Part shown: one piece after another, positions 1-57,623 of the stretch | How the letters are laid out: each line of letters begins with the position of its first letter | Numbering within the stretch: position 1 is the stretch's first letter | NCBI GenBank assembly: GCA_017537045.1 | Contig: JAFYLN010000197.1 | Coordinates: 1-57,623 of the forward strand | DNA from: Oscillospiraceae bacterium | GTDB lineage: Bacteria > Bacillota_A > Clostridia > Oscillospirales > Oscillospiraceae | Reading direction: 5' to 3' | DNA: 57,623 bases | The notes under the pieces: generated by a model | What the model was told of the DNA's origin: nothing | Database searches by the model: none | What the model saw: the letters and a program-made list of their open reading frames with translations, nothing else | Program-made: the position numbers and the translations under genes

Positions 1-101
1 CTAAGACTTACGTAGAATCTAAGATAGGAGTAAAATCTAAGACTAGGTATATGTAATCTAAGATATTCAAAGCTCTAAGATAGAAGTAAAATCTTAGATT
101 A
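1..101. repeat. Cluster of CTAAGA hexamer repeats (iteron- or centromere-like)
   Basis: The hexamer CTAAGA occurs in direct orientation at 1, 19, 37, 58 and 75, spaced 18, 18, 21 and 17 bp, and in inverted orientation (TCTTAG) at 92. Several copies share a longer AATCTAAGA core. Regular spacing near two helical turns is typical of protein-binding arrays such as replication iterons, partition sites or repressor arrays. The array may extend beyond the left edge. Which protein binds is unknown; the RHH-like protein at 1523 is one candidate. Confidence 0.7.
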
Positions 102-221
102 CCTAATCCAGCGCAATATGTTTTGACAATGGCGGCAATTCATGGGGCGGTAATGCGGCGAATTGTTCTGAAAGCATCGGGTTTTGTGGTGGAATGTCCA
201 AATGGAAATCGTGTAAGTGCG

Positions 222-243
222 ATATATTATATATATAATATAT
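222..243. repeat. 22-bp perfect AT palindrome
   Basis: An 11-bp arm made only of A and T (222-232) is followed directly by its exact reverse complement (233-243). It lies between the CTAAGA repeats and a GC-rich stretch (264-290). An AT-only palindrome beside iterons resembles a DNA-unwinding element of an origin. It could also be part of a packaging or partition site, because the next gene looks like a small terminase. Confidence 0.65.
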
Positions 244-263
244 AATCATCACTCGTTTTTCCG

Positions 264-371
264 CTACCCTCCCCCGGGTGGGGGGTGTCCCTCAAGATCA
301 TAGATTGATTCATACACCACGCAGCCCCGCCGGTGCTGTTCGTTATCGCCCCAGCAGCCCCGGCCCATCAT
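264..371 (-). CDS. Possible 35-residue peptide
   Basis: A short leftward frame begins with two ATG codons at 371 and ends in TAG at 264. It contains two cysteines and ends in a proline/glycine-rich tail (HPPPGGG). No convincing ribosome site precedes it. It may be non-coding, but it is the only plausible frame between the terminase-like gene and the AT palindrome. Confidence 0.2.
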   Translation of the reverse strand: MMGRGCWGDNEQHRRGCVVYESIYDLEGHPPPGGG

Positions 372-516
372 AGCCGGTTATGGCTGTATTTGTCCGTCAG
401 TCATGGAATTATGGTGTATTCCTAACATTATCCGTCATAATGACCAACGATTACCACAAAACACGGCAAAAATCGCATTTGAGCGCAACAAAAATAAAAT
501 TTGGTTGCGTTCACCG

Positions 517-930
517 TCATTTCATGGCTTCAATCCATCGGTTGTCATCCTTGGCACCGAAAAGGACGGTGATTGATGTACCCATGTCCAGGCCGTCAAT
601 CTTGGGGTTCAAATAGTCTCTTTCAATCTCTTTATTTGCGAGCTGCTGCTGCTTGTTGCAGGTCTTGAGGGTCATACCATTGACCGCCGTAGCGAACTTT
701 TCCAGCAGAGCGGCCCGACCGCTATATGCATTGTCCGCCCCCTTGCCTTTCTGGTAACACTCGGCGACCTCTTCCAGGGAATACCCAATGAAGTCACAGA
801 ACAGAGGCCACGACACCATACCATGCTGACCATCTCCGTATTCCTCCCGGAATTTCTGGATCTTCTTCTCAAGCTCCTTTTCAGACATCCGAAAGGGAAT
901 AGATTTACCGCTATTTCCATTACCAGCCAT
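517..930 (-). CDS. Putative phage terminase small subunit (or related DNA-binding protein)
   Basis: The protein has 137 residues. The N-terminal half is charged and helical, with a helix-turn-helix-like stretch (SWPLFCDFIGYSLEEVAECY, about residues 40-59). The C-terminal part (NPKIDGLDMGTSITVLFG) resembles the tail of small terminase subunits in Clostridia phages. A GGGGGTG ribosome site precedes the ATG. If right, the large terminase should lie left of position 1, with a packaging site in the repeat-rich 1-516 stretch. The family assignment is from sequence feel only; another phage DNA-binding protein is possible. Confidence 0.45.
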   Translation of the reverse strand: MAGNGNSGKSIPFRMSEKELEKKIQKFREEYGDGQHGMVSWPLFCDFIGYSLEEVAECYQKGKGADNAYSGRAALLEKFATAVNGMTLKTCNKQQQLANKEIERDYLNPKIDGLDMGTSITVLFGAKDDNRWIEAMK

Positions 931-1214
931 CGAAACACCCCCAGATACAGCACTTTTCCTTGATTTTCATTCTTACCAACATAAAACCCAATGTCAAGCA
1001 ATTTCCGAAAATCTCAGTATTTTTATATCTCGATCTCAGATCGTGGTTAAATAATACCAGAAACCACCATAAACCAGCCCGAAAGCAGAACAAAAGCCCC
1101 ACCCCAGCCAAAAGGAGCCGGAACAGGGCCTATTATTTTACCGGGTATTCTCCATTTATTTTCCCGGCATTTCTCCGGGATTTTTCGGGCCTCGAAAAAA
1201 GTTTATTTTGGGGC
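931..1214. other. Intergenic region with promoter, palindrome and terminator-like hairpin
   Basis: No convincing gene is seen. A leftward promoter candidate has TTGACA (complement of 992-997), a 16-bp spacer and TAAGAA (complement of 970-975), and would serve the gene at 517-930. A 13-bp palindrome (CGATCTCAGATCG, 1031-1043) upstream of it could be an operator. On the plus strand a hairpin TCCCGG/CCGGGA (1162-1180) followed by five T residues would stop rightward read-through just before the toxin promoter. Confidence 0.45.
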
Positions 1215-1243
1215 TTGACAATCGGTTAAACCTATGTTATTAT
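1215..1243 (+). promoter_or_regulatory. Strong sigma-A promoter of the small toxin gene
   Basis: TTGACA (1215-1220), a 17-bp spacer and TATTAT (1238-1243). It sits about 47 bp before the toxin ATG. A hairpin in the leader, CCTCC (1266-1270) pairing with the GGAGG ribosome site (1277-1281), would keep the site closed, as is common in type I toxin messages. Confidence 0.8.
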
Positions 1244-1289
1244 GACCATGCAAGGCGGCGAACAACCTCCACGAAAGGAGGCGGCGCCC

Positions 1290-1367
1290 ATGAGCGTAAC
1301 AGATACCATCGCACTACTTATGCTTGTGCTTGCGGCTGTTTCTCTGGGAATCCAGATAAAGAAATAA
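1290..1367 (+). CDS. Putative holin-like type I toxin peptide
   Basis: The 25-residue peptide begins MSVTDTIALLMLVLAA and ends with lysines (QIKK). It is one short membrane helix, as in the Hol_Tox-type peptides of Firmicutes. Its GGAGG ribosome site is inside a small hairpin. The message would continue into a structured 3' region, and an opposing promoter at 1495-1523 would make an antisense RNA over that region. This arrangement is the classic type I toxin-antitoxin layout. The toxin role is inferred; a harmless leader peptide is the alternative. Confidence 0.6.
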   Translation: MSVTDTIALLMLVLAAVSLGIQIKK

Positions 1368-1487
1368 CCGCCCCCCGACCCTAGCGAGAAGCGGCAATTT
1401 CACCTAACCTTGGTTGACCGCCTTCCCGACTAGCACTCGGGTGACAGCCTTGCCCCTTGAGGGGATCTAGCACATCCCCTCAAGCGG
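1368..1487 (-). ncRNA. Putative antisense antitoxin RNA
   Basis: A near-perfect leftward promoter (1495-1523) would start an RNA near 1487. Its first element is an 11-bp hairpin (CTTGAGGGGAT, 7-nt loop, ATCCCCTCAAG; plus-strand 1456-1484). A second hairpin, CCCGA/TCGGG, lies around 1423-1439. A CCGC/GCGG hairpin followed by a T-rich stretch lies near the end of the toxin gene and could terminate it. The RNA would be fully complementary to the 3' end of the toxin message. The 3' end is approximate. Confidence 0.5.
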
Positions 1488-1494
1488 TATTAAA

Positions 1495-1523
1495 AGTATA
1501 ACATGATTGGAGGCGAATGTCAA
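1495..1523 (-). promoter_or_regulatory. Promoter of the antisense RNA
   Basis: Read on the minus strand: TTGACA (complement of 1518-1523), exactly 17 bp, then TATACT (complement of 1495-1500). It is a consensus-grade promoter pointing back at the toxin gene. It overlaps the start codon of the RHH-like gene at 1523, so protein bound there would affect it. Confidence 0.8.
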
Positions 1524-1696
1524 TGGCCGAAAGCCAGGCCAAAAAGGATTGGACGAAAGCAAATACAACGTTCATCGGCTTAAAACTCAATCACAATACA
1601 GATTCGGACATTCTGGAAGCCTTGCAGGGTAAACAGAAGCAGACCGAAATAAAAAGGCTTTTGCGGATCGCTTTGCAGAGCGAGAAGCAGAAATAA
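1523..1696 (+). CDS. Small ribbon-helix-helix-like protein
   Basis: The 57-residue protein has the pattern of small arc/RHH-like proteins common in gut plasmids and phages: a basic start (MAESQAKKDW), a short strand (TTFIGLKLN), then two helices (TDSDILEALQGK and TEIKRLLRIAL). GGAGG at 1509-1513 is 9 bp before the chosen ATG. The ATG at 1517 is in frame but only 3 bp from the ribosome site. It is a plausible binder of the repeats at 1-101 or a local repressor; neither is shown. Confidence 0.6.
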   Translation: MAESQAKKDWTKANTTFIGLKLNHNTDSDILEALQGKQKQTEIKRLLRIALQSEKQK

Positions 1697-1699
1697 AAA

Positions 1700-1751
1700 G
1701 CTCCGGCAGTGTTGCAGCACCACCGGAGCAGGGGAGAGGGTTGCAGCCCTG
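1700..1751 (+). promoter_or_regulatory. Structured leader upstream of the J-domain gene
   Basis: A hairpin GCTCCGG (1700-1706) / CCGGAGC (1723-1729) is followed by a smaller one, GGG...CCC, around 1738-1751. It starts just after the RHH-like stop codon. Together with the ribosome-site switch at 1784-1833 it makes a leader of roughly 140 bases. It may be a terminator for the upstream gene or part of a regulatory RNA. It lacks a clear T run, so simple termination is not obvious. Confidence 0.45.
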
Positions 1752-1783
1752 TTCCCATACTACCCCAACCACGTGTCACCATA

Positions 1784-1833
1784 GTCAAGGAGCATTTATA
1801 TTATAGCCTCCTTGACCTACAAAATCAAGGAGG
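1784..1833 (+). promoter_or_regulatory. Two-way ribosome-site switch
   Basis: CCTCCTTGA (1807-1815) is perfectly complementary to the ribosome site TCAAGGAGG (1825-1833). The overlapping CTCCTTGAC (1808-1816) is perfectly complementary to GTCAAGGAG upstream (1784-1792). The middle element can therefore pair with either side, closing or freeing the ribosome site of the gene starting at 1841. This is seen directly; what throws the switch is unknown. Confidence 0.65.
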
Positions 1834-1840
1834 ATTTTTT

Positions 1841-2329
1841 ATGAAATACTTTACCAACTGCCGCACCCTGGACGAGCTGAAAAAGGAATACCGCCGTCTT
1901 GCCATGATCCACCATCCCGACCACGGCGGCGACACCGCAACCATGCAGGCCATCAATGGCGAATATCACGAGCGGTTCGAGGTTTTGAAGAAGCAGCACA
2001 ACACCACCGCCGACGAACACCACCAGACCACCGAAGCCCCCGAGGAATTTATCAATATCATCGCCGCGCTGATCCGTATTCCCGGTATCATCGTTGAGCT
2101 GTGCGGCTGCTGGCTCTGGATCTCCGGCGACACCAAGCCCAACAAGGAAGCCTTAAAAGCTGCAGGTTGCCGCTGGTCGTCCTCTAAGAAGATGTGGTAC
2201 TGGCGGCACCAGGAGGACGGCGCGCATTGGTCACGCGGTAAAAAGACCATGGGCGAAATCCGTATGAAGTACGGTTCTCAGACCTTCGCCGGTTCCAATG
2301 CCTCCGGGGCTTATGCCCTGGAAGCCTAA
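1841..2329 (+). CDS. J-domain (DnaJ-like) protein of a mobile element
   Basis: The protein has 162 residues. Residues about 1-45 form a J-domain with the HPD motif (MIHHPDHGGD), which stimulates DnaK-type chaperones. A hydrophobic stretch follows near residues 75-90 (IIAALIRIPGIIVEL). The C-terminal part (ALKAAGCRWSSSKKMWYWR) is an often-seen partner domain in Firmicute mobile elements. The ATG at 1841 is chosen because AGGAGG lies 7 bp upstream; longer readings lack a site. It may recruit host DnaK for plasmid- or phage-like replication or assembly. It heads a run of six further small genes. Confidence 0.8.
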   Translation: MKYFTNCRTLDELKKEYRRLAMIHHPDHGGDTATMQAINGEYHERFEVLKKQHNTTADEHHQTTEAPEEFINIIAALIRIPGIIVELCGCWLWISGDTKPNKEALKAAGCRWSSSKKMWYWRHQEDGAHWSRGKKTMGEIRMKYGSQTFAGSNASGAYALEA

Positions 2330-2346
2330 GACGGGAGGCGGAAGAA

Positions 2347-2430
2347 ATGGCCCTGTATTTTATCTTCTGCATCATTCCCACGCTGGCCGCTGTGCTGGAT
2401 GCCCTCTATAACGGCTCCGGCTGGTACTGA
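2347..2430 (+). CDS. Small membrane peptide, 27 residues
   Basis: It starts at 2347 after GGGAGGCGG and ends at TGA 2428. The sequence is one hydrophobic helix (ALYFIFCIIPTLAAVL) followed by a short polar tail. It lies 17 bp after the J-domain gene and 15 bp before the next, so it fits the operon. I do not recognise the family. Confidence 0.5.
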   Translation: MALYFIFCIIPTLAAVLDALYNGSGWY

Positions 2431-2445
2431 TAGGAGGTCGGAGCC

Positions 2446-2643
2446 ATGAAAAAATATCTGGTTGTGATCTATGATTGGGAGGTCGGTTTTGATGATCGGC
2501 TTGACTTCACCCGGAAGCGTGATGCAATCGCTCACGCCCGGGCGCAGCTCCGGCACTATGATAGCGCAGCCGTTTTGAATCTGGCAGACCGTTGTATTGT
2601 CGCATCCTTCCGGGATTTCCCGGTGGAGTGCATCAGCTTTTAA
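2446..2643 (+). CDS. Hypothetical 65-residue protein
   Basis: A TAGGAGGTCGG ribosome site precedes the ATG. The sequence alternates strands and one helix (RKRDAIAHARAQLRHY) and ends PVECISF. It has no signal peptide or known motif. It is part of the rightward small-gene operon 1841-3815, whose genes are separated by 5-17 bp or overlap, so they are very likely co-transcribed. No function is proposed. Confidence 0.65.
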   Translation: MKKYLVVIYDWEVGFDDRLDFTRKRDAIAHARAQLRHYDSAAVLNLADRCIVASFRDFPVECISF

Positions 2644-2657
2644 GGAGGTAAAGCATT

Positions 2658-2882
2658 ATGACATTCGAGACTTTAGCATATATTCACCGCCTCTTAGCGG
2701 TAGAGGAAGCCCGGACGAATGAAGCCTATAAAAAATCCCGCGATTATCTGGAAGAACTCAAGGAATCCCGGGCAGATAAGACGACCCGCAAGGAAGCGGA
2801 AGAAACCATGGAGAATTTCGACCGCATCCACATGAAAGCATATCACGCCCTGCGTGAGTTCGAGGAACACGAATGGAGGTAA
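2658..2882 (+). CDS. Hypothetical 74-residue helical protein
   Basis: AAGGAGGT precedes the ATG. The protein is almost entirely charged helix (YIHRLLAVEEARTNEAYKK, KEAEETMENFDRIHMKA) and is probably a coiled-coil dimer. Its stop TAA at 2880-2882 abuts the next ribosome site. The family is not recognised. Confidence 0.65.
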   Translation: MTFETLAYIHRLLAVEEARTNEAYKKSRDYLEELKESRADKTTRKEAEETMENFDRIHMKAYHALREFEEHEWR

Positions 2883-2887
2883 TGACG

Positions 2888-3115
2888 ATGAAGCAGATCA
2901 AGATCCAGGTTGCCCGGGGTGAGAACTTCACCCCCGCAAGCCTTATGAAGCGTTACGCAGACCAGGCCGGCACCGAGTTCCGCCGTAGCTTCTGGGGAGC
3001 CGCTGAGCTGGTCATTGAGGGGCGATTCTATCAGTACCATCACTGGGGCATCACCGCCGAGAATGGCGTTGAGATCGTCACCCTGTTTCTGGAGGAGGTA
3101 AAACACTATGATTAA
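2888..3115 (+). CDS. Hypothetical 75-residue protein
   Basis: The ATG at 2888 (MKQIKIQVARGENF) is chosen because GGAGG at 2875-2879 lies 8 bp upstream. Earlier ATGs at 2873 and 2882 are inside or too close to that site. Several strands and an aromatic centre (FYQYHHWG) suggest a compact soluble fold. It overlaps the next gene by 8 bp. No function is recognised. Confidence 0.6.
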   Translation: MKQIKIQVARGENFTPASLMKRYADQAGTEFRRSFWGAAELVIEGRFYQYHHWGITAENGVEIVTLFLEEVKHYD

Positions 3116-3347
3116 GCTGTATTTTCTGGAATGGGAAAACGGTCTGGTTAAGGCCGGGTTTACCTACAACGGCAAGCGGTATCTTTCCCTTGTGACCTCT
3201 CAGAACCGGGCGCGGTTCGTCCGATCCGGCGCAGCCATCACCCGCAATCTGGAACAGCACCAGCTTAGCGAAGCCCAGAGCGCCGCCGTGGATGCCTTTA
3301 TAACCTCCAACGACTTTGCCGTTGAATATACGGCCCCAATCCTGTAA
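3108..3347 (+). CDS. Hypothetical 79-residue protein
   Basis: It starts inside the end of the previous gene, with GGAGGAGG upstream. The N-terminal half is beta-rich (LYFLEWENGLVKAGFTYNGK) and the C-terminal half helical (QLSEAQSAAVDAFITS). It resembles small accessory proteins of Clostridia mobile elements but has no diagnostic motif. Confidence 0.6.
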   Translation: MIKLYFLEWENGLVKAGFTYNGKRYLSLVTSQNRARFVRSGAAITRNLEQHQLSEAQSAAVDAFITSNDFAVEYTAPIL

Positions 3348-3359
3348 AGGAGGGGTCGC

Positions 3360-3815
3360 ATGAGCTACCGCAAATATCTGACCCGGTACGGCTCCCCATC
3401 TGACACGGGAGAAATCCGATTCAGCATCTATCTGACCGCCCCGGAGAAGCTGACCACGGCCAAGGATATTGTATGGAGGGATAAATACATAGCCGAGGAT
3501 ATAACCCGGCTGGAAACCGTCCTGGAAGCCCTCAGAGACTACCGCCAAGCCCTCGCCGCCCGGTATGGCGAATTGGAAACCATGCCATATACCCGGCTTT
3601 TGAAGCTGGAGCGGCACCCCCATTGGAAAGGCCACATCGAGTACATCGTGACCATTACCCGGACATACCCGGATAAAACTGTAATAGACGAACTGCGGGA
3701 GGTATTCCCGGGAAAGGAGAGAAAGAAAGCCTTTGAACGCACCGCCGAGCTTTTGAAGCAGTACCCCGGAATCCCTTACGAAAAGGATATAGAAAAGCGT
3801 TCATGGGAAAGATAA
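3360..3815 (+). CDS. Hypothetical 151-residue protein, last gene of the small operon
   Basis: AAGGAGGGG precedes the ATG. The protein is basic and mixed alpha/beta, with a long helix (DITRLETVLEALRDYRQALA, about residues 46-65) and a basic C-terminus (EKDIEKRSWER). The coding strand converges with the leftward virion operon, which ends at 3891. I see no known domain. Confidence 0.65.
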   Translation: MSYRKYLTRYGSPSDTGEIRFSIYLTAPEKLTTAKDIVWRDKYIAEDITRLETVLEALRDYRQALAARYGELETMPYTRLLKLERHPHWKGHIEYIVTITRTYPDKTVIDELREVFPGKERKKAFERTAELLKQYPGIPYEKDIEKRSWER

Positions 3816-3890
3816 AAAACCGCCCTTGATTCATTTTCTTCGCTCATTTAGATTTCTCCGTTTCTTCTGCAATGCAGTGCTCCCAGTACA

Positions 3891-3925
3891 AAAAATGGGA
3901 ACCGGCCAGAAAACTGGCCGGTTCC
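3891..3925 (-). terminator. Strong terminator of the leftward virion operon
   Basis: A perfect 12-bp stem, GGAACCGGCCAG (3898-3909) and its complement (3914-3925), has an AAAA loop. Read leftward it is followed by six T residues. It ends transcription coming from the virion genes, so those genes do not continue into the 1-930 block. Confidence 0.85.
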
Positions 3926-3935
3926 GCTGGTTATT

Positions 3936-4031
3936 TTAAGCGTTACGCTTTTCTTCTTCAGGTACATTCTGCCCCTCTGCAGGAGTAGGGACATCATAGG
4001 GATTGAAGATATCTGCTGTTTCGGACCACAT
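3936..4031 (-). CDS. Small 31-residue acidic peptide
   Basis: It starts at 4031 with GGAGG 9 bp upstream and stops at 3936, directly before the operon terminator. The sequence is polar and proline-rich (NPYDVPTPAEGQ) with a charged end. It looks like a genuine last gene of the operon. The function is unknown. Confidence 0.5.
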   Translation of the reverse strand: MWSETADIFNPYDVPTPAEGQNVPEEEKRNA

Positions 4032-4146
4032 TGAATTTAACCTCCTCTAAGGCCACGGCGCACCTTCTCCAAAAATGCAAACCATCTTGTAGCCTCACTC
4101 GTATCATACAAGATTTCAATCCCCTTGTCAAGTACTTACACCCGTG

Positions 4147-4968
4147 TCATAGTCGCCTTCCTGAAAATTCCTTGGCTCTGATATTATCCGCCAATTTTTG
4201 TATTCTATCTGCAAGCTTCGTCAGGAGCTTCTTTTTTCTTTGGGTTTTCTTTGAAATTTTCCTCATCCGCTTCCGCCATTTAAAGAAAAGCCAGATTGCA
4301 TTAGTATATCTTTTGTCTTTGCCTTCACTATTTATAAAACATATGTATGGATACAACATCCATATCATTGAAAGATAAGTTTCATGCAAAGATTGGTACA
4401 CTAATTTCTCGTCAGCCAATCTATATCGACAGTTCATACCAAACCACTCCAAGTGGTTCAGCAGATCATAGATACTGTTAGTTAGATCCGTTCGCAGTAT
4501 GGATTCATTGCGAATACGCTGTTCCCCGGTTTCTTCATCAAACTCGATAAACGCATTAGCAGATTCATCATGCAGCCGTCTGCAGTTGACGATAACACTG
4601 CCGTCGATTTCATTTAGTTTTCTCTTGAATTCATCCGGATCGGTTCCTGCTTCTTCCAAAAATCCTTTCAACTCGTTACTATCAAAATGCTGAAGACTAT
4701 TCATGTCTTTGAGCACCGCGCGGATATGGGCTGACACCCCCGCGCCCTTAAAAACATTGTTAAGGAATCTGTTTTCTTTGAGGATAACATCCGCATAATA
4801 CAGCGCCAGTTCACACGCAACAGTTTTCTTATTTCGATTCTTTTGGTAAAAATAGGCCAAAAAGGCACACACTACAGAAATCACGGTAATAGCAACCATT
4901 GCGGTATCAGCCAGAATTGAAACCATCTTTACCAATGCCTCTTCCGAAATATTTTCTATGAGAGCCAT
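4147..4968 (-). CDS. Membrane-anchored DUF4760-like protein, possible lysogeny cargo
   Basis: The protein has 273 residues. An N-terminal helix (about 20-40, MVAITVISVVCAFLAYFY) anchors it. The rest is cytoplasmic and helical, with LLNHLEWFGMNCRY and SLHETYLSMIWMLYPYICF, a pattern I associate with DUF4760-type proteins, and a very basic C-terminus. The gene is clearly more AT-rich than its neighbours, which suggests separate acquisition. It lies between the giant virion gene and the operon terminator, a usual place for cargo such as superinfection-exclusion genes. Neither the family nor the role is certain. Confidence 0.55.
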   Translation of the reverse strand: MALIENISEEALVKMVSILADTAMVAITVISVVCAFLAYFYQKNRNKKTVACELALYYADVILKENRFLNNVFKGAGVSAHIRAVLKDMNSLQHFDSNELKGFLEEAGTDPDEFKRKLNEIDGSVIVNCRRLHDESANAFIEFDEETGEQRIRNESILRTDLTNSIYDLLNHLEWFGMNCRYRLADEKLVYQSLHETYLSMIWMLYPYICFINSEGKDKRYTNAIWLFFKWRKRMRKISKKTQRKKKLLTKLADRIQKLADNIRAKEFSGRRL

Positions 4969-5094
4969 CCATATCCCTCCCCTTTTCTAAAAGTAATCGT
5001 ATCATATTCATATAGAGTTGTACAGGAAAAATATGGAATTTTGCACTTATTTATTCATTTTTGTCGAACTGCCCATCCGGGCGGCCTCCTTTAT

Positions 5095-8000
5095 TTACGA
5101 AAATACTTCATACAGCTTTTCTGCCGCATCATAAGTGATGCCGTAGTCCTGCTGCCATTTCTCACAGGTGCGTTTCTTCTTACCGTTTCCACTGATGTAA
5201 TCCTCATGATCCCGGTAAAGCTTTACATAGTCCGCGATACCATATCCCAGAGCTTTCAACTCGTCGATGTTTTCACGCTGACTGTCTGAGACATGCTGCT
5301 TGATCAGGACGGTCTTTTCCGCTTCGGAAAGGCCGGATGCCCCAGCAATGGTTTCGGCCTTCTGGATGCTTCTGGGGTTTGCGTAACCTGCTTCCGGCTC
5401 AATGCCGGTCAGAAGCCTTTCCGCATAAAGAAAGTCCTCGTGGCTCACTCCGTTGTCTCTGGCTTCCAGATATTTCGCCGTGGTGCCGGTGGCAAACTCC
5501 CGCACGTCGGATTTCGCATCTTTGCTCATGTTAGAGTAGGCATTGTATGCGGTGTCCAATTCACGCATCCAGCGATCCACGATAGCCTGATCGTGGTTTT
5601 TATCCCATGCAGAATCAAGGCTTGTCATAGCGCTATTGATATCGGAGTTGGTGATACGGCGCATAATATATGCTGCTGTATCTTTCGGCTCGCCCCCTGC
5701 GGCATCGTTCATCCAGTTAGCGGAATATCCTTCGTGATCCTGGAACGTTGCTTTTTCGGCGGTTTCTCTGGCATAGGCGTAGGCCTGAGTAATGGCCTTT
5801 GCTTTCTGCTCGTCGGTTATAGCCTTGTAATCGTCGCTCAGAAGCATTTCCACAATCAGTCGCTTGGATGTCTGCCCCTGCGTTCTTGCCATGGTCTGGT
5901 ACTGTTCCTCTGTGAGCCGAATATTCGCATGAATATTACCGTGGATATCGGTATAGCTGACAATTTTAGAGAAGCTGGGAGGCGATACATTCTCGGTCTG
6001 TACTCTATTGAGGCGGGTAATTTCTTTCGTAAGCGCATCATCCTTGACTCTTGTTTCAGAAGATGGGCTAAACATAGCCGCCATAGCACGCTCCAGAGGA
6101 CTACCTTCGTTCTTCACCGGCTCTCCCCATTCATTAAGTTTCTCCGTCTGATACAGATCCAGACCAGGAATCCTCTGGGATGCACTGGAAAGAGCGCGCT
6201 TTACGGTGGCTTCTGTTTTGTTGTCGGTGTTGATATAAGTGCTGGATTTGGTTTCCTCTGTGCTTTGCTCGATCTGTCCAAAGATAGTCGGGAGGCCCTG
6301 GAACATATAGGAGGTTGCAGCGTTCAGAAAGAATGCCATCAGCTTATCGCCGCCATCCTCCTCGTATGCCACATTATCGATAATGTTGTTGAGGTTGCTA
6401 AGCGTACTCAGTTCCAATATCGGGTCAATGGCATCAACGGCAACATCCTTTAAGCTTTCCACCAAATCCCAACCGTCAACATCATCATTTGCTCTGTCTG
6501 CCTGTGCTGTCCACTTGTTGTAGGCGTTGGCGCCGATGAACAGCGGGATCATAGCGGGGGCCAGCCATGCCACACCATAGCACTTATCGCCGATCTGGAT
6601 GGAATAGCTCTGTACACCTTCCCGGAGTTCGTCTTCATCATCAACTTTTCCGTGGAGCTTCACACCGGGCACCATTCCGGCGGCAAGCATGGCACCAATC
6701 CCCATAGCGGCGGTGCCGGTAAGTCCTGCGCTGATATCATTCACCACATCAGCAGCAGATTTTTTTCCGCTGTCAATATCGCGCTTGGCTGTGAGAAGTG
6801 TTTTACCGAGAGCCAAAGGGTTGTATTCCATTGCTCTGACCACGACATTTGCTGGAGTTCTCAAAAACGGAACAGAGCCTTTTTTCAGGATATTCAAAAT
6901 TGGATCTACGACGCGCCCGTGCTTAGGCTTAAATGTACTTGTTACCCAATCGGAAAACTCGTTGCTGTCGTTAAAGGTGGCTTTCTGCGCCTCCTTGATA
7001 GCATACTGCCGTGCATCCTCCAGAATGCCGTTCGGAACTTCACCGTTATGAATCTGATCCGCTGTGTACCCTCTAGCTTTCATAAAGCCGGCCAGAGCGC
7101 GGGCATACTCGCTCCGTTTCCAGATCATATCCTCTTTTTCCATGAGGGTACGATTTCCCTTTGCCAACTTATCGAGGAATCCAGGAAGCATCTGTCGGTT
7201 TTCTTCAATGGCATTTCTGGCTTCATTTCCCGTGGTGCCGGAGAATCCCATGCGCTCCTGGATATCCTGATCCTTTGCATCCACTTTCGCCCACGCAAGA
7301 AGATCAATATCTTTCTTGTTGGTGCCGAGGATGGATGCCGTTCGTTGTTCTTGCTTCAAGAATACCTTTTGTAAAACAGCCGAGATATCCCTCTTCACTG
7401 CAGCATAGGGTTTCCATGTGCCGGTACTGATAAAGTTTCTTCCGTGGGTTTTTGCGTTGCCCAGCATCGCCAGATTCCGCCATGCATCCCATGCCTCACC
7501 AAGAGTAGGTTTGATTTGAGATGCAACATCCTTATAAATTGCGTTTTCAATTTCCCGCCGTTCCTCGTTCGTTGTGGCGGTGCGGAGCTGCTGTTCCAGG
7601 TCTTTGTCGATGATTCTTGCAGAATCAATCTGCTGTCTGGCAGACCGCCCCTTGTTGATATCCTGTACATATCGTGCCACATTTTTCTGAACGGTCATAA
7701 CCCGACCTTCGGGTGTCATTCTCCGCAAAAGGCTGAACATTTGCAGATTCCGACCGGACATATTCGCCAGTTTTCCCAGATCCACAAGGAGGCTGGATGC
7801 CTGATCCTGCATTTCCGGGTCGGCTGCATATTTGGTGTAGAGTAAAAGACCCTGTTCGATATCGCCATTCTGAATGCGGTCTTCGGAGGCATTCCGGGAG
7901 ATTCTAAGGCGCGTTTCTTCTTCACCTGCTTCTCCGATTGCCTCGGCTGCGTTGTGCAAGGATTCTTGGTTGGAGCGAGTGTCAAAGCTCAGTTCTTTGT

Positions 8001-11000
8001 CCTGAATCAGGCTTTCGATCTCGCTCGCCATGTGGTCGGGTGTAACCTCAGCAGCATAGGCATTGGCAGCAAATTCGGTAACACGCCTGCCGTCAGAATC
8101 CCTCTTGGGTACTTCCATGGGACGGAGATCCGTCGGTCTGTCTCTTTGGACGTTTCCATCGTAAAGAAGATTGTTATATTCTTCCTTGCCGGAGAAATTC
8201 CGTTCTGCCGCGCCGGTACCCTTGGTGGTTACAGGCCCTTGTCCTCCGGGTGCATCTGCTGGTACCGTGCCAAGGCCGTCTCCATGAAGCTGCGTTTCGC
8301 CGGAGCTTCCTTCTGTGCCGCTTCCGCCCAGCTCTGTTGCCAGTTCGCCGGGTTGGTACTGCCGGTACTGGGAGAAGTCGGACTTGTCGGGGATTCGACC
8401 CTTGCCGTCTCGCTGCTGGTCGTAGGCTTTAACTGCTTCATCATATAAACCCTCCTGTGTCTGCTGATACCCGGTGTCGAACATACTGACCTCCGTTGCC
8501 GTCTCAGCAGCCATATTCATATTCACATCAACCAGAATGTCGATGAAATCACGGATTTGCTTACCGCTTCGGTTGTTGGATTCCAGGAACAGAGCCAGAT
8601 TCACGGTAAGGCCGTCGTACTGTGCCTCGGGGCCGTTTTCGCCCATGGTGAGCTGACCGGCGGCATCGGAAACACTCTGCTTACCGCCCTTGGCATCCAG
8701 ATAGAGGTTGACCGCATTGGTAACAGCACTTTGCAGGCCAAAGTCCTGCACTTCACCCCTTGCAATCTCGGTCTGAAGCTGTGCAATCTTGCCAGCGGTA
8801 CCGACCATGGCATTGGTGATGTTCTTGGCATTGTTGTCGGTGCTCTCTGCCAGACGTTCCAGCAAGGCCGTATCATTATAGGCATAGTGGAACAGGGCGT
8901 ATTGCATCCGGCGGACACCGGCCTGCGATACCTGGGAGTTGCCCTGCATAACGGTGTCCTGTTCGCCAGCCGGGACAACCTCCGTTGTAAAGTGCTGAAT
9001 AAAATCACGGTTCTGCGCCGTGTTCAGATCTCCGTCCTCGCCGACAGAAAGATACTGGATAATGTCGCCCATCTTGGAGGCATCGATCTTGGCGGTCTCG
9101 GTGGGAGAATTGGTCTTAACACCGGTCTCGTTCAGAGCCGTTGCAAGTCCTGTATAATTATCCACCCCGTTCGTGATTCTGACGAGGACAGGATTTGCAG
9201 GCAGAGTAGCCGGATCAATACCCAGCTCCGCCGCCTTTTCCGTAATAAACTGCTGGTATGCGCCGCCGTTGCCGGAGTTGTAGGCCATTCCGATTGCATT
9301 GACACGGGCATTTCCACCGACAACAACACCGTCGCCCCGGATAATAGGCGCACCGTTTTCGGCGGTGGCACTCTCAGCCAGCAGCGCGGGGTTGAGGTTC
9401 TGCGCCATCTTGTTGATCTGGATCTGGCTTGCGGTTCTGGTTCTGTCTCTGGGCTGCAGCTCTGCCGGGTATGCGCTGTTGACGTTGCCGAACTGGTCGT
9501 TGGAGGTAATCAGAGATTCCGCTGGGACGACTGCATACTGGAACGGTACCGCCTGGTTGTCGGAAGTGTAGGTAACGCCGGCATTGCCGACGGACGCACC
9601 CAGCTCCGGGGAGATGGTATTATCATACCCTGCGGCCGGGGCTGTGTCAACGGCTGCTTGCTGAACAGGTTGAACACCCATTGTCTCAGCCAGAGCCGCT
9701 TCAAGCTGCTGCATCTCCGGGGTGGCAGGCTGTACCTCCTGTTGAGGCTCCACCTGGGGCAGCTCTGCGGCTACCGCCTCCATGATCTGCTGTCCTTCAT
9801 CCACCGCAGGAGCCGCAGGGACGGCCTCTACCGGGACTTCCTGCGTAGCCTCCGCAGTTACCTCCGGGGTTGTGTTTGCGGTCAGATTGCCGACGAGTGC
9901 CGCACCGCCGCCGGAAACACCGCCAGCGAAGCCGGACACAGCCGCCGTCTGTAATACCTGGTTCCATACATCGTTGTCGGCCTGTTGTTTGGCTTCCTCG
10001 TAGCTGGCACCGTTGGCAACCAGCTCGCCAATCGTCTGATTGTAGGAGGATTTTTCCCTGAGAATCGCCGCCTCCGCCACCATGGAGCCGAACAAACTCA
10101 GCTCCTCGGTGGTGATTTCGATTCCGGCTTGCTTGAAAGCCTGCGCCAGCACCGTTGCATCACCGGCCTTTGCCACCTTAAACACTTCGTCCATGGGGAT
10201 CTTTTCGGTGATGTACTCCATGCCAGCCTTTGCGATACCCAGCGTGACGGCCTGTTGGGGAGATGCGCCCTGTTTGGTGGCCTCACTCATGGTTTGAGAA
10301 AAAGATCCGGTAGCCGCCAGAGCTGCACCACCGGCAGGGCCAAGGGCCAGACTACGGCTGATGGAGTCCGCAAGGGTCATAATACCCTGATAGCCGACAG
10401 AGAGGAACTTCCGGCCTGCACCGCCGTCCTCGCCCTCAATGTTCTGTGCCGTAGCCTCCCGAACCGTTCCGGCATACAGGTTGAGCGTATCGCCGGGGGT
10501 GTAGGCTTCCAGCGCATTGTAGCGCCCGGTTCTGTTAAATGCTTCATTTACGCGGCCCAGCGTACCCAGAACACCGCCGATGCCATTAGCACCGACGGAC
10601 AGGATATTGTGACCCACCGCACCGGGAACGGTACCGACTGCGGCGGTGGTGTCCTCCACGATTTTCTGTGCATCCTGTTCATGCAGAACACGGCTGTAAC
10701 TTTCTGCCAGATCCTCCAGCCGTTCTTCTCCGTACTTCTCCATAAGCGCGGAGTAAGGCTTGGCGGTTTTGTAGGTCTGGAAAATATACCGCAGCGGATT
10801 GGAGACCGTCAGAGGATCATCCCGGACATCACGACCGCGGACATACTCCTCCAGAGCCGCACGATCCTCGTCACTCCAACTCTCGATCTCTTTCATATCC
10901 GCATCCCGGGCACGCTGATCTTCTTCTGCCTCCATCTGCTGCCTGTAATGCTCCACCATGGCATTGAGTTCCCGTTCCTTGGAATCGGTGGGGATCTGCT

Positions 11001-11319
11001 GACCGGCACCAATCAGAGCATCAGAAGCAGATACACCGGGAGTAGAAAAAACGCGCTGCATCGCTTGATCCAGAGCGGTTTTATTCGCCTCACCAAGCCT
11101 CTGCTTGTGTTCATCAGATGCAACGTAGTCGTCATAGGCTTTCTTGGCATCATCGTGTTTTTGCTGGGTGGTTCTGGTGTCCACAGCCTCCTGTTGGGCA
11201 GGGGCGGCATCCTGCGCGGGTTGCGTCGCCGCTTGCGCAGCGCGTTCCGCCTCAATTCTTTTTTGTTTTTCAATTCTTTTTTTCAGAAAACTGCTAATTT
11301 CTGCCATGTCACACACCAT
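5095..11319 (-). CDS. Giant polyvalent internal virion protein (ejection protein) with ParB-like domain
   Basis: The protein has 2074 residues. The N-terminus (1-200) is charged, with coiled coils. Glycine/alanine-rich membrane-like segments lie near 230-260 and 460-480. Around 580-930 is a DdrB/ParB-like domain (QPRDRTRTASQIQINKMAQ at about 620; GGNARVNAIGMAYN at about 665), typical of phage polyvalent proteins injected with DNA. A second conserved block around 1300-1510 (KEAQKATFNDSNEFSDWV, PFLRTPANVVVRAMEYNPL) matches large-polyvalent-protein-associated domains, followed by hydrophobic segments (1530-1595) and a helical C-terminus. It is the largest gene in the window. It likely enters the host with phage DNA to build a conduit and protect or process the DNA. 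Confidence 0.75.
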   Translation of the reverse strand: MVCDMAEISSFLKKRIEKQKRIEAERAAQAATQPAQDAAPAQQEAVDTRTTQQKHDDAKKAYDDYVASDEHKQRLGEANKTALDQAMQRVFSTPGVSASDALIGAGQQIPTDSKERELNAMVEHYRQQMEAEEDQRARDADMKEIESWSDEDRAALEEYVRGRDVRDDPLTVSNPLRYIFQTYKTAKPYSALMEKYGEERLEDLAESYSRVLHEQDAQKIVEDTTAAVGTVPGAVGHNILSVGANGIGGVLGTLGRVNEAFNRTGRYNALEAYTPGDTLNLYAGTVREATAQNIEGEDGGAGRKFLSVGYQGIMTLADSISRSLALGPAGGAALAATGSFSQTMSEATKQGASPQQAVTLGIAKAGMEYITEKIPMDEVFKVAKAGDATVLAQAFKQAGIEITTEELSLFGSMVAEAAILREKSSYNQTIGELVANGASYEEAKQQADNDVWNQVLQTAAVSGFAGGVSGGGAALVGNLTANTTPEVTAEATQEVPVEAVPAAPAVDEGQQIMEAVAAELPQVEPQQEVQPATPEMQQLEAALAETMGVQPVQQAAVDTAPAAGYDNTISPELGASVGNAGVTYTSDNQAVPFQYAVVPAESLITSNDQFGNVNSAYPAELQPRDRTRTASQIQINKMAQNLNPALLAESATAENGAPIIRGDGVVVGGNARVNAIGMAYNSGNGGAYQQFITEKAAELGIDPATLPANPVLVRITNGVDNYTGLATALNETGVKTNSPTETAKIDASKMGDIIQYLSVGEDGDLNTAQNRDFIQHFTTEVVPAGEQDTVMQGNSQVSQAGVRRMQYALFHYAYNDTALLERLAESTDNNAKNITNAMVGTAGKIAQLQTEIARGEVQDFGLQSAVTNAVNLYLDAKGGKQSVSDAAGQLTMGENGPEAQYDGLTVNLALFLESNNRSGKQIRDFIDILVDVNMNMAAETATEVSMFDTGYQQTQEGLYDEAVKAYDQQRDGKGRIPDKSDFSQYRQYQPGELATELGGSGTEGSSGETQLHGDGLGTVPADAPGGQGPVTTKGTGAAERNFSGKEEYNNLLYDGNVQRDRPTDLRPMEVPKRDSDGRRVTEFAANAYAAEVTPDHMASEIESLIQDKELSFDTRSNQESLHNAAEAIGEAGEEETRLRISRNASEDRIQNGDIEQGLLLYTKYAADPEMQDQASSLLVDLGKLANMSGRNLQMFSLLRRMTPEGRVMTVQKNVARYVQDINKGRSARQQIDSARIIDKDLEQQLRTATTNEERREIENAIYKDVASQIKPTLGEAWDAWRNLAMLGNAKTHGRNFISTGTWKPYAAVKRDISAVLQKVFLKQEQRTASILGTNKKDIDLLAWAKVDAKDQDIQERMGFSGTTGNEARNAIEENRQMLPGFLDKLAKGNRTLMEKEDMIWKRSEYARALAGFMKARGYTADQIHNGEVPNGILEDARQYAIKEAQKATFNDSNEFSDWVTSTFKPKHGRVVDPILNILKKGSVPFLRTPANVVVRAMEYNPLALGKTLLTAKRDIDSGKKSAADVVNDISAGLTGTAAMGIGAMLAAGMVPGVKLHGKVDDEDELREGVQSYSIQIGDKCYGVAWLAPAMIPLFIGANAYNKWTAQADRANDDVDGWDLVESLKDVAVDAIDPILELSTLSNLNNIIDNVAYEEDGGDKLMAFFLNAATSYMFQGLPTIFGQIEQSTEETKSSTYINTDNKTEATVKRALSSASQRIPGLDLYQTEKLNEWGEPVKNEGSPLERAMAAMFSPSSETRVKDDALTKEITRLNRVQTENVSPPSFSKIVSYTDIHGNIHANIRLTEEQYQTMARTQGQTSKRLIVEMLLSDDYKAITDEQKAKAITQAYAYARETAEKATFQDHEGYSANWMNDAAGGEPKDTAAYIMRRITNSDINSAMTSLDSAWDKNHDQAIVDRWMRELDTAYNAYSNMSKDAKSDVREFATGTTAKYLEARDNGVSHEDFLYAERLLTGIEPEAGYANPRSIQKAETIAGASGLSEAEKTVLIKQHVSDSQRENIDELKALGYGIADYVKLYRDHEDYISGNGKKKRTCEKWQQDYGITYDAAEKLYEVFS

Positions 11320-12936
11320 TTACTTTATCGCCATCATGTTTGTTTTATTGGAACCAACAGCGCCGCCAGAATTTTTCTTCTTTGGTTCTTCAACGGAAAC
11401 ATAAGTTATTGTTTTTCTCGCAGGATCAACAACTTCTTTCACTTTATCTTCGAGAATTAGGTTTCCTAGTTCTTCGTAAGTAATGCCTTTCCCTCCCGTT
11501 GCTCCTTCAATTTTTATTTTTTCATCATTGTGGCTGTTCGTAACAGCGTAGTTTTCTCTCATACTGTCTTGAACATAATGCGCATAGGCTTCTCTTGTCG
11601 CATTATCAAAAACACCGTTTTCAGCAAGGTTTTTGCCCTGTGCGTTAAGCATCTTCTGAATTTCTAGAACTCTGTTTGTGTCATAAGTAGTTCCCGCGGT
11701 TCCTCCGTCACCACCACCGCCGCCTCCTCCGCCGGAATAACCACCACCGCCGCCATAGTAAACGGGAGCATAAGCGCCGGTACCCTGTAATCTGTGGATC
11801 TGATCCTGGGATAAGCCGTACAGTTTGCCCAGTACGGAGTAATTGTTCTGCTTCGCCAGCAGATTGCCCACGGTTTTCTGCTCCTCGATAAGTGCCTGTT
11901 CCTCGTCCTCTGCGGCATCGTAAAGCTCCTGGTTCCGCTCCTTGTCGATGTCGCCCTGTGCCTTGGAGATGGTTTCGCCCAGAGCATGGGTGAGGTCGGC
12001 TTTTTTAAGCTCGGTTTCGGCATCCTTGCCCAGTTGCAGCTTACGTAGATCCGTGAGTTTTTCGGTAAGGCCGGTTTCGCGTGCCAGCCGCGCCCGGATG
12101 GAAGCCCCGCTGCCCTGGCCGTAGGCATTCTGAACCTCCTGGTAATTCTTATTTTTCTTCAATGCGTCAACATAGGCATTGGTCAGATTCTTGTCCGTTT
12201 TCCGGACTGCGGCCTCCTGCTGGGCATCCAGCTCGGACATACTCTCCTTGTGGGCAATTTCTGCCTCCTGCTTCTGACTTTCCAGCTTCGCATCGTAGAT
12301 CTTGTTAATATCTTCCTCGTTTTTCAGAACACCGTCCCACGTAGGAGAAGTGGTGTCCGGGGTGACGGCAGCACCCTGGGCGATGGCATTGCTGATGGAC
12401 ATATCGCCCTTGCCAGCCATGAGGGAAGCCGCGGACTCCCGCAGGCTCCGCAGTTGTTCTTCCTCGGCCTTGGCAGCATCATAAAGAGCCTGCGCCCGAA
12501 CCATGTCATTGTCGGCCTGCGCCTGCTTGATCTGAGCCTCGTATTTCTCGGCCAGCAATTTCCGCTGCCGTTCATACTCCTGTTCTGCCACGGCCTGCTG
12601 ATTATTCAGCGCGGAAACATTCTTCTGCTGCTGGTTGCCAATGGTAAGCCGTGCCTGCGCACCGGCTCCGCCGTTACCCAGACCAGGGGTAGAAATAGAG
12701 GGGGTAGACTTCTGAAGGTGGCCGGAGGAACGCTTCCCCTCCACATAGGCACGCTTCACATAGTCGGAGGTCTGCTTCTGGGTGTTCTGCTGCCCGGTGG
12801 TGAGCTGCTTAACGCTGTTGTCGTAGCCTTGCTGCAGGGCTTTTTTCTGAGAGTCCAGAGTGCCGTCGTAGAGCTTGTTAATATAGGCATCTTCATTCAG
12901 AGCCTTGGTTGCAGAGGTATCATAAAGACTTGCCAC
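11320..12936 (-). CDS. Coiled-coil internal virion protein with duplicated N-terminal module
   Basis: The protein has 538 residues. Two similar modules follow each other: INKLYDGTLDSQKKAL near residue 18 matches INKIYDAKLESQKQEA near 208, and LYDAAKAEEEQLRSL near 152 matches LYDAAEDEEQALIEE near 335. A glycine-rich linker (about 393-412) leads to a small domain like PG_binding_1 (QKMLNAQGKNLAENGVFDNA, near 430) and a lysine-rich tail. Its position between connector and giant protein fits a podovirus ejection protein. The last roughly 110 codons are lower in GC than the rest. It is adjacent to the next gene (TAA then ATG). Confidence 0.65.
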   Translation of the reverse strand: MASLYDTSATKALNEDAYINKLYDGTLDSQKKALQQGYDNSVKQLTTGQQNTQKQTSDYVKRAYVEGKRSSGHLQKSTPSISTPGLGNGGAGAQARLTIGNQQQKNVSALNNQQAVAEQEYERQRKLLAEKYEAQIKQAQADNDMVRAQALYDAAKAEEEQLRSLRESAASLMAGKGDMSISNAIAQGAAVTPDTTSPTWDGVLKNEEDINKIYDAKLESQKQEAEIAHKESMSELDAQQEAAVRKTDKNLTNAYVDALKKNKNYQEVQNAYGQGSGASIRARLARETGLTEKLTDLRKLQLGKDAETELKKADLTHALGETISKAQGDIDKERNQELYDAAEDEEQALIEEQKTVGNLLAKQNNYSVLGKLYGLSQDQIHRLQGTGAYAPVYYGGGGGYSGGGGGGGGDGGTAGTTYDTNRVLEIQKMLNAQGKNLAENGVFDNATREAYAHYVQDSMRENYAVTNSHNDEKIKIEGATGGKGITYEELGNLILEDKVKEVVDPARKTITYVSVEEPKKKNSGGAVGSNKTNMMAIK

Positions 12937-12951
12937 GCAAATCCTCCTTTC

Positions 12952-13380
12952 TTAGAACAGCCCGTAGGGGGTGGAAATCGGCTCAAACTCCGCCGGAACC
13001 AGATCCCGGACGGAGGCCAGAGCATTGTTGTACTCGGTCATCATCCGCATGGAAAATTCCGTATCTTCTCCGCTCCGCAGCAGTGAGGCCAGATAGAACG
13101 GAAGCAGGCTCCAGCACAGGGTATCATCCAGAGGAATAATCTGTGTGAAGTCCGGCTCCTTGCGGTTAAGTGCCAGCAGCGGTGCCGGAGTGGGTCGTCC
13201 GCCTGCGGTTCTGTCCGCATTGCTGGAATAGAGATAAAGGGCCGGGAGCGCGGTGTTGAGGATGGAGATCGTGCGGATCTCATACTCCCGGGTATCTGCC
13301 GTCTTGGTGGCACCGGTGGACTCGTTCGCCTCGTCCATCAGGTCAATAGCGGCATCATATACTTGCTGTACTGTGACCAT
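12952..13380 (-). CDS. Head-tail connector-like protein
   Basis: The protein has 142 residues. It is helical (VQQVYDAAIDLMDEANES; TEFSMRMMTEYNNALASVRD), with the layout of gp4/gp6-like connector adaptors of short-tailed phages. It sits directly between the stabilisation protein and the internal proteins, as in P22-like gene order. AAGGAGGAAATT precedes the ATG. The assignment rests mainly on size and context. Confidence 0.5.
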   Translation of the reverse strand: MVTVQQVYDAAIDLMDEANESTGATKTADTREYEIRTISILNTALPALYLYSSNADRTAGGRPTPAPLLALNRKEPDFTQIIPLDDTLCWSLLPFYLASLLRSGEDTEFSMRMMTEYNNALASVRDLVPAEFEPISTPYGLF

Positions 13381-13390
13381 AATTTCCTCC

Positions 13391-15277
13391 TTACTTTGCC
13401 ATGGAACCGAAGCGGATTTTCTGATCGTAGCTCAGCACGGTCGCCGTAGCTCCTTCCGCCTCCACCCGGAATACCAGTTTGTAGTAAACAAACTTCTTTG
13501 CCTTCAGCCGGATTCTGTGAATCTTCGGGGTGTTGTTGGTGTCAAAGGTGAAGTGTTCAAAGTTAAGATTGCTGAAATCGAAAATATTGCTTGTGACAGT
13601 CTTTTCGGTGTATTCACTCCGGCGGTCTGTTTCGGCAGTAACAACCAGCTCGGAATGTGCCTGGGGCAGAATGGAGAGGTAGATTTCGCTGTTGAACTTC
13701 CGCTGGAAGTCAGCTCCGAAATCCATGTAGCCGGATTCCCACAGAGCCTTGATGCTCACAGGTTCGCCGCCGGCAGCAGCCGGGGCATCCTTGGTGGCGC
13801 TGTCGTTGAAACAGAAAACCTCCGTGCCGTTGGCAAAGAACAGATTGCCGCCGAATACAAAGGCATTGGCAATGTCCTTGAAAAGCTCACCCCGGTAGAT
13901 GCACCAAATATCATTTTTCGCCAGATCGTAGCGGTTCACCAGCACCGTTCCCAGATCGTCGTTGAGGAACACATAGTAGGTCTTTTCGAAATCGTTGTCA
14001 CAGGTGACGAATCTGTGAATGTCTGGGGCGTTCCGCAAGGATCTCTGCACCAGATTGGAGACCCGCTGTGCGTACCGCTCGTCCTGGTAGTAGGAGGAAG
14101 TGATCTTCCACTCATAAATTCCGTTCTGGGTAATGGTTCTGGGGTAGTTTCTCACCGTGCGGACTTGTCCTACAACATCGTTGCCGAACTCACGGTTTGC
14201 AGACCGCAGATAGAATCCGGCGGTGGTGCTGCCGTCCTCCGTGGTCACAGGCTCATAGCTGAAGGTGTAGGTACCGTCCCGGGTAAATACCAGAAGTTTG
14301 CTGTAATGACGGACAAGGCCGGTGACGGATGCGCCGGTCATATCTACCTTGGCTTCGTTCAGAACCGGGAAATACATGGGGGTGGCTTCGCCGTTCTGGG
14401 TAACACCGGTGTAGTAACACACATTGCCCTTGCCGCCCACAAAAAGCCGGGTGTCGGTGGAACCGTTGTAGGCTTCCACCAGAGGCATACCGATGATCTT
14501 GAGCCGGGATTTCTCGGTGTCCGGGGCATAGGTGTCGTAGGTGAACTCCACATTGCCCACGCCCTTCTCCGGGGCCTCCTTGAATGTGAAAGTGTGGGTA
14601 CCCATGTCATAGGCTCCTACGTCGGTTGTTTCCCGCTCAATGTTGTCGATGATGATTTTCTCAATGCTTCTTGCTTCCTCCGGCAGGACGTAGGCCACGG
14701 CCTCACCGTCTGCGCTGTAATCAATGCGCCGGAGGCTGGAAAGCATATTGATCTCCTCGATGGTGGTACCGCCGCCGGAGGGGGATGCACCGGCGATCAC
14801 CAACGGCACATACGGCTCCTCGGCAACAAAGCCGCCGTCCCGGTAGGTGACGGTATTAACCTTGCTCATAACCCAGAGCTTGCCGCCAAAGGCAAAGATC
14901 TTCACCATGGGTTCCTCTGCGCCGGTCAGTCCCAAGGCGCCGTCCTGTCGGTAGCTGGTCGTGTAACCGCCGGTTTCGTCGCGGATATAGAGCCAGATCC
15001 GGTCGGTGCCGTCGGCAAAATCCACCACCAGTAAATGCTCCTCGGTGCTGTTCTCGCTGATGTAACCGGCCCAGCTCGCCAGAATGGGGGCGGGGTCTCG
15101 TTCCTCGGCAAAGTCCATCCGCTGCACACCCGGCCGCATTTTCAGATTGAAGCCGTCGGTAATGAGGAAATTAACCATTTCCGATGCTTCGCCCATTTTC
15201 AGCTCCGTAAAACCGTCCGCTGCTTCGTTGATGCCGAGAAACTTGTCAACGGTAAACATTTTACTCCCGGATTTCAT
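13391..15277 (-). CDS. Phage stabilisation / tail-hub protein (P22 gp10-like)
   Basis: The protein has 628 residues, rich in beta strands with repeated short motifs (GGKLWVMSK, GGKGNVCYY, GGNLFFANG) like blades of a propeller. The opening FLGINEAADGFTELKMGEAS is typical of podovirus tail stabilisation proteins, which plug the portal and bind the tail spikes. Start 15277 is chosen because GGAGG lies 6 bp upstream; it overlaps the end of rusA by 17 bp. No portal or capsid gene lies beside it. Confidence 0.65.
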   Translation of the reverse strand: MKSGSKMFTVDKFLGINEAADGFTELKMGEASEMVNFLITDGFNLKMRPGVQRMDFAEERDPAPILASWAGYISENSTEEHLLVVDFADGTDRIWLYIRDETGGYTTSYRQDGALGLTGAEEPMVKIFAFGGKLWVMSKVNTVTYRDGGFVAEEPYVPLVIAGASPSGGGTTIEEINMLSSLRRIDYSADGEAVAYVLPEEARSIEKIIIDNIERETTDVGAYDMGTHTFTFKEAPEKGVGNVEFTYDTYAPDTEKSRLKIIGMPLVEAYNGSTDTRLFVGGKGNVCYYTGVTQNGEATPMYFPVLNEAKVDMTGASVTGLVRHYSKLLVFTRDGTYTFSYEPVTTEDGSTTAGFYLRSANREFGNDVVGQVRTVRNYPRTITQNGIYEWKITSSYYQDERYAQRVSNLVQRSLRNAPDIHRFVTCDNDFEKTYYVFLNDDLGTVLVNRYDLAKNDIWCIYRGELFKDIANAFVFGGNLFFANGTEVFCFNDSATKDAPAAAGGEPVSIKALWESGYMDFGADFQRKFNSEIYLSILPQAHSELVVTAETDRRSEYTEKTVTSNIFDFSNLNFEHFTFDTNNTPKIHRIRLKAKKFVYYKLVFRVEAEGATATVLSYDQKIRFGSMAK

Positions 15278-15695
15278 GGTCGTCCTCCTCGCTGTAAGAA
15301 TAGATGTAGATCTCCGCCCGGGGATTCTCTTTGTCGTAGAGAACGCGGCTCCTGTCCCGGCTGCGGATCGTCTTTCGGTCGTCGTCCTTCAGAATACCGT
15401 TGGAAACCAGAATGTCGTCCAATGCTTCGTAAAGGTTCAGATCGTCCTTGCGGTGCCAGGTTGCGGTATACAGCTTGTACACCAGCCATACCGGCCCCTC
15501 AATGGGTTTAGGCGGCTTGGGGTGGAGGTACTGCACCGCCTTAAATGCGTAATCCGTTGTGGATTTTCCGTTGCGAATAAACTGCTTGGCATACTTGCCG
15601 CATACTTGGCAGCGCTTACCGCACCCGGAGATGCGGTGTGCGTTCTTCTTGCTTCGGGGATCAAGAGGGATTAAATATTGGGCAATCAGTTCCAT
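15261..15695 (-). CDS. rusA: RusA-like Holliday-junction resolvase
   Basis: The protein has 144 residues. The pattern PLDPRSKKNAHRISG near the start, KPIEGPVWLVYKLY in the middle and DLNLYEALDDILVSNGILKD with DDRKTI near residues 95-115 is the RusA signature, including the aspartates that bind metal. It resolves branched DNA during phage recombination and packaging. AGGAGGGCGTG precedes the ATG. It lies downstream of a terminator, so it begins a separately expressed, late-type operon with the virion genes. Confidence 0.85.
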   Translation of the reverse strand: MELIAQYLIPLDPRSKKNAHRISGCGKRCQVCGKYAKQFIRNGKSTTDYAFKAVQYLHPKPPKPIEGPVWLVYKLYTATWHRKDDLNLYEALDDILVSNGILKDDDRKTIRSRDRSRVLYDKENPRAEIYIYSYSEEDDHEIRE

Positions 15696-15714
15696 TCACG
15701 CCCTCCTTTCTATG

Positions 15715-15760
15715 CAAAAAGAGCCAGAGCAGCCCCCGGAAAAGGGTCTGTTCTGGCTCT
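15715..15760 (-). terminator. Terminator between early operon and rusA/virion operon
   Basis: A 13-bp stem with one G-T pair (15720-15732 with 15748-15760) has an inner CCC/GGG loop stem. Read leftward it is followed by five T residues. It lies between the small cysteine gene and rusA, so early transcripts should end here unless anti-terminated. Confidence 0.75.
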
Positions 15761-15792
15761 AAGCTCTAAAAATATTTATAGTAACTTTATTC

Positions 15793-15811
15793 TATCCCAC
15801 ATATCGGGATA
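15793..15811. promoter_or_regulatory. Palindrome upstream of the rusA/virion operon
   Basis: TATCCC and GGGATA flank a 7-bp centre, between the last early gene and the terminator before rusA. AT-rich sequence follows to the left. This is where an activator or repressor of the virion operon could bind. No consensus promoter is evident, which would fit an activator-dependent late promoter; this is inference. Confidence 0.4.
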
Positions 15812-15814
15812 AAT

Positions 15815-15994
15815 CTAGGTGTTTTTCTGCTTTTTCTTCTGGTTTTTGGACTTGCTTTCACTTCGGACAATACACTCTTTGCCCGTCGGACACGGCCTGC
15901 GCTTTCCTGTAATCAGAAAATAATTACAGCAGGCAGAAAACCGGTTATACCCTCCGAAATGATCGCAGCCCTCGCAGGGATGTTTTTCAGCCAC
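15815..15994 (-). CDS. Small cysteine-rich (zinc-binding-like) protein
   Basis: The protein has 59 residues with a GTG start at 15994 and AGGAGGT 8 bp upstream. It contains CEGCDHFGGY, then CC and two further cysteines (CPTGKEC), followed by a lysine-rich tail. Such small zinc-finger proteins are frequent in Clostridia phage early operons. The function is unknown. Confidence 0.6.
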   Translation of the reverse strand: MAEKHPCEGCDHFGGYNRFSACCNYFLITGKRRPCPTGKECIVRSESKSKNQKKKQKNT

Positions 15995-16011
15995 AGCGCA
16001 GACCTCCTCTC

Positions 16012-16545
16012 TTAATCAAACGGCAACTGAGCATCATCGTCGTCAATAACGGCGAAATCACCGCCATACTGAGGGGGAGAGTAACTACCGCCGCCGTAGC
16101 CGTTGTCGTAACCCCCAGCAAAGCCGCCGTAGTCGGTACCGTTATTGCCGTAGCTGTTTCCGTTGTTGCCATAGGCATTTCTGTTATTGGAATAGCCGGA
16201 ATTGTTATTGGAGCTGTTGTCGGATTCGCTCTTGGTGCTGCCATAGTAGCAGTTATCCGCAACGACCTCCGCAGACTTGCGCTTGTTGCCGTCCTTGTCG
16301 TTCCAGTTGCGGATCTGGAGCCGACCTTTCACGACGATCATACTGCCTTTTCTAAAATACTTGGAAACAAATTCACCGGTCTGCCGCCATGCGACACAGT
16401 CGATGAAATCCGTCTCTTTCTTGCCGTCCTGGGCAAAATCCCGGTCAACGGCAACGGTGAAACTGGCAACAGCAATGCCGCTGCCAGTCCTCCGCAATTC
16501 CGGGTCGCGGGTCAGACGACCCATAATAGTGATACAATTAAGCAA
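16012..16545 (-). CDS. ssb: Single-stranded DNA-binding protein
   Basis: The protein has 177 residues. The OB-fold occupies residues 1-105 (MLNCITIMGRLTRDPELR; FIDCVAWRQTGEFVSKYFRK; GSMIVVKGRLQIRNW). A flexible Asn/Gly/Tyr-rich linker follows, and the acidic tip DDDDAQLPFD matches the conserved DDDxPF tail that binds partner proteins. It coats single strands in phage replication and recombination, working with the annealing protein at 23554. Confidence 0.95.
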   Translation of the reverse strand: MLNCITIMGRLTRDPELRRTGSGIAVASFTVAVDRDFAQDGKKETDFIDCVAWRQTGEFVSKYFRKGSMIVVKGRLQIRNWNDKDGNKRKSAEVVADNCYYGSTKSESDNSSNNNSGYSNNRNAYGNNGNSYGNNGTDYGGFAGGYDNGYGGGSYSPPQYGGDFAVIDDDDAQLPFD

Positions 16546-16570
16546 TTATTTCTTCGCCTCCCGAAATAAT

Positions 16571-17203
16571 TTACCTTCCACGTAGATCTTGCAGCCGCCG
16601 CACTTTGGCATCCATGCACTCGCAGACCTGGTCGTTGATGTTGAAGATCAAGCGGAGCTGTTCTAACATGATCGTAGCATCGGCAATCTCCTCCGCCAAA
16701 TGAGGAAAGTTCTCACCGCCGCGCAGGATTTTGCAGATTTCTTTCTGACATTCAGAAAGTTCCTCAATGGCGACGATCATTTGTGCCCTGTCGCCCCAGA
16801 CTGAAAGAGCCTTGGAATAGACCTTGCGCCGCTCCTCGTAGGGGATGTACCGGGGAAGCTCATCGTCCCTGTCCTCGTACATTTTCAGCCGCGCCCGGAG
16901 TTCTGCGGCTACCCAGCCAGCGGTATACAGGGTGGCAATAATACCCTCAACGGTTTTGTTGCCATCAAACAGCCATCCTTCAGAAAGGACATTCCCGATT
17001 TCCTCGTTGTCGAGGTCGAGAATGGGTGTATTGGGGCCAAGGGTGTTCAGAATGGCAGAACGGATATAGTCGAACAGGGTAACGTCCACATTGGCGGAAT
17101 CAGATCCACCACGCAATACCCATGCTTCGCCATCCTTGGCATAAAACAGATTCAGCGCACTTTCCAGATTGGTTTTCGGCGCATCCGTGGTCAATCGCAT
17201 CAT
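16571..17203 (-). CDS. MazG-like phage protein
   Basis: The protein has 210 residues from ATG 17203 (GGAGG upstream; the earlier start lacks a site). The C-terminal third (IVAIEELSECQKEICKILRG ... HLAEEIADATIMLEQLRLIF) carries the E-E..E..E-x-x-D arrangement of all-alpha NTP pyrophosphohydrolases (MazG-like). These trim nucleotide pools or signalling nucleotides during infection. The N-terminal two thirds are not recognised. It overlaps the upstream gene by 4 bp. Confidence 0.6.
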   Translation of the reverse strand: MMRLTTDAPKTNLESALNLFYAKDGEAWVLRGGSDSANVDVTLFDYIRSAILNTLGPNTPILDLDNEEIGNVLSEGWLFDGNKTVEGIIATLYTAGWVAAELRARLKMYEDRDDELPRYIPYEERRKVYSKALSVWGDRAQMIVAIEELSECQKEICKILRGGENFPHLAEEIADATIMLEQLRLIFNINDQVCECMDAKVRRLQDLRGR

Positions 17204-17646
17204 TGCATAACCTCCATAATTGTACAAATATCCTCCGGGAAGGAGCTGCCCTTACCGTACCAGCAATCGGTGTCCGGCTTATAGAGCCAGTCGCCGTGCA
17301 GATCGTAGGCCGGGACTGCGGCCTTGGGAGTAATCCGCATGGTGCCTCGGAAATCCTTATATCCCTCCACGGAAATAAACTGATTGCCGACTTCTGCAAC
17401 CTCCCGGAAGAAAGCTGCCCGGGAGCGATGATACTCCCGCTCGCTTTCTGCGACCGTAAGATCATGCTGCAGCTCCGCCTTGTCTTTTCGTAACCGCTGG
17501 AGGCTTTTCGTCAGATCCCGGAGGGCCTGTGCCGCCATCTGCGGCAACAAACATTCCTCGCCGCCTGCTTGGTCACAAAGGCCCTTTACCTTACATTTCT
17601 TGCAATTCTGGGTTTCCAGATGCCGGATCAGAATGTCGGTTCTCAT
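17200..17646 (-). CDS. Hypothetical protein with N-terminal Cys cluster and coiled coil
   Basis: The protein has 148 residues. The cysteine cluster CKKCKVKGLC (residues 15-24) and a fourth cysteine at about 32 suggest a metal-binding knuckle. A coiled coil follows (LTKSLQRLRKDKAELQHDL). The C-terminal part has aromatic strands (DLHGDWLYKPDTDCWY). ATGA-type overlaps on both sides show translational coupling in the early operon. The function is unknown. Confidence 0.6.
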   Translation of the reverse strand: MRTDILIRHLETQNCKKCKVKGLCDQAGGEECLLPQMAAQALRDLTKSLQRLRKDKAELQHDLTVAESEREYHRSRAAFFREVAEVGNQFISVEGYKDFRGTMRITPKAAVPAYDLHGDWLYKPDTDCWYGKGSSFPEDICTIMEVMQ

Positions 17647-18224
17647 TCGGATTCCTCCTTGACCTTATATCCGCTGAGCTTCCGAAGCTCCGGTTGGATA
17701 TGATCTTTATAGATTTGCACGATCCTTTTCGCTCCTGCCGGATAGGTAAGCTCGATGCAGCAGGCAATGTCATAATCAGAAACACTACCGTCAAAATCGG
17801 TATCTTCCAAAGCCTCCTCAATAGCTCTCAGTACAGCATGGTCGTTTCTGTTTGCATGACAGGCTTCCTCAATGTGCTGCATATCATGGCAGGAGAGGCG
17901 TTTATAACCATAGCCATCATAATCCTTCAGCCATTCGATCAAACACTTATAGGTGGCATCTCCATCCACTATGCTCCTGTTGCTGAGCTTATCAAGGAGA
18001 TAGCCGGAATCAAACCGTGAACAAAGGGTAATAAAAGTCTCGTGATCTGGCGTGGGTGTCCAACCATAAGCATAGCTGCCGCAGTCGGATTCGATGGAAA
18101 GGTGGTAATTTTTAAGGTCGAAGTTGAACCGCGCCCAAAGGCAGGAACCATAGTCTGTGTCGTTTCTGGTCTGCCGAAATGAAACGGTCATAATTTCGGG
18201 GTTTTCGATAGCAACAATAGGCAT
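17643..18224 (-). CDS. Hypothetical early phage protein, 193 residues
   Basis: The ATG at 18224 (MPIVAIENPEIM) has AGGAGGT 7 bp upstream; a longer frame lacks a site. The protein is mixed alpha/beta with patches such as FDLKNYHLSIESDCGSYAYG, suggesting a soluble globular protein. I do not recognise the family. It follows the modification genes and overlaps the next gene by 4 bp. Confidence 0.6.
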   Translation of the reverse strand: MPIVAIENPEIMTVSFRQTRNDTDYGSCLWARFNFDLKNYHLSIESDCGSYAYGWTPTPDHETFITLCSRFDSGYLLDKLSNRSIVDGDATYKCLIEWLKDYDGYGYKRLSCHDMQHIEEACHANRNDHAVLRAIEEALEDTDFDGSVSDYDIACCIELTYPAGAKRIVQIYKDHIQPELRKLSGYKVKEESE

Positions 18225-18234
18225 TGTAGACCTC

Positions 18235-19256
18235 CTAAAATATAGATATTTGGTCGCCCACCATAGCAACGAACTTCGGCGGGTTGTCCAGCATGGACCA
18301 CCGAAAGCTCCTGTCCGTGGGTATTCTTCTTTCGTCCTCCATTTGGAACCGCCGATCAAAGTCGTGTACGGTGTGTCCGTCCGCCTTGAAAGAAATCGGG
18401 CTGTCCAGATCCCATTTCAGCAGCAAGGCCCAATGGTCGGGCCAGTCCCGGCGCAGGGCGCGGAGCTGGTCGATGCCCTGGTTGTGGCAGAACCAGCAGC
18501 CGTCCCGGCAGGAGGTTTCATACGACGGCCCCAGCATATCGTTATACTGGCAGTACAGGCCGCACAGATCCTCGTCAATGCCGAACTCCACCAGCGGCGC
18601 ACGCTTCCGCTCACCCAGCTGTCCGAACCGGGCAGGCTCGTCGGCAGCAATGCCGAGGTATTCCACAATATTTCTGTCTTTGCGCCTCGTGGGGCGCTCA
18701 GTTGAAAACACAGGTTGTCTTGAGGTCTTGGCACCACTTGACTCCGTTCCCCCTCCGGGAGAGAGGAAATCCCTTGATTGCCGAGCCAATGAATTTTGAG
18801 TTTCTGACACCAGTTGACACCGAGGGTTCCAGGAAATCCCTTGATGCTCCCTTGGATGCGGTGCATAGGCACTCCGTTTGAGTCCGGCTTGACACCACTT
18901 GTGCCACAAATCCGGGAATCCGAGGATTGTTCCCTGTGACAGGACCCCCCCCCCCCCGCATTTTTCCGCTTGGGGATGTGGTAGAACATCTGCTCATAGG
19001 TTCGCTTGGAGCCGTCCGGGTTCTGGGCGCATAGGTGTTCGACTTGGATTCGGTACATATCCCAGATCTTTTGATCCATCCGGGCCACGAACTCCTCCAT
19101 AGGCGGGAGCCGTGCGGAAATGGTGTCCGTTGCCCAAACATCCGTCGTGGTGATCCGGTCAAGGGGCAGGCCGCGGGATTTGATAACTTCCAGCATCTTG
19201 AGGCTGTCTTTTCCGTGGGAGATTCGGGCTATGTATTGAGTGCTGTCGTCAATCAT
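18235..19256 (-). pseudogene. PAPS-reductase-like protein, broken at a 13-G run
   Basis: The N-terminal part (MIDDSTQYIARISHGKDSLK, with the S-H-G-K-D-S-L loop for ATP) and the C-terminal part (EYLGIAADEPARF; CRDGCWFCHNQGIDQLRALR; DGHTVHDFDRRFQ) together match phage PAPS reductase-like/DndC-related sulfur or ATP-PPi enzymes. The two parts are in different frames. The break is the run of 13 G (plus-strand C, 18945-18957); 14 or 11 G would join them into about 340 residues. Three degenerate copies of a GFP...WCQ..LK unit follow the run, only the first in the working frame. It is either phase-off, a sequencing slip or a true pseudogene. Confidence 0.65.
18945..18957. repeat. Run of 13 C (G on the coding strand)
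   Basis: This is the longest homopolymer I noticed in the window. It sits in the coding part of the PAPS-reductase-like gene at the point where the frame breaks. G/C tracts of this length are prone to slippage in cells and to miscounting in sequencing. Confidence 0.95.
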
Positions 19257-20824
19257 CCCCGAACCTCGCTTTCGTAACAGCTATCGGAAATTCCTCAATT
19301 TCACTTGCCCACAGGCAGCTACCTTCGCCGTTGAGCTGCTCCCAAATCAGAGGAAATCCGCCGATGCCATCAAACAGGCTTGCCATAGTAACATCCCGCT
19401 CATAGCAGGCACATAGCCGTTTCAATACCCATTTCCAGGGCGGCAGGGCAATGGAATTACCCAGAGCTTTATACCGGGGAGAATCAGCCTCTTTGTGCTT
19501 CTTTCCCTTGGAATCCATCCACTCCCCAATATCCGTCCAGCCGTCCGGGAATCCCTGCAGCCGCTCACATTCCAGCGGTGTTAATCGGCGGACGATACTT
19601 CGCGAACGAACCACTTGATTGCAATTCAAGCTAAAACCGCCGCTATCTTTTGCCTGCATCGTCCCGTTCAGATCTGGGTATTCAGTACCGTTTCTGCAAT
19701 CTACGCCAGCAACCAACATATCATTATAGGCATCCTGCCCGGTATAGCTTCCGGGATGGCTGTTAGCCATAAGCGTTCCTGTCACTTGCTGATATGTAGT
19801 AACAAGATCGCCGGGGGCTTTGTAATCTCTAGCTTTCACCGTGCTTGCCACCCCCCCGAAACGTATTCGCCGAAGCTCTTATTTTCGTAGGTTTCTCTAA
19901 TAACACAGGGTAAATTGCCGTGCGTTTCTGCCCGGAGGGTAGGACTTTTTCCATCGGAACGGACGGAAATCTGTTGTCCGCCCTGGTCGTCCAACACCAT
20001 TTCTAACAGCATTGGTACATTACCCCCCCGGTACCCATACGGCTCGTTAAGGTCTGCACCTTTCCGGTTTCGTCTATATCCACTCTGCTGTCTGCTGGGT
20101 GATTCTCAACCGAGTAGGCTTGAATCACCCCGGTAGTAAAGCCAGGTCTTGTGCCGTTACAAAGCGTTGTCGCTGTCTCGTCGTAGCATCGCACATTCTC
20201 TGGCCGGAATCCAAGAGGGAAACCTACCGCCTTATCTGCTCCACCAGAGCCTTCTCCAGCGCTTCCGGCAGTTTCTTTCCTCTGCGACTTGCTCGGTTCA
20301 AGATTCCCTGACAGGCTTTTGCGGACAAAGAGTATTTCGGGTGCGGATTGTCCTCCAAAATCTGCGACAAGTGCGATTCTACGGCGACGTTGGGGGACTC
20401 CCCAAAACTGTGCATCGAGAACTCGCCAAGCAACGCTCCATTTGTCTCCCATGAAGCACCCGCTTGAGGGCCATCCTTTTTCAGGTACAGAAACAGGGGG
20501 GGCTTGCGGTTCGGCGACCCGAATCGCTTCTTCGAGGACGGCAGCAAAGTCTTTTCCGCCGTTGCTGCTGAATGCTCCGGGAACGTTCTCCCAGACCATG
20601 TATCGAGGTCGAATATTGACATCTGTTCTTCCACGCAGTGTATCGGCATTTCGCATCTCCTTGATAATTCTGATTTGATCCATGTACAGGCCGGAGCGTT
20701 CACCGGCAAGACCAGCCCTTTTGCCAGCCACAGACAAGTCTTGGCATGGACTGCCGCCGATAATCACATCGACCACAGGCGCATCCGCACCGTTGATTTT
20801 TGTAATATCTCCAAGGTGTTTCAT
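19249..20824 (-). pseudogene. Circularly permuted C5-cytosine DNA methyltransferase with two frame breaks
   Basis: The start at 20824 (MKHLGDITKING) has GGAGG upstream and ATGA overlap with the adenine methylase. Motifs come in the order IV (GGSPCQDLSVAGKRAG), VI (ENVPGAF), VIII (VPQRRRRIALVADFG), target region, IX (RRLTPLECERLQGFPDGW), X (ALGNSIALPP), and last motif I (SLFDGIGGFPLIWEQL), ending ASEIEEFPIAVTKARFGDD. Placed end to start, the tail joins the head as in an ordinary family member. Two frame breaks fall on 7-G runs (plus-strand C, 20023-20029 and 19851-19857); one extra G in each gives about 525 residues. It is probably protective modification of phage DNA. Confidence 0.75.
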
Positions 20825-21618
20825 ATGCCCTCCATCTGGAACAGGCTGGGTAGCTCGAAATTGCACCACAGCACTTCCGTTCGCTGGTCTGCGTTCTGAT
20901 TGTAGGACTTCCGGGCAATTCTGCTCCACCCGGCAAGCTCCCGGTCGTACAGTTCGGAGGGGTAGCCGGAAAGAATAACGGTGCCTTTGTGCTGCTTCAG
21001 AGCATCCAGCAGCTCCACATGATCCTGTTCGGTCATTTCGTGCCGGTACTGTTTACCACCCCGGGTATTCAGCAGATAGGGCGGGTCAGCGTAGATCAGC
21101 ACATTATCGTGGTTGAATTTCTGAATCAGATCCAGGGCCGGTTGATTCTCGATTTGCACACCCTTCAGCCTCCCGGCAGCTTCCATAAGGTCGCCCGGCA
21201 GACGGTTCCAGCAGCTTACGCAGTATGCACGCTCACGGGCATACACATCGATCTTAAAGCCGGTTTTCTGATAGGTTTTGAAGCCGTGTCCCATTTTGGA
21301 ACGGATGGCAAATTTCCATGCCCGTTCAAAATCGCTTGATCCCCGGTTCTCATGGGCATCGTTGAAAACATCCCTGCTGTATGGGGTCATAGCCACATAA
21401 GCCGCCAGCTTTTCCGGCTGCTCCCGCAGCACCTTGAAGAAATTAACCACATCGCCGTCGATGTCGTTGATGGTTTCAATGGCTGAAGGGGGTTTGTTGA
21501 ACAGCACCGCACCAGAACCGAAGAAAGGCTCCACATAGGAACGGTGGGCAGGCATGAGGGAGACGATTTCTTTTGCCATGCCCCACTTTGCACCGGGATA
21601 ATTAAGCAATGTGTTCAT
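20821..21618 (-). CDS. Dam-type N6-adenine DNA methyltransferase
   Basis: The protein has 265 residues from ATG 21618, chosen for the GGAGGA site 8 bp upstream. LLNYPGAKW is the substrate/SAM loop of the D12 class, EPFFGSGAVLF is motif I (SAM binding) and YADPPYL is motif IV (DPPY, catalytic). It methylates adenine in phage or host DNA, most likely to evade restriction. The ATGA overlap at its end couples it to the cytosine methylase. Confidence 0.9.
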   Translation of the reverse strand: MNTLLNYPGAKWGMAKEIVSLMPAHRSYVEPFFGSGAVLFNKPPSAIETINDIDGDVVNFFKVLREQPEKLAAYVAMTPYSRDVFNDAHENRGSSDFERAWKFAIRSKMGHGFKTYQKTGFKIDVYARERAYCVSCWNRLPGDLMEAAGRLKGVQIENQPALDLIQKFNHDNVLIYADPPYLLNTRGGKQYRHEMTEQDHVELLDALKQHKGTVILSGYPSELYDRELAGWSRIARKSYNQNADQRTEVLWCNFELPSLFQMEGI

Positions 21619-21620
21619 GG

Positions 21621-21815
21621 TCATTTCCTCCTGGGATCTCTGTCCCCGTGCTGCCAGATCGGGGTGTTGTACCGCTTCCGGTTCAGGCGGATCTTCTCCT
21701 GTTCCGCCTGCCATTCCAGAAACTTCGGCTTTTTGCACTTGGCAGAACAGGCCGGGTAGCGGTCGGGGCATCCCTTACACGGGTTATACCGTGCGCTTGA
21801 CAAGGTTTCTGTCAT
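21621..21815 (-). CDS. Small zinc-knuckle phage protein
   Basis: The protein has 64 residues. The compact cluster CKGCPDRYPACSAKC binds a metal in all likelihood; the rest is basic. AGAAGGTATTCC precedes the ATG. It overlaps the upstream gene and ends three bases before the adenine methylase start. Similar small proteins are common in Clostridia prophage early operons. The role is unknown. Confidence 0.65.
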   Translation of the reverse strand: MTETLSSARYNPCKGCPDRYPACSAKCKKPKFLEWQAEQEKIRLNRKRYNTPIWQHGDRDPRRK

Positions 21816-22023
21816 GGAATACCTTCTTTCCGATCTCGCTGAAAAAGAAGCTGGTACGCAGCTTTCCGTAGACCACGGAGAACCAGCCGCCCCTGTGGTT
21901 GATAAAATCCACAGTACCCTCCGTTACCCCCCCCCGAAGGAAATCCACGCCGTAGGCGTTATGTACGTCGGCGAAGGGGTCGAAGTAGACCTTTTGGCCC
22001 ACTTCCACGATAATTTTTCTCAT
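21784..22023 (-). CDS. Hypothetical 79-residue beta-rich protein
   Basis: The ATG at 22023 (MRKIIVEVGQKVYF) has GAGGAG upstream. Short strands, a glycine-rich loop (GGVTEGTVDFINHRGGWFSV) and a basic C-terminus suggest a small SH3-like or Tudor-like barrel. A run of nine C (21927-21935) lies inside the frame without breaking it. The function is unknown. Confidence 0.6.
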   Translation of the reverse strand: MRKIIVEVGQKVYFDPFADVHNAYGVDFLRGGVTEGTVDFINHRGGWFSVVYGKLRTSFFFSEIGKKVFHDRNLVKRTV

Positions 22024-22030
22024 GTAGATC

Positions 22031-22876
22031 TCACTCCTCATTATTCCAGTCGGGGCGTTCATCGTCCCATTGACGGGCCTGTGCTTCGGTTTCGATGCCC
22101 CGCATAAACAGCCTGTCCATGATGCCGTCGATATACCGCCAGTCCCCAAACTTTCCGGCAATGCCGGATTGCTCAAAGGCATAGTCCAGCAGGGCAGCTC
22201 GACCAGAGGAGCCGCAATACCGGGACACTTGCCGATAATCCCAAAGCTGGGGGATGCCGATTTTGTACTTGTCGAAAAGGGTGATGGTGGTCTGGCGAAC
22301 CGTCTCCACGAAATCAGCGGTCAAGCCGTAGTATTCGCCCGGTTTGATTCCGATGCTTGCCAATTCACTTTCCGTCGCTGCTCTCGCGCGTGCGGATTCA
22401 GCAGCACCATCACTAATATTTGGTTGGGTAGGGTACGGTAGGGTACGGTTAGGTACGGTAGCGTAAGAGTTTCCGGGGATTTCCGTTGGATTTCCGTTGG
22501 AACTCCCTTGGAAATCTGACTGCTTATTGCTGGAACTCTTTTTTCTTTTGCGGTCTTTCTCCCGTCGTTCCATCAGCTTTCCAGCATAGTCATACCAATC
22601 GTGGATAACATAATGGTCTCCGTCCTTGTCGAGCCATCCGTGCTTATGTAAAGCCTCCATGAGCTTTCCGGCCTTTTTCTCCGGGAAGTCACACACCCTT
22701 GCGATGGTTTTCTCAGACACGCCCTCCAGAGAGCCGTCCTGTGCATTGTCCAGCGCCCATAACCATAGGGAGACCAGCGTGCCGATCATTTCAATCCGGG
22801 TCAGATTCAGCGCATCCGCACAAGCAAACATCTTCTTGTGCTCCCGGAGTGTCTGGTGCAGTTCTATCCATGCCAT
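22031..22876 (-). CDS. Phage replication initiator (winged-helix, DnaD/O-like)
   Basis: The protein has 281 residues from ATG 22876 (AAGGAGG 9 bp upstream). Residues 1-110 form a helical/winged-helix DNA-binding region (ARVCDFPEKKAGKLMEALHK, HGWLDKDGDHYVIHDWYDYA). A low-complexity linker follows (about 115-165), then a C-terminal helical domain probably for helicase loading. The linker DNA carries 10-bp tandem repeats (22427-22466), as origins do inside lambda-type initiator genes. Its start is nested in the end of the MBL gene. No helicase gene is near, so the host helicase is probably recruited. Confidence 0.65.
   Translation of the reverse strand: MAWIELHQTLREHKKMFACADALNLTRIEMIGTLVSLWLWALDNAQDGSLEGVSEKTIARVCDFPEKKAGKLMEALHKHGWLDKDGDHYVIHDWYDYAGKLMERREKDRKRKKSSSNKQSDFQGSSNGNPTEIPGNSYATVPNRTLPYPTQPNISDGAAESARARAATESELASIGIKPGEYYGLTADFVETVRQTTITLFDKYKIGIPQLWDYRQVSRYCGSSGRAALLDYAFEQSGIAGKFGDWRYIDGIMDRLFMRGIETEAQARQWDDERPDWNNEE
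22427..22466. repeat. Four 10-bp tandem repeats in the initiator gene, possible phage origin
   Basis: The plus-strand unit GGTAGGGTAC occurs exactly at 22427 and 22437, with single-step variants at 22447 (GGTTAGGTAC) and 22457. Just to the right a GGATTTCCGTT unit occurs twice in tandem (about 22478-22500). They fall in the linker between two protein domains, where sequence is free to serve as an origin. The 10-bp period puts each unit on the same helix face. Confidence 0.7.
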
Positions 22877-23564
22877 CGGCGGTGGCCTCCTTTTCTTCGA
22901 TATGTCCATGCAGAAAAACGATTCTGCTTTTATAAGGGTCTGCGTTCTCTCTCAGCCACTCCACGGCGGTCTCCATGCTCATGTGAGACTCCAAAACCCG
23001 GCCCTCATACATGAACGCACCGGATTCCGTTTTCTCCGCAATGCGGCGCTGTATGTCCTCCTGGGTGTAGTTGCCCTCGATCATGTACAAATCCAGATCC
23101 GGGGCAGCGACGGGGATGTGGTGGGTATCGGTGGCATACATGGCGGTGCCGTCGTTGTCGCCGCCGGACACCTTGACGATCCATCCCACATTCGGAACGT
23201 CGTGGATCAGATGGAAAGAGCTGATTTCCAGATCCAGACCATACATCCAGTCCCGGATTTTTCGGGGAGGATCTTCCGGGCGAACCAGAATAATCCGGTC
23301 AAGCGGCACCTTCGCCCGTGTGTGCAGATCCGGCAGCATATTGATACTGCATACGAACCGCACCAGCGGTCGGCGGTAGCAGAGCTTATTAAGGGAATGG
23401 ATTTTGAAATGGTCTCCGTGGATGTGGGTCAAAAAAACAAGGCTGATTTCCTTTGCGTAGGGCTGCAGCCTGTTCCATGAAATGCCGCAGTCGAAAAGGA
23501 GGCAGCCGTTCAGAAGAACGGCATTGCCAACCTTACCACCCGTGGAAATGATCTCACAGGTCAT
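22791..23564 (-). CDS. MBL-fold metallohydrolase of the recombination module
   Basis: The protein has 257 residues. The motif LTHIHGDHF (about 58-66) is the HxHxDH zinc site; DTHHIP and FLHGH supply later metal ligands. MBL-fold nucleases often sit beside phage annealing proteins in Firmicute phages, so a DNA-processing role is likely. It overlaps the annealing gene upstream by 11 bp and runs 86 bp into the initiator gene, a long overlap that could reflect an altered C-terminus. Confidence 0.75.
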   Translation of the reverse strand: MTCEIISTGGKVGNAVLLNGCLLFDCGISWNRLQPYAKEISLVFLTHIHGDHFKIHSLNKLCYRRPLVRFVCSINMLPDLHTRAKVPLDRIILVRPEDPPRKIRDWMYGLDLEISSFHLIHDVPNVGWIVKVSGGDNDGTAMYATDTHHIPVAAPDLDLYMIEGNYTQEDIQRRIAEKTESGAFMYEGRVLESHMSMETAVEWLRENADPYKSRIVFLHGHIEEKEATADGMDRTAPDTPGAQEDVCLCGCAESDPD

Positions 23565-24432
23565 TGATGCTCACCTGGTTCGTGCCGCCCTTCTTGTGGC
23601 CCTTGGGAGCTGTGTTTTCCTTGTCGTCGGGCTGAGAGTCGTCCTCAGAGGCGGTAATCTTAGGAAGCTGGAAATAATCCTCACGCTTCACTGCACCCTC
23701 TCTCAGAGCGTTGTAGATGCCCAGAAGGTCACGGAAATTCATTTCGGTAAAGACATCCAGAGGATAACCGAAATACTTCTCAATGGATTTCAGAGGGACG
23801 GAGTAATACTTCTGCATCAAGCCGGTCAGCTCACGCAGGCGGTCGATCAGAGGAGGCATATTCTTGTTGCCGTTCTGCAAAGTCTTGTTGCAGCGGTCAA
23901 CGGCAAGCTCGGTAATGTCGCCGGGGATGATGTTCAGAATGCAGGCACGCTTCCGGCGTGCACCCTGGTTGGCAACCAGTTCATAAATATCCCGGGGGTC
24001 GGTCAGGACTTTCATTCCCTTCTTGGTGCTGATCTGGTGTTTGACGGTGAAGATCTTGCACTCTCTGGTGTTGGTCTCGATGTCCCAGCAATAGGCCATA
24101 CAGGTAGATTCGCCGTCCCGCTGTTCCAGCTCCACGACACCGGACTGGATGTTGCCCCATGCCTGGGCCATAGCTTCCGCCAGACGGACGGAGGGGCCGG
24201 TAACGTTGGTGTCGCCCTTGGGGTAGGAGTATACCGCCTTGGTAGCAAGGCCGATGCGGTCACAGGCACGCAGGATTCGGGCAACGGACTCGTTCTCATT
24301 TCTGGGGAACCGCTTTGCCATGAATACCGCTGCCTGTACTTCCTGTGCCTCACGGGTGGAAACCATAGTATCGGTGGTCTGCTGCGGTGCAGCAACCATT
24401 TCCTGTGCCTCGTACAAGCTCATTTCATTCAT
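23554..24432 (-). CDS. Putative single-strand annealing / recombination protein
   Basis: The protein has 292 residues. The centre (KGDTNVTGPSVRLAEAMAQAWGNIQSG as split patches, QGARRKRACILNIIPGDI) has the look of phage annealing proteins, and gene order supports it: DUF1351 upstream, MBL-fold protein downstream, SSB in the same operon. The C-terminal tail is charged and low-complexity. I cannot place it firmly in RecT, Erf or another class by eye. It would pair phage single strands during replication-linked recombination. Confidence 0.55.
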   Translation of the reverse strand: MNEMSLYEAQEMVAAPQQTTDTMVSTREAQEVQAAVFMAKRFPRNENESVARILRACDRIGLATKAVYSYPKGDTNVTGPSVRLAEAMAQAWGNIQSGVVELEQRDGESTCMAYCWDIETNTRECKIFTVKHQISTKKGMKVLTDPRDIYELVANQGARRKRACILNIIPGDITELAVDRCNKTLQNGNKNMPPLIDRLRELTGLMQKYYSVPLKSIEKYFGYPLDVFTEMNFRDLLGIYNALREGAVKREDYFQLPKITASEDDSQPDDKENTAPKGHKKGGTNQVSINDL

Positions 24433-25342
24433 TGTTTTCTTCCTCCTGTTCTATATCTTCAAAGGTGATGCCCAGGGTAAGACCGTAGGCTTTCATCGCC
24501 TTTAACGATGCAAGACTTCCGGTAGCCTTAAAAGCCACCGTATACCGTTCCTCCTGTTCCGGGAGGATTTCCGGGGCCGCTTCCATCATTGCCGCCCGAG
24601 CCTGCGACTGCTGCTCCTGCTGCCGCCGCTGTTCTTCCAGAAAACGAGCCATCCGCTCCCGGTCCCGCTTTTTCTCATTGATGGCAACGACAATCTCCGA
24701 CAGCGACGGATTTCTGCGGTATGCCGCCATGATCTCCGCTGCATCTTCCATCTGGAGGATCGCATCCATATCGGAGCGCACCTTCATAACGGTGTTGTAG
24801 ATCTGCTCCATAGCTTTCCGGGGTTCCTTCTGACGGGCCATAGCCATATCCACCACGACACCGCAGCGACCAAAGGCAAGGAAGTCGATGCCGTTCGCTT
24901 GGCACAGCTCGTTGAAATACTCCCGGAGGGTTTCTTCGCATTTCTGCTTGAGATTGTCTTGGTAGCCGTCAACCCATTTCTTGAGCTGGCTGTCGGCCTC
25001 CTTATAAGGGCCGGAAATATACTCCGCGTACTTCTGGTTTGCCTGGTCGTAAGGCTCCATGACCTGCTTCTTCACGGCCTTGCGCTGGATCTCCATCTGC
25101 TCGAAGTCCTTCGCCAGATTCGCCCGGACTTGCTTAACATATTTAAGACTTTCGTCATTCTGAGGTAAGGTGCTGACCTCGGCCAGCAGGGTTTCAAGAT
25201 TCTGCCGAACGCTGTCGAGGTTTTCGGCAATGATTGGGGGCTGCGTGCAGCGGATCGCCGGGAGGACGACTTCGGTACAGTCGCATTTTTCTCCGGGGTC
25301 AAGGGCAGCTCCGCAGAGTTCGCACTCCTTGAATTGGCTCAT
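24425..25342 (-). CDS. DUF1351 phage protein
   Basis: The protein has 305 residues. A Cys pair cluster near the N-terminus (CELCGAALDPGEKCDC) precedes long coiled coils (YVKQVRANLAKDFEQMEIQR; ERMARFLEEQRRQQEQQ). The pattern KQVMEPYDQANQKYAEYI is typical of DUF1351, a family that accompanies recombination genes in phages of Firmicutes. The biochemical role is unknown. It overlaps the next gene by 8 bp. Confidence 0.75.
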   Translation of the reverse strand: MSQFKECELCGAALDPGEKCDCTEVVLPAIRCTQPPIIAENLDSVRQNLETLLAEVSTLPQNDESLKYVKQVRANLAKDFEQMEIQRKAVKKQVMEPYDQANQKYAEYISGPYKEADSQLKKWVDGYQDNLKQKCEETLREYFNELCQANGIDFLAFGRCGVVVDMAMARQKEPRKAMEQIYNTVMKVRSDMDAILQMEDAAEIMAAYRRNPSLSEIVVAINEKKRDRERMARFLEEQRRQQEQQSQARAAMMEAAPEILPEQEERYTVAFKATGSLASLKAMKAYGLTLGITFEDIEQEEENNE

Positions 25343-25357
25343 GTAGACATTTCTCCT

Positions 25358-25561
25358 TTATTCAACAATTTCTATGTTCTCCTGCAGCTCCTCAACGCAG
25401 GAAGGACAGACGATGAAATAACTGGCGGTGTGCATCTTATCGCCGGGATAGAGTGTGCGGCGGCACAGGTGGCATTGACAGGTCTGCTCCATGAGCTTGT
25501 CTTGTTCCATCGCCAGCCGTTCCGCCTGGTACACGGGATCGTAGCAGTCGGGGATATTCAT
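25358..25561 (-). CDS. Small zinc-ribbon protein
   Basis: The protein has 67 residues, with cysteine pairs CHLC (about 30-33) and CPSC (about 52-55) that would bind one zinc, in a small ribbon or LIM-like knuckle. The start overlaps the upstream gene by 4 bp (ATGA). It is part of the early operon. Confidence 0.6.
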   Translation of the reverse strand: MNIPDCYDPVYQAERLAMEQDKLMEQTCQCHLCRRTLYPGDKMHTASYFIVCPSCVEELQENIEIVE

Positions 25562-25722
25562 ACGGCCTCCTTTGCCGGGGTGGTGTAGATATGAACCTCT
25601 CTGCCGTCGGGAAGCACCCCGGAAAGGCTGATACTGCCGGTCTTGCTGAGGTTCAGTTCTTCGATTTTGCCCACGTGCTTCATCACGGAGACGAAAGCAC
25701 AGAAGATCTCGTAATCACTCAT
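25558..25722 (-). CDS. Hypothetical 54-residue protein
   Basis: The ATG at 25722 follows GAGGT. The sequence (MSDYEIFCAFVSVMKHVG; GSISLSGVLPDGREVHIY) is a helix plus a small sheet. A longer upstream reading in this frame is a shadow of the membrane peptide gene. The function is unknown. Confidence 0.55.
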   Translation of the reverse strand: MSDYEIFCAFVSVMKHVGKIEELNLSKTGSISLSGVLPDGREVHIYTTPAKEAV

Positions 25723-25733
25723 GGCACCATACC

Positions 25734-25868
25734 TCACAGCAGCAGGCCGACCACAAAGGACAGCAGGATCATAGCCCCGGTAATCATGGGGGCGAACTTC
25801 TGCAAGGTCTGGATTCTCTGATCCAGAGCCAGTACCCGGTCTGCCCGGTCGGAGGGGATGAAGGTCAT
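25734..25868 (-). CDS. Small membrane peptide, 44 residues
   Basis: It starts at the ATGA overlap with the upstream gene (25865-25868). An amphipathic first half (DRADRVLALDQRIQTLQKF) is followed by one membrane helix (ITGAMILLSFVVGLLL). It is probably translated by coupling to the upstream gene, as no separate ribosome site is visible. Possibly a small membrane modulator. Confidence 0.5.
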   Translation of the reverse strand: MTFIPSDRADRVLALDQRIQTLQKFAPMITGAMILLSFVVGLLL

Positions 25869-25960
25869 TTGCACCGTGGGAAGATCCCCCCGGCACCACG
25901 GCCCCGGTTGACCATGTTGATAACCTCATAGTCGGCATCGATGAAAGCCTGTTCGTTCAT
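25865..25960 (-). CDS. Hypothetical 31-residue peptide
   Basis: The start at 25960 has GGAGAAATC upstream. It reads MNEQAFIDADYEVINMVNRG and ends in a basic patch, overlapping the membrane peptide start. A six-G run lies inside, so a longer fused product cannot be ruled out. Confidence 0.45.
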   Translation of the reverse strand: MNEQAFIDADYEVINMVNRGRGAGGIFPRCK

Positions 25961-25975
25961 TTTGATTTCTCCTTT

Positions 25976-26179
25976 TTATGCAATTTCACCCAGCCAGCGC
26001 AGAAATGCGATTCTGGGAATTTTCATACGGTTTCCGGTAAATGTGAACTCGAAGCCCAGCAGATCCGGGCGCTGCCTTGCGGTGCAGCGGATGGTGTGGG
26101 GGTCTGTCTGAAGGACGGGTGCAATATCCGCCGGGATCAGAAAGATTTTGGTGCTGGCCTTGATTTCTTCCAGCGTCAT
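25976..26179 (-). CDS. Small DNA-binding protein (excisionase/MerR-like)
   Basis: The protein has 67 residues from ATG 26179 with AAAGGATG upstream. The pattern IPADIAPVLQTDPHTIRCTA then MKIPRIAFLRWLGEI is that of small winged-helix excisionase-type proteins, where the first helix pair reads DNA and the end packs as a wing. It could be the phage excisionase or a co-regulator at the head of the early operon. Confidence 0.55.
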   Translation of the reverse strand: MTLEEIKASTKIFLIPADIAPVLQTDPHTIRCTARQRPDLLGFEFTFTGNRMKIPRIAFLRWLGEIA

Positions 26180-26503
26180 GGTGCAACATCCTTTCTTTTT
26201 GTCCAGGCGGCCCATCCACCGCCCGGGTCTGACAAAATTTGAAAAGAGAAGGTAATCATGGAAAGAGGCAAATTCCTCACCGGCTGAGACGGGATGGCGC
26301 GCCGCCGGGGGATCGTGGTGGCTCCTTGCGGAATCTCACCGCTCCCAGACGATTAGTATCTGGGCGAATAACAGGAACCGTGTTGTGTGGTGATGCTCTC
26401 GCCACACAAAGAGGGGCTATTTTTCTGACAGTTGCCCTTCTTCACCGTTTCTTACTTCCGCTGGACGGGCGCGATTTGGAAACTGGAAAACGTCAACTCC
26501 CCG
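26180..26503. other. Gene-free stretch with hairpins before the phage tRNA
   Basis: A plus-strand frame (26239-26559) runs through this stretch but has arginine/proline-rich junk composition and overlaps the tRNA, so I do not call it. Hairpins visible are CCCAGA/TCTGGG (26345-26365) and TTGTGTGG/CCACACAA (around 26380-26410). It may contain untranslated leader of the early operon. Confidence 0.4.
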
Positions 26504-26577
26504 TGGTAGCTCTGGTCGGATTCGAACCGACGCCCCCCCGTATAAAAGGGTCGCACTAACCGCTGGGCTACAGAGCC
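26504..26577 (-). tRNA. Phage-encoded tRNA with encoded CCA, isotype uncertain
   Basis: The acceptor arms GGCTCTG and CAGAGCT pair (one G-T), followed by A and CCA. The T arm GTCGG-TTCGAAT-CCGAC is perfect. The D arm is weak. The anticodon stem is C/G-rich and abuts a run of seven G, so loop register is uncertain; the best fold gives UAU (Ile). If that run is miscounted, as at other runs here, the anticodon call would change. Confidence 0.6.
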
Positions 26578-26691
26578 ATGTTGCCGATCTATTCCCGGCT
26601 GTCACCATCTTCCTGCTGTCGTGCTGCGATGGACACTATAAACGCCAATTCAATTTCTACGGCTTGAAAGGAATTGGTAACTAAAGAAAGC

Positions 26692-26794
26692 TGGTGGGAC
26701 GGACTGGATTTGAACCAGTAGCCTCCTGAGTGGTCTCCGGCGGGAAGAAAACCGGTGCCGTCGTCTCAAGCGCACTGCTTTGTGCTACCGTCCC
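26692..26794 (-). tRNA. tRNA-like gene with about 27 extra bases in the anticodon loop
   Basis: The acceptor stem GGGACGG/CCGTCCC is perfect, with A and CCA following. The T arm ACTGG-TTCAAAT-CCAGT is perfect and the D stem is GCAC/GTGC. The anticodon stem CTTGAG/CTCAGG (plus 26765-26770 with 26725-26730) encloses 34 bases instead of 7, with an inner CCGG/CCGG stem. The D loop lacks the usual GG pair. It could be a decayed tRNA, a tRNA mimic or a tRNA with an insertion. Confidence 0.5.
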
Positions 26795-26802
26795 GAATTT
26801 GC

Positions 26803-26831
26803 TTGAAAATGGTAGAAAATTGATGTATGAT
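26803..26831 (+). promoter_or_regulatory. Promoter of the plus-strand membrane protein gene
   Basis: TTGAAA (26803-26808), 17 bp, TATGAT (26826-26831), 36 bp before the GTG start. It gives the gene its own promoter against the direction of the early operon, as expected for a cargo gene expressed in the lysogen. Confidence 0.65.
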
Positions 26832-26866
26832 GGTGCTGTCTGATAAAAATGAAAGAAGGGAATTTC

Positions 26867-27619
26867 GTGAACAAGATCAAAAGTATATTTGGATGTATTG
26901 GCATAACTATCCTAATTTGGACTATTGCTAGATTTGCGCCCGGGGTTGTTGCTGCTCTATTTCCAGATAGTGCGACAGCAAGGTTAATTTCATTCGTTGT
27001 TTTTCTACCCCTCGGATGGGCAGCTGCTAAAGGTGTGTCGAAAGGCAAGCACACTCGTTGCATTCGCGTAAATCTTTATATCTTCGCTTTTCTTGAATTC
27101 TCAGGTGTGTTTACAGCCATTACATATTTACTGCAAAGCCTGTCGCTCTCTACTGGCCGGTATAGTACGGATCCTTATGGCGTGCCATATTCCGACTACT
27201 TTATGATTTATGGAATGGTATTGATTTTTGAAATCATCTACGTTGCGCTGTGCTTTGTCCTTGCTAAGAAAACTGCTTATGCAAAGCAGGCCGCAATGCC
27301 AATTGAACCAGTTGTCGAAGAGAAGAACCACGAGAAAAAACAAGAGCTTAGAGACCATATCGCTAAGTTAAAAAACGATCTAAAGGAATCTGATAAGAGC
27401 TATGCAGAGAATAAGAAGATTCTTTCAGAAGCGTTCTCTGACGAAGAACTCGCACGTATGGTTGCTAATGGCGAATTCCCAGCTGATCGCGTAGAAGAAT
27501 ACAAAGAGCAACGCAGGAGCCTTGAAATGATTATTTCTTTTATGCCAACAGCACGTGAAACGATGGTTAAACATATCGGTGATCTTACTAAAGAATTGGC
27601 AGAGCTTGAATGCGAATAA
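26867..27619 (+). CDS. Membrane protein with C-terminal coiled coil, likely lysogenic cargo
   Basis: The protein has 250 residues. The GTG at 26867 is preferred (AGAAGGG 7 bp upstream) over the ATG 18 bp earlier. Four membrane helices are likely (about 5-30, 38-55, 70-95, 115-140). A long charged coiled coil then faces the cytoplasm (ELRDHIAKLKNDLKESDKSY). It has its own promoter and terminator and runs against its neighbours. The AT-rich composition differs from the phage genes. A role in exclusion or defence is possible but unproven. Confidence 0.6.
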   Translation: MNKIKSIFGCIGITILIWTIARFAPGVVAALFPDSATARLISFVVFLPLGWAAAKGVSKGKHTRCIRVNLYIFAFLEFSGVFTAITYLLQSLSLSTGRYSTDPYGVPYSDYFMIYGMVLIFEIIYVALCFVLAKKTAYAKQAAMPIEPVVEEKNHEKKQELRDHIAKLKNDLKESDKSYAENKKILSEAFSDEELARMVANGEFPADRVEEYKEQRRSLEMIISFMPTARETMVKHIGDLTKELAELECE

Positions 27620-27628
27620 TCTCTAACT

Positions 27629-27656
27629 GCACCCGGCATTTAGCCGGGTGCTTTTT
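27629..27656 (+). terminator. Terminator of the plus-strand membrane gene
   Basis: Stem GCACCCGGC / GCCGGGTGC with loop ATTTA and five T residues. The stop codon of the convergent 50-residue gene (27640-27642) lies within the hairpin. Confidence 0.85.
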
Positions 27657-27792
27657 CTGTCTCGGCAACCCTTGCGGTACCGATGTTGATACCGGCGATC
27701 AGACCTTCAGTGAACTCTGCACCCTTAGCCTCGGTCAGCTTGTTCAGAGTGTCCAGAATGTGGGTAGCCTGCTGCTTTTCAATTTCGGACAT
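27640..27792 (-). CDS. Hypothetical 50-residue protein
   Basis: The ATG at 27792 has AAGGAAGTG upstream. The sequence MSEIEKQQATHILDTLNKLT is an amphipathic helix; the second half (FTEGLIAGINIGTARV) is alanine/glycine-rich. It is encoded leftward between the two plus-strand cargo genes. It resembles small helper peptides next to phage regulators. The function is unknown. Confidence 0.55.
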   Translation of the reverse strand: MSEIEKQQATHILDTLNKLTEAKGAEFTEGLIAGINIGTARVAETEKAPG

Positions 27793-27822
27793 GGTTTTCA
27801 CTTCCTTATGTTGGTTTTTTGA

Positions 27823-27863
27823 TGCAATTTACTATTGACAAATTGCAATGTGTTGGCTAATAC
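27823..27863 (+). promoter_or_regulatory. Promoter with overlapping operator for the Cas2-like gene
   Basis: TTGACA (27835-27840), 17 bp, TAATAC (27858-27863). An inverted repeat TGCAATTT (27823-27830) / AAATTGCA (27840-27847) straddles the -35 element, so a dimeric repressor bound there would block transcription. Confidence 0.6.
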
Positions 27864-27901
27864 TGCAAATAGGCGAGGGCGGGAGAAAGAAAGGATATGT
27901 T

Positions 27902-28162
27902 ATGACGCATTTGATTCTTTTGTACCCCGGAGATAAGAAAGCCACATATAATGACCTTCATTGGAGAATAGATAATTTTCAGCCAGCGGTAAGGGTAGAA
28001 AAATACTGCTGGGCTGTAAGTACAACCAAATCCACCAATGCTCTGACCGCTGATCTCAGCGATTACATAGATAAGGAAAACGATAAACTCTTGGTCTGCG
28101 AAGTTAAGAGCTGCAACCTCTTGAACTTCCCCGAGAGCATTACTGAATCCTTCATCGATTGA
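27902..28162 (+). CDS. Small ferredoxin-fold-like protein (Cas2/SinR-annotated type)
   Basis: The protein has 86 residues from ATG 27902 (AAAGGATA upstream). The strand-helix-strand pattern (THLILLYPG, YNDLHWRIDNF, EKYCWAVSTTKSTNAL, DYIDKENDKLLVCEV) resembles the small single-domain family often labelled SinR-like, which shares the Cas2 ferredoxin fold. No CRISPR is nearby. An 11-bp inverted repeat flanks the gene (27873-27883 and 28170-28180). The family assignment is tentative. Confidence 0.5.
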   Translation: MTHLILLYPGDKKATYNDLHWRIDNFQPAVRVEKYCWAVSTTKSTNALTADLSDYIDKENDKLLVCEVKSCNLLNFPESITESFID

Positions 28163-28183
28163 TTTGCGCCCCGCCCTCGCTCT

Positions 28184-28462
28184 TTAATCTTCCAGGCCGT
28201 GCTGCTTCAGATCCCAGTCCATAAAGACTGTCATCGCTTCCGGCTTTCCTCTGAAAAGAAGATGCGCCATATCCTGCAGCACTCCATAAGGGATCTTCCG
28301 GGGATCGTTCATATACTTGGTGAGCGTATCCCTGCCAATACCAAGAGCGGCAGCAAAGGTAGCCTTGTTATAGCCCTTCTCGGCCATGGCTCCCCGGAGT
28401 TTGGGGATATTCATAAAGAACATGGGATTCTCGCGGGAGAAAGGGGGGTGCGGATGACTCAT
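28184..28462 (-). CDS. Cro-like XRE-family regulator
   Basis: The protein has 92 residues from ATG 28462 with AAGGAGG upstream; an earlier in-frame start lacks a site. The helix-turn-helix is KLRGAMAEKGYNKATFAAAL then GIGRDTLTKYMNDPRKIPY. It is the first gene of the leftward early operon, facing away from the repressor, as Cro does in lambda. It likely competes for the shared operators at 28463-28629. Confidence 0.75.
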   Translation of the reverse strand: MSHPHPPFSRENPMFFMNIPKLRGAMAEKGYNKATFAAALGIGRDTLTKYMNDPRKIPYGVLQDMAHLLFRGKPEAMTVFMDWDLKQHGLED

Positions 28463-28517
28463 AGTTGAAGTACCTCCTTCTTGTTTTGTCACAACAATCA
28501 TATTGTCGTGTAACAAC

Positions 28518-28546
28518 AATATAGCATACATAAATTGTCGTGTCAA
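28518..28546 (-). promoter_or_regulatory. Early (lytic) promoter
   Basis: Read leftward: TTGACA (complement of 28541-28546), 17 bp, TATATT (complement of 28518-28523). The -35 lies in the left arm of the 18-bp inverted repeat, so repressor binding there would shut the early operon. Confidence 0.85.
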
Positions 28547-28593
28547 TACAGATAATGCAAAATATTTTTTCGGTTTGTATTGACACGACAATT
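28533..28593. promoter_or_regulatory. 18-bp inverted repeat holding both switch promoters
   Basis: The arm at 28533-28550 (core ATTGTCGTGTCAATAC) is exactly repeated in reverse at 28576-28593, 25 bp apart. Each arm holds the -35 box of one of the two divergent promoters, each with a 17-bp spacer. Further related sites (ATATTGT...ACAATAT at about 28500-28522) lie toward the Cro-like gene. It is a compact lysis-lysogeny control region. Confidence 0.8.
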
Positions 28594-28608
28594 CTTTTGC
28601 GCTACAAT
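28580..28608 (+). promoter_or_regulatory. Repressor promoter
   Basis: TTGACA (28580-28585), 17 bp, TACAAT (28603-28608). Transcription would start near 28615, only about 15 bases before the repressor GTG, leaving just the ribosome site as leader. Confidence 0.85.
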
Positions 28609-28629
28609 AGCGTCATGGAGGTGATTAGA

Positions 28630-29025
28630 GTGTTTAGCATTAACGAACGCTTTCGAGAAATTTTTGATGAATCCAAACTCTCCCAAGAAAAATTCGCTAA
28701 GAAAATAAAACGAGGTCGTGGAGAGGTTGCGAACATCATTTACGATAAGGTGGCTCCCAAAACAGAAATTATCGAAGCTGTCTGTGAAGAATTTGATTAC
28801 CGCGTAGAATGGCTTCGGGATGGAGAATTGCCAAAAAAAATCAAGCGATCAAAAGAAGACGAAATTGCTGAGCTTGTCGGCTCTGCTCTGACTGGCTCCA
28901 GCGAATTCAAAAAGGCCGTGATCCGCATGATCTGCAGCCGAACAGAGGAGGAGCTGGCAAATCTGGAAGCAGCTCTCCGGGCAATTTACGAAAACCTGGG
29001 AAACGAAAAGAACCAGGGCAATTAA
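28630..29025 (+). CDS. Phage repressor (XRE family, CI-like)
   Basis: The protein has 131 residues. The GTG at 28630 is chosen for the GGAGGTGAT site 8 bp upstream; in-frame ATGs further left are upstream of the promoter. The helix-turn-helix (EIFDESKLSQEKFAKKIKRG, then RGEVANIIYDKVAPKTEIIE) is followed by a charged helical C-terminus, without a LexA-type protease domain. So induction probably does not use self-cleavage. It lies opposite the Cro-like gene and should hold the early promoter off in the lysogen. Confidence 0.8.
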   Translation: MFSINERFREIFDESKLSQEKFAKKIKRGRGEVANIIYDKVAPKTEIIEAVCEEFDYRVEWLRDGELPKKIKRSKEDEIAELVGSALTGSSEFKKAVIRMICSRTEEELANLEAALRAIYENLGNEKNQGN

Positions 29026-29036
29026 CCCTGGTTCTT
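29008..29036. terminator. Hairpin ending repressor and convergent gene
   Basis: AAGAACCAGGG (29008-29018) pairs with CCCTGGTTCTT (29026-29036). The repressor stop codon and the stop of the convergent 41-residue gene both fall in or next to the loop. Read leftward it is followed by a short T run. Confidence 0.6.
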
Positions 29037-29147
29037 CAAAATCCCTCTTATAAATCCTCTGACCAACCGCAAATGTGCATTCGTTAATCTCGGGAGCCAC
29101 GACTGAATCTGTTTGATGATCTGTTCTCTGGTTTCGTCTGCTTCCAC
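29022..29147 (-). CDS. Small 41-residue protein next to the repressor
   Basis: GTG start at 29147 with GGAGG 9 bp upstream. The helical sequence (EQIIKQIQSWLPRLTNAHLR, LVRGFIRGILKNQG) resembles the small partner peptides often found beside phage repressors in Firmicutes. It has its own promoter (29180-29208) with a palindromic operator. It converges with and overlaps the repressor gene by 4 bp, so its transcript is antisense to the repressor end. Confidence 0.55.
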   Translation of the reverse strand: MEADETREQIIKQIQSWLPRLTNAHLRLVRGFIRGILKNQG

Positions 29148-29179
29148 TCTGTATCGCCTCCGTTGATTTGTTTTTTATC

Positions 29180-29208
29180 ATATTATCAAACATCTGTTTG
29201 TTTATCAA
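29180..29208 (-). promoter_or_regulatory. Promoter with central palindrome
   Basis: Read leftward: TTGATA (complement of 29203-29208), 17 bp, TAATAT (complement of 29180-29185). A 14-bp palindrome, CAAACATCTGTTTG (29188-29201), fills the spacer, an ideal operator position. Confidence 0.7.
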
Positions 29209-29300
29209 GTCCCAAAAGCACAGAAAAATATTTCCGTCCAATAAAATGGACATATAACTACGCAACGTAGCGCAATTTTACACCACTAAAATAAAAAAGT

Positions 29301-29398
29301 CCGTCCGGTGCGCCAACACTGAACGGCAAAATAAAAAACACCCCGGTGCGCCAACACCAGGGTGTCCGGGCAACGATGCGCCAACATCGATAATGCCC
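29301..29398 (+). ncRNA. Array of three hairpins sharing a CGCCAA loop
   Basis: Hairpin 1 (29301-29326): outer CCGT/ACGG, inner GGTG/CACT. Hairpin 2 (29338-29365): outer ACACCC/GGGTGT, inner GGTG/CACC. Hairpin 3 (29368-29398): outer GGGCA/TGCCC, inner CGATG/CATCG. All three have the identical hexaloop CGCCAA closed by G-C, while stems differ in sequence but keep pairing. That points to selection on structure. The array lies about 105 bp before the integrase start, in the likely leader. The strand is assumed from the integrase. Confidence 0.65.
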
Positions 29399-29503
29399 AT
29401 ACAGAAAACCCATCCATCCCCGAAAGGCAAGTAAAGGGGTATAGCATAGGGACATTCTGCCTATTTATCATAGCAGAATTGCCCCGGAAAGGCAAGGAAA
29501 ATA

Positions 29504-30622
29504 ATGCTATGTATCAAATGCAAAACGGAGCTGCCGGAAGGTGCTGCGTTCTGCCATATCTGCGGTAAGAAGCAGACCACAGGGGAGAAGAAACGCTCCT
29601 CCAGCAGCCGCCCCAACGGTACCGGCTCTGTCTACCGCCGGGGAAAGACCTGGGAGTGTGCTGTCACCCTGGGTTATGTCATTGACGACAACGGCAAACG
29701 TCGAGCGGTACGGCCTACCAAGGGCGGATTCAAAACCAAGAAAGAGGCCATGGAGTATATCCCCACCCTCCGAAACGCTCCCACCCGGAAGATCCCGAAT
29801 CTCATTGACCTTTGGGAGACCTATAAAACCTCTAAGAAGTACCAAAAGCTGGGAGCCTCCCGGAAAGAGAAATACGACATTGCGTGGAAGAAGCTGGAAA
29901 GCCTCTGGTTCTGCAAGATCGACGAGCTGACCACCTTTGACCTCCAAAACGCCGTTGACAGCAATGCCGACACATACTACACCGCCCGGGATCTGAAGGA
30001 TCTTCTGTCCAAGCTCTACCAGACCGCCATGCCGGACGAGTATGTAAAATCCAATCTGTCAAAGTTTATCGAGCTGCCGGATCTGAACGCAAAGGAGCAG
30101 CAGCCCTTCCATTCTGACGAGATAGCAAAGCTGTGGACGGACTACACCGGCGGTAACTGGTGGACTGGCTATATCCTCTTGATGATCTATACCGGAATGA
30201 TGCCCGGTGAGCTGCTGGATGCCCGGAAAGCGCACATCGACTGGGAGGGCAAACAGATAGTAGGAGCCGGTAAAAAGACCGCCAAGCGGCGGGAAACGCC
30301 TATTGTACTAGCTGATGTTGTACTGCCGGTTCTGGCGGATCTCTGCGAGCATACCAAGGGTGACAAGCTGATCCGAATTAACAAGGACAGATTCTATGAG
30401 ACCTATTACGAAGCATTGGAGCGTGCCGGGTGCCGTCGGTTGACTCCATATTCCTGCCGCCATACCGCAGCGACGGAACTCACTCTTGAGAACATCCCGC
30501 CCAGCGTCATTCAGAAGATCATGCGTCACGCCCGGTATTCCACCACGGAGAAGTATATCCACATCAGTATTGATCCCATGTTGGAAGCCGTCAATAAGCT
30601 ACCCAAAACGATTGACAGTTAA
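29504..30622 (+). CDS. Tyrosine integrase with N-terminal zinc ribbon
   Basis: The protein has 372 residues. A zinc ribbon (C3, C6, C17, C20) precedes an arm-type DNA-binding region (NGTGSVYRRGKTWECAVTLG), a core-binding domain (about 100-190) and the catalytic domain. Tyr351 (EKYIH) is the nucleophile; H342 and R319 are present. The usual first arginine in TGxRxGE is Met233 (TGMMPGELL), and the H of HxxR is Tyr316 (YSCR). The gene points at the tRNA-Ser remnant 160 bp downstream. It catalyses phage integration and excision, if active. Confidence 0.85.
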   Translation: MLCIKCKTELPEGAAFCHICGKKQTTGEKKRSSSSRPNGTGSVYRRGKTWECAVTLGYVIDDNGKRRAVRPTKGGFKTKKEAMEYIPTLRNAPTRKIPNLIDLWETYKTSKKYQKLGASRKEKYDIAWKKLESLWFCKIDELTTFDLQNAVDSNADTYYTARDLKDLLSKLYQTAMPDEYVKSNLSKFIELPDLNAKEQQPFHSDEIAKLWTDYTGGNWWTGYILLMIYTGMMPGELLDARKAHIDWEGKQIVGAGKKTAKRRETPIVLADVVLPVLADLCEHTKGDKLIRINKDRFYETYYEALERAGCRRLTPYSCRHTAATELTLENIPPSVIQKIMRHARYSTTEKYIHISIDPMLEAVNKLPKTIDS

Positions 30623-30785
30623 CCGCAACTGTGGTACTATGTGGCTATGAGTTGAAATAAAACCTATGTGCGTTGCGTTTTTATTGCGTAGGCACTTTCG
30701 GGAATGTTTAACATTTTACGAGGTTTTAAGGGATAACAGCGGTTATTCCTGTGGCGAAAGTTGGATTTTTACACCCTCCGAATCC

Positions 30786-30846
30786 CCTGCTAAGGGAGTA
30801 GGCCGTCAAAAGCGGCGCGAGGGTTCAAATCCCTCTCACTCCGCCA
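30786..30846 (+). tRNA. 3' part of a tRNA-Ser(GCT): right attachment site of prophage 1
   Basis: From the anticodon loop (CTGCTAA) to CCA the sequence reads as tRNA-Ser: long variable arm GCCG/CGGC, T arm GAGGG-TTCAAAT-CCCTC, acceptor TCACTCC, G, CCA. The 5' half is absent; the DNA before it is phage sequence. The intact gene should be restored at the left end outside the window. The crossover probably lies in the anticodon arm. Confidence 0.7.
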
Positions 30847-30847
30847 A

Positions 30848-30882
30848 AAATACCCATACCCCATCGGGGTGTGGGTATTTTT
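30848..30882 (+). terminator. Terminator after the tRNA-Ser 3' part
   Basis: A 15-bp stem AAATACCCATACCCC / GGGGTGTGGGTATTT with loop ATC is followed by T residues. It is the natural end of the host tRNA transcript. Confidence 0.85.
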
Positions 30883-30883
30883 A

Positions 30884-30899
30884 TCAAATCCCTCTCACT
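30884..30899. repeat. Second copy of a 16-bp tRNA-Ser end sequence
   Basis: TCAAATCCCTCTCACT at 30825-30840 in the tRNA T arm/acceptor recurs exactly at 30884-30899, just after the terminator. It may be a leftover attachment core from an earlier insertion. Confidence 0.7.
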
Positions 30900-30919
30900 T
30901 CATATATCAGGATCGACGC

Positions 30920-30948
30920 TTGACTTTTCCTGAGCAAAATGATATAGT
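30920..30948 (+). promoter_or_regulatory. Promoter of tRNA-Ser(TGA)
   Basis: TTGACT (30920-30925), 17 bp, TATAGT (30943-30948), ending 12 bp before the tRNA. Confidence 0.75.
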
Positions 30949-30959
30949 TTAGCACACAT

Positions 30960-31048
30960 GGAGAGTTGTCCGAGCGGTTTAAGGAGCTAGTCTTGAAAAC
31001 TAGTGATTCCGAAAGGAACCTAGGGTTCGAATCCCTAACTCTCCGCCA
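30960..31048 (+). tRNA. tRNA-Ser(TGA)
   Basis: Acceptor GGAGAGT/ACTCTCC, anticodon stem CTAGT/ACTAG with loop CTTGAAA (anticodon TGA), long variable arm, T arm TAGGG-TTCGAAT-CCCTA, G and CCA. It is complete and reads UCA-type serine codons. Confidence 0.95.
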
Positions 31049-31088
31049 AAAAAACGACACCACCTGACAAAGGTGGTGTCGTTTTTTT
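31048..31088 (+). terminator. Terminator of tRNA-Ser(TGA)
   Basis: ACGACACCACCT / AGGTGGTGTCGT stem with loop GACAA, flanked by A and T runs. Confidence 0.9.
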
Positions 31089-31295
31089 GATGGCGGGCGG
31101 GATTCGAAAGGCCGTTAAGAAAACATGCCGGTGGCATGTTTTTAGGCCGTGGGAGAATCCATAGGCTTATGAACGCATCCGGTACGGGTGTGGGCATAAG
31201 GCTATTTTTCGTCGCAGTAGTATATGGTGATAGAAATATCTAAAGTGTACACTAATAACAAGCTGCCCATACCCCCGGGGTATGGGCGCTTTTTA
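31089..31295. other. Intergenic region with two hairpins
   Basis: No gene is seen up to the MaoC-like gene at 31383. AAACATGCC/GGCATGTTT (about 31113-31133) is followed by T residues. GCCCATACCCC (31265-31275) / GGGGTATGGGC (31277-31287) followed by CTTTTT is a second clear terminator, possibly for an RNA in this stretch or read-through from the tRNA. Confidence 0.5.
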
Positions 31296-31330
31296 TGTGA
31301 AAACACAGAGGGACTTTCGCTTCTTGAACA

Positions 31331-31359
31331 TTGAATTTTCTCAAAAGTCGTGGTATCAT
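31331..31359 (+). promoter_or_regulatory. Promoter of the MaoC / ACT-MBL operon
   Basis: TTGAAT (31331-31336), 17 bp, TATCAT (31354-31359), 23 bp before the MaoC-like ATG. Confidence 0.65.
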
Positions 31360-31382
31360 GAAATCTACTTAGAGGTGATAGG

Positions 31383-31829
31383 ATGTATTTCGACGATTTA
31401 AGGCTTGGTATGACCGTAAATACCGCGCCCGCTATTATTAAAAAAGAGAAAATGCTTGCTTTTGCACACGACTATGACCATATCCCCCTGCACACCGATG
31501 AAGAATATGCAAAGGCTTCCCCTTTCGGCGCGCTGATCGCGCCGGGAGTCATGTCCTTTATGTCGGTATGGGGAAAATACCTTGAGGTAGATTTCTTCGG
31601 CAAAGAACTGCTGGCAGGAAAATCTACCAGAATCGAATGGCTCAAGCCTGTTTATGCAGATGACCTGCTGTCCGGCAAAGCCACAATAACCAATCTTGTG
31701 AAACGCAGCCCCAGAAACGGCCTTGTGGAGGTTTCTATTGACGTTTTCAATCAAAATGGTGACCTCATTTTAAAAAATGTCACAGAAGCCATTGTCAAAT
31801 GCAAACCACACAATGAGGTGATCGAATGA
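31383..31829 (+). CDS. MaoC-like hot-dog-fold acyl dehydratase
   Basis: The protein has 148 residues, a single hot-dog domain. The hydratase motif is HDYDHIPLHTDEEYA (about 28-42), keeping the catalytic Asp and His of the D-x-N-P-x-H box but with His in place of Asn. GALIAPGVMSFMSVWGKYL follows as in the family. It would hydrate or dehydrate a CoA- or carrier-bound acyl chain. AGAGGTGATA precedes the ATG. It overlaps the next gene by 4 bp, so the two are coupled. Confidence 0.8.
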   Translation: MYFDDLRLGMTVNTAPAIIKKEKMLAFAHDYDHIPLHTDEEYAKASPFGALIAPGVMSFMSVWGKYLEVDFFGKELLAGKSTRIEWLKPVYADDLLSGKATITNLVKRSPRNGLVEVSIDVFNQNGDLILKNVTEAIVKCKPHNEVIE

Positions 31830-33262
31830 AGAAAACCTATGTCACTTCCATGCCGGATCACATCGGTGCATTTTTGAAAGCAAGCAAATGCTTTTCGGCG
31901 CTTGGAATCAACATTACACGCGTCAGCTATAACAAGGCGGTGGATTCCCATACCCTGTTCATTGATGCCGAGGGCACGGAGGAACAATTACGAAAAGCGG
32001 ATATTGAACTGGAGAAAATCGGTTACCTGCAAAGCAACGTTAACCGTACAAGCGTTGTCCTGATTGAGTTCACATTGAAGGATGTTCCCGGCAGCGTCAC
32101 CAGTGTTCTGACGCTGATTAACGACTTTCATTTTAACATTTCCTATATCAGCTCACAGGAAAACGGCACGGATTATCAACAGTTCAAAATGGGGCTTTAT
32201 GTGGAGGATTTCGATAAAATCGCCCATTTCCTGCAGGAAGCCGAAAAGCTATGCAAGGTTCGCGTCATTGATTACAACAGCTCTGAAAAGGTTTACGACA
32301 ACAGTATTTTCTATAACACCTATGTGATGGGTCTTACACAAACCATGGGACTTTCCGAAGACATTGGCCGCAACCTTCTGGTTCATGTCAATCTGGCAAT
32401 GCAGATTCTGGACGAGCAGGGACTGTCCCCTTACAGAACCTTTGACAGCATCAGTAAATTTGCAGAGCTTCTTGGTGCATCCAAAGGAAGTTCATTTATG
32501 CCCAGAATCAGTACGCACAAAATCACAGACAGTACGGAAATCACCCTGATCGAGCCGCCCTGCGGCAGCAACACCATGATCATCAAAAGCAATGACCAGC
32601 TGCTGTTTGTGGACAGCGGCTACGCCTGCTACAGCGAGGAAATGCTTGCAGTCTTCAGAAAGATTATCCCGGATTTTGCAACAAGAAAGAAAACCATTCT
32701 GGTAACCCACGCTGATGTTGACCACTGCGGCCTGCTGCCTCTTTTCGACGAGATCATCGCAAGTCCAAAAACTGCACTCTGCTTAAAAAATGAATATCTC
32801 GGCAATAACGGATACCGCGAAAAGAACCCACTGCATAAGCCCTATATCAATATCTGTAAAATTCTGACTTCTTACAAGCCAGTTGATCCGAAAAAAGTTA
32901 CGGTTTTGTGGAATGATATTGAAAACCCTAAAGAACCGCTGACGCAGATCGGATTTTTCGATTTTGAAGAGCTGCATTTTGAGGTATATGAAGGCAAGGG
33001 CGGACATCTGCCCGGTGAGATTGTTCTAATCGATTACGACAAACATATCGCAATTACCGGAGATATTTACATCAATATCCACGGACTGACCCCAAAGCAG
33101 GCTGAATACAATCAGTATGCACCCATTCTGATGACCTCCGTAGACACAGACCCCAAGCTGTGTACACAGGAACGCAAAGCAGTCATGCAGCGGCTGGGTG
33201 TCGGACAATGGCAAATTTTTGGCGCACACGGTTTCAAAAAGGATTACACAGTCAATTCATAA
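31826..33262 (+). CDS. ACT-domain / metallo-beta-lactamase fusion protein
   Basis: The protein has 478 residues. Residues 1-145 carry two ACT-like regulatory repeats (MPDHIGAFLKASKCFSALGI; FTLKDVPGSVTSVLTLINDF), the fold that senses amino acids. A helical link (about 155-220) follows. The C-terminal MBL fold has VTHADVDHCG (zinc site), KGGHLPGEIVLI, ITGDIYI and GAHGF. The union of an amino-acid-sensing module with a hydrolase, coupled to MaoC, suggests an acyl/thioester-handling enzyme under ligand control. The substrate is unknown. Confidence 0.75.
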   Translation: MKKTYVTSMPDHIGAFLKASKCFSALGINITRVSYNKAVDSHTLFIDAEGTEEQLRKADIELEKIGYLQSNVNRTSVVLIEFTLKDVPGSVTSVLTLINDFHFNISYISSQENGTDYQQFKMGLYVEDFDKIAHFLQEAEKLCKVRVIDYNSSEKVYDNSIFYNTYVMGLTQTMGLSEDIGRNLLVHVNLAMQILDEQGLSPYRTFDSISKFAELLGASKGSSFMPRISTHKITDSTEITLIEPPCGSNTMIIKSNDQLLFVDSGYACYSEEMLAVFRKIIPDFATRKKTILVTHADVDHCGLLPLFDEIIASPKTALCLKNEYLGNNGYREKNPLHKPYINICKILTSYKPVDPKKVTVLWNDIENPKEPLTQIGFFDFEELHFEVYEGKGGHLPGEIVLIDYDKHIAITGDIYINIHGLTPKQAEYNQYAPILMTSVDTDPKLCTQERKAVMQRLGVGQWQIFGAHGFKKDYTVNS

Positions 33263-33266
33263 AACG

Positions 33267-33298
33267 CAAAAAGCACCCCATCCGGCCGGATGGGGTGC
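33267..33298 (-). terminator. Perfect 26-bp palindromic terminator
   Basis: GCACCCCATCCGG (33273-33285) is followed directly by its reverse complement (33286-33298). Read leftward it is followed by five T residues, ending the antiporter transcript. It also lies just after the ACT-MBL stop and may act both ways. Confidence 0.85.
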
Positions 33299-33311
33299 AA
33301 TTTACGTGCAA

Positions 33312-34286
33312 TTACAGAACAAACTGGCAGACACAGAAGGCGGCGTAGATACCCAGCAGTGCGATGCCCTGCCAGCGACCCAGCTTCTTGGTAGTCAGCG
33401 CAGGGAAGATCATCAGAGACATGACACCCAGCATAACAGGGATTTCCAGAACCAGAGACATGTTCAGGCCAGTGTTCAACAGTTCGTTCTCCATGGGAAC
33501 AGGGAACGGAGCCAGAGAAACGGCAACACCGGAAACCAGAACCAGATTGAACACGTTGGCACCGATAACGTTGCCGACACCCAGAGAAGCGCGGCCTTTC
33601 TTCAAAGAGGTGATGGTGGTGACCAGCTCAGGCAGGCTGGTGCCCAGAGCAACGAACAGCAGGGCAACGACGGTCTCAGGAACACCCAGTTCGCGGGCAA
33701 TGATCTGGCCATGATCAACCAGCAGGTCAGCGCCTACAGCAATGACGGCAGCGCCTGCAACCAGCAGCAGCAGTTCCTGCCACAGCTTCTTAGGCTTACT
33801 CTCTTCTTCCTCGTCCCCGGCTGCCGCATCGGGATTCTTCATACCGTTGCGGACAGTCAGAACCATGTAAACCACAAAAATGCTCAGCATCACAAAGCCC
33901 ATCCAACGGGGGAACTCGCCCAGCACATAGGACGCAAAGCAGTACAGCGCTGCGGAACAGAAGAAGAAAATGGCGGGAGTCTTCATGGACTTAACGTTGA
34001 CAGGGCCGGGGTTGCAGGTGATGGAAATGGCTGCAATCAGTGCAGTATTGCAGATGATGGAGCCGATGGCATTGCCGTAGGCCATTGCACCGGAACCGGC
34101 CAGCGCGCCGGTGGTGGAGACCATGACTTCGGGCAGGGTGGTACCGATGGAAACGACGGTTGCGCCGACCACGATGTCGGGCAGGTTGAAGCGCTTGGCA
34201 ATACCGGTTGCGCCGTCAACAAACCAGTCGCCGCCCTTGATCAGCAGCACCAGACCAACAGCAAAAAGCAGAACAGATGTAATCAT
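33312..34286 (-). CDS. Calcium/sodium antiporter (CaCA family)
   Basis: The protein has 324 residues in about ten membrane helices, in two inverted halves joined by an acidic loop (GDEEEESKPK, about 158-167). The first alpha repeat is VVSIGTTLPEVMVS; the second is FVALGTSLPELVTTI. GNAIGSIICN and GNVIGANVFN are the paired ion-site motifs. It exchanges Ca2+ for Na+ across the membrane. It has its own promoter (34340-34368). Confidence 0.92.
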   Translation of the reverse strand: MITSVLLFAVGLVLLIKGGDWFVDGATGIAKRFNLPDIVVGATVVSIGTTLPEVMVSTTGALAGSGAMAYGNAIGSIICNTALIAAISITCNPGPVNVKSMKTPAIFFFCSAALYCFASYVLGEFPRWMGFVMLSIFVVYMVLTVRNGMKNPDAAAGDEEEESKPKKLWQELLLLVAGAAVIAVGADLLVDHGQIIARELGVPETVVALLFVALGTSLPELVTTITSLKKGRASLGVGNVIGANVFNLVLVSGVAVSLAPFPVPMENELLNTGLNMSLVLEIPVMLGVMSLMIFPALTTKKLGRWQGIALLGIYAAFCVCQFVL

Positions 34287-34339
34287 TTTAGCTTATTTCT
34301 CCTTCTGTGGTTAAGATTTGGTAAATTTCTACGTTTATT

Positions 34340-34368
34340 AAGATACCATAGCAACTGGGCGAAGTCAA
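34340..34368 (-). promoter_or_regulatory. Promoter of the antiporter gene
   Basis: Read leftward: TTGACT (complement of 34363-34368), 17 bp, TATCTT (complement of 34340-34345), about 50 bp before the ATG. Confidence 0.7.
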
Positions 34369-34501
34369 CAAATCTTTACCGTTTCTTTCCCGCAATCCGT
34401 AATATTCAACATTTCCCCAGGTGCATGTTTATCATACGCAGGACATACGTTTTATATCTTTCTGGCGTTGAAAATTTTTACCAGTTTTATAAAATTAGGG
34501 C

Positions 34502-34530
34502 TTGATTTTTTGTTTTCGTTATGCTATTAT
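34502..34530 (+). promoter_or_regulatory. Promoter of tRNA-Pro
   Basis: TTGATT (34502-34507), 17 bp, TATTAT (34525-34530), 25 bp before the tRNA. Confidence 0.75.
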
Positions 34531-34555
34531 ATTTTAGTCGCTTGAGTGGCAAGAT

Positions 34556-34632
34556 CCGGGTGTGGCGAAGTTTGGTATCGCGCTTGAATGGGGTTCAAGA
34601 GGCCTCGAGTTCGAATCTCGACACTCGGACCA
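34556..34632 (+). tRNA. tRNA-Pro(GGG)
   Basis: Acceptor CCGGGTG/CACTCGG (one G-T), D stem GCGA/TCGC, anticodon stem CTTGA/TCAAG with loop ATGGGGT (anticodon GGG), T arm TCGAG-TTCGAAT-CTCGA, A and CCA. It is complete. It is the last clearly chromosomal gene before prophage 2. Confidence 0.93.
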
Positions 34633-34655
34633 ATAGGATAGATTTTATATCCAAG

Positions 34656-34698
34656 AAATCACCTGCTTTCGTGAGAAAGCGGGTGATTTTCTTTATTT
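34656..34698 (+). terminator. Terminator of tRNA-Pro
   Basis: A 15-bp stem with one G-T pair (AAATCACCTGCTTTC and its partner at 34675-34689), loop GTGA, then a T-rich run. If it belongs to the host, the prophage 2 junction lies to its right. Confidence 0.85.
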
Positions 34699-34794
34699 TA
34701 CAGCGATATTGCATATTCACCAGCATTTAATGATATTCAGCATTGTCACAACCTCGTCACAACAGCCACGAACTTCGACATATTTCCACATAAG

Positions 34795-34836
34795 AAAATC
34801 CCCTCCCCGGAGCCGTTACAGCTTCAGGGAGGGGGT
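34795..34836 (-). terminator. Late-operon terminator of prophage 2
   Basis: CCCCTCCC (34800-34807) and GGGAGGGG (34827-34834) form the stem. Read leftward it is followed by a short T run. It is 7 bp past the holin stop. Confidence 0.7.
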
Positions 34837-34842
34837 TATTCA

Positions 34843-35286
34843 TTATTCAGTTACTGCTTCTGCATTCTCAGGTACCCGGTACGCTGCCTGTGCAGTGGCC
34901 GTCTCATTTAAGGGTGTGCCGATTGCATCAGTAAACTCGTCCACATCTTCCTCAGTGGCCACGATCTCTGCGTTGGCGCCCTTGTTCACACCGTTATTAA
35001 ATGCACCCAGCGCAGCTTCGATCAGAGTGCGCATTTCATGAGCGTCGAACTTGATCTTCACCTTAGCAAGCAGCAAGGATGCTGCTTTCAAAGCCTCCTG
35101 CATCTTGTCCTCACCATGCAGATCCTTGACGGTCTGCTCCACAAACAGCATCGCATTCTTGGCGATGATCTGCTTTGTCTGGGTGTTCAGGAATCGGCCA
35201 AGCAGAACACCGGCCGCACCGAAGATGGCCAGCATCAGCAGCTTGAGCATCGCAGGACCGTAAGTGTTGATGATTTCGATAAACAT
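34843..35286 (-). CDS. Phage holin, LLH-like
   Basis: The protein has 147 residues. One membrane helix near the N-terminus (AMLKLLMLAIFGAAGVLLGR) is followed by a helical cytoplasmic region (AKNAMLFVEQTVKDLHGEDK, EALKAASLLLAKVKIKFDAH), the layout of LLH-type holins of Clostridia and lactobacillus phages. It would open the membrane so the lysin can reach the wall. It is the last gene of the late operon. Confidence 0.7.
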   Translation of the reverse strand: MFIEIINTYGPAMLKLLMLAIFGAAGVLLGRFLNTQTKQIIAKNAMLFVEQTVKDLHGEDKMQEALKAASLLLAKVKIKFDAHEMRTLIEAALGAFNNGVNKGANAEIVATEEDVDEFTDAIGTPLNETATAQAAYRVPENAEAVTE

Positions 35287-35301
35287 AGTTATTTCCTCCT
35301 A

Positions 35302-35589
35302 TTATTTTGTGTGTTCTTCAATCAGTTTTTTGTAGTACTTCTTCACGTCTCCGTTGCCGCCTTTTTTGTCGTATTTATCGCCGGCAATGATCCGCTCGGA
35401 AATCGGCATTTCGGGACACATGATGGTCAGCCGAAGGATGGAAAGATATTGATCCTCGTCATGCTCCACCAGCTTGTCCACTTTTTTCTCCAGCCGCTCG
35501 TTGGCTTTTTTGCTCGACCATTTAACAGTGACGTAAATGCCCAGAAAAGTAAAGAAGCTTTCAACCAGCTGGATCAGCAGCTCGTTCAT
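35302..35589 (-). CDS. Small membrane protein of the lysis module
   Basis: The protein has 95 residues from ATG 35589 (GGGAGGTGAG upstream). An N-terminal helix (LLIQLVESFFTFLGIYVTV) is followed by basic coiled coil and tail. It may be a second holin or antiholin. It lies between holin and DUF6527 gene. Confidence 0.6.
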   Translation of the reverse strand: MNELLIQLVESFFTFLGIYVTVKWSSKKANERLEKKVDKLVEHDEDQYLSILRLTIMCPEMPISERIIAGDKYDKKGGNGDVKKYYKKLIEEHTK

Positions 35590-35602
35590 CGGACTCACCT
35601 CC

Positions 35603-35905
35603 CTAGCACCATTCAATCCGGTTATTCCGGATGAAGTAATGGGACCTGCAAGGGAATCCGGTAGAGAACACAGACGGAGAAAGGGTCACCTTTCCATCTA
35701 TTTCAGTGAATCCCCAGCCATCATATCCTTTCTCATGCTTGGTTGTCGGGATCATCACGTTACCACCGCAACCACAAGGGCAATTAAACTGTACATAGGG
35801 AGAGTCATCCACTACATACAGAATACCGTCCTCCAGCTTGGGATCGTCTGGATAGCTCAGATCGGCAACGTGCCGAACTTCCTGAAACTCTGTCAGTCTG
35901 GCCAC
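35603..35905 (-). CDS. DUF6527-like zinc-binding protein
   Basis: The protein has 100 residues. The strand-rich sequence has FNCPCGCGGNVMIP in the middle and WGF, then SLPSVF-like and CRSHYFIRNNRIEW at the end, matching DUF6527. That family is also seen beside bacterial ubiquitin-like conjugation genes. Here it sits with lysin and holin, with no such partners visible. Its phage function is unknown. Confidence 0.6.
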   Translation of the reverse strand: MARLTEFQEVRHVADLSYPDDPKLEDGILYVVDDSPYVQFNCPCGCGGNVMIPTTKHEKGYDGWGFTEIDGKVTLSPSVFSTGFPCRSHYFIRNNRIEWC

Positions 35906-35909
35906 GTTC

Positions 35910-36722
35910 TTACCCCACTCCCTTTACACCAAGCAATGCGCTCCATGTGGCCTGTCCGCACTTGGCGTTGGGTTTCAGGCCGCGATCCTCTTGGAACAGC
36001 AGCAGGGCGTTTTCGGTTTCATCGCCGTATTCGCCGTCGGCACCGTCGCGGGGCAGCTCGTAGCCCTTGTAAAGCAGCAGCTGCTGCATGGTGCGCACGT
36101 CCTCGCCCTCCATGCCCTTTGTCAGCAGGGGCAGGCGCACGCTGTAGTAGATGCGGATCTGCTCCGGCTTTTTGGTATGTACCGCCTCATCGGGCGCGGC
36201 CTTGGCGCCGTTATCCAGCACCATGACCACATGGCTGCCGGGTTTCAGCAGCAGATCACCCTCCAGCAGATAGTCCGTTCCGGTCAGATACTTTTCTTCT
36301 CTCAGGGCTTCAAAGGCTCCCGTAGCGGTCAGAACCTTTTCCAGTGTCCGCGTCGTGGGCGCGTTGGTTCCAACCTCCCAGACCGTCACGCCTGCCGCCT
36401 GAACGCAGGCAGAAGCAAGGCTCGAGCAGTCGAACTCCGCTTTCTTCGTGATCTTGGCAAAGTCCCAGCCGACCTTCTTAGCTTCCTGCAATCCCGTGTT
36501 CCGGCCGGACTGGTCATAGCCCAGATTTTCATTGTTGCAGGCTGCGATGCAGCTTGCGGCGATCTTGCGGCGCACGGCGGGGTCCTTGGCCCGCAGCAGC
36601 ACTTTCCAGTCCTTGGCGTACCAGTTCCGGATGCAGATTTCCTTGCCGGTCTGGTCGCCTGCCGCGCCGCCGGTGGCTCTGCCGTTTTCATCGATGGACG
36701 CATGTCCGATTCTTACTGCCAT
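35910..36722 (-). CDS. Endolysin: NlpC/P60-type peptidase with peptidoglycan-binding domain
   Basis: The protein has 270 residues from ATG 36722 (GGAGGTGA upstream; the longer frame is a shadow). The N-terminal domain has the catalytic cysteine in EFDCSSLASA (about 105-114) and a histidine in GSHVVMVLDNG (about 170). The C-terminal 75 residues are a PG_binding_1 repeat (GMEGEDVRTMQQLLLYKGYE; DGEYGDETENALLLFQ). It cleaves cell-wall peptide stems at lysis. Confidence 0.85.
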   Translation of the reverse strand: MAVRIGHASIDENGRATGGAAGDQTGKEICIRNWYAKDWKVLLRAKDPAVRRKIAASCIAACNNENLGYDQSGRNTGLQEAKKVGWDFAKITKKAEFDCSSLASACVQAAGVTVWEVGTNAPTTRTLEKVLTATGAFEALREEKYLTGTDYLLEGDLLLKPGSHVVMVLDNGAKAAPDEAVHTKKPEQIRIYYSVRLPLLTKGMEGEDVRTMQQLLLYKGYELPRDGADGEYGDETENALLLFQEDRGLKPNAKCGQATWSALLGVKGVG

Positions 36723-37234
36723 AAGCTCACCTCCCCAAGGTCTTCCCAACGGTCCTCCGCATTCAGCGTCAGAGGGGGATATTCGTTGTTGTCGTACTTG
36801 TTGCGGTGGACGTGGGTCGTGCCGTCCGGATGGGGCCACGTGCAGACTTCATCAATGCGCCAAATGCCGCTGATGCCGTTGGATGCGATCCAATGCCGCG
36901 CCTTTGCGGGGTCTTTCGTGTGGCACATGCTGAACTCTGCCGGATTCTTGGAAGGCTGCATACCGGGATAGTGCGCCGTGTTGACGGGGGTAATCATGGT
37001 GAACACGAACAGTTCCCCGTCGATCATCTCGCCGATGGGCGCGCCCTTCTGGCAGCCGGAGTAATCCGTACCCCAGACGAACAGGGGCACTTTCTGCTCT
37101 TCTGCGATGATGGCCGTGCCGTCCATGGTGGTGGCGCGCTGCGCCAGATCCAGCGCATCCGCCCTGCCCTGCGCCTTGCCAACGGGGATACCCTTGGCAC
37201 GCTCCCGCGCCAGAACTCTTTCTTTACTGGTCAT
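36713..37234 (-). CDS. Hypothetical tail-tip/lysis-region protein
   Basis: The protein has 173 residues: helical basic start (SKERVLARERAKGIPVG), then beta-rich (VPLFVWGTDYSGCQKGAP; ELFVFTMITPVNTAHYPGM). It overlaps the lysin start by 10 bp and the upstream gene by 11 bp. The family is not recognised. Confidence 0.6.
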   Translation of the reverse strand: MTSKERVLARERAKGIPVGKAQGRADALDLAQRATTMDGTAIIAEEQKVPLFVWGTDYSGCQKGAPIGEMIDGELFVFTMITPVNTAHYPGMQPSKNPAEFSMCHTKDPAKARHWIASNGISGIWRIDEVCTWPHPDGTTHVHRNKYDNNEYPPLTLNAEDRWEDLGEVSLWQ

Positions 37235-37511
37235 AGGCCGTGTTCACTCCTTCCGTGTAGCCTTCCTCGTAGCCTGATGTATACGCCGCGTCCAGCTCAT
37301 CCCAGACGGAATTCTCAACCGGGGACGGTTCGGGCTGACCATCGTCATAGATGTCAGGCTCGCCGTTGTAAGCATCGGTCTTCGCAATTTCTAAGTTATC
37401 TTCGCTGTGGGGTCTTTCAACCCCGACAAGACATTCCTTATCTTCAATGGCATTAGTTTCAGGATTATAAACACTCATAGTGCCAATTACTTTATAGACA
37501 ATTTTTTTCAT
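37224..37511 (-). CDS. Hypothetical 95-residue acidic protein
   Basis: Starts MKKIVYKVIGTMSVYN, then an acidic region (DAYNGEPDIYDDGQPEPS) and a short repeat-like end (SGYEEGYTEGVNTAYDQ). It lies between the fibre and lysis genes; possibly a fibre accessory or chaperone. No known family. Confidence 0.55.
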   Translation of the reverse strand: MKKIVYKVIGTMSVYNPETNAIEDKECLVGVERPHSEDNLEIAKTDAYNGEPDIYDDGQPEPSPVENSVWDELDAAYTSGYEEGYTEGVNTAYDQ

Positions 37512-37523
37512 GCCGTTTCCCCC

Positions 37524-38972
37524 TTAATCAGGTTTAACAAAACTCACATCAAAGTTCCATTTACGGCCAGCAGACCAGTTCGAATTGCCTGTAGTTCTCA
37601 GCTCGATATTGGTTGCGGAAAATCCAGTCACGGCTGTAGTTTGAGAGAGGCTTGCACCGAAATACGGAAGCAAATAACCTTCTGTTGCAACCGTAACTTT
37701 TACACCGTGCAATCTGTCGTAAGACGTAATCCCGTGGGGAATGTAATGAAGCGCATCACCCGAAATTGCCGTACTATTTGTATACTGCACTCGCTTTTTG
37801 TACACGGGCTTTCCGTTCCACCGCTCAGTTGTACGATACTCCACGCCGGGGAGCATAGGCGGATTCAGCCACTCAGTTTCACCATCCACCGTTCGGTAAT
37901 AACAGCCGGGGTATTCGGTGCTTTTGATTGCCTGAGCGACCTCCAGATTCTCTCTGACCGTCTTCGGGTCGCCCGCCCCCGTGCCGCCATAAGGAATGCC
38001 CAGCGGCAGCGCCTGCGCGCCCATGATGATGTCCGCAACGCTGACACCCGTACCCTTTCCCGTGGCGATGATTGCACCAACACCATCAGCAAAAGTAATA
38101 TCCGGCACGTTAAAGGTCGTGCTGCCGTCACCGGAGCCGTACATGGTGCCAATCGCCGCAAACAGTTCCGGGTACTCCGTCCGGCTATACGCCGCTCCGT
38201 CACACAGCAAAAAGCCCTCCGGCACCACCGATGCCGCCAAGGGATAGATAAACCCGGCCTTGGCCTTGCCCATATTCTTGACAAAGCCCAAGTTCACCGC
38301 CTGATCATCCGCCGTCGGCGCATTCAGCCCCCTCAACGCCTGCCCGTTCATATTGATCGGCCCGGTCATGTCTCCGCCACTGCGCATCAGGTAAGCAGAA
38401 CCATCCTTTACAGACTGGATTTCTTGACGGAGATCTTCGATCAGCGCATAAACCTGCGCAGAAATTGCAGCAGTATCCACCTGTGTTACAGAGTCTGCCA
38501 TCAAGCCGCAGTAATTCGGATCCATACGCAGATCCGTAATATTGGACACAGACACAGCCGCTGCGCCGGGTTCACGGCGTACATGATACAGATGCAGTTC
38601 ATAGAGTGTTTCCGTTTTGGCTACTTCAGGCGCGACAGGTGCACTAGCAGGGGCACCATGCTTCACTACAACTTCCGTGCCGTTTTTATTGGCATCAAAC
38701 TGGATCACAACCGCATCGATTCTGGGATATACCGCATCAGGCAAGCCCATATCCAGTGCCTGCGCAGCCGTCAAGGCGACGACCTTTCCCGAAAATCTAC
38801 TGTTTCGGATCCAGCCCAGACCCACTCCGATGGTGATGGTGTTGTCGGCACCTGTCACCGAATAATCAAAATCATCGTTTGCGTAAATACCGCTGGATCT
38901 TGTGCAGTGGAACAGCTCTGCGTCCTCTGCAGAATAGTCATAGTTGTCCAACGGGTAAGTTTTAAGCGCCAT
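37524..38972 (-). CDS. Tail fibre / receptor-binding protein with collar-type domain
   Basis: The protein has 482 residues. The N-terminal part (to about 190) is beta-rich and likely binds the baseplate. A collar-type domain lies at about 240-300 (YPLAASVVPEGFLLCDG; SRTEYPELFAAIGTMYG; STTFNVPDI). The C-terminal part (about 350-482) has aromatic strands suited to receptor binding. It determines host attachment. Confidence 0.75.
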   Translation of the reverse strand: MALKTYPLDNYDYSAEDAELFHCTRSSGIYANDDFDYSVTGADNTITIGVGLGWIRNSRFSGKVVALTAAQALDMGLPDAVYPRIDAVVIQFDANKNGTEVVVKHGAPASAPVAPEVAKTETLYELHLYHVRREPGAAAVSVSNITDLRMDPNYCGLMADSVTQVDTAAISAQVYALIEDLRQEIQSVKDGSAYLMRSGGDMTGPINMNGQALRGLNAPTADDQAVNLGFVKNMGKAKAGFIYPLAASVVPEGFLLCDGAAYSRTEYPELFAAIGTMYGSGDGSTTFNVPDITFADGVGAIIATGKGTGVSVADIIMGAQALPLGIPYGGTGAGDPKTVRENLEVAQAIKSTEYPGCYYRTVDGETEWLNPPMLPGVEYRTTERWNGKPVYKKRVQYTNSTAISGDALHYIPHGITSYDRLHGVKVTVATEGYLLPYFGASLSQTTAVTGFSATNIELRTTGNSNWSAGRKWNFDVSFVKPD

Positions 38973-38976
38973 AAAA

Positions 38977-39957
38977 TCACCTCAATATCGTAATGGTTCC
39001 GACCTCAATTGAGGTCGTCGTTTTGTTTTTCTGTGCTTTCTGAGTAAACCGGGACACGCGGGCCTGCAGCTTGATACCGCAATCCGGTAGCAGAACAGTC
39101 AGAATATCGCCCAGATCGTAACGAATACCGAAATCCTTTGCAAGCGGAGCAAAGGCACATTCCCATGTACCTTGCTTCTCAAGCAGCTTTTCTACGCCCC
39201 GAGCAGTAAGGCGCGCACGGTAGGCCTCATTAGTTTCGTTGTCTCCCCGCGTCAAATCGCGGGCATCCACGATCAGGGATCGTTTCTGTTGGCCGTTAGA
39301 TCTATCCACAACCACTTGTACGCGGTCATTCCCTTCACCTGCACCCAGCACAATGGCATGGTTCTTCATATTCTCGGTAGAAAGGAGAATGGAATTGACG
39401 GTCAGATTTCCAAACGTTTGGGAAAACACCAGATTCGGGTTTGCTGCAGGTTGGTAGAGCTCCACCGTGATGCCATCAGTGCTGCGCACTGCCCGGAAGC
39501 CTGTATCAGTGCTCTGGCAGGTTTTCTCACAGAGCTCAAGAAAAGACTTATTGCTGATCTGATGGGTGCAAATGACGTTCAACTCCGCATCAGTAAAGGA
39601 GATTCCCTCAAAGCCGGGACTGTTTTCATAAGCGGTCTTGATAGCAGAGCTCAAGTATTCACCTGCCTCGATGGTGCCGATGAATGGCACATCATCTAAG
39701 CAGCGGGTAGCCTGCTTGCCGGTTGCGATGATTTTCCCGTCCTTTATCTGCACGGTCTTGATGACCATCAGCGTCTTCCGGTCATCCCGGCCGACATATA
39801 GGTCTGGCTTGACCTTGCGCTTATAATCTTCTGTCGCCTGCAGCTCTACCGTAAACGGCTGTGTTGTGTTGTATCCCTCCGACCACAAGCAGGAAATGAA
39901 CCGGTCTCCGATAATGGAGATCCGGTTCAGATTTTTATCGTACAGGTTAAGTTTCAT
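38977..39957 (-). CDS. Tail-associated protein, ReqiPepy6 Gp37-like
   Basis: The protein has 326 residues from ATG 39957, overlapping the distal tail gene by 11 bp. The opening LYDKNLNRISIIGDRFISCL and the centre (KTVQIKDGKIIATGKQATRC) match the Gp37-like siphovirus tail family, which replaces the usual tail lysin at the baseplate. Role: baseplate hub. Confidence 0.7.
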   Translation of the reverse strand: MKLNLYDKNLNRISIIGDRFISCLWSEGYNTTQPFTVELQATEDYKRKVKPDLYVGRDDRKTLMVIKTVQIKDGKIIATGKQATRCLDDVPFIGTIEAGEYLSSAIKTAYENSPGFEGISFTDAELNVICTHQISNKSFLELCEKTCQSTDTGFRAVRSTDGITVELYQPAANPNLVFSQTFGNLTVNSILLSTENMKNHAIVLGAGEGNDRVQVVVDRSNGQQKRSLIVDARDLTRGDNETNEAYRARLTARGVEKLLEKQGTWECAFAPLAKDFGIRYDLGDILTVLLPDCGIKLQARVSRFTQKAQKNKTTTSIEVGTITILR

Positions 39958-40798
39958 AGAGTGCCCCCACTGCCGGATTGAAGACAAAGTGGGCTGCCAG
40001 AGCGGCGCCGCCTTCGTCATCGTTGGCAGAAATCAGATTATCGCCAACCTCAAGTTCGAACAGCGTAGATTCTTCATCGATCCAACTGATGATGTCAGAC
40101 ACAACGCTGCCGGAGGTCAGCTCCGCTCGAACGACATTGTCATCGTCGCGGTAAATATCAACGGTATCTCCCGCATTCAGAATGCCGTTCAGCTTCAGAA
40201 ATGCATAGGTTTGCAAGTTAGTTACCGTGACATTAGTACAAGTACCGTCCGACTGCAGGTGAAGTCGGAACGGCACACGCACATCGCCTGGGTTTGAAAC
40301 ATTGGTGTAGCGTGCTGCAGATCTGGTGCCAAATCGATGTGGAACGCTGTAATTTACAGGAAAGCGGAATTGCGGTGTCACTGTGCCGATATAATGGTGT
40401 TTCTCATCTATGTCAAAGAAAAACGGGAACGGGGCATAAAACTGCATTTTGAACAGGCCGTTGTTTTTAACAGCAGAAAAAGTCGGCGCATTTTTCACAT
40501 AAACGCGGATAAAGTGCTTCTTTTGAAACACCAACCGTCCGGTAACAAAAGGTGCGCATACATTGCGCAGTGCATTTTTTCGCTCCACGATATTGCCGTA
40601 CATTTCTCCGGTCACGTCTATTGGGCGTCCGCCCACACTCTTGGTTTCCACGGTTTCGCCAACCTGAGAAAAACCCTGAGAAGTGCCTAGCTTGACTTCT
40701 ACACCGTTTCCGATGTTCATGCCGAAATAGTTGTTTCCATTTCTGCCAAAAACGAATTTCTTTCCGTTGTCTGCTTCAAAGACTACTTCAAATGCCAA
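39947..40798 (-). CDS. Distal tail protein (Dit-like)
   Basis: The protein has 283 residues. The N-terminal domain (FEVVFEADNGKKFVFGRNG; VGGRPIDVTGEMYGNIVERK) and a galectin-like C-terminal half are typical of phage distal tail proteins that cap the tube after the tape measure. It overlaps the tape-measure gene by 11 bp. Confidence 0.75.
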   Translation of the reverse strand: MAFEVVFEADNGKKFVFGRNGNNYFGMNIGNGVEVKLGTSQGFSQVGETVETKSVGGRPIDVTGEMYGNIVERKNALRNVCAPFVTGRLVFQKKHFIRVYVKNAPTFSAVKNNGLFKMQFYAPFPFFFDIDEKHHYIGTVTPQFRFPVNYSVPHRFGTRSAARYTNVSNPGDVRVPFRLHLQSDGTCTNVTVTNLQTYAFLKLNGILNAGDTVDIYRDDDNVVRAELTSGSVVSDIISWIDEESTLFELEVGDNLISANDDEGGAALAAHFVFNPAVGALYET

Positions 40799-42437
40799 GC
40801 AGCTCAGCCTCCTCCTGCTTGTAGCGAGCTTCGTCCATCAGATCTGCTGCGGACTTGGCTTCGCTGTAAATATACTGGTTTACGGTTACTCTGCGGCCTG
40901 CCACGGCACCGCCGCGCAGAGCATTCGCCTGCGATTTGGTCAGGACCATCTCACCCTCGTGCAAGCGCGCAAGGAAATTGTCATAGGGGACATAATCCAA
41001 GCCGGTTGCAAAGCCCGGAATGGAGACCGTTCCGGTCGAGGCAAAGCCCATGCCCACACTGATGCCATCCACAAGTGACGGGAAATTGGTTTTCAAGCTG
41101 TTGAATACGGACACCAAGTTGTCCCAGATTGCGCTTGCAATTGCAGCGCCGATCTCGCCGGCTTTGCTCAGCAGTGCCGACAGGTTTGCAGGATCTGTAA
41201 GATACCTTCCCAGAGCGCCCAGCACTTCGACGGCAGTTGTTGCCAGATCACCGATCATGTTTATAAGGCCGACAGAAATCGTCTTCAGCAGGCTTCCGCC
41301 GGCTGAAAGCAGCTTTTCCAGATTCACGCTATCGGTAAGATAGGATTTGAGGGAATCTAGGATCTTGCTTGCAGATCCGCTCAGCGTCGGAATTGTCTGA
41401 TCGATGCCAACAATTAAATTTGTTAAGGTTTCAATACCGGAGTCCATCACCTTCGGCATATTTTGCGTCACAAAGGTGGTAAAGCCGTTGATCGCCGTAT
41501 TTACTACACCTTGGACATTATCGGGGATCAGCTCATGCAGCAGCGTAGAGATTGAACCGGGCAGCGCTGTGAAGATATTACCTACCGTGGGAACTAGATT
41601 ATCAAGCAGGAATATCTTCGTAGTTGACGCCAACGCTTCCAGTGACGGGCGCATATCCTCGCCAAGGGCAAGATTTCCCAGCACATTGGAAAGCGAAGAC
41701 TTCATTGCCGCAAAGGATCCGGAAATTGTGCTCGTGGTCTCTGCGGCCGTGTTGCCGGTAAGGTTCAGATCGTCAACGCCTTTCTTCAGCATTTCGCTGA
41801 CAGCTTCCTGATACTCAGCCACAGGCACCTGCGTCAGCTGAGAATACTGGGAAGAAAGGAATCCAGCAGCCTGCGCCTGTTTCAGAAAATCTGCAGATGT
41901 TGCCGGCAAGATACCGGAGAACTGGTCTGCGATAGTCTGATAAGAAGACGTGCTGCGGGTGATCATGGTGAACTTTTCGGACAGAGCACTCACGCTCTTG
42001 CCGGTACCGGAGGCATAGTCGGAAATTGCCTGCAGGCCGGCCTTGGCAGCTGCATAGCCCTTTTCGTCGCCCATGGTGGCCGAGAACGTTGCGCCAACAT
42101 CATTGATGGTGGCCAGATATTCATTGGCCGACATATTCAAGTTTTTATAGGCATTTGCGGCATCGTTCAGGATCTGTGATGTATCGATCGCATCAAAAAT
42201 CTTTTCAGCGCCGCCTCTGAGCTGCTCCAGATCAGCGCCTTCCATGATCGTGGCCTTGAGCGCCTTTCCGATGCCCGCTGAAACCAGCGCAGTTTTGAGC
42301 GTGCCGATCAGGTTACTGCCAAAAGAAGCGCCGGAGGATTTACCTGCGCCGCCGAAATAGCTGGAGACCTTCGGGGCGACACCTTCCATGGAAGGCATAA
42401 CCTGAACGTATGCAGTTGCGATTTTACTCTTGGCCAT
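40788..42437 (-). CDS. Tape-measure protein
   Basis: The protein has 549 residues from ATG 42437 (MAKSKIATAYVQVMPSMEGV). Helix-rich, with a PhageMin_Tail-like region (NAYKNLNMSANEYLATINDV; SDYASGTGKSVSALSEKFTM) and hydrophobic segments in the second half. The length is short, predicting a tail of roughly 80 nm by the usual 0.15 nm per residue rule. The C-terminal QANALRGGAVAGRRVTVNQY is typical. Sets tail length. Confidence 0.85.
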   Translation of the reverse strand: MAKSKIATAYVQVMPSMEGVAPKVSSYFGGAGKSSGASFGSNLIGTLKTALVSAGIGKALKATIMEGADLEQLRGGAEKIFDAIDTSQILNDAANAYKNLNMSANEYLATINDVGATFSATMGDEKGYAAAKAGLQAISDYASGTGKSVSALSEKFTMITRSTSSYQTIADQFSGILPATSADFLKQAQAAGFLSSQYSQLTQVPVAEYQEAVSEMLKKGVDDLNLTGNTAAETTSTISGSFAAMKSSLSNVLGNLALGEDMRPSLEALASTTKIFLLDNLVPTVGNIFTALPGSISTLLHELIPDNVQGVVNTAINGFTTFVTQNMPKVMDSGIETLTNLIVGIDQTIPTLSGSASKILDSLKSYLTDSVNLEKLLSAGGSLLKTISVGLINMIGDLATTAVEVLGALGRYLTDPANLSALLSKAGEIGAAIASAIWDNLVSVFNSLKTNFPSLVDGISVGMGFASTGTVSIPGFATGLDYVPYDNFLARLHEGEMVLTKSQANALRGGAVAGRRVTVNQYIYSEAKSAADLMDEARYKQEEAELLGI

Positions 42438-42822
42438 GACGAACCCCCGTTCTTCTGAACCATTCTTCCTCGTAGTCCTCCGGTGTATCGTAGGCTTCCA
42501 CATCGCTGGGTGGCATCTGCACCGGAACACCCAACAGCGCATCCAATACTGATCTTGGACGGTTTGCACCGTTGGTGCCACTGTCAGACAGCATCCACGT
42601 AATCGTAGAAAGCCTGTCCACTACGGCTGCCAAAAGCATTTCTCCCCGAGAAATCTTCACACCGGATATTTTTCTCATAATACGGGAATCTTCCCTCAGA
42701 CCGACAACAAGCGTTGCCAGCAGTTTCACCGGCAACGCTTGATAATTGAAAATCCCATATGTTTCCGCCAGATCGCAGATCACAGCATCCCGATCTAAGC
42801 GGAGCATGCCGGCGAGGGTCAA
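42424..42822 (-). CDS. Tail assembly chaperone, frameshift extension (GpT-like)
   Basis: The frame (LTLAGMLRLDRDAVICDLAE onward) lacks its own ribosome site. It is in the -1 frame of the preceding gene and is reached through the slippery site A-AAA-AAC (complement of 42825-42831), just before that gene's stop. It is therefore probably made only as a fusion of about 220 residues. The charged helical end (YEEEWFRRTGVRHGQE) overlaps the tape measure. Helps tail tube assembly. Confidence 0.75.
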   Translation of the reverse strand: MTLAGMLRLDRDAVICDLAETYGIFNYQALPVKLLATLVVGLREDSRIMRKISGVKISRGEMLLAAVVDRLSTITWMLSDSGTNGANRPRSVLDALLGVPVQMPPSDVEAYDTPEDYEEEWFRRTGVRHGQE

Positions 42823-43088
42823 GAGTTTTTTCCGTTTTCTCCGAAGGACTTGATAATGTCCTCCACCGCTTCCTCAACTGCCGCCACAGGTACGCGGCCA
42901 TCAGAGGTGCGAAGATGGTCGTACAACTTCTTTCTCTGTTCTGCGCCAAGAATCAGCTTGACAGCAGTGGAAGCCCGAAAACCAACAGCAATGGAGTCAT
43001 CTGCCATAACGTCCAGAAGCTCCATATTGTCCATGACGTTTTCTGGCAGCTCACAGACAAATCCGGTTCTGGTTTCACATTTCGCCAT
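42819..43088 (-). CDS. Tail assembly chaperone, short form (GpG-like)
   Basis: The protein has 89 residues, compact and helical (ELPENVMDNMELLDVMADDS; LILGAEQRKKLYDHLRTSDG; VEEAVEDIIKSFGENGKNS). It ends right after an in-frame A-AAA-AAC slip site, giving short and long products as in lambda G/GT. It follows the tail tube gene as expected. Confidence 0.75.
   Translation of the reverse strand: MAKCETRTGFVCELPENVMDNMELLDVMADDSIAVGFRASTAVKLILGAEQRKKLYDHLRTSDGRVPVAAVEEAVEDIIKSFGENGKNS
42825..42831 (-). promoter_or_regulatory. Programmed -1 frameshift site A-AAA-AAC
   Basis: The minus-strand heptamer AAAAAAC is in zero-frame phase (GGA AAA AAC TCT TGA). Slipping back one base joins directly to LLTLAGMLRLD. 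Location between two tail chaperone genes fits the conserved siphovirus mechanism. Confidence 0.8.
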
Positions 43089-43100
43089 AATGGACCCTCC

Positions 43101-43661
43101 TTAGCTTGCTGCACTTTCGTTCATGATGTACTCATAATGCGTCTGGCCGTCGGTATCAGGCGCGGCGGAGATCTTCGTGCCATAGCCCACGGGCTTCTTG
43201 TCGTTGTAGACGATTTCATCCACTTCGACCACCTTGCCCTTGGGAATCACAATGCGCTTGATGCCGCCGTTTTTCAGGAGCATGTCAACGACAAAGACCT
43301 TCTCTACCTGTTCCTTACGGTTCGCCTTGACCGTGATGCCGGTTTTCAGCGTGCCGGTCACGTTATCGTCACCGTACACGACCTTCAACACTTCGACGTT
43401 TGTGGACTCGATCAGCGTCCACTTGAAGCTGTCGGGCTTTTCGGTCATGGAATCCAGAACCACATCGCCGCCCCATGCTTTGGTCTGCTCAGACGCGGGG
43501 CTGTTGGCGTTGGTCACACCGTCATCGGAGCAATAACCCAGAGGCTTGTAGGCAGCCGCAAGAGCAGTTTTTGCATCGGTGGGTAGGACAGTACCCAGCG
43601 GTGCAACAAAAATCGCGCCAGTCGTTTTCGGCTTACTGGCGGTTACGTTTGCAGTATCCAT
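43101..43661 (-). CDS. Major tail tube protein
   Basis: The protein has 186 residues, beta-rich (GAIFVAPLGTVLPTDAKTAL; EKPDSFKWTLIESTNVEVLK; GIKRIVIPKGKVVEVDEIVY), typical of siphovirus tail tubes. Position between completion proteins and chaperones supports this. Forms the hollow tube around the tape measure. Confidence 0.75.
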   Translation of the reverse strand: MDTANVTASKPKTTGAIFVAPLGTVLPTDAKTALAAAYKPLGYCSDDGVTNANSPASEQTKAWGGDVVLDSMTEKPDSFKWTLIESTNVEVLKVVYGDDNVTGTLKTGITVKANRKEQVEKVFVVDMLLKNGGIKRIVIPKGKVVEVDEIVYNDKKPVGYGTKISAAPDTDGQTHYEYIMNESAAS

Positions 43662-43673
43662 AATTCTCCCTCC

Positions 43674-44009
43674 TTAGTAGTGGGTAATGTTATACACCGC
43701 TTGATAGCGGTGTCGTTTTCTTTGGGTATCGGGGAACGGATAATCACTGTTTAACTCTGAGCAGGAAACCTGCTCAAGCTCCATCAGCGCGTCCATTGCC
43801 GCCTTTACTTGCTTATTGAGCTTCGCCGCTTCCAGCTTGCTCTCAGCGTAGGATTGTGCAATAAAAAGTGATGTTTCAATGTGATTCTCCCGGGTAGTAT
43901 CCGAGCGGTCCAGAATCACAAAACGGTCAGGCGCAGAATCGGGATACTCCATATAGACAGGAACGGAAAGCCACTGGGAAACAAAGTCCTTGATAGTAAT
44001 TTCAATCAT
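43674..44009 (-). CDS. Tail completion / terminator-like protein
   Basis: The protein has 111 residues with an alpha/beta arrangement (MIEITIKDFVSQWLSVPVYM; PDRFVILDRSDTTRENHIET; LNKQVKAAMDALMELEQV) like tail terminators that cap the tube top. Overlaps the upstream gene by 4 bp. Confidence 0.65.
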   Translation of the reverse strand: MIEITIKDFVSQWLSVPVYMEYPDSAPDRFVILDRSDTTRENHIETSLFIAQSYAESKLEAAKLNKQVKAAMDALMELEQVSCSELNSDYPFPDTQRKRHRYQAVYNITHY

Positions 44010-44206
44010 TCTGCATTCTCCTTTGCTTTCGTCCTACCTGCGGCAATCACTCGCGTCCTGCCGACCATCACGTCGGAATGATACGGCATTCCGGTGGCTC
44101 GGGTCATGCGCTCAGCTTCCTTCTCGCAGATTTCCGCAATCTCCGGAGATCGAAGCATCAGGTCACCGGCCGCCTGATAGTCCCACTCAAAATTCTTGCT
44201 AGCCAT
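44006..44206 (-). CDS. Short HK97 gp10-like head-tail joining protein
   Basis: The protein has 66 residues: FEWDYQAAGDLMLRSPEIAE, EKEAERMTRATGMPYHSDVM, then a strand (GRTRVIAAG). It looks like a shortened gp10-type joining protein. Overlaps both neighbours. Confidence 0.6.
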   Translation of the reverse strand: MASKNFEWDYQAAGDLMLRSPEIAEICEKEAERMTRATGMPYHSDVMVGRTRVIAAGRTKAKENAE

Positions 44207-44540
44207 ACCGCTCCACCTTCACTCTCATGTTCCAGTCGTGCGGAAGGTTTTCAGGGATCCACTGCTGCGGGATGCCGAACGTCCTCCACTTCTTGCCGAA
44301 GAATTCCACAGTGCGGTCTTCCCACACATGGGTATCGTCTTTCGGAATACACAGTTCATAGACAGCATGTTTGCCGTGAAGCTGGGTATCACCGACAATA
44401 TCATCCGTACTTGCCGGACAAATCAGCACGTTTTTCACTTCAACCGGATTCTCTGCGTAAACGGTGCAGTTGAAGGCATCCACGCCGGTCTGCGTGCGCT
44501 CATAGAGCAGGATCGTTGCTCCCTTTATCAGTGATGCCAT
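44199..44540 (-). CDS. Head-tail joining protein
   Basis: The protein has 113 residues from ATG 44540 and is beta-rich (GATILLYERTQTGVDAFNCT; HAVYELCIPKDDTHVWEDRT; WIPENLPHDWNMRVKVERYG). Order in the operon fits a stopper or head closure protein. Its start lies within the end of the connector gene. Confidence 0.6.
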   Translation of the reverse strand: MASLIKGATILLYERTQTGVDAFNCTVYAENPVEVKNVLICPASTDDIVGDTQLHGKHAVYELCIPKDDTHVWEDRTVEFFGKKWRTFGIPQQWIPENLPHDWNMRVKVERYG

Positions 44541-44922
44541 AAGGATCAAATACCCCCATTCTCTGCCGCCGCAGGCCTAGCCGTGCAAGCTCAGATTTCT
44601 TGATGAATATGCCTCCACCGGGTACGAGGAAAGTGCCGGACGCACTGTAAGGTCCGGCACTCTGTGTAAATTGGGTCATGGGTTCCTGATCGGTGGCAGT
44701 CATCAGTGTTCGGGCAACGATATCAACAACAACCGATTTTGCGACTTCCTTATAGCCCGGAATGCCCGCAATCATCGCATCAATATCTTTACCCACTTTA
44801 TTCGCTTCCACGTAAATGGAAGCGCTGACGACCTCAAGGAGCGCTCTGGCGCGCTCCTGTTCTGCTGCAGTCATGGTCCGCCACAGCTTTGTCAGGTCGT
44901 CAACCGTTGCAAGCGGGGTCAT
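44500..44922 (-). CDS. Head-tail connector (gp6-like adaptor)
   Basis: The protein has 140 residues. TPLATVDDLTKLWRTMTAAE followed by helices (RARALLEVVSASIYVEANK) and TQSAGPYSASGTFLVPGGG is a typical Gp19/Gp15-type adaptor that seats on the portal ring. Confidence 0.75.
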   Translation of the reverse strand: MTPLATVDDLTKLWRTMTAAEQERARALLEVVSASIYVEANKVGKDIDAMIAGIPGYKEVAKSVVVDIVARTLMTATDQEPMTQFTQSAGPYSASGTFLVPGGGIFIKKSELARLGLRRQRMGVFDPYGITDKGSNDPAL

Positions 44923-45224
44923 TACTTCTTACCCCGGTGGGAAGCTTTGGGCTTTTCAACTGGAGCTTCCTCCGCCACTTCGGTCTGCTCAGGTTCCTCT
45001 TCGCCGGTGGTGTCCTCGGGAATTTCGTCCTCGAGGGGCTCTTCCTCGAAGTCTTCGCCGGCAGTGTCCTCGGGAATTTTGTCCTCGAAGGCATCTTCCT
45101 CGAAGCCTTCGCCATTGGTCATCTGGGAATCAGTATCCTCTACCAACTCCCAGTTCTTGCCGGTGACCTTGTTGCTTGTGTTGATGACCTCTTTGGTCTT
45201 CTTGTTACGGTAGGTGTAACCCAT
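44922..45224 (-). CDS. Small acidic protein with duplicated 18-residue unit
   Basis: The protein has 100 residues. Start GYTYRNKKTKEVINTSNKVT, then a very acidic middle in which an 18-residue unit (ending in KIPEDTAGED and EIPEDTTGEE) occurs twice, then a basic end (KASHRGKK). The DNA carries a 54-bp tandem repeat. It lies between capsid and connector; perhaps a head decoration or assembly helper. Confidence 0.6.
   Translation of the reverse strand: MGYTYRNKKTKEVINTSNKVTGKNWELVEDTDSQMTNGEGFEEDAFEDKIPEDTAGEDFEEEPLEDEIPEDTTGEEEPEQTEVAEEAPVEKPKASHRGKK
45011..45118. repeat. 54-bp tandem repeat, two copies
   Basis: Copy 1 (45011-45064) and copy 2 (45065-45118) differ at few positions and keep the frame (18 codons). 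Slippage could add or remove copies. Confidence 0.8.
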
Positions 45225-45227
45225 AGA

Positions 45228-46106
45228 TTAAGCCTCCTCTACAACACGCGCAAAAGCATCCTCGACCAAGATGCCGAAACCAATGGAGGTAGTTGCCCGC
45301 AGATAAATCTGGCCGGAACCCTTCAGGTCGACACCAGTGTTATCGGGGTCACCATAGGGGATAATTTCCACCTTGATTTTCTTGGAATAGCCCCACTTGA
45401 AGCAGTTTGCGAAGTCACCGATGATGGCCATATCTTTGGAGTCGCCGAAGGAAACAGTGCTATTAACACTGGAGCGAATGCCATTGACTTCCTTAGGATT
45501 ACCACCCCAAGACAGACCGGGATACAGCTTGGTTCCAGAGTTGTCCCGCATCTTGCCCATAGCAGATGCAAAGGTCTTTGCCATAGCAATACCAGTGGCA
45601 TCCCAGTCACCGATCAGCGCAATGGCATCTTCCACGCATTCATCGGGCAAAGCCGCATTGTAGTCCACGGTCTGATCGATCTTATCGAAATGCATGGTGA
45701 TCAAGGCGGACTCCTGGCCATCTCGGGGGTTTACACCATGGAATGCCATGATATCCAGACCGCGAGCGACCTTATTGGAGAAACCTTCCGTAAATGCCTG
45801 CAGAATGTCGACCTGTTCTTCTTCAGAGGCCTCCATAAATTCCTCGGAAATACGGGCACCATATTCGATTTCGTGTGGGACCACCTTCACGGGTACAACG
45901 GTGATGCCGCCGTGACGTCTCTTCTGGCTTTCGCCAACCAGATCCACTTCGTTGTCCATGGAGAAGGTGAAATACTTGTTTCCGCTGAACTCCACGGGAG
46001 TCTGTGCGCACAGAGCTGCTACAGAGGACTTACCCTTAACCTGATTAAACAGGCTCTTGACCAGTTTGGGATCAAACAGGTCGCTCATGTTTTGTACTGC
46101 TGCCAT
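45228..46106 (-). CDS. Major capsid protein (HK97 fold)
   Basis: The protein has 292 residues. It begins AAVQNMSDLFDPKLVKSLFN and has the N-arm, the E-loop region (VDLVGESQKRRHGGITVVPV), the spine helix (EEEQVDILQAFTEGFSNKVA) and P-domain/A-domain elements (MAIIGDFANCFKWGYSKKIK) of HK97-type capsids. It follows the scaffold gene. Builds the icosahedral head. Confidence 0.85.
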   Translation of the reverse strand: MAAVQNMSDLFDPKLVKSLFNQVKGKSSVAALCAQTPVEFSGNKYFTFSMDNEVDLVGESQKRRHGGITVVPVKVVPHEIEYGARISEEFMEASEEEQVDILQAFTEGFSNKVARGLDIMAFHGVNPRDGQESALITMHFDKIDQTVDYNAALPDECVEDAIALIGDWDATGIAMAKTFASAMGKMRDNSGTKLYPGLSWGGNPKEVNGIRSSVNSTVSFGDSKDMAIIGDFANCFKWGYSKKIKVEIIPYGDPDNTGVDLKGSGQIYLRATTSIGFGILVEDAFARVVEEA

Positions 46107-46112
46107 AGTTAA

Positions 46113-46511
46113 TTATTCTCCTTTCATGTTGCGAAGCAGGTTTCTCAGACCTGCTCTGTTTCCTTCTTCAGTGGGTGTACCAGGTTCTGCCAGCGGAGCA
46201 GGACCCTTGACGGATTTCAGAATACCCGCAACCGTGTCCGCATCGGCGCGAATATCCTTTTCGGTTTCGCCGGTAAGCCGGCTAGCCATTTCGAAGGGGA
46301 TTCCCTTCTCACGGGCAATACGCTGTTTCAGCTCCGTAGTCTGGAAGCCCTTGATCTGATTCTGCAGATCAACGATTGTTGCCGCGTGTGTATCACGTTC
46401 GCCTGTCAGCGTCGTGACCTGCTGCTGAAGGTTTGCAACATCGCCATACTTTGCGGTGACGGCGGCGTCGAATTCCTCCTGCGTGTTAATCGGCGTAAAT
46501 TCTTCTGCCAT
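46113..46511 (-). CDS. Capsid scaffolding protein
   Basis: The protein has 132 residues: an N-terminal segment, a coiled coil (VANLQQQVTTLTGERDTHAA), and a basic C-terminal helix (RAGLRNLLRNMKGE) that would bind capsid subunits. Typical scaffold size and location immediately before the capsid gene. Confidence 0.75.
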   Translation of the reverse strand: MAEEFTPINTQEEFDAAVTAKYGDVANLQQQVTTLTGERDTHAATIVDLQNQIKGFQTTELKQRIAREKGIPFEMASRLTGETEKDIRADADTVAGILKSVKGPAPLAEPGTPTEEGNRAGLRNLLRNMKGE

Positions 46512-46557
46512 TTGGTTTCCTCCTGTTTGGATTTATATTTACTACCGGAATATCCGG

Positions 46558-47997
46558 TCAGTAACCGATTTTTTGCTTTTTGGTTTCCTTCTTCGAGCTA
46601 CAACGCCAGAAAGCCAGAATCATGCTGTCCATCAGCTCGATTTTGGCACCGTCCAGAATGGACTTGAAGCCATATCCGCCGTTGGAACCGATTGCGCGCT
46701 TTTCACAGTTACTGACGATCTGCACCATGGAGGGCTGTCCCATGTGGCACAGCTCCTTCATGAAGATCGCCTGCGAAAATGCAGAGTTGGCCATGATAAT
46801 GTCCTTTACCGTAGGCAGCACCGGTGTTTTCAGCTTCTTCTGTTTCATTGCCTTTGCGAGCAATTCCTGACCGTTGGCGCCATCTACCACAACAGAATCT
46901 ACTTCCGCCCGCGAAAGGAAATCCAGTATCCAGTTATTGCCGCCACGCATGGGGCGGCAGTCGATTGCTTCAACGAAAATACGGCCATCGGCGGTTTTGA
47001 CAGCAATGGACATTGCAACGCTGTCTCCGTCGTGGCCGTATTTGATTCCTACGAATAGTTTTCCTGTCAATTTGGGGAGCGTTCTGCACTGCAGTTCCTC
47101 CCACTCCCGTTTGCTGATCGCCGACTTCTGGTTATACCGAAGCCACAGACCCAGACGTTGGATGTTGAAATCGACTTCATCCGAACCGACTTCATCCATG
47201 ACGGCACGCTCCGTCAGGATCGTTCCCAACGACGGATTTGTCTCATACCATGCGTCTTTGTCCATGGGATTGGTCATTTCATCGACAGACCATTCCGCCC
47301 ATCCGGTATTCACCGTTTCGCCCTGCAGCGCTGCGTTGCGCAGCTTCGTAAAGACGGTACCCACGGATACTGTGGTTGGCGGTGTGCCGCAGAAGATGGT
47401 CTGCGGATTCCGGCTGTCCGTGACCACGTATTTCAGGGCGATTTCCTGATCGTCGGTATATTCCTGTGCTTCGTCGATAACTAGCAAATCGAAGCCTTCA
47501 CCAAGGCCGCCTTTAGAAGATCGGGTACGAAAATCAATTGTGCCGCCACCTTCGCAGAGCAGAACGATTCTCTCTAAGCCCAGCTGCTTCGTATAGGTGA
47601 AATGTTTGTCGTACTTCTCTCCCTTTTTGATTCGGCTGACTTCCTGATAGCCGGCGCCCACCAAGCGGGCAGCCAATCGGCGGGAAGCTGCGGTACTGGT
47701 GGTAGTTCGGTGCGCAGTGTGCAGGATTCTCTCGCCTGATTCCAGACCGTACATTTCCCGAATCACCACGACCTCGTTTTTACCGTTTCGGCGCGGTATT
47801 TCCTCGCCGAACTTGGTATGAACCCACAGTCCGTCCTCATTGACAGCCAAAATATCGTAGATCAGAAGTTCCTGCCATTCCTGTGCGGTACGGCCGCTAC
47901 TGTTGTACAAGTCAATTGCTTCCTGTCCCCGAGTCTCTGTATAGGGTAAGACGATGGATTTGGTAGGGGTCTGCCGGCCCTTGCGCGGTTCTGCCAT
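46558..47997 (-). CDS. terL: Terminase large subunit
   Basis: The protein has 479 residues. The Walker A-like loop is IPRRNGKNEVV (about 68-78); Walker B is FDLLVIDEAQEY with the catalytic Glu (about 170-181). The C-terminal nuclease has conserved acidic sites (GIKYGHDGDSVAM; SVVVDGANGQELL). It pumps and cuts DNA during packaging. AAGGAGGTC precedes the ATG. It lies after portal and MuF genes, the reverse of the usual order. Confidence 0.88.
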   Translation of the reverse strand: MAEPRKGRQTPTKSIVLPYTETRGQEAIDLYNSSGRTAQEWQELLIYDILAVNEDGLWVHTKFGEEIPRRNGKNEVVVIREMYGLESGERILHTAHRTTTSTAASRRLAARLVGAGYQEVSRIKKGEKYDKHFTYTKQLGLERIVLLCEGGGTIDFRTRSSKGGLGEGFDLLVIDEAQEYTDDQEIALKYVVTDSRNPQTIFCGTPPTTVSVGTVFTKLRNAALQGETVNTGWAEWSVDEMTNPMDKDAWYETNPSLGTILTERAVMDEVGSDEVDFNIQRLGLWLRYNQKSAISKREWEELQCRTLPKLTGKLFVGIKYGHDGDSVAMSIAVKTADGRIFVEAIDCRPMRGGNNWILDFLSRAEVDSVVVDGANGQELLAKAMKQKKLKTPVLPTVKDIIMANSAFSQAIFMKELCHMGQPSMVQIVSNCEKRAIGSNGGYGFKSILDGAKIELMDSMILAFWRCSSKKETKKQKIGY

Positions 47998-48068
47998 AAA
48001 GACCTCCTTGCTTTTGGTATAGAAAAAGCACGGTGCAAATGCATCGTGCTTTTATAATTTCATTTGGA

Positions 48069-48275
48069 TCAATTCAGATATTTTGCGTCGATAGCAAAAT
48101 CAAGGCCGATTTCCTTCAGATCGTAGCCAGCGCAAGCATCTCGGATGATGCTCAGGGATTCAGCATATGCAATCAGTTCGCCTTGTTCCACGAGATCTCG
48201 GTCTTCCTTTTCCAGAAGCTCATCAGCAGCCTCAACGATACCCTCAACAATTTCTTTCAGTGCATTCTTATTCAT
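48069..48275 (-). CDS. Hypothetical 68-residue acidic helical protein
   Basis: ATG 48275 with AAAGG upstream. Sequence (KEIVEGIVEAADELLEKEDR; IAYAESLSIIRDACAGYDLK) is helical and acidic. Position between MuF and large terminase is where a small terminase or head accessory could be, but no DNA-binding motif is seen. Confidence 0.55.
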   Translation of the reverse strand: MNKNALKEIVEGIVEAADELLEKEDRDLVEQGELIAYAESLSIIRDACAGYDLKEIGLDFAIDAKYLN

Positions 48276-48277
48276 AG

Positions 48278-49378
48278 TCAAAACCTTTCCTTGAATACAG
48301 CAAGCTCAATTTCTGCCTGCTCCGCATTTCTTCGCATGTCCTTTTCCCATTTCCGCAACAAGCCAGCCTTGTAACGCGGGTCTTTGGTCTCCCAATCAGT
48401 AATATACAGTTCAGGCGATCGGATTTTCTCAGCGTGTCGTTCCACCTGCGAAACCCGAGAAATAATTGACCTTTGTAGCTGCTTCTTACTCTTTCCCAAA
48501 GCATCTAAATAAACGCCTTCATGACTGTGACGTTTTCCCAGTCTTGCAGCCTTAACTACCTCAGACTGATCGATTGATACATGCTTCGCAATAATATCAG
48601 CTTGATCATTGGGTCTGAACGTGTCGATGTTGTCCAGCCCAATTTTTCTTCTCACTTCGATTGTATCACTTTCACCTGAAGCCGTCAATCTCTTTGAGTG
48701 AACGTTCTGATGCTTACCATCTGCTGGATCATACTCCACCAAGCATCGACAGTTCGCATGTCTTCGGTAAACATCTTTGGGAACATCGGGATAATCATAT
48801 TCACCATCCAAGGCACGACACCATTCACAGCATTTATGGCCTGAGCGACGAATGATTTTGGGACTCAATCCCGATTTGTAGTGAAAGTCCGCATTTCTTT
48901 GGACTGATTGATCAACAATACTCTGACTGAATGTATCAAACGCGGTAATCAGCGTGCTTGAAACATCGTCGTATTTCTTTGCATTTGATACCAGATCGAC
49001 CAGCCCATCAATACGGTCCTGTTCTAGAATCAAATCCTGTGCATCAATTCCTATATTGGCTTTCTGGTTCAGTTTCCACTGGACCATTTTGGTATAGGCC
49101 GCCACCAGAGTATAGTTTTCATCAAGCGTCGCAGGAATCAATCGTTGTGCAATGTTGTAGTACATTCTCCCATCCGGGAGTGCAGCTGATGTAACATGCT
49201 TCTCATAAGATCTGCCAATCAAACGAGAAACCTCGAGGGCATATTCCTGAGCTTCAGCGTATGTTGCCGTTCCCTGTTTTACTTTTTCCAGAAGTTTCTG
49301 TATCTTCAAGCTTTTGCTATAAGCTTTCTGAAATTCCGTTTTGACGTCCTCTATCAGCTGGGGAGCAATATCTTCCAT
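48278..49378 (-). CDS. Minor head protein, MuF family
   Basis: The protein has 366 residues. The MuF-type signature is GHKCCEWCRALDG followed by RRHANCRCLVEY (about 187-222), with cysteines and histidine likely binding metal. A helical C-terminal extension follows. A few copies sit at the portal inside the head and may be injected. Adjacent to the portal gene, as usual. Confidence 0.85.
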   Translation of the reverse strand: MEDIAPQLIEDVKTEFQKAYSKSLKIQKLLEKVKQGTATYAEAQEYALEVSRLIGRSYEKHVTSAALPDGRMYYNIAQRLIPATLDENYTLVAAYTKMVQWKLNQKANIGIDAQDLILEQDRIDGLVDLVSNAKKYDDVSSTLITAFDTFSQSIVDQSVQRNADFHYKSGLSPKIIRRSGHKCCEWCRALDGEYDYPDVPKDVYRRHANCRCLVEYDPADGKHQNVHSKRLTASGESDTIEVRRKIGLDNIDTFRPNDQADIIAKHVSIDQSEVVKAARLGKRHSHEGVYLDALGKSKKQLQRSIISRVSQVERHAEKIRSPELYITDWETKDPRYKAGLLRKWEKDMRRNAEQAEIELAVFKERF

Positions 49379-49388
49379 GGGCTGCTCC

Positions 49389-50612
49389 TTATGTGTTCGG
49401 GTCGATGCCCGTCATATCCCGCAGATTGTCAGGACCAAAATAACCGGGTACCGCCTGATTGATTTTGCTGATGCCGTCACCAATGCCGGAGAGCATGGCG
49501 GCATCAGGCTCGAACACCGGCTCCCATACAGCCTTCGACAGATAGAACTGCTGACGCTTGTAAGAATACTGATCCCTGACACATGCAGCAAGATACCCCA
49601 CATTCAGGAAACCACTACTGAAGCACTTCTGCGCCTTCCTCGCAGCAAGACGCAAATTCTCATGGCTCGCCTTGATTGCATCAGCGCTTGACGGGTTATC
49701 TGTGACAAATCCCAGATCATCCAGCGTCAGGCCGGTTTCACCGGCAAACAGTGACGCAAACGTACGCAGTTGCTCTGTATAGGGACTCATGCTCTGCTGC
49801 GTAAACTGGCCCAGCTTTGGTGCGTCGCCCTCGTCATCCTTGGTTAACCTCAGAAACGAAGACATAAAAGCTTTCATATCGTCCATTTCTTCGGCATCCT
49901 GCGCAAGCCCAGTCACGTACTTCTGCGGGAAGCTGTAAAACTCTGCACTCACTTCTGATCGCAGGAGGGTTCGCAACGCACCTTGCATCAGATTCATGCA
50001 AGCGCGGGAGATTCTGGAATGGCCAAAGGGACGCATAGCATCCGGCCGGTAAATGATCGGCACCAACAGTGGATACGGTGCATCGTGGGTATCCACACGA
50101 ACAAGCCGGTTCTGCTGGTAGAATTCCGTCCGATACGGCAGGAAGTAAGCATCCATCTCAACATTGTTGTTTTTATCGCGGCTGATCACAGCATAGCCTT
50201 CTTTCAGCATTCCCGTAATCGGATCTGCATCACCTGTAGCATTACTTCCATCAATGACCTGCAGACGTGGATAACCCTCTTCGTCCTCGGATATGTAAAC
50301 AAAGCAGCAAGAGCCGATCAGCGCAGAGAGAATCGCACTGTCCGGCAAAATATCGCCGTTGTTCATGGCAAAAATGGTATTCAGGTCGAAGTTGTCATTC
50401 TTGAACTCCCGGAACGAAAGCCGGTCCGCCAGTGAGTCCACTGCCTTGCCGCACCAACCCAGTGTTTCAGCCATCCACATGAACTCCGAGGGGATCAATG
50501 TACGCAGGTATTTGACGCCATTTTTCATGTCATAATACCTGTATCGAAGCAAAACACGGGTGCGTTTCAGCGCCAAGTGGTTCTTCAGATATTCCCTGCC
50601 TTTGTATGCCAC
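49389..50612 (-). CDS. Portal protein (SPP1 gp6-like)
   Basis: The protein has 407 residues. The GTG at 50612 is preferred (GGAGG 8 bp upstream). Typical elements are WCGKAVDSLADRLSFREF, YPLLVPIIYRPDAMRPFGHS and SRISRACMNLMQGALRTLLR, and FASLFAGETGLTLDDLGF with KASHENLRLAARKAQK. Twelve copies form the DNA entry ring. Confidence 0.85.
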   Translation of the reverse strand: MAYKGREYLKNHLALKRTRVLLRYRYYDMKNGVKYLRTLIPSEFMWMAETLGWCGKAVDSLADRLSFREFKNDNFDLNTIFAMNNGDILPDSAILSALIGSCCFVYISEDEEGYPRLQVIDGSNATGDADPITGMLKEGYAVISRDKNNNVEMDAYFLPYRTEFYQQNRLVRVDTHDAPYPLLVPIIYRPDAMRPFGHSRISRACMNLMQGALRTLLRSEVSAEFYSFPQKYVTGLAQDAEEMDDMKAFMSSFLRLTKDDEGDAPKLGQFTQQSMSPYTEQLRTFASLFAGETGLTLDDLGFVTDNPSSADAIKASHENLRLAARKAQKCFSSGFLNVGYLAACVRDQYSYKRQQFYLSKAVWEPVFEPDAAMLSGIGDGISKINQAVPGYFGPDNLRDMTGIDPNT

Positions 50613-50717
50613 ACATGGCACCTCCTTTTGTCTTTGAGTGGTGTACTTCTCCGCGAGAAATATTCCCAGTACGCCTGTGGAAGGTCGGAAGGCCCCCGGG
50701 GAGGGGGGTATAGCCCC
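50613..50717. other. Possible cos region between HNH and portal genes
   Basis: This short non-coding stretch holds a G/C-rich block (50691-50708) and hairpin GGGGG-TATAG-CCCCC (50704-50718). Phages with an HNH gene next to packaging genes usually have their cohesive-end site close by. No cut site can be read directly. Confidence 0.3.
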
Positions 50718-51071
50718 CTACTTTGACCTGTATGCTGCCCAATCACAAGACTGCGGCAAAATACGGTTGGAGAGGGTCTCGTCCTCTTCGGCCTTTCTGT
50801 GACGTCTCAGCAGTTTGTCCGACTTCTGACGGTTGCAAGTCCAATGTGCAAGCTGCAGATTTTCCCTGTCACTGGGGTGTCCTCCTTTTGTCACTGGAAT
50901 GATGTGGTCAATGCACGGTGACAAAGGGTGAGGATAGCGCAAGGATTTATCGACAGGCTTTCCGCAGATGCCGCAGATGTGCTGCGTTGCCATGATTTTC
51001 TTCTTGTTCCGATCATAGGCAAGGCGATGTGCGCCGTCTTTGTCTGGTCTGTTTCGCTTGGATACCTCCAC
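50718..51071 (-). CDS. HNH endonuclease
   Basis: The protein has 117 residues from GTG 51071. Zinc cysteines CGICGKPV and CNRQK, and the HNH core (CIDHIIPVTKGG, then ENLQLAHWTC) are present. Such small HNH proteins stimulate terminase cutting at cos. It is the first gene of the packaging/head module. Confidence 0.85.
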   Translation of the reverse strand: MEVSKRNRPDKDGAHRLAYDRNKKKIMATQHICGICGKPVDKSLRYPHPLSPCIDHIIPVTKGGHPSDRENLQLAHWTCNRQKSDKLLRRHRKAEEDETLSNRILPQSCDWAAYRSK

Positions 51072-51093
51072 TGTTCCTCACTTCCTCCTAGTT

Positions 51094-51113
51094 CATGCTA
51101 TTAAAATAGCATG
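51094..51113. terminator. Hairpin between late regulator and HNH gene
   Basis: CATGCTATT / AATAGCATG with a 2-base centre makes a perfect 20-bp palindrome. No long T run follows, so it may be an operator or attenuator at the late-operon start rather than a terminator. Confidence 0.45.
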
Positions 51114-51138
51114 TTTTAAGCGAGCACCCTGCCAACTT

Positions 51139-51627
51139 TCACACTAACTCCAGAAAAATTGCAATATCCAGAAGAAATTTATCACGTTCACGGTAGAAAC
51201 CACGTTCAGAGAACCCCTCCACATCCAGAACTTTGTATGGGTATTTCTTTCCGCTCTTGCAGTTCAGATAGATAGCATCAACAAGTTTCTTCCGCATTAG
51301 CTCTGATAGATCCCTGCGGACCCTCTTCGTTGCATACTCTACAGCACGCATTCGTTTCGTTTCTGGAAGATCTTCCAGACCCAAAACCTGTTCCGCGATA
51401 TTCTCTGTTGTACGTGATGCTGTGTGTGATCCTGAAATGTAAACGCCCTCATGTAGTTCCTCATTGTCTGGATCTTCTTTATCTCGAATCGTGATGATGT
51501 TATCAGATCTATTGGATATCAGTTCGGACCGGCGGAGCAAGTACTCCTGCCGGCGGCGGTGATAACCACATACGATTTGGATACAGACTTTCCGCACATC
51601 ATCTGGAAACTGCTTAGGTCGACTCAT
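51139..51627 (-). CDS. Late-gene regulator (ArpU/RinA-like)
   Basis: The protein has 162 residues from ATG 51627 (GGGAGGTGTG upstream). Sequence (EYATKRVRRDLSELMRKKLV, then CKSGKKYPYKVLDVEGFSER, GFYRERDKFLLDIAIFLEL) resembles sigma-region-4-like activators that switch on phage packaging and head genes. Its place just before the HNH/portal operon fits. Confidence 0.7.
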   Translation of the reverse strand: MSRPKQFPDDVRKVCIQIVCGYHRRRQEYLLRRSELISNRSDNIITIRDKEDPDNEELHEGVYISGSHTASRTTENIAEQVLGLEDLPETKRMRAVEYATKRVRRDLSELMRKKLVDAIYLNCKSGKKYPYKVLDVEGFSERGFYRERDKFLLDIAIFLELV

Positions 51628-51686
51628 ATCACACACCTCCCATGGTGGATTTGGTTCTAAAACTTTACACATTTACAAGGCTTAAG

Positions 51687-52475
51687 TTATCCGGTTTCAG
51701 GACCGGTCTGTTTTGCTTTGTTTCTTCGCTGTTGCTTTGGCGGGATGACCACATACTTAAAATACAGATAGCCGTACTTTGTTTTCTTGGTCTCTACCAG
51801 CTTGTATCCCTTCGGAGCAACAGGCGGACGCTTCTCAGAATAGCCGCCTGTAACGCGCACCTCTGTCGGCTCCTCTCGCTGCGGCTTTCTGGCATTCTTT
51901 GTCATAAACCACCGATGGCCGCCTTGCTCCGGAGTCCAATGCTCAAACATATAATTTGCCAGACCAGTAAAATCGGCACCGCAATCCTCATTGTCGTACC
52001 AGTTATGCTCCCGAAGCTCCACGATGCGCTTAACTTTCCCATACTTCCATTTTTGGGAAAGGAACGCCTCCGGAATCCCCTTAATAATCAGGTGGAAGTG
52101 GATGCGACTTGTGGACTTTCCCCGACCCATAACCGCACAGATCACAGCTTCTGGGTATTTTCTTTGCAGCACACGCACAAAGTTGCTTCGTATTCTGCGA
52201 GCATCGTCAAATGTATGTACTTCCCAGTCGGTATCGAATGTAGCAGTCAGATAGAGGTCGCCCGGGTCAAAGTTTTCATTGACCGCTCGCACAAACGTCC
52301 TTCTGGAGATTTCCTCCCGGTGTTTTTCGCGCTCTGATTCGTCCTTGAATCTCTTTCTTGGTGGTTTCTCTGGATCATAATCAACCACATTCCTCACGCC
52401 ATCGGGAACGTTATACACCAATTGCTCACAGATGCGACCCGAGAATATGCGTCGTTTCATCGTTTTGATGCCCAC
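51687..52475 (-). CDS. HUH-type replication-associated protein
   Basis: The protein has 262 residues from GTG 52475 (GGAGGTGG upstream). FDPGDLYLTATFD is a Rep motif-1-like strand, RIHFHLIIKG is the HxH metal motif (motif 2), and ADFTGLANYMFEHW carries a tyrosine in the motif-3 position. This is the layout of rolling-circle or transfer nucleases (Rep ORF2/G2P type). In a siphovirus it may nick an origin or process replication ends. Confidence 0.75.
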   Translation of the reverse strand: MGIKTMKRRIFSGRICEQLVYNVPDGVRNVVDYDPEKPPRKRFKDESEREKHREEISRRTFVRAVNENFDPGDLYLTATFDTDWEVHTFDDARRIRSNFVRVLQRKYPEAVICAVMGRGKSTSRIHFHLIIKGIPEAFLSQKWKYGKVKRIVELREHNWYDNEDCGADFTGLANYMFEHWTPEQGGHRWFMTKNARKPQREEPTEVRVTGGYSEKRPPVAPKGYKLVETKKTKYGYLYFKYVVIPPKQQRRNKAKQTGPETG

Positions 52476-52551
52476 ATAACCACCTCCATGTTGTCACAGG
52501 CTCCGGCATGGCAACGGCGAGCCGGTACCACGGCGCAAACTGCGAAATCTT

Positions 52552-52755
52552 TCACCAATCCTTGCAAACACTGCTTGGATGCAATTGCTCCAAAGGGAAG
52601 GACTCCCGGAAGTTTCCCCATACTCCCTTGAACTCCAGCACCGCAAATCGTCCCTGCGGATGCACATAGACAACCTTCCCCTTCATCGGGCTTCTGTGAT
52701 TTTTCTGGTCCGGAATTGCCGCAGCTGGAGTCACCCGGAACACAGTTCCAATCAT
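52552..52755 (-). CDS. Hypothetical 67-residue protein
   Basis: GGAGGTGACTTC precedes the ATG. Small beta-rich sequence (MIGTVFRVTPAAAI; GKVVYVHPQGRFAVLEFKG), perhaps an OB- or SH3-like barrel. Overlaps the upstream gene by 4 bp. Confidence 0.6.
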   Translation of the reverse strand: MIGTVFRVTPAAAIPDQKNHRSPMKGKVVYVHPQGRFAVLEFKGVWGNFRESFPLEQLHPSSVCKDW

Positions 52756-53189
52756 GAAGTCACCTCCAATTTGGCAACTGCATTCGCCGTCTCAAGCAGT
52801 GTAGAACGAATAATTCCACGGGTTCTATTCGCAGTATCCTGCAGCAATGCTATGACGGATTCTTTCATATCCATCTGCCCTAGGCGGAATGCTGCCTGTT
52901 TCTCTGTACTGATCAGCGCCGCCACATCGGCAGGCGGTGTGTGGTTAATCAGCGAAATTCCTGCTGCTTTCAAAATTGGATCCGCCAAAAGGATTTCTGC
53001 AAGTTCTATCGCCTCGCCTGCTTTAATCAACTTTTCCATATCGTCCTCCTGTTTTTCTCCCCATGAGCAGAATTCGTTCGGCTCAACTGTCCTATGTAGC
53101 CCCTTTGGTGTTGTGCACTTCAGCGTCCCATTGCTTGTGTTCCAGCTTGCCGATTGGCACTGGAAGCAATAAACCGGTAACTTTTCCAT
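52752..53189 (-). CDS. Hypothetical protein with N-terminal Cys motif
   Basis: The protein has 145 residues from ATG 53189. CFQCQSASW, a third cysteine (LKCTTPKG) and FCSWGEK make a zinc-ribbon-like N-terminus; the remainder is helical (GEAIELAEILLADPILKAAG; AFRLGQMDMKESVIALLQD). No known function. Confidence 0.6.
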   Translation of the reverse strand: MEKLPVYCFQCQSASWNTSNGTLKCTTPKGLHRTVEPNEFCSWGEKQEDDMEKLIKAGEAIELAEILLADPILKAAGISLINHTPPADVAALISTEKQAAFRLGQMDMKESVIALLQDTANRTRGIIRSTLLETANAVAKLEVTS

Positions 53190-53191
53190 AC

Positions 53192-53338
53192 TCACGCCTC
53201 CACCGGTTTGAGTCGATCCATGTCCATCCATTCCCAATGCTCGTCTTCCGTGCTGTCATTCCAAATCAGAAACCGTGTCCCACTGACCGCATATACCGTG
53301 TACACGTGGCCATTAAAAATACTTTTCACTTTGAACAT
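53192..53338 (-). CDS. Small 48-residue protein
   Basis: ATG at 53338 with GGAGG 8 bp upstream, overlapping the last base of the previous stop. Beta-rich, ending EHWEWMDMDRLKPVEA. It looks like a tiny single-barrel protein. Coding is supported by tight packing between neighbours. Confidence 0.55.
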   Translation of the reverse strand: MFKVKSIFNGHVYTVYAVSGTRFLIWNDSTEDEHWEWMDMDRLKPVEA

Positions 53339-53556
53339 TACAAAACCTCCACATATGCCATTCGGAGAATATCATCAATAGTGTTAATCTCCGAATCACC
53401 CGCATAGTCTCCGCCGTCAGTGTAATAGTTGTATGCGGTGTAAGGTTTTCTTGTTATACCCGTGTATTCCTCCAGCTTCTCAACAAACAGTTGGTCGTTT
53501 GTGGCATAGGCATCTATTATTTCGTCATATTGTGCTTTCGTAATTTTTGCCATCAT
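53338..53556 (-). CDS. Hypothetical 72-residue protein
   Basis: Starts MMAKITKAQYDEIIDAYATN. An N-terminal helix, then a tyrosine-rich loop (YTAYNYYTDGGDY) and a C-terminal helix. Overlaps the upstream gene by 4 bp. No known family. Confidence 0.55.
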   Translation of the reverse strand: MMAKITKAQYDEIIDAYATNDQLFVEKLEEYTGITRKPYTAYNYYTDGGDYAGDSEINTIDDILRMAYVEVL

Positions 53557-53978
53557 TCACCCTCCTTTTGCCTGTAAGGCTGCGGCAGGGACATCCATGC
53601 CACTGGTATCAGATCACCGTTGATATGGTGAATCGTAAATTCACCGTTTCTGGTGATTCCCTCGCGAACGAAACAGTTATCTGGGTACGGCTTGTCTGAT
53701 GTGGGATCCATCCACGTTACGAGTACCGGCTTCGACACCGTTCCAAGTCCCGGTACAACACTCTGCTGTTCTTCCGGCATACCTTCCGTCACAGGAATCC
53801 ACCGCTGTACCGTCACACCATTTGCAATCAGGTGGTTAGCCAAATTCTGAATAACACAATAACTCAGATTTGCCACTTCCCCACATTGACCGTACTTTCT
53901 GTCTGTGCAGCTTCCGAGAGATTCCCCCGGTCCATTGCAAGCACATGAGGAAATCAATTTAACTATCGTTTGTCTCAT
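53553..53978 (-). CDS. DUF551 protein
   Basis: The protein has 141 residues. The C-terminal half, from WIPVTEGMPEEQQSV through to VAWMSLPQPYRQ, is the DUF551 pattern common in phage accessory genes. The N-terminal half has several cysteines (SCACNGPGESLGSCTDRKYG), perhaps a metal knuckle. Function unknown. Confidence 0.75.
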   Translation of the reverse strand: MRQTIVKLISSCACNGPGESLGSCTDRKYGQCGEVANLSYCVIQNLANHLIANGVTVQRWIPVTEGMPEEQQSVVPGLGTVSKPVLVTWMDPTSDKPYPDNCFVREGITRNGEFTIHHINGDLIPVAWMSLPQPYRQKEGE

Positions 53979-54367
53979 TTGTTTTCCTCCCCCGGTGGTG
54001 TCCGGTGCTCACAATGATGCGCCGTGCATTTTGCGACCTTTCCGCCAATCTTCTCGGCAAGCTTCATGGGGCAGTTCTCACCGGTGCAGGCAAAAACATG
54101 GGAGAGTCTTTTCCGGCTGTCCGTTTCCGGCACCCAGCCAAGAACCTCCAACACCTCGTAAATGGTCTCATCCTCCGCATCCACCGCCACACCGGAGCAG
54201 ATCGCGTCGATCAGATTCAGCCATTTGATAAATCCCACGCCTGTCACTTCGCCGAGCTTGTGGGCAGCCGTCATGGGCTTATGTACCGGGGTATTCCGCT
54301 CATCCGCCCGCCACTCCCGTATGCCGTGGATTAGTTCATCCATCTCTTTCTTCGGAAATGTCTTCAT
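53975..54367 (-). CDS. Hypothetical protein with Cys/His end
   Basis: The protein has 130 residues. Helical start (FPKKEMDELIHGIREWRADE), a central GWVPETD, and a C-terminal cluster CTGENCP...CTAHHCEH that could bind zinc. Overlaps on both sides (ATGA). Unknown role. Confidence 0.55.
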   Translation of the reverse strand: MKTFPKKEMDELIHGIREWRADERNTPVHKPMTAAHKLGEVTGVGFIKWLNLIDAICSGVAVDAEDETIYEVLEVLGWVPETDSRKRLSHVFACTGENCPMKLAEKIGGKVAKCTAHHCEHRTPPGEENK

Positions 54368-54549
54368 TGTTTGCCTCCCTGTTTCTCAAGTTTCTCTGCC
54401 CGTGCACTGTACATATCTCCCTTATTTTTCAGTTCCAGTCCCCGGTCGATATGTTTAATCGCACGACCATACGCACGGTTTGCTCTGTCCCAGAGTACAG
54501 CCGTACGGAACAGTCGCCATAGCTTTACAATAGCTCCTATCAGCTCCAT
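54364..54549 (-). CDS. Small 61-residue helical protein
   Basis: ATG 54549 overlaps the stop of the DUF3102 gene (TAATG). The sequence has a short hydrophobic helix (MELIGAIVKLWRLFRTAVLW) and a basic helical tail with TPR-like look (AIKHIDRGLELKNKGDMYSA). A longer frame upstream is a shadow. Confidence 0.5.
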   Translation of the reverse strand: MELIGAIVKLWRLFRTAVLWDRANRAYGRAIKHIDRGLELKNKGDMYSARAEKLEKQGGKQ

Positions 54550-55583
54550 TAGGCCCACCCCTTGCGCAGCTCTTCGATCAGCGCCAGTGCGGCCTTCTTC
54601 ATGGAACCGGCCTTGGTCTCGTCTGTCAGCTTGGTCTTGGTGTACAGGCCCTTGATGCGGTTGTGATCCTCCTGCAGCTGCTCGCACAGAGTCAGGAACT
54701 TGGCAATGTCAGGATCTGAAAGCTTGGTGTTCTTCTCCATGGCGGCGAGCTTCGCTTCCAGCTCTTTGCTCTTATCCTCAGCTGCAGCCTTTTCCGCTAC
54801 AACGGTATCCAGCTGCTTGCGCAGATCTACGGTTGCCTTCCGCGCCGCCTCCTGCTCCGCTTCCAGACGGATCTGCTGCATCATGGCAGCCGGGATCTTG
54901 GGATTTGCCTGAAGCTGCTCTAACTGCTCCCGCACACGTTTCTCATTCTTCTGCGCTTCCTCCAGCTGCCTTTGGGCTTTCTCCGTTTCTTTTTCCTTCC
55001 GCCCTGCAAGCTTGCGCGCCTTCTCCAGTTCCTCTGTCAGTTCGAGCTGTGCATCCCGTGCCAACTGAGCCGCTTCCTGCTGGGCATGCTCCTGACGCTT
55101 CGCTTCACGCAGTTCCTCTTCCAGATCTGTCACGCGTTTCTCAGCAGCTTCTTTACCGCAGCGGACTTCTTCCAGCTCTTCGCGCACCGCCCGCTCCACA
55201 TCGCGGGTGGACATATTCTCCATATCGTGCTTTTCCACGAACTCCGCCCGGTCCTCCGGCGGCAAAGCAATCAGCGCCAGTGCCTGCGTATAGGTTAGAT
55301 TCCCAAACTGTTTGGAATTCTGCAGTGTGGAAAAGAAAGACTCCTGATTGTCGCCGTACTCGTTGTAAAGGCGCATCAGGTTGTTTGCCTGCGAGGTGGA
55401 GTATTCCACCCGCTCCTGTAAGTACTTGCCCCATTCGCCGTAGGGCACCATGCTCTTGGCTTCCACCAGCAGGCGGCCAATTTCGATCAGATCGCTCAGA
55501 AGCTGCCGCGCCGCCCGCCGCTGCACATATTTGATTTCCCCGGTAACGATCTCAATATCCCGGGCAGTAATGATTTCACTCAT
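54549..55583 (-). CDS. DUF3102 protein with long coiled coil
   Basis: The protein has 344 residues. The N-terminal domain (LLSDLIEIGRLLVEAKSMVP, YGEWGKYLQERVEYSTSQAN, NLMRLYNEYGDN) is DUF3102, linked to KorB/ParB-like proteins and conjugative elements. A coiled coil covers about 125-280. Together with the PcfJ gene it suggests exchange with integrative conjugative elements. Confidence 0.75.
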   Translation of the reverse strand: MSEIITARDIEIVTGEIKYVQRRAARQLLSDLIEIGRLLVEAKSMVPYGEWGKYLQERVEYSTSQANNLMRLYNEYGDNQESFFSTLQNSKQFGNLTYTQALALIALPPEDRAEFVEKHDMENMSTRDVERAVREELEEVRCGKEAAEKRVTDLEEELREAKRQEHAQQEAAQLARDAQLELTEELEKARKLAGRKEKETEKAQRQLEEAQKNEKRVREQLEQLQANPKIPAAMMQQIRLEAEQEAARKATVDLRKQLDTVVAEKAAAEDKSKELEAKLAAMEKNTKLSDPDIAKFLTLCEQLQEDHNRIKGLYTKTKLTDETKAGSMKKAALALIEELRKGWA

Positions 55584-57502
55584 GCTGTTTTCATTCCTTT
55601 CTCCCTGCTCTTACGTAGGGCATTAACGAATCCTTCCGCAAATCGCTTGACGTGTTTCTTTGCAATGCAGTCACCGTATCCATAGAGTTGAAGAATATGG
55701 AACGTCTTCATATCCACCTCCATAGTGAAGAACGGTCTTTCCCGCTCCGTCACTTTTCGAATGAAGAAAATCATCTTCGTGCCCGCCACATGGTTGTTGT
55801 AATACGCTGGAAACCGTCCCACGCAGTGATTCAAGCTCTGACCCTCCGCAATAAATTCCGCTCTCGTCTGCGGAACAATAATGCAAAACATCTTGCTCTC
55901 ATAGGAGTACATTCCTAGATCTTCCACCACAGGATCTGCAACGCGAGCAAAGGCAGCATCCACTTCCTCATTACCTTCGCTGTCGAGCAGCGTCATCAGC
56001 CGGTCATGGGCTTCCTTGATGTCCCGCGGGTATCGAACGGATTTGCGGGACAGGTCAACTCCAAGAACTTCGGACATTTCGATATAGTCCCGGTACCATG
56101 TGATGTTCTGATCTGTAGAACTTGGGAAATGCAACAGCCTTTGTTTACGGAAATAGTTAAGGAACTTCTCGAAGGACATATTCTTCAGAACGCTGCCTAC
56201 AAGACCTGAGTACTTACCCGGTATTTTCAGCAAACGATATTCTTCCAGATCGTCTTCACTGATCCATTTCCCATAAGCACGCATAATTTGCAGTTCATCC
56301 AGAGAAACATTCATACTCCTGCATACACTCAGTTGCTGTTTGTCGATACCTAATACACTTTGGACCGATACTTTCTCCGACCGCTCCGTTTGTACCAGTT
56401 CGCTGACCTGATCCGCCAGTTTCGTCAGACCCATTTTCAGCAGATATTCCATCTCCGGGTACTTTTCCAGATTGGTTATCAGCTTTCCGAAACGCATATT
56501 GCAGCCGCTCTGGGCAATCACCATGCGCAGGTCAACACCGTGGTATTTCTCTCCAAATACATCATCCAGATTGTCTGCGTATACAAAGGATTCCGCTTCG
56601 CAAACCGTTCCGTTATTGTTGCGGTGCCAGTCATAGGCACCCATCTGGTAGCTGTACAGGGTTGTACCCTTTTCTGTCTGGATATGAAGATTGTAGGCCG
56701 TGTCAAAATATCGGTATGCCTTTTCAAATTTCGGCCAGTCAAAGTACCGATGCACTGTTACCCAGCGCAACAACAGGTTTCCATCCACCCGCGCTGCCAC
56801 ACAGATTCTGTCTTCATCACACCAAATCTTTTTAATCCATGCTGCTTTGTATGCAGAGTATCTTCCGCATTTCGGACACCTGCCATTCTGCCCATGGGCC
56901 ACATCCCGCCGTTGTTCAAACTCATGGCCACATACACCGCACCGGGCAGTCCGTCTGCCCTGCTTATCCTTCTTCGAGAAAAAAATATAGCTATTATGAA
57001 ACACATGGTTGTCGCAGTATTCTCCAAGGTTCTCCGGCAGCTTTGGGTACATGCTAAATAGTTTTTTCTGCAGACTCTCAGCGGCCTCTTCTCTTTTTCT
57101 GCGTCTGTCCCAGTTGATGTCATCAACCCAGTCACCAACTATACCTATTACTGTTTTCCGCCAGCTTCTTTTGCTGCCAAGGATTGATAGTACCAATTCA
57201 TCGTCAGATGGATCGGAATAGAAATAGGAGTACCATTCCAGTTTTTCCGGATTTTTATGTCCCCACTTCTTGGCAGGCCATTCCTCGCAGGTAAGATGTA
57301 TTTTTGCGTCTGTGAAGAACCGCATAGCCAGAACGGGTTCATCTTTTTTGTTTCGCTTAAATGTATCTACCACCAGCACCTTGCCGCTGCGGGGAAGTTC
57401 AAACACCTCCGCTGCGCAGACATATCGAACATGCTTTTCCACATTCTTCGGCTCTGGGCATTTCAGTACATCAATGGTGGCCAGCTCTTTCTTTATCAGC
57501 AT
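55580..57502 (-). CDS. PcfJ-like protein with zinc ribbon
   Basis: The protein has 640 residues. A four-cysteine ribbon lies at about 188-217 (CGVCGHEF ... CPKCGRYS). The C-terminal PcfJ core has EGQSLNHCVGRFPAYYNNHV and FFTMEVDMKTFHILQLYGYG (about 560-610). PcfJ genes are typical of conjugative plasmids such as pCF10 and of Clostridia mobile elements. Its job is not known. ATGA overlap with the DUF3102 gene. Confidence 0.8.
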   Translation of the reverse strand: MLIKKELATIDVLKCPEPKNVEKHVRYVCAAEVFELPRSGKVLVVDTFKRNKKDEPVLAMRFFTDAKIHLTCEEWPAKKWGHKNPEKLEWYSYFYSDPSDDELVLSILGSKRSWRKTVIGIVGDWVDDINWDRRRKREEAAESLQKKLFSMYPKLPENLGEYCDNHVFHNSYIFFSKKDKQGRRTARCGVCGHEFEQRRDVAHGQNGRCPKCGRYSAYKAAWIKKIWCDEDRICVAARVDGNLLLRWVTVHRYFDWPKFEKAYRYFDTAYNLHIQTEKGTTLYSYQMGAYDWHRNNNGTVCEAESFVYADNLDDVFGEKYHGVDLRMVIAQSGCNMRFGKLITNLEKYPEMEYLLKMGLTKLADQVSELVQTERSEKVSVQSVLGIDKQQLSVCRSMNVSLDELQIMRAYGKWISEDDLEEYRLLKIPGKYSGLVGSVLKNMSFEKFLNYFRKQRLLHFPSSTDQNITWYRDYIEMSEVLGVDLSRKSVRYPRDIKEAHDRLMTLLDSEGNEEVDAAFARVADPVVEDLGMYSYESKMFCIIVPQTRAEFIAEGQSLNHCVGRFPAYYNNHVAGTKMIFFIRKVTERERPFFTMEVDMKTFHILQLYGYGDCIAKKHVKRFAEGFVNALRKSREKGMKTA

Positions 57503-57511
57503 CCCGCCACC

Positions 57512-57623
57512 TCAGAAGAAATCTGCCAGATTCAGGATCAGGCTAGGTGTCACGTCCTCAATCGGTGCCGGCGGCAGTTTTTCCTTGCCAACCATTCCAT
57601 CAATCAGATCGATGGTCAGCTGC
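57512..57623 (-). CDS. C-terminal end of a gene cut by the window edge
   Basis: Leftward frame entering from the right edge, ending at TGA 57512-57514. Visible residues include QLTIDLIDGMVGKEKLPPAP and end LILNLADFF. It ends 9 bp before the PcfJ start, so it is the next gene upstream in the operon. Too little remains to identify it. Confidence 0.6.
   Translation of the reverse strand, partial: QLTIDLIDGMVGKEKLPPAPIEDVTPSLILNLADFF

What the first reader, a model, noticed from the sequence alone, without database searches (positions are those of the whole stretch)
29301..29398. Three consecutive hairpins with identical CGCCAA loop and co-varying stems before the integrase
Within 98 bases, three hairpins share the exact hexaloop CGCCAA closed by G-C. 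Stems differ in sequence (CCGT/ACGG, ACACCC/GGGTGT, GGGCA/TGCCC outside; GGTG/CACT, GGTG/CACC, CGATG/CATCG inside) yet stay paired. That is compensatory change inside one locus, good evidence for a selected RNA or single-strand DNA structure. It sits between the lysogeny region and the integrase start. It may control integrase translation, bind a protein three times, or act as single-strand DNA in recombination. Integrase-linked RNA motifs such as xerDC have been described; whether this is one I cannot tell.
Basis: partly seen in the sequence, partly recalled or inferred. Interest (0 to 1): 0.85.

Follow-up and report, generated by a model that had tools for sequence, protein, structure and literature searches.

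The report
Antisense RNA switch on phage integrase
The three hairpins are mainly the tail of a small RNA probably made from the opposite strand just ahead of a prophage's integrase gene; it probably keeps the integrase untranslated, a type of control best known from plasmid copy-number regulation.

Summary
The three CGCCAA hairpins at 29299-29398 are real and the only such cluster on the window's plus strand (0 in 40 shuffles). They read best on the minus strand: a sigma-70-like promoter (29495-29467) points away from the integrase, and its predicted RNA of about 130 nt runs through hairpin 3 and ends at hairpin 2, an intrinsic terminator; hairpin 1 looks like a second one. There the loops read UUGGCG.

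Such a promoter-plus-terminator unit was detected in 25 of 109 distinct leaders of related tyrosine integrases (0 or 1 per shuffle of all 109), in 36 of 67 of an unrelated serine-recombinase family (found through one member with the unit), and in 29 of 2812 other leaders. In the sense leader one arm can pair either with an upstream arm or with the ribosome-binding region; own pairing beats swapped pairing (0 of 20000 permutations).

Best reading: a pSK41-like countertranscript switch that turns integrase translation off. RNA-seq in Streptococcus pyogenes (PMC6431027) had reported antisense sRNAs upstream of four prophage integrases. The unit is not general (1 of 55 in a family-chosen sample). 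Transcription and repression are inferred; in the window itself equilibrium folding shows only a weak switch.

The parts
29467..29495 (-). Promoter of the antisense RNA: -35 TTGCCT, 17-nt spacer, extended -10 TGcTATGAT
   Evidence: Consensus scan; same layout in relatives
29331..29460 (-). Predicted antisense RNA, about 130 nt, ending at hairpin 2; possible longer form to about 29292 through hairpin 1
   Evidence: Predicted start and T tract; folds at z = -4.45. No transcript data
29368..29398 (-). Hairpin 3, body hairpin of the antisense RNA, loop UUGGCG on this strand (predicted with an inner U-G pair)
   Evidence: the nearest relative L322 has a body hairpin with the same loop hexamer and a different stem
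29338..29365 (-). Hairpin 2, intrinsic terminator of the antisense RNA, loop UUGGCG, then TTTTTTATTTT
29299..29327 (-). Hairpin 1, likely second tandem terminator, loop UUGGCG, then a T tract
   Evidence: 77% repeat of hairpin 2 with its A-rich flank. Not returned by the stricter scan
29418..29435 (+). Decoy-like copy of the ribosome-binding region in the sense leader (CCCCGAAAGGCAAGTAAA)
   Evidence: Direct repeat D3 with 29483-29500, 89%
29448..29484 (+). Sense hairpin B (ON state): GGGACATTCTGCC region pairs with GCAGAATTGCCC; its loop side holds the complement of the antisense -10 box
   Evidence: -12.6 kcal/mol alone
29469..29511 (+). Alternative OFF structure: CATAGCA with TGCTATG across the start codon, and TTGCC with GGCAA next to the ribosome-binding site
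   Evidence: -12.4 kcal/mol, excludes hairpin B
29504..30622 (+). Tyrosine integrase, 372 aa (zinc ribbon, Arm-DNA-bind_4, Phage_integrase)
   Evidence: Pfam and PHROGs; the zinc ribbon is below its Pfam cut-off
1700..1833 (+). Second module of the same kind in this window, before a DnaJ-like gene at 1841: minus-strand promoter TTGATT-17-TATAAT, minus-strand terminator 1700-1729, sense hairpin GTCAAGGAG...CTCCTTGAC (1784-1816), ribosome-binding site TCAAGGAGG (1825-1833), whose first 8 nt are an exact copy of the 5' arm
   Evidence: the DnaJ match is below its Pfam cut-off

Best explanation
A small cis-encoded antisense RNA starts about 45 nt upstream of the integrase start codon, runs away from it through hairpin 3 and stops at hairpin 2, or at hairpin 1. 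It is complementary to the leader of the integrase mRNA. In the free mRNA the 3' arm of sense hairpin B pairs with an upstream 5' arm, leaving the start region open. When the antisense RNA, probably through its UUGGCG loops kissing the CGCCAA loops of the mRNA, covers the 5' arm, the 3' arm pairs instead with the ribosome-binding and start region and integrase translation stops. Because such antisense RNAs are usually constant and short-lived (recalled), integrase would be made only when leader transcription outruns them. Shown by sequence: promoter, terminators, mutually exclusive pairings, and their recurrence in relatives. Inferred: transcription of both RNAs, duplex formation, kissing and repression.
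For: Promoter and terminator on the minus strand. 25 of 109 distinct integrase leaders carry the unit; five shuffles give 0, 1, 0, 1, 0 of 109, and the plus strand with the same geometry 1 of 109. De-duplicated leaders of ORFs of at least 120 aa in the loci fetched by then: tyrosine 33 of 159, serine 38 of 101, other 29 of 2812; without the loci fetched by the 14-nt hairpin core: 26 of 141, 37 of 99, 19 of 1969. 3' arm with own ribosome-binding region -9.20 against -6.84 kcal/mol swapped, and hairpin B -13.56 against -8.71, each 0 of 20000 permutations, 25 loci; in 14 diverged serine-recombinase leaders 5 and 1 of 20000. Blocking the antisense-covered stretch lowers accessibility of the ribosome-binding site (tyrosine 0.49 to 0.35, n=32; serine 0.36 to 0.27, n=37) but not in controls (0.40 to 0.43, 0.37 to 0.38, 0.38 to 0.45). 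YTGG on either strand of the terminator loop: 36 of 56 unit terminators against 47 of 328 others. A second module in the same window with an exact 8-nt copy of the ribosome-binding site. RNA-seq report of antisense sRNAs upstream of four prophage integrases in S. pyogenes (PMC6431027, passages); the integrase leader of a prophage of that species (315.1, another strain) carries the unit, and its terminator loop includes CGCCAA.
Against: No transcript data for this window. In the window region taken alone, the number of terminator-like sites is not above shuffles (2 found, mean 1.5; promoter-like sites 5, mean 1.8); the case rests on recurrence. In the window the change in predicted accessibility is small (0.74 to 0.68), and the full leader's minimum-energy fold already holds the OFF pairing. 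The unit was not detected in 84 of 109 relatives (some, such as L323, look like near misses of the promoter threshold) and not in 54 of 55 integrase leaders of a sample chosen by Pfam family. A strict test for exact copies of at least 7 nt (site, its complement, site again) found 0 of 71 recombinase units, so copies are usually imperfect. Accessibility did not drop in many positives (decrease beyond 0.05 in 14 of 32 tyrosine and 17 of 37 serine; increase in 2 and 5).
Confidence: 0.68

Rival explanations
1. The minus-strand unit is a small RNA acting in trans, or on the 3' end of the upstream repressor-like mRNA; pairing with the integrase leader is incidental.
For: The predicted RNA does not reach the integrase ribosome-binding site; no target was tested.
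Against: It lies at the starts of non-homologous recombinases, and own-locus pairing of the 3' arm with the ribosome-binding region exceeds swapped pairing.
Confidence: 0.12
2. The hairpins are ordinary terminators with a favourable loop that insulate the lysogeny genes from leftward transcription; the promoter is a chance AT-rich match.
For: GGTGCGCCAACACC also occurs in terminator-like hairpins for which no promoter was found, for example L291 and L308.
Against: Promoter and terminator co-occur in 25 of 109 leaders against 0 or 1 in shuffles, with 21 of the 25 predicted RNAs between 59 and 82 nt.
Confidence: 0.1
3. The unit acts on transcription, not translation: leader pairing makes an early terminator as in pT181, or the two converging polymerases interfere.
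For: Some relatives (L125, L131, L327, L333) have a plus-strand hairpin followed by T close to the start codon; convergent promoters can interfere.
Against: No plus-strand terminator was found in the window leader.
Confidence: 0.08
4. Double-stranded DNA sites for the integrase arm domain, or for a repressor, or a single-stranded DNA substrate.
For: Three direct repeats of 13 nt, CGGTGCGCCAACA and one variant, and an Arm-DNA-bind_4 domain.
Against: No copy of GCGCCAAC lies near the putative att site at about 30780-30850; serine recombinases, which lack arm domains (recalled), have the same module; loop orientation varies between relatives.
Confidence: 0.02

Closest known systems
pSK41 RNAI and rep mRNA (staphylococcal RepA_N plasmids), as described in PMC5703833 (passages)
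   Same: About 83-nt RNA counter-transcribed to a leader, with two stem-loops; binding makes a stem-loop that hides the ribosome-binding site
   Different: Controls a replication initiator; here an integrase. The window leader has only short, weak matches in the plasmid collection; pSK41 itself was not compared
pT181 countertranscript attenuator of repC (PMC5703833 and PMC5435934, passages)
   Same: 87-nt antisense RNA; pre-emptor versus attenuator pairing; ribosome-binding site inside the stem
   Different: The main effect there is transcription termination; no plus-strand terminator was found in the window leader
Antisense sRNA family upstream of prophage integrases in Streptococcus pyogenes S119 (PMC6431027, passages)
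   Same: Same place and strand relation; seen by RNA-seq; the authors suggest silencing of integrase
   Different: No mechanism, loop motif or ribosome-binding-site switch in the passages read; another host
ColIb-P9 Inc RNA with target loop 5'-rUUGGCG-3' (paper title seen in the reference list of PMC10724649)
   Same: The same loop hexamer, with its complement CGCCAA on the other strand
   Different: Control there involves a pseudoknot (title in the same list); none was sought here

Membership tests
pSK41-type translational countertranscript control | Promoter and terminator for a short RNA against the target leader (sequence level) | tested here: met
   transcription itself not shown
pSK41-type translational countertranscript control | Alternative stem hiding the ribosome-binding site | tested here: inconclusive
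   Own-versus-swapped test positive over 25 loci; weak for the window itself
pSK41-type translational countertranscript control | Target is a RepA_N replication initiator | tested here: not met
   Target is a tyrosine integrase, so it works like this system but is not a member
pT181-type transcriptional attenuator | Terminator (stem plus T tract) just before the target start codon | tested here: not met
   No plus-strand terminator in the window leader; a few relatives have one
S. pyogenes prophage integrase antisense sRNA family | Antisense unit in the intergenic region upstream of a prophage integrase (position) | tested here: met
   expression was shown there, not here. The unit is also predicted in phage 315.1
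S. pyogenes prophage integrase antisense sRNA family | Common descent with those sRNAs | not tested
Rfam families (xerDC among those considered) | Match to a covariance model | tested here: not met
   No match over the cut-off except tRNAs (for 18 related loci). I did not confirm that xerDC is in the library

The most novel reading that the evidence does not exclude
A repeatedly gained antisense-RNA switch (countertranscript, ribosome-binding-site mimic and anti-site arm) controls site-specific recombinases of both unrelated chemistries, tyrosine and serine, and some other genes of Bacillota phages. Its kissing loop has converged on the UUGGCG hexamer used by the plasmid ColIb-P9, so phage integration decisions are set by plasmid-style antisense control.
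Probability: 0.55. Interest if true: 0.78.

Novelty: new variant of a known kind. Interest (0 to 1): 0.62.

Why it matters
How temperate phages of gut Bacillota keep integrase silent in the lysogen yet switch it on quickly is, to my knowledge, little studied. A common RNA switch in front of non-homologous recombinases would supply a shared, testable answer, would explain prophage antisense RNAs that have so far only been seen by RNA-seq, and would give a gene-dosage-sensitive control like plasmid copy control.

Tried and rejected
Rejected: match to a described RNA family. Integrase arm sites: no copies of the core near the putative att site. A hairpin unique to integrases: of the loci from the first pattern scan (capped list), one search found nine with two or more stemmed copies close together; most look like coding repeats, L010 does not. 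The 14-nt core (capped list) also occurs in terminators for which no promoter was found.

Led nowhere: DNA similarity of the leader to phages and plasmids gave only short, weak matches. A strict exact-copy test for the ribosome-binding-site mimic found 0 of 71 recombinase units, 2 of 29 other units (one is window 1841) and 10 of 2780 other leaders without a unit; it is strict and does not support the mimic in recombinases. The sample chosen by Pfam family PF14659 (the 30 best loci of each of two searches) had 1 unit in 55 leaders. Other groups were also low: 1 of 29 serine recombinases of the PF07508 genome sample and 1 of 28 tyrosine recombinases of the PF00589 genome sample. An alignment of six leaders was made and not used. 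No covariance model was built, because leaders differ too much in length.

Literature: ten searches. One search was spoiled by a badly chosen term. Of eight papers only passages were read.

Full report
What is there. Three hairpins with loop CGCCAA lie at 29299-29327, 29338-29365 and 29368-29398. They are the only cluster of three same-loop hairpins on the plus strand of the window, and none appears in 40 shuffles. Hairpins 1 and 2, with their A-rich flanks, are a 77% repeat over 30 nt, so not all their likeness is independent.

The minus strand. The A-rich flanks of hairpins 1 and 2 are T tracts on the minus strand, and a scan calls hairpin 2 an intrinsic terminator there. The same scan finds one minus-strand promoter just ahead of the integrase: TTGCCT, 17 nt, TATGAT with an upstream TG, at 29495-29467. 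By itself that scan is weak (2 terminator-like sites against a shuffled mean of 1.5; 5 promoter-like sites against 1.8). The predicted RNA starts near 29460, folds at z = -4.45, and ends near 29331 or, through hairpin 1, near 29292. Its hairpin loops read UUGGCG, predicted with an inner U-G pair. The neighbours are an HTH gene on the plus strand (28540-29025), towards which the antisense RNA runs, and the integrase (29504-30622). A truncated tRNA-like 3' end, read by eye, follows the integrase at about 30780-30850 and is probably the attachment site; only short or partial repeats of it lie elsewhere in the window.

Relatives. Integrase relatives were gathered from viral contigs, the phage collection (one record), genome contigs and genomes. 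After removing duplicates, 109 leaders remained. A detector (promoter whose -35 begins within 90 nt of the start codon, then a terminator 40-190 nt on) is positive in 25 of 109. Shuffling all 109 five times gives 0, 1, 0, 1, 0, and the plus strand with the same geometry gives 1. The predicted RNA is 59-82 nt in 21 of the 25; L122, L322, the window and L134 are longer. The label needs at least 13 changes on the integrase tree of 108 rows (11 forced by well-supported branches), against 22.6 in shuffles, so it is clustered but has been gained or lost repeatedly.

Other recombinases. Some terminators with the same 14-nt core in viral contigs end antisense units in front of other tyrosine integrases (L275, L292, L300, L315) and of a large serine recombinase (L255; Pfam for L292 and L255, the others by likeness). 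L299, read as a serine recombinase from its sequence, has the terminator in the same place, but no promoter passed the threshold. Over all de-duplicated leaders of ORFs of at least 120 aa in the loci fetched by then, units occur in 33 of 159 tyrosine recombinases, 38 of 101 serine recombinases and 29 of 2812 other genes. Without the loci fetched by that core, the counts are 26 of 141, 37 of 99 and 19 of 1969. The L255-like family has 36 of 67, but it was sought because L255 had a unit. Among the 29 'other' hits are a missed integrase (L222) and HTH genes that may be replication proteins (L217, L267). A sample chosen by Pfam family PF14659 has 1 of 55, so the unit belongs to certain clades only.

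The switch. On the sense strand the complement of the antisense -10 box sits in or near a hairpin (B) whose 3' arm can also pair with the ribosome-binding region. Over 25 loci the own 3'-arm-to-site pairing averages -9.20 kcal/mol against -6.84 when swapped between loci, and hairpin B -13.56 against -8.71 (0 of 20000 permutations each). In L123, L132 and L335 my cut of the arm was too short; they were kept in the count. In 14 diverged serine leaders the values are -13.25 against -10.83 (5 of 20000) and -18.07 against -13.23 (1 of 20000). Blocking the antisense-covered stretch lowers site accessibility in positives (0.49 to 0.35, n=32; 0.36 to 0.27, n=37) and not in three control sets (n=99, 66, 118). 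A second measure over the whole start region agrees more weakly (0.47 to 0.43 and 0.37 to 0.31; control 0.43 to 0.46, n=199). The drop exceeds 0.05 in only 14 of 32 and 17 of 37.

The window itself. Hairpin B (-12.6 kcal/mol) and the OFF structure (-12.4) exclude each other. With the 5' arm present in a short stretch, B wins. In the full leader the equilibrium fold already contains the OFF pairing, and accessibility changes only from 0.74 to 0.68. The window is therefore a weak example of its own mechanism under equilibrium folding; folding during transcription was not modelled. A direct repeat of the ribosome-binding region (29418-29435 and 29483-29500) fits a decoy. A clearer case by sequence lies in the same window at 1700-1841 before a DnaJ-like gene: the 5' arm TCAAGGAG is an exact copy of the ribosome-binding site, although there too the equilibrium fold of the free leader already pairs the site.

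The loop. Unit terminators carry YTGG on either strand of the apical loop in 36 of 56, against 47 of 328 other terminators of the same loci (the pattern-selected loci, the PF00589 and PF07508 genome samples and the window left out). Related leaders share ancestry, so the number is not a probability. YUNR U-turn loops are known to speed antisense pairing (recalled). The target motif 5'-rUUGGCG-3' of ColIb-P9 is named in a title in the reference list of PMC10724649.

Known systems. PMC5703833 (passages) describes pSK41: an RNA of about 83 nt against the rep leader is proposed to induce a stem that hides the ribosome-binding site; pT181 instead mainly terminates transcription. PMC6431027 (passages) reports antisense sRNAs upstream of the integrases of four S. 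pyogenes prophages and suggests silencing; it gives no mechanism in the passages read. The integrase leader of S. pyogenes prophage 315.1 carries the predicted unit, and its terminator loop includes CGCCAA. Of the nine further phage records examined, two have a unit (Faecalibacterium phage Aster, and a weak one in Butyrivibrio phage Idris); the three further leaders examined beside Aster have one (315.1, Roos, Chenonceau). In the listings of the ten searches and the passages read I found no report of the ribosome-binding-site switch on integrases; most subscription papers are not in that library.

Verdict. It is a new variant of a known kind: plasmid-style countertranscript control applied to phage recombinases. 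Transcription and repression remain to be shown.

Noticed in passing
window 1360-1523: A possible third unit of the same kind before a 57-codon ORF (start 1523): promoter TTGACA-17-TATACT and a minus-strand terminator. Weaker than the other two.
   Followed up: partly
window 29022-29147, minus strand: A possible 41-aa ORF (GTG start; translated) with a promoter-like site upstream (29208-29180), lying between the antisense terminators and the end of the HTH gene.
   Followed up: partly
window 30780-30850: A tRNA-like 3' end not called as a tRNA, just after the integrase; probably the attachment site. No full partner copy was found in the window.
   Followed up: partly
L010 7545-7667: Four copies of GCGCCAAC close together, at least two in stemmed hairpins with different stems, in a viral contig. 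It does not look like coding repeats; not explained.
   Followed up: no
L125, L131, L327, L333 leaders: Plus-strand hairpin followed by T close to the integrase start: these may attenuate transcription as pT181 does.
   Followed up: no
L217, L267, L335, L327: Antisense units also precede two HTH genes, a gene without a Pfam match and a DUF1351 gene in other contigs.
   Followed up: partly
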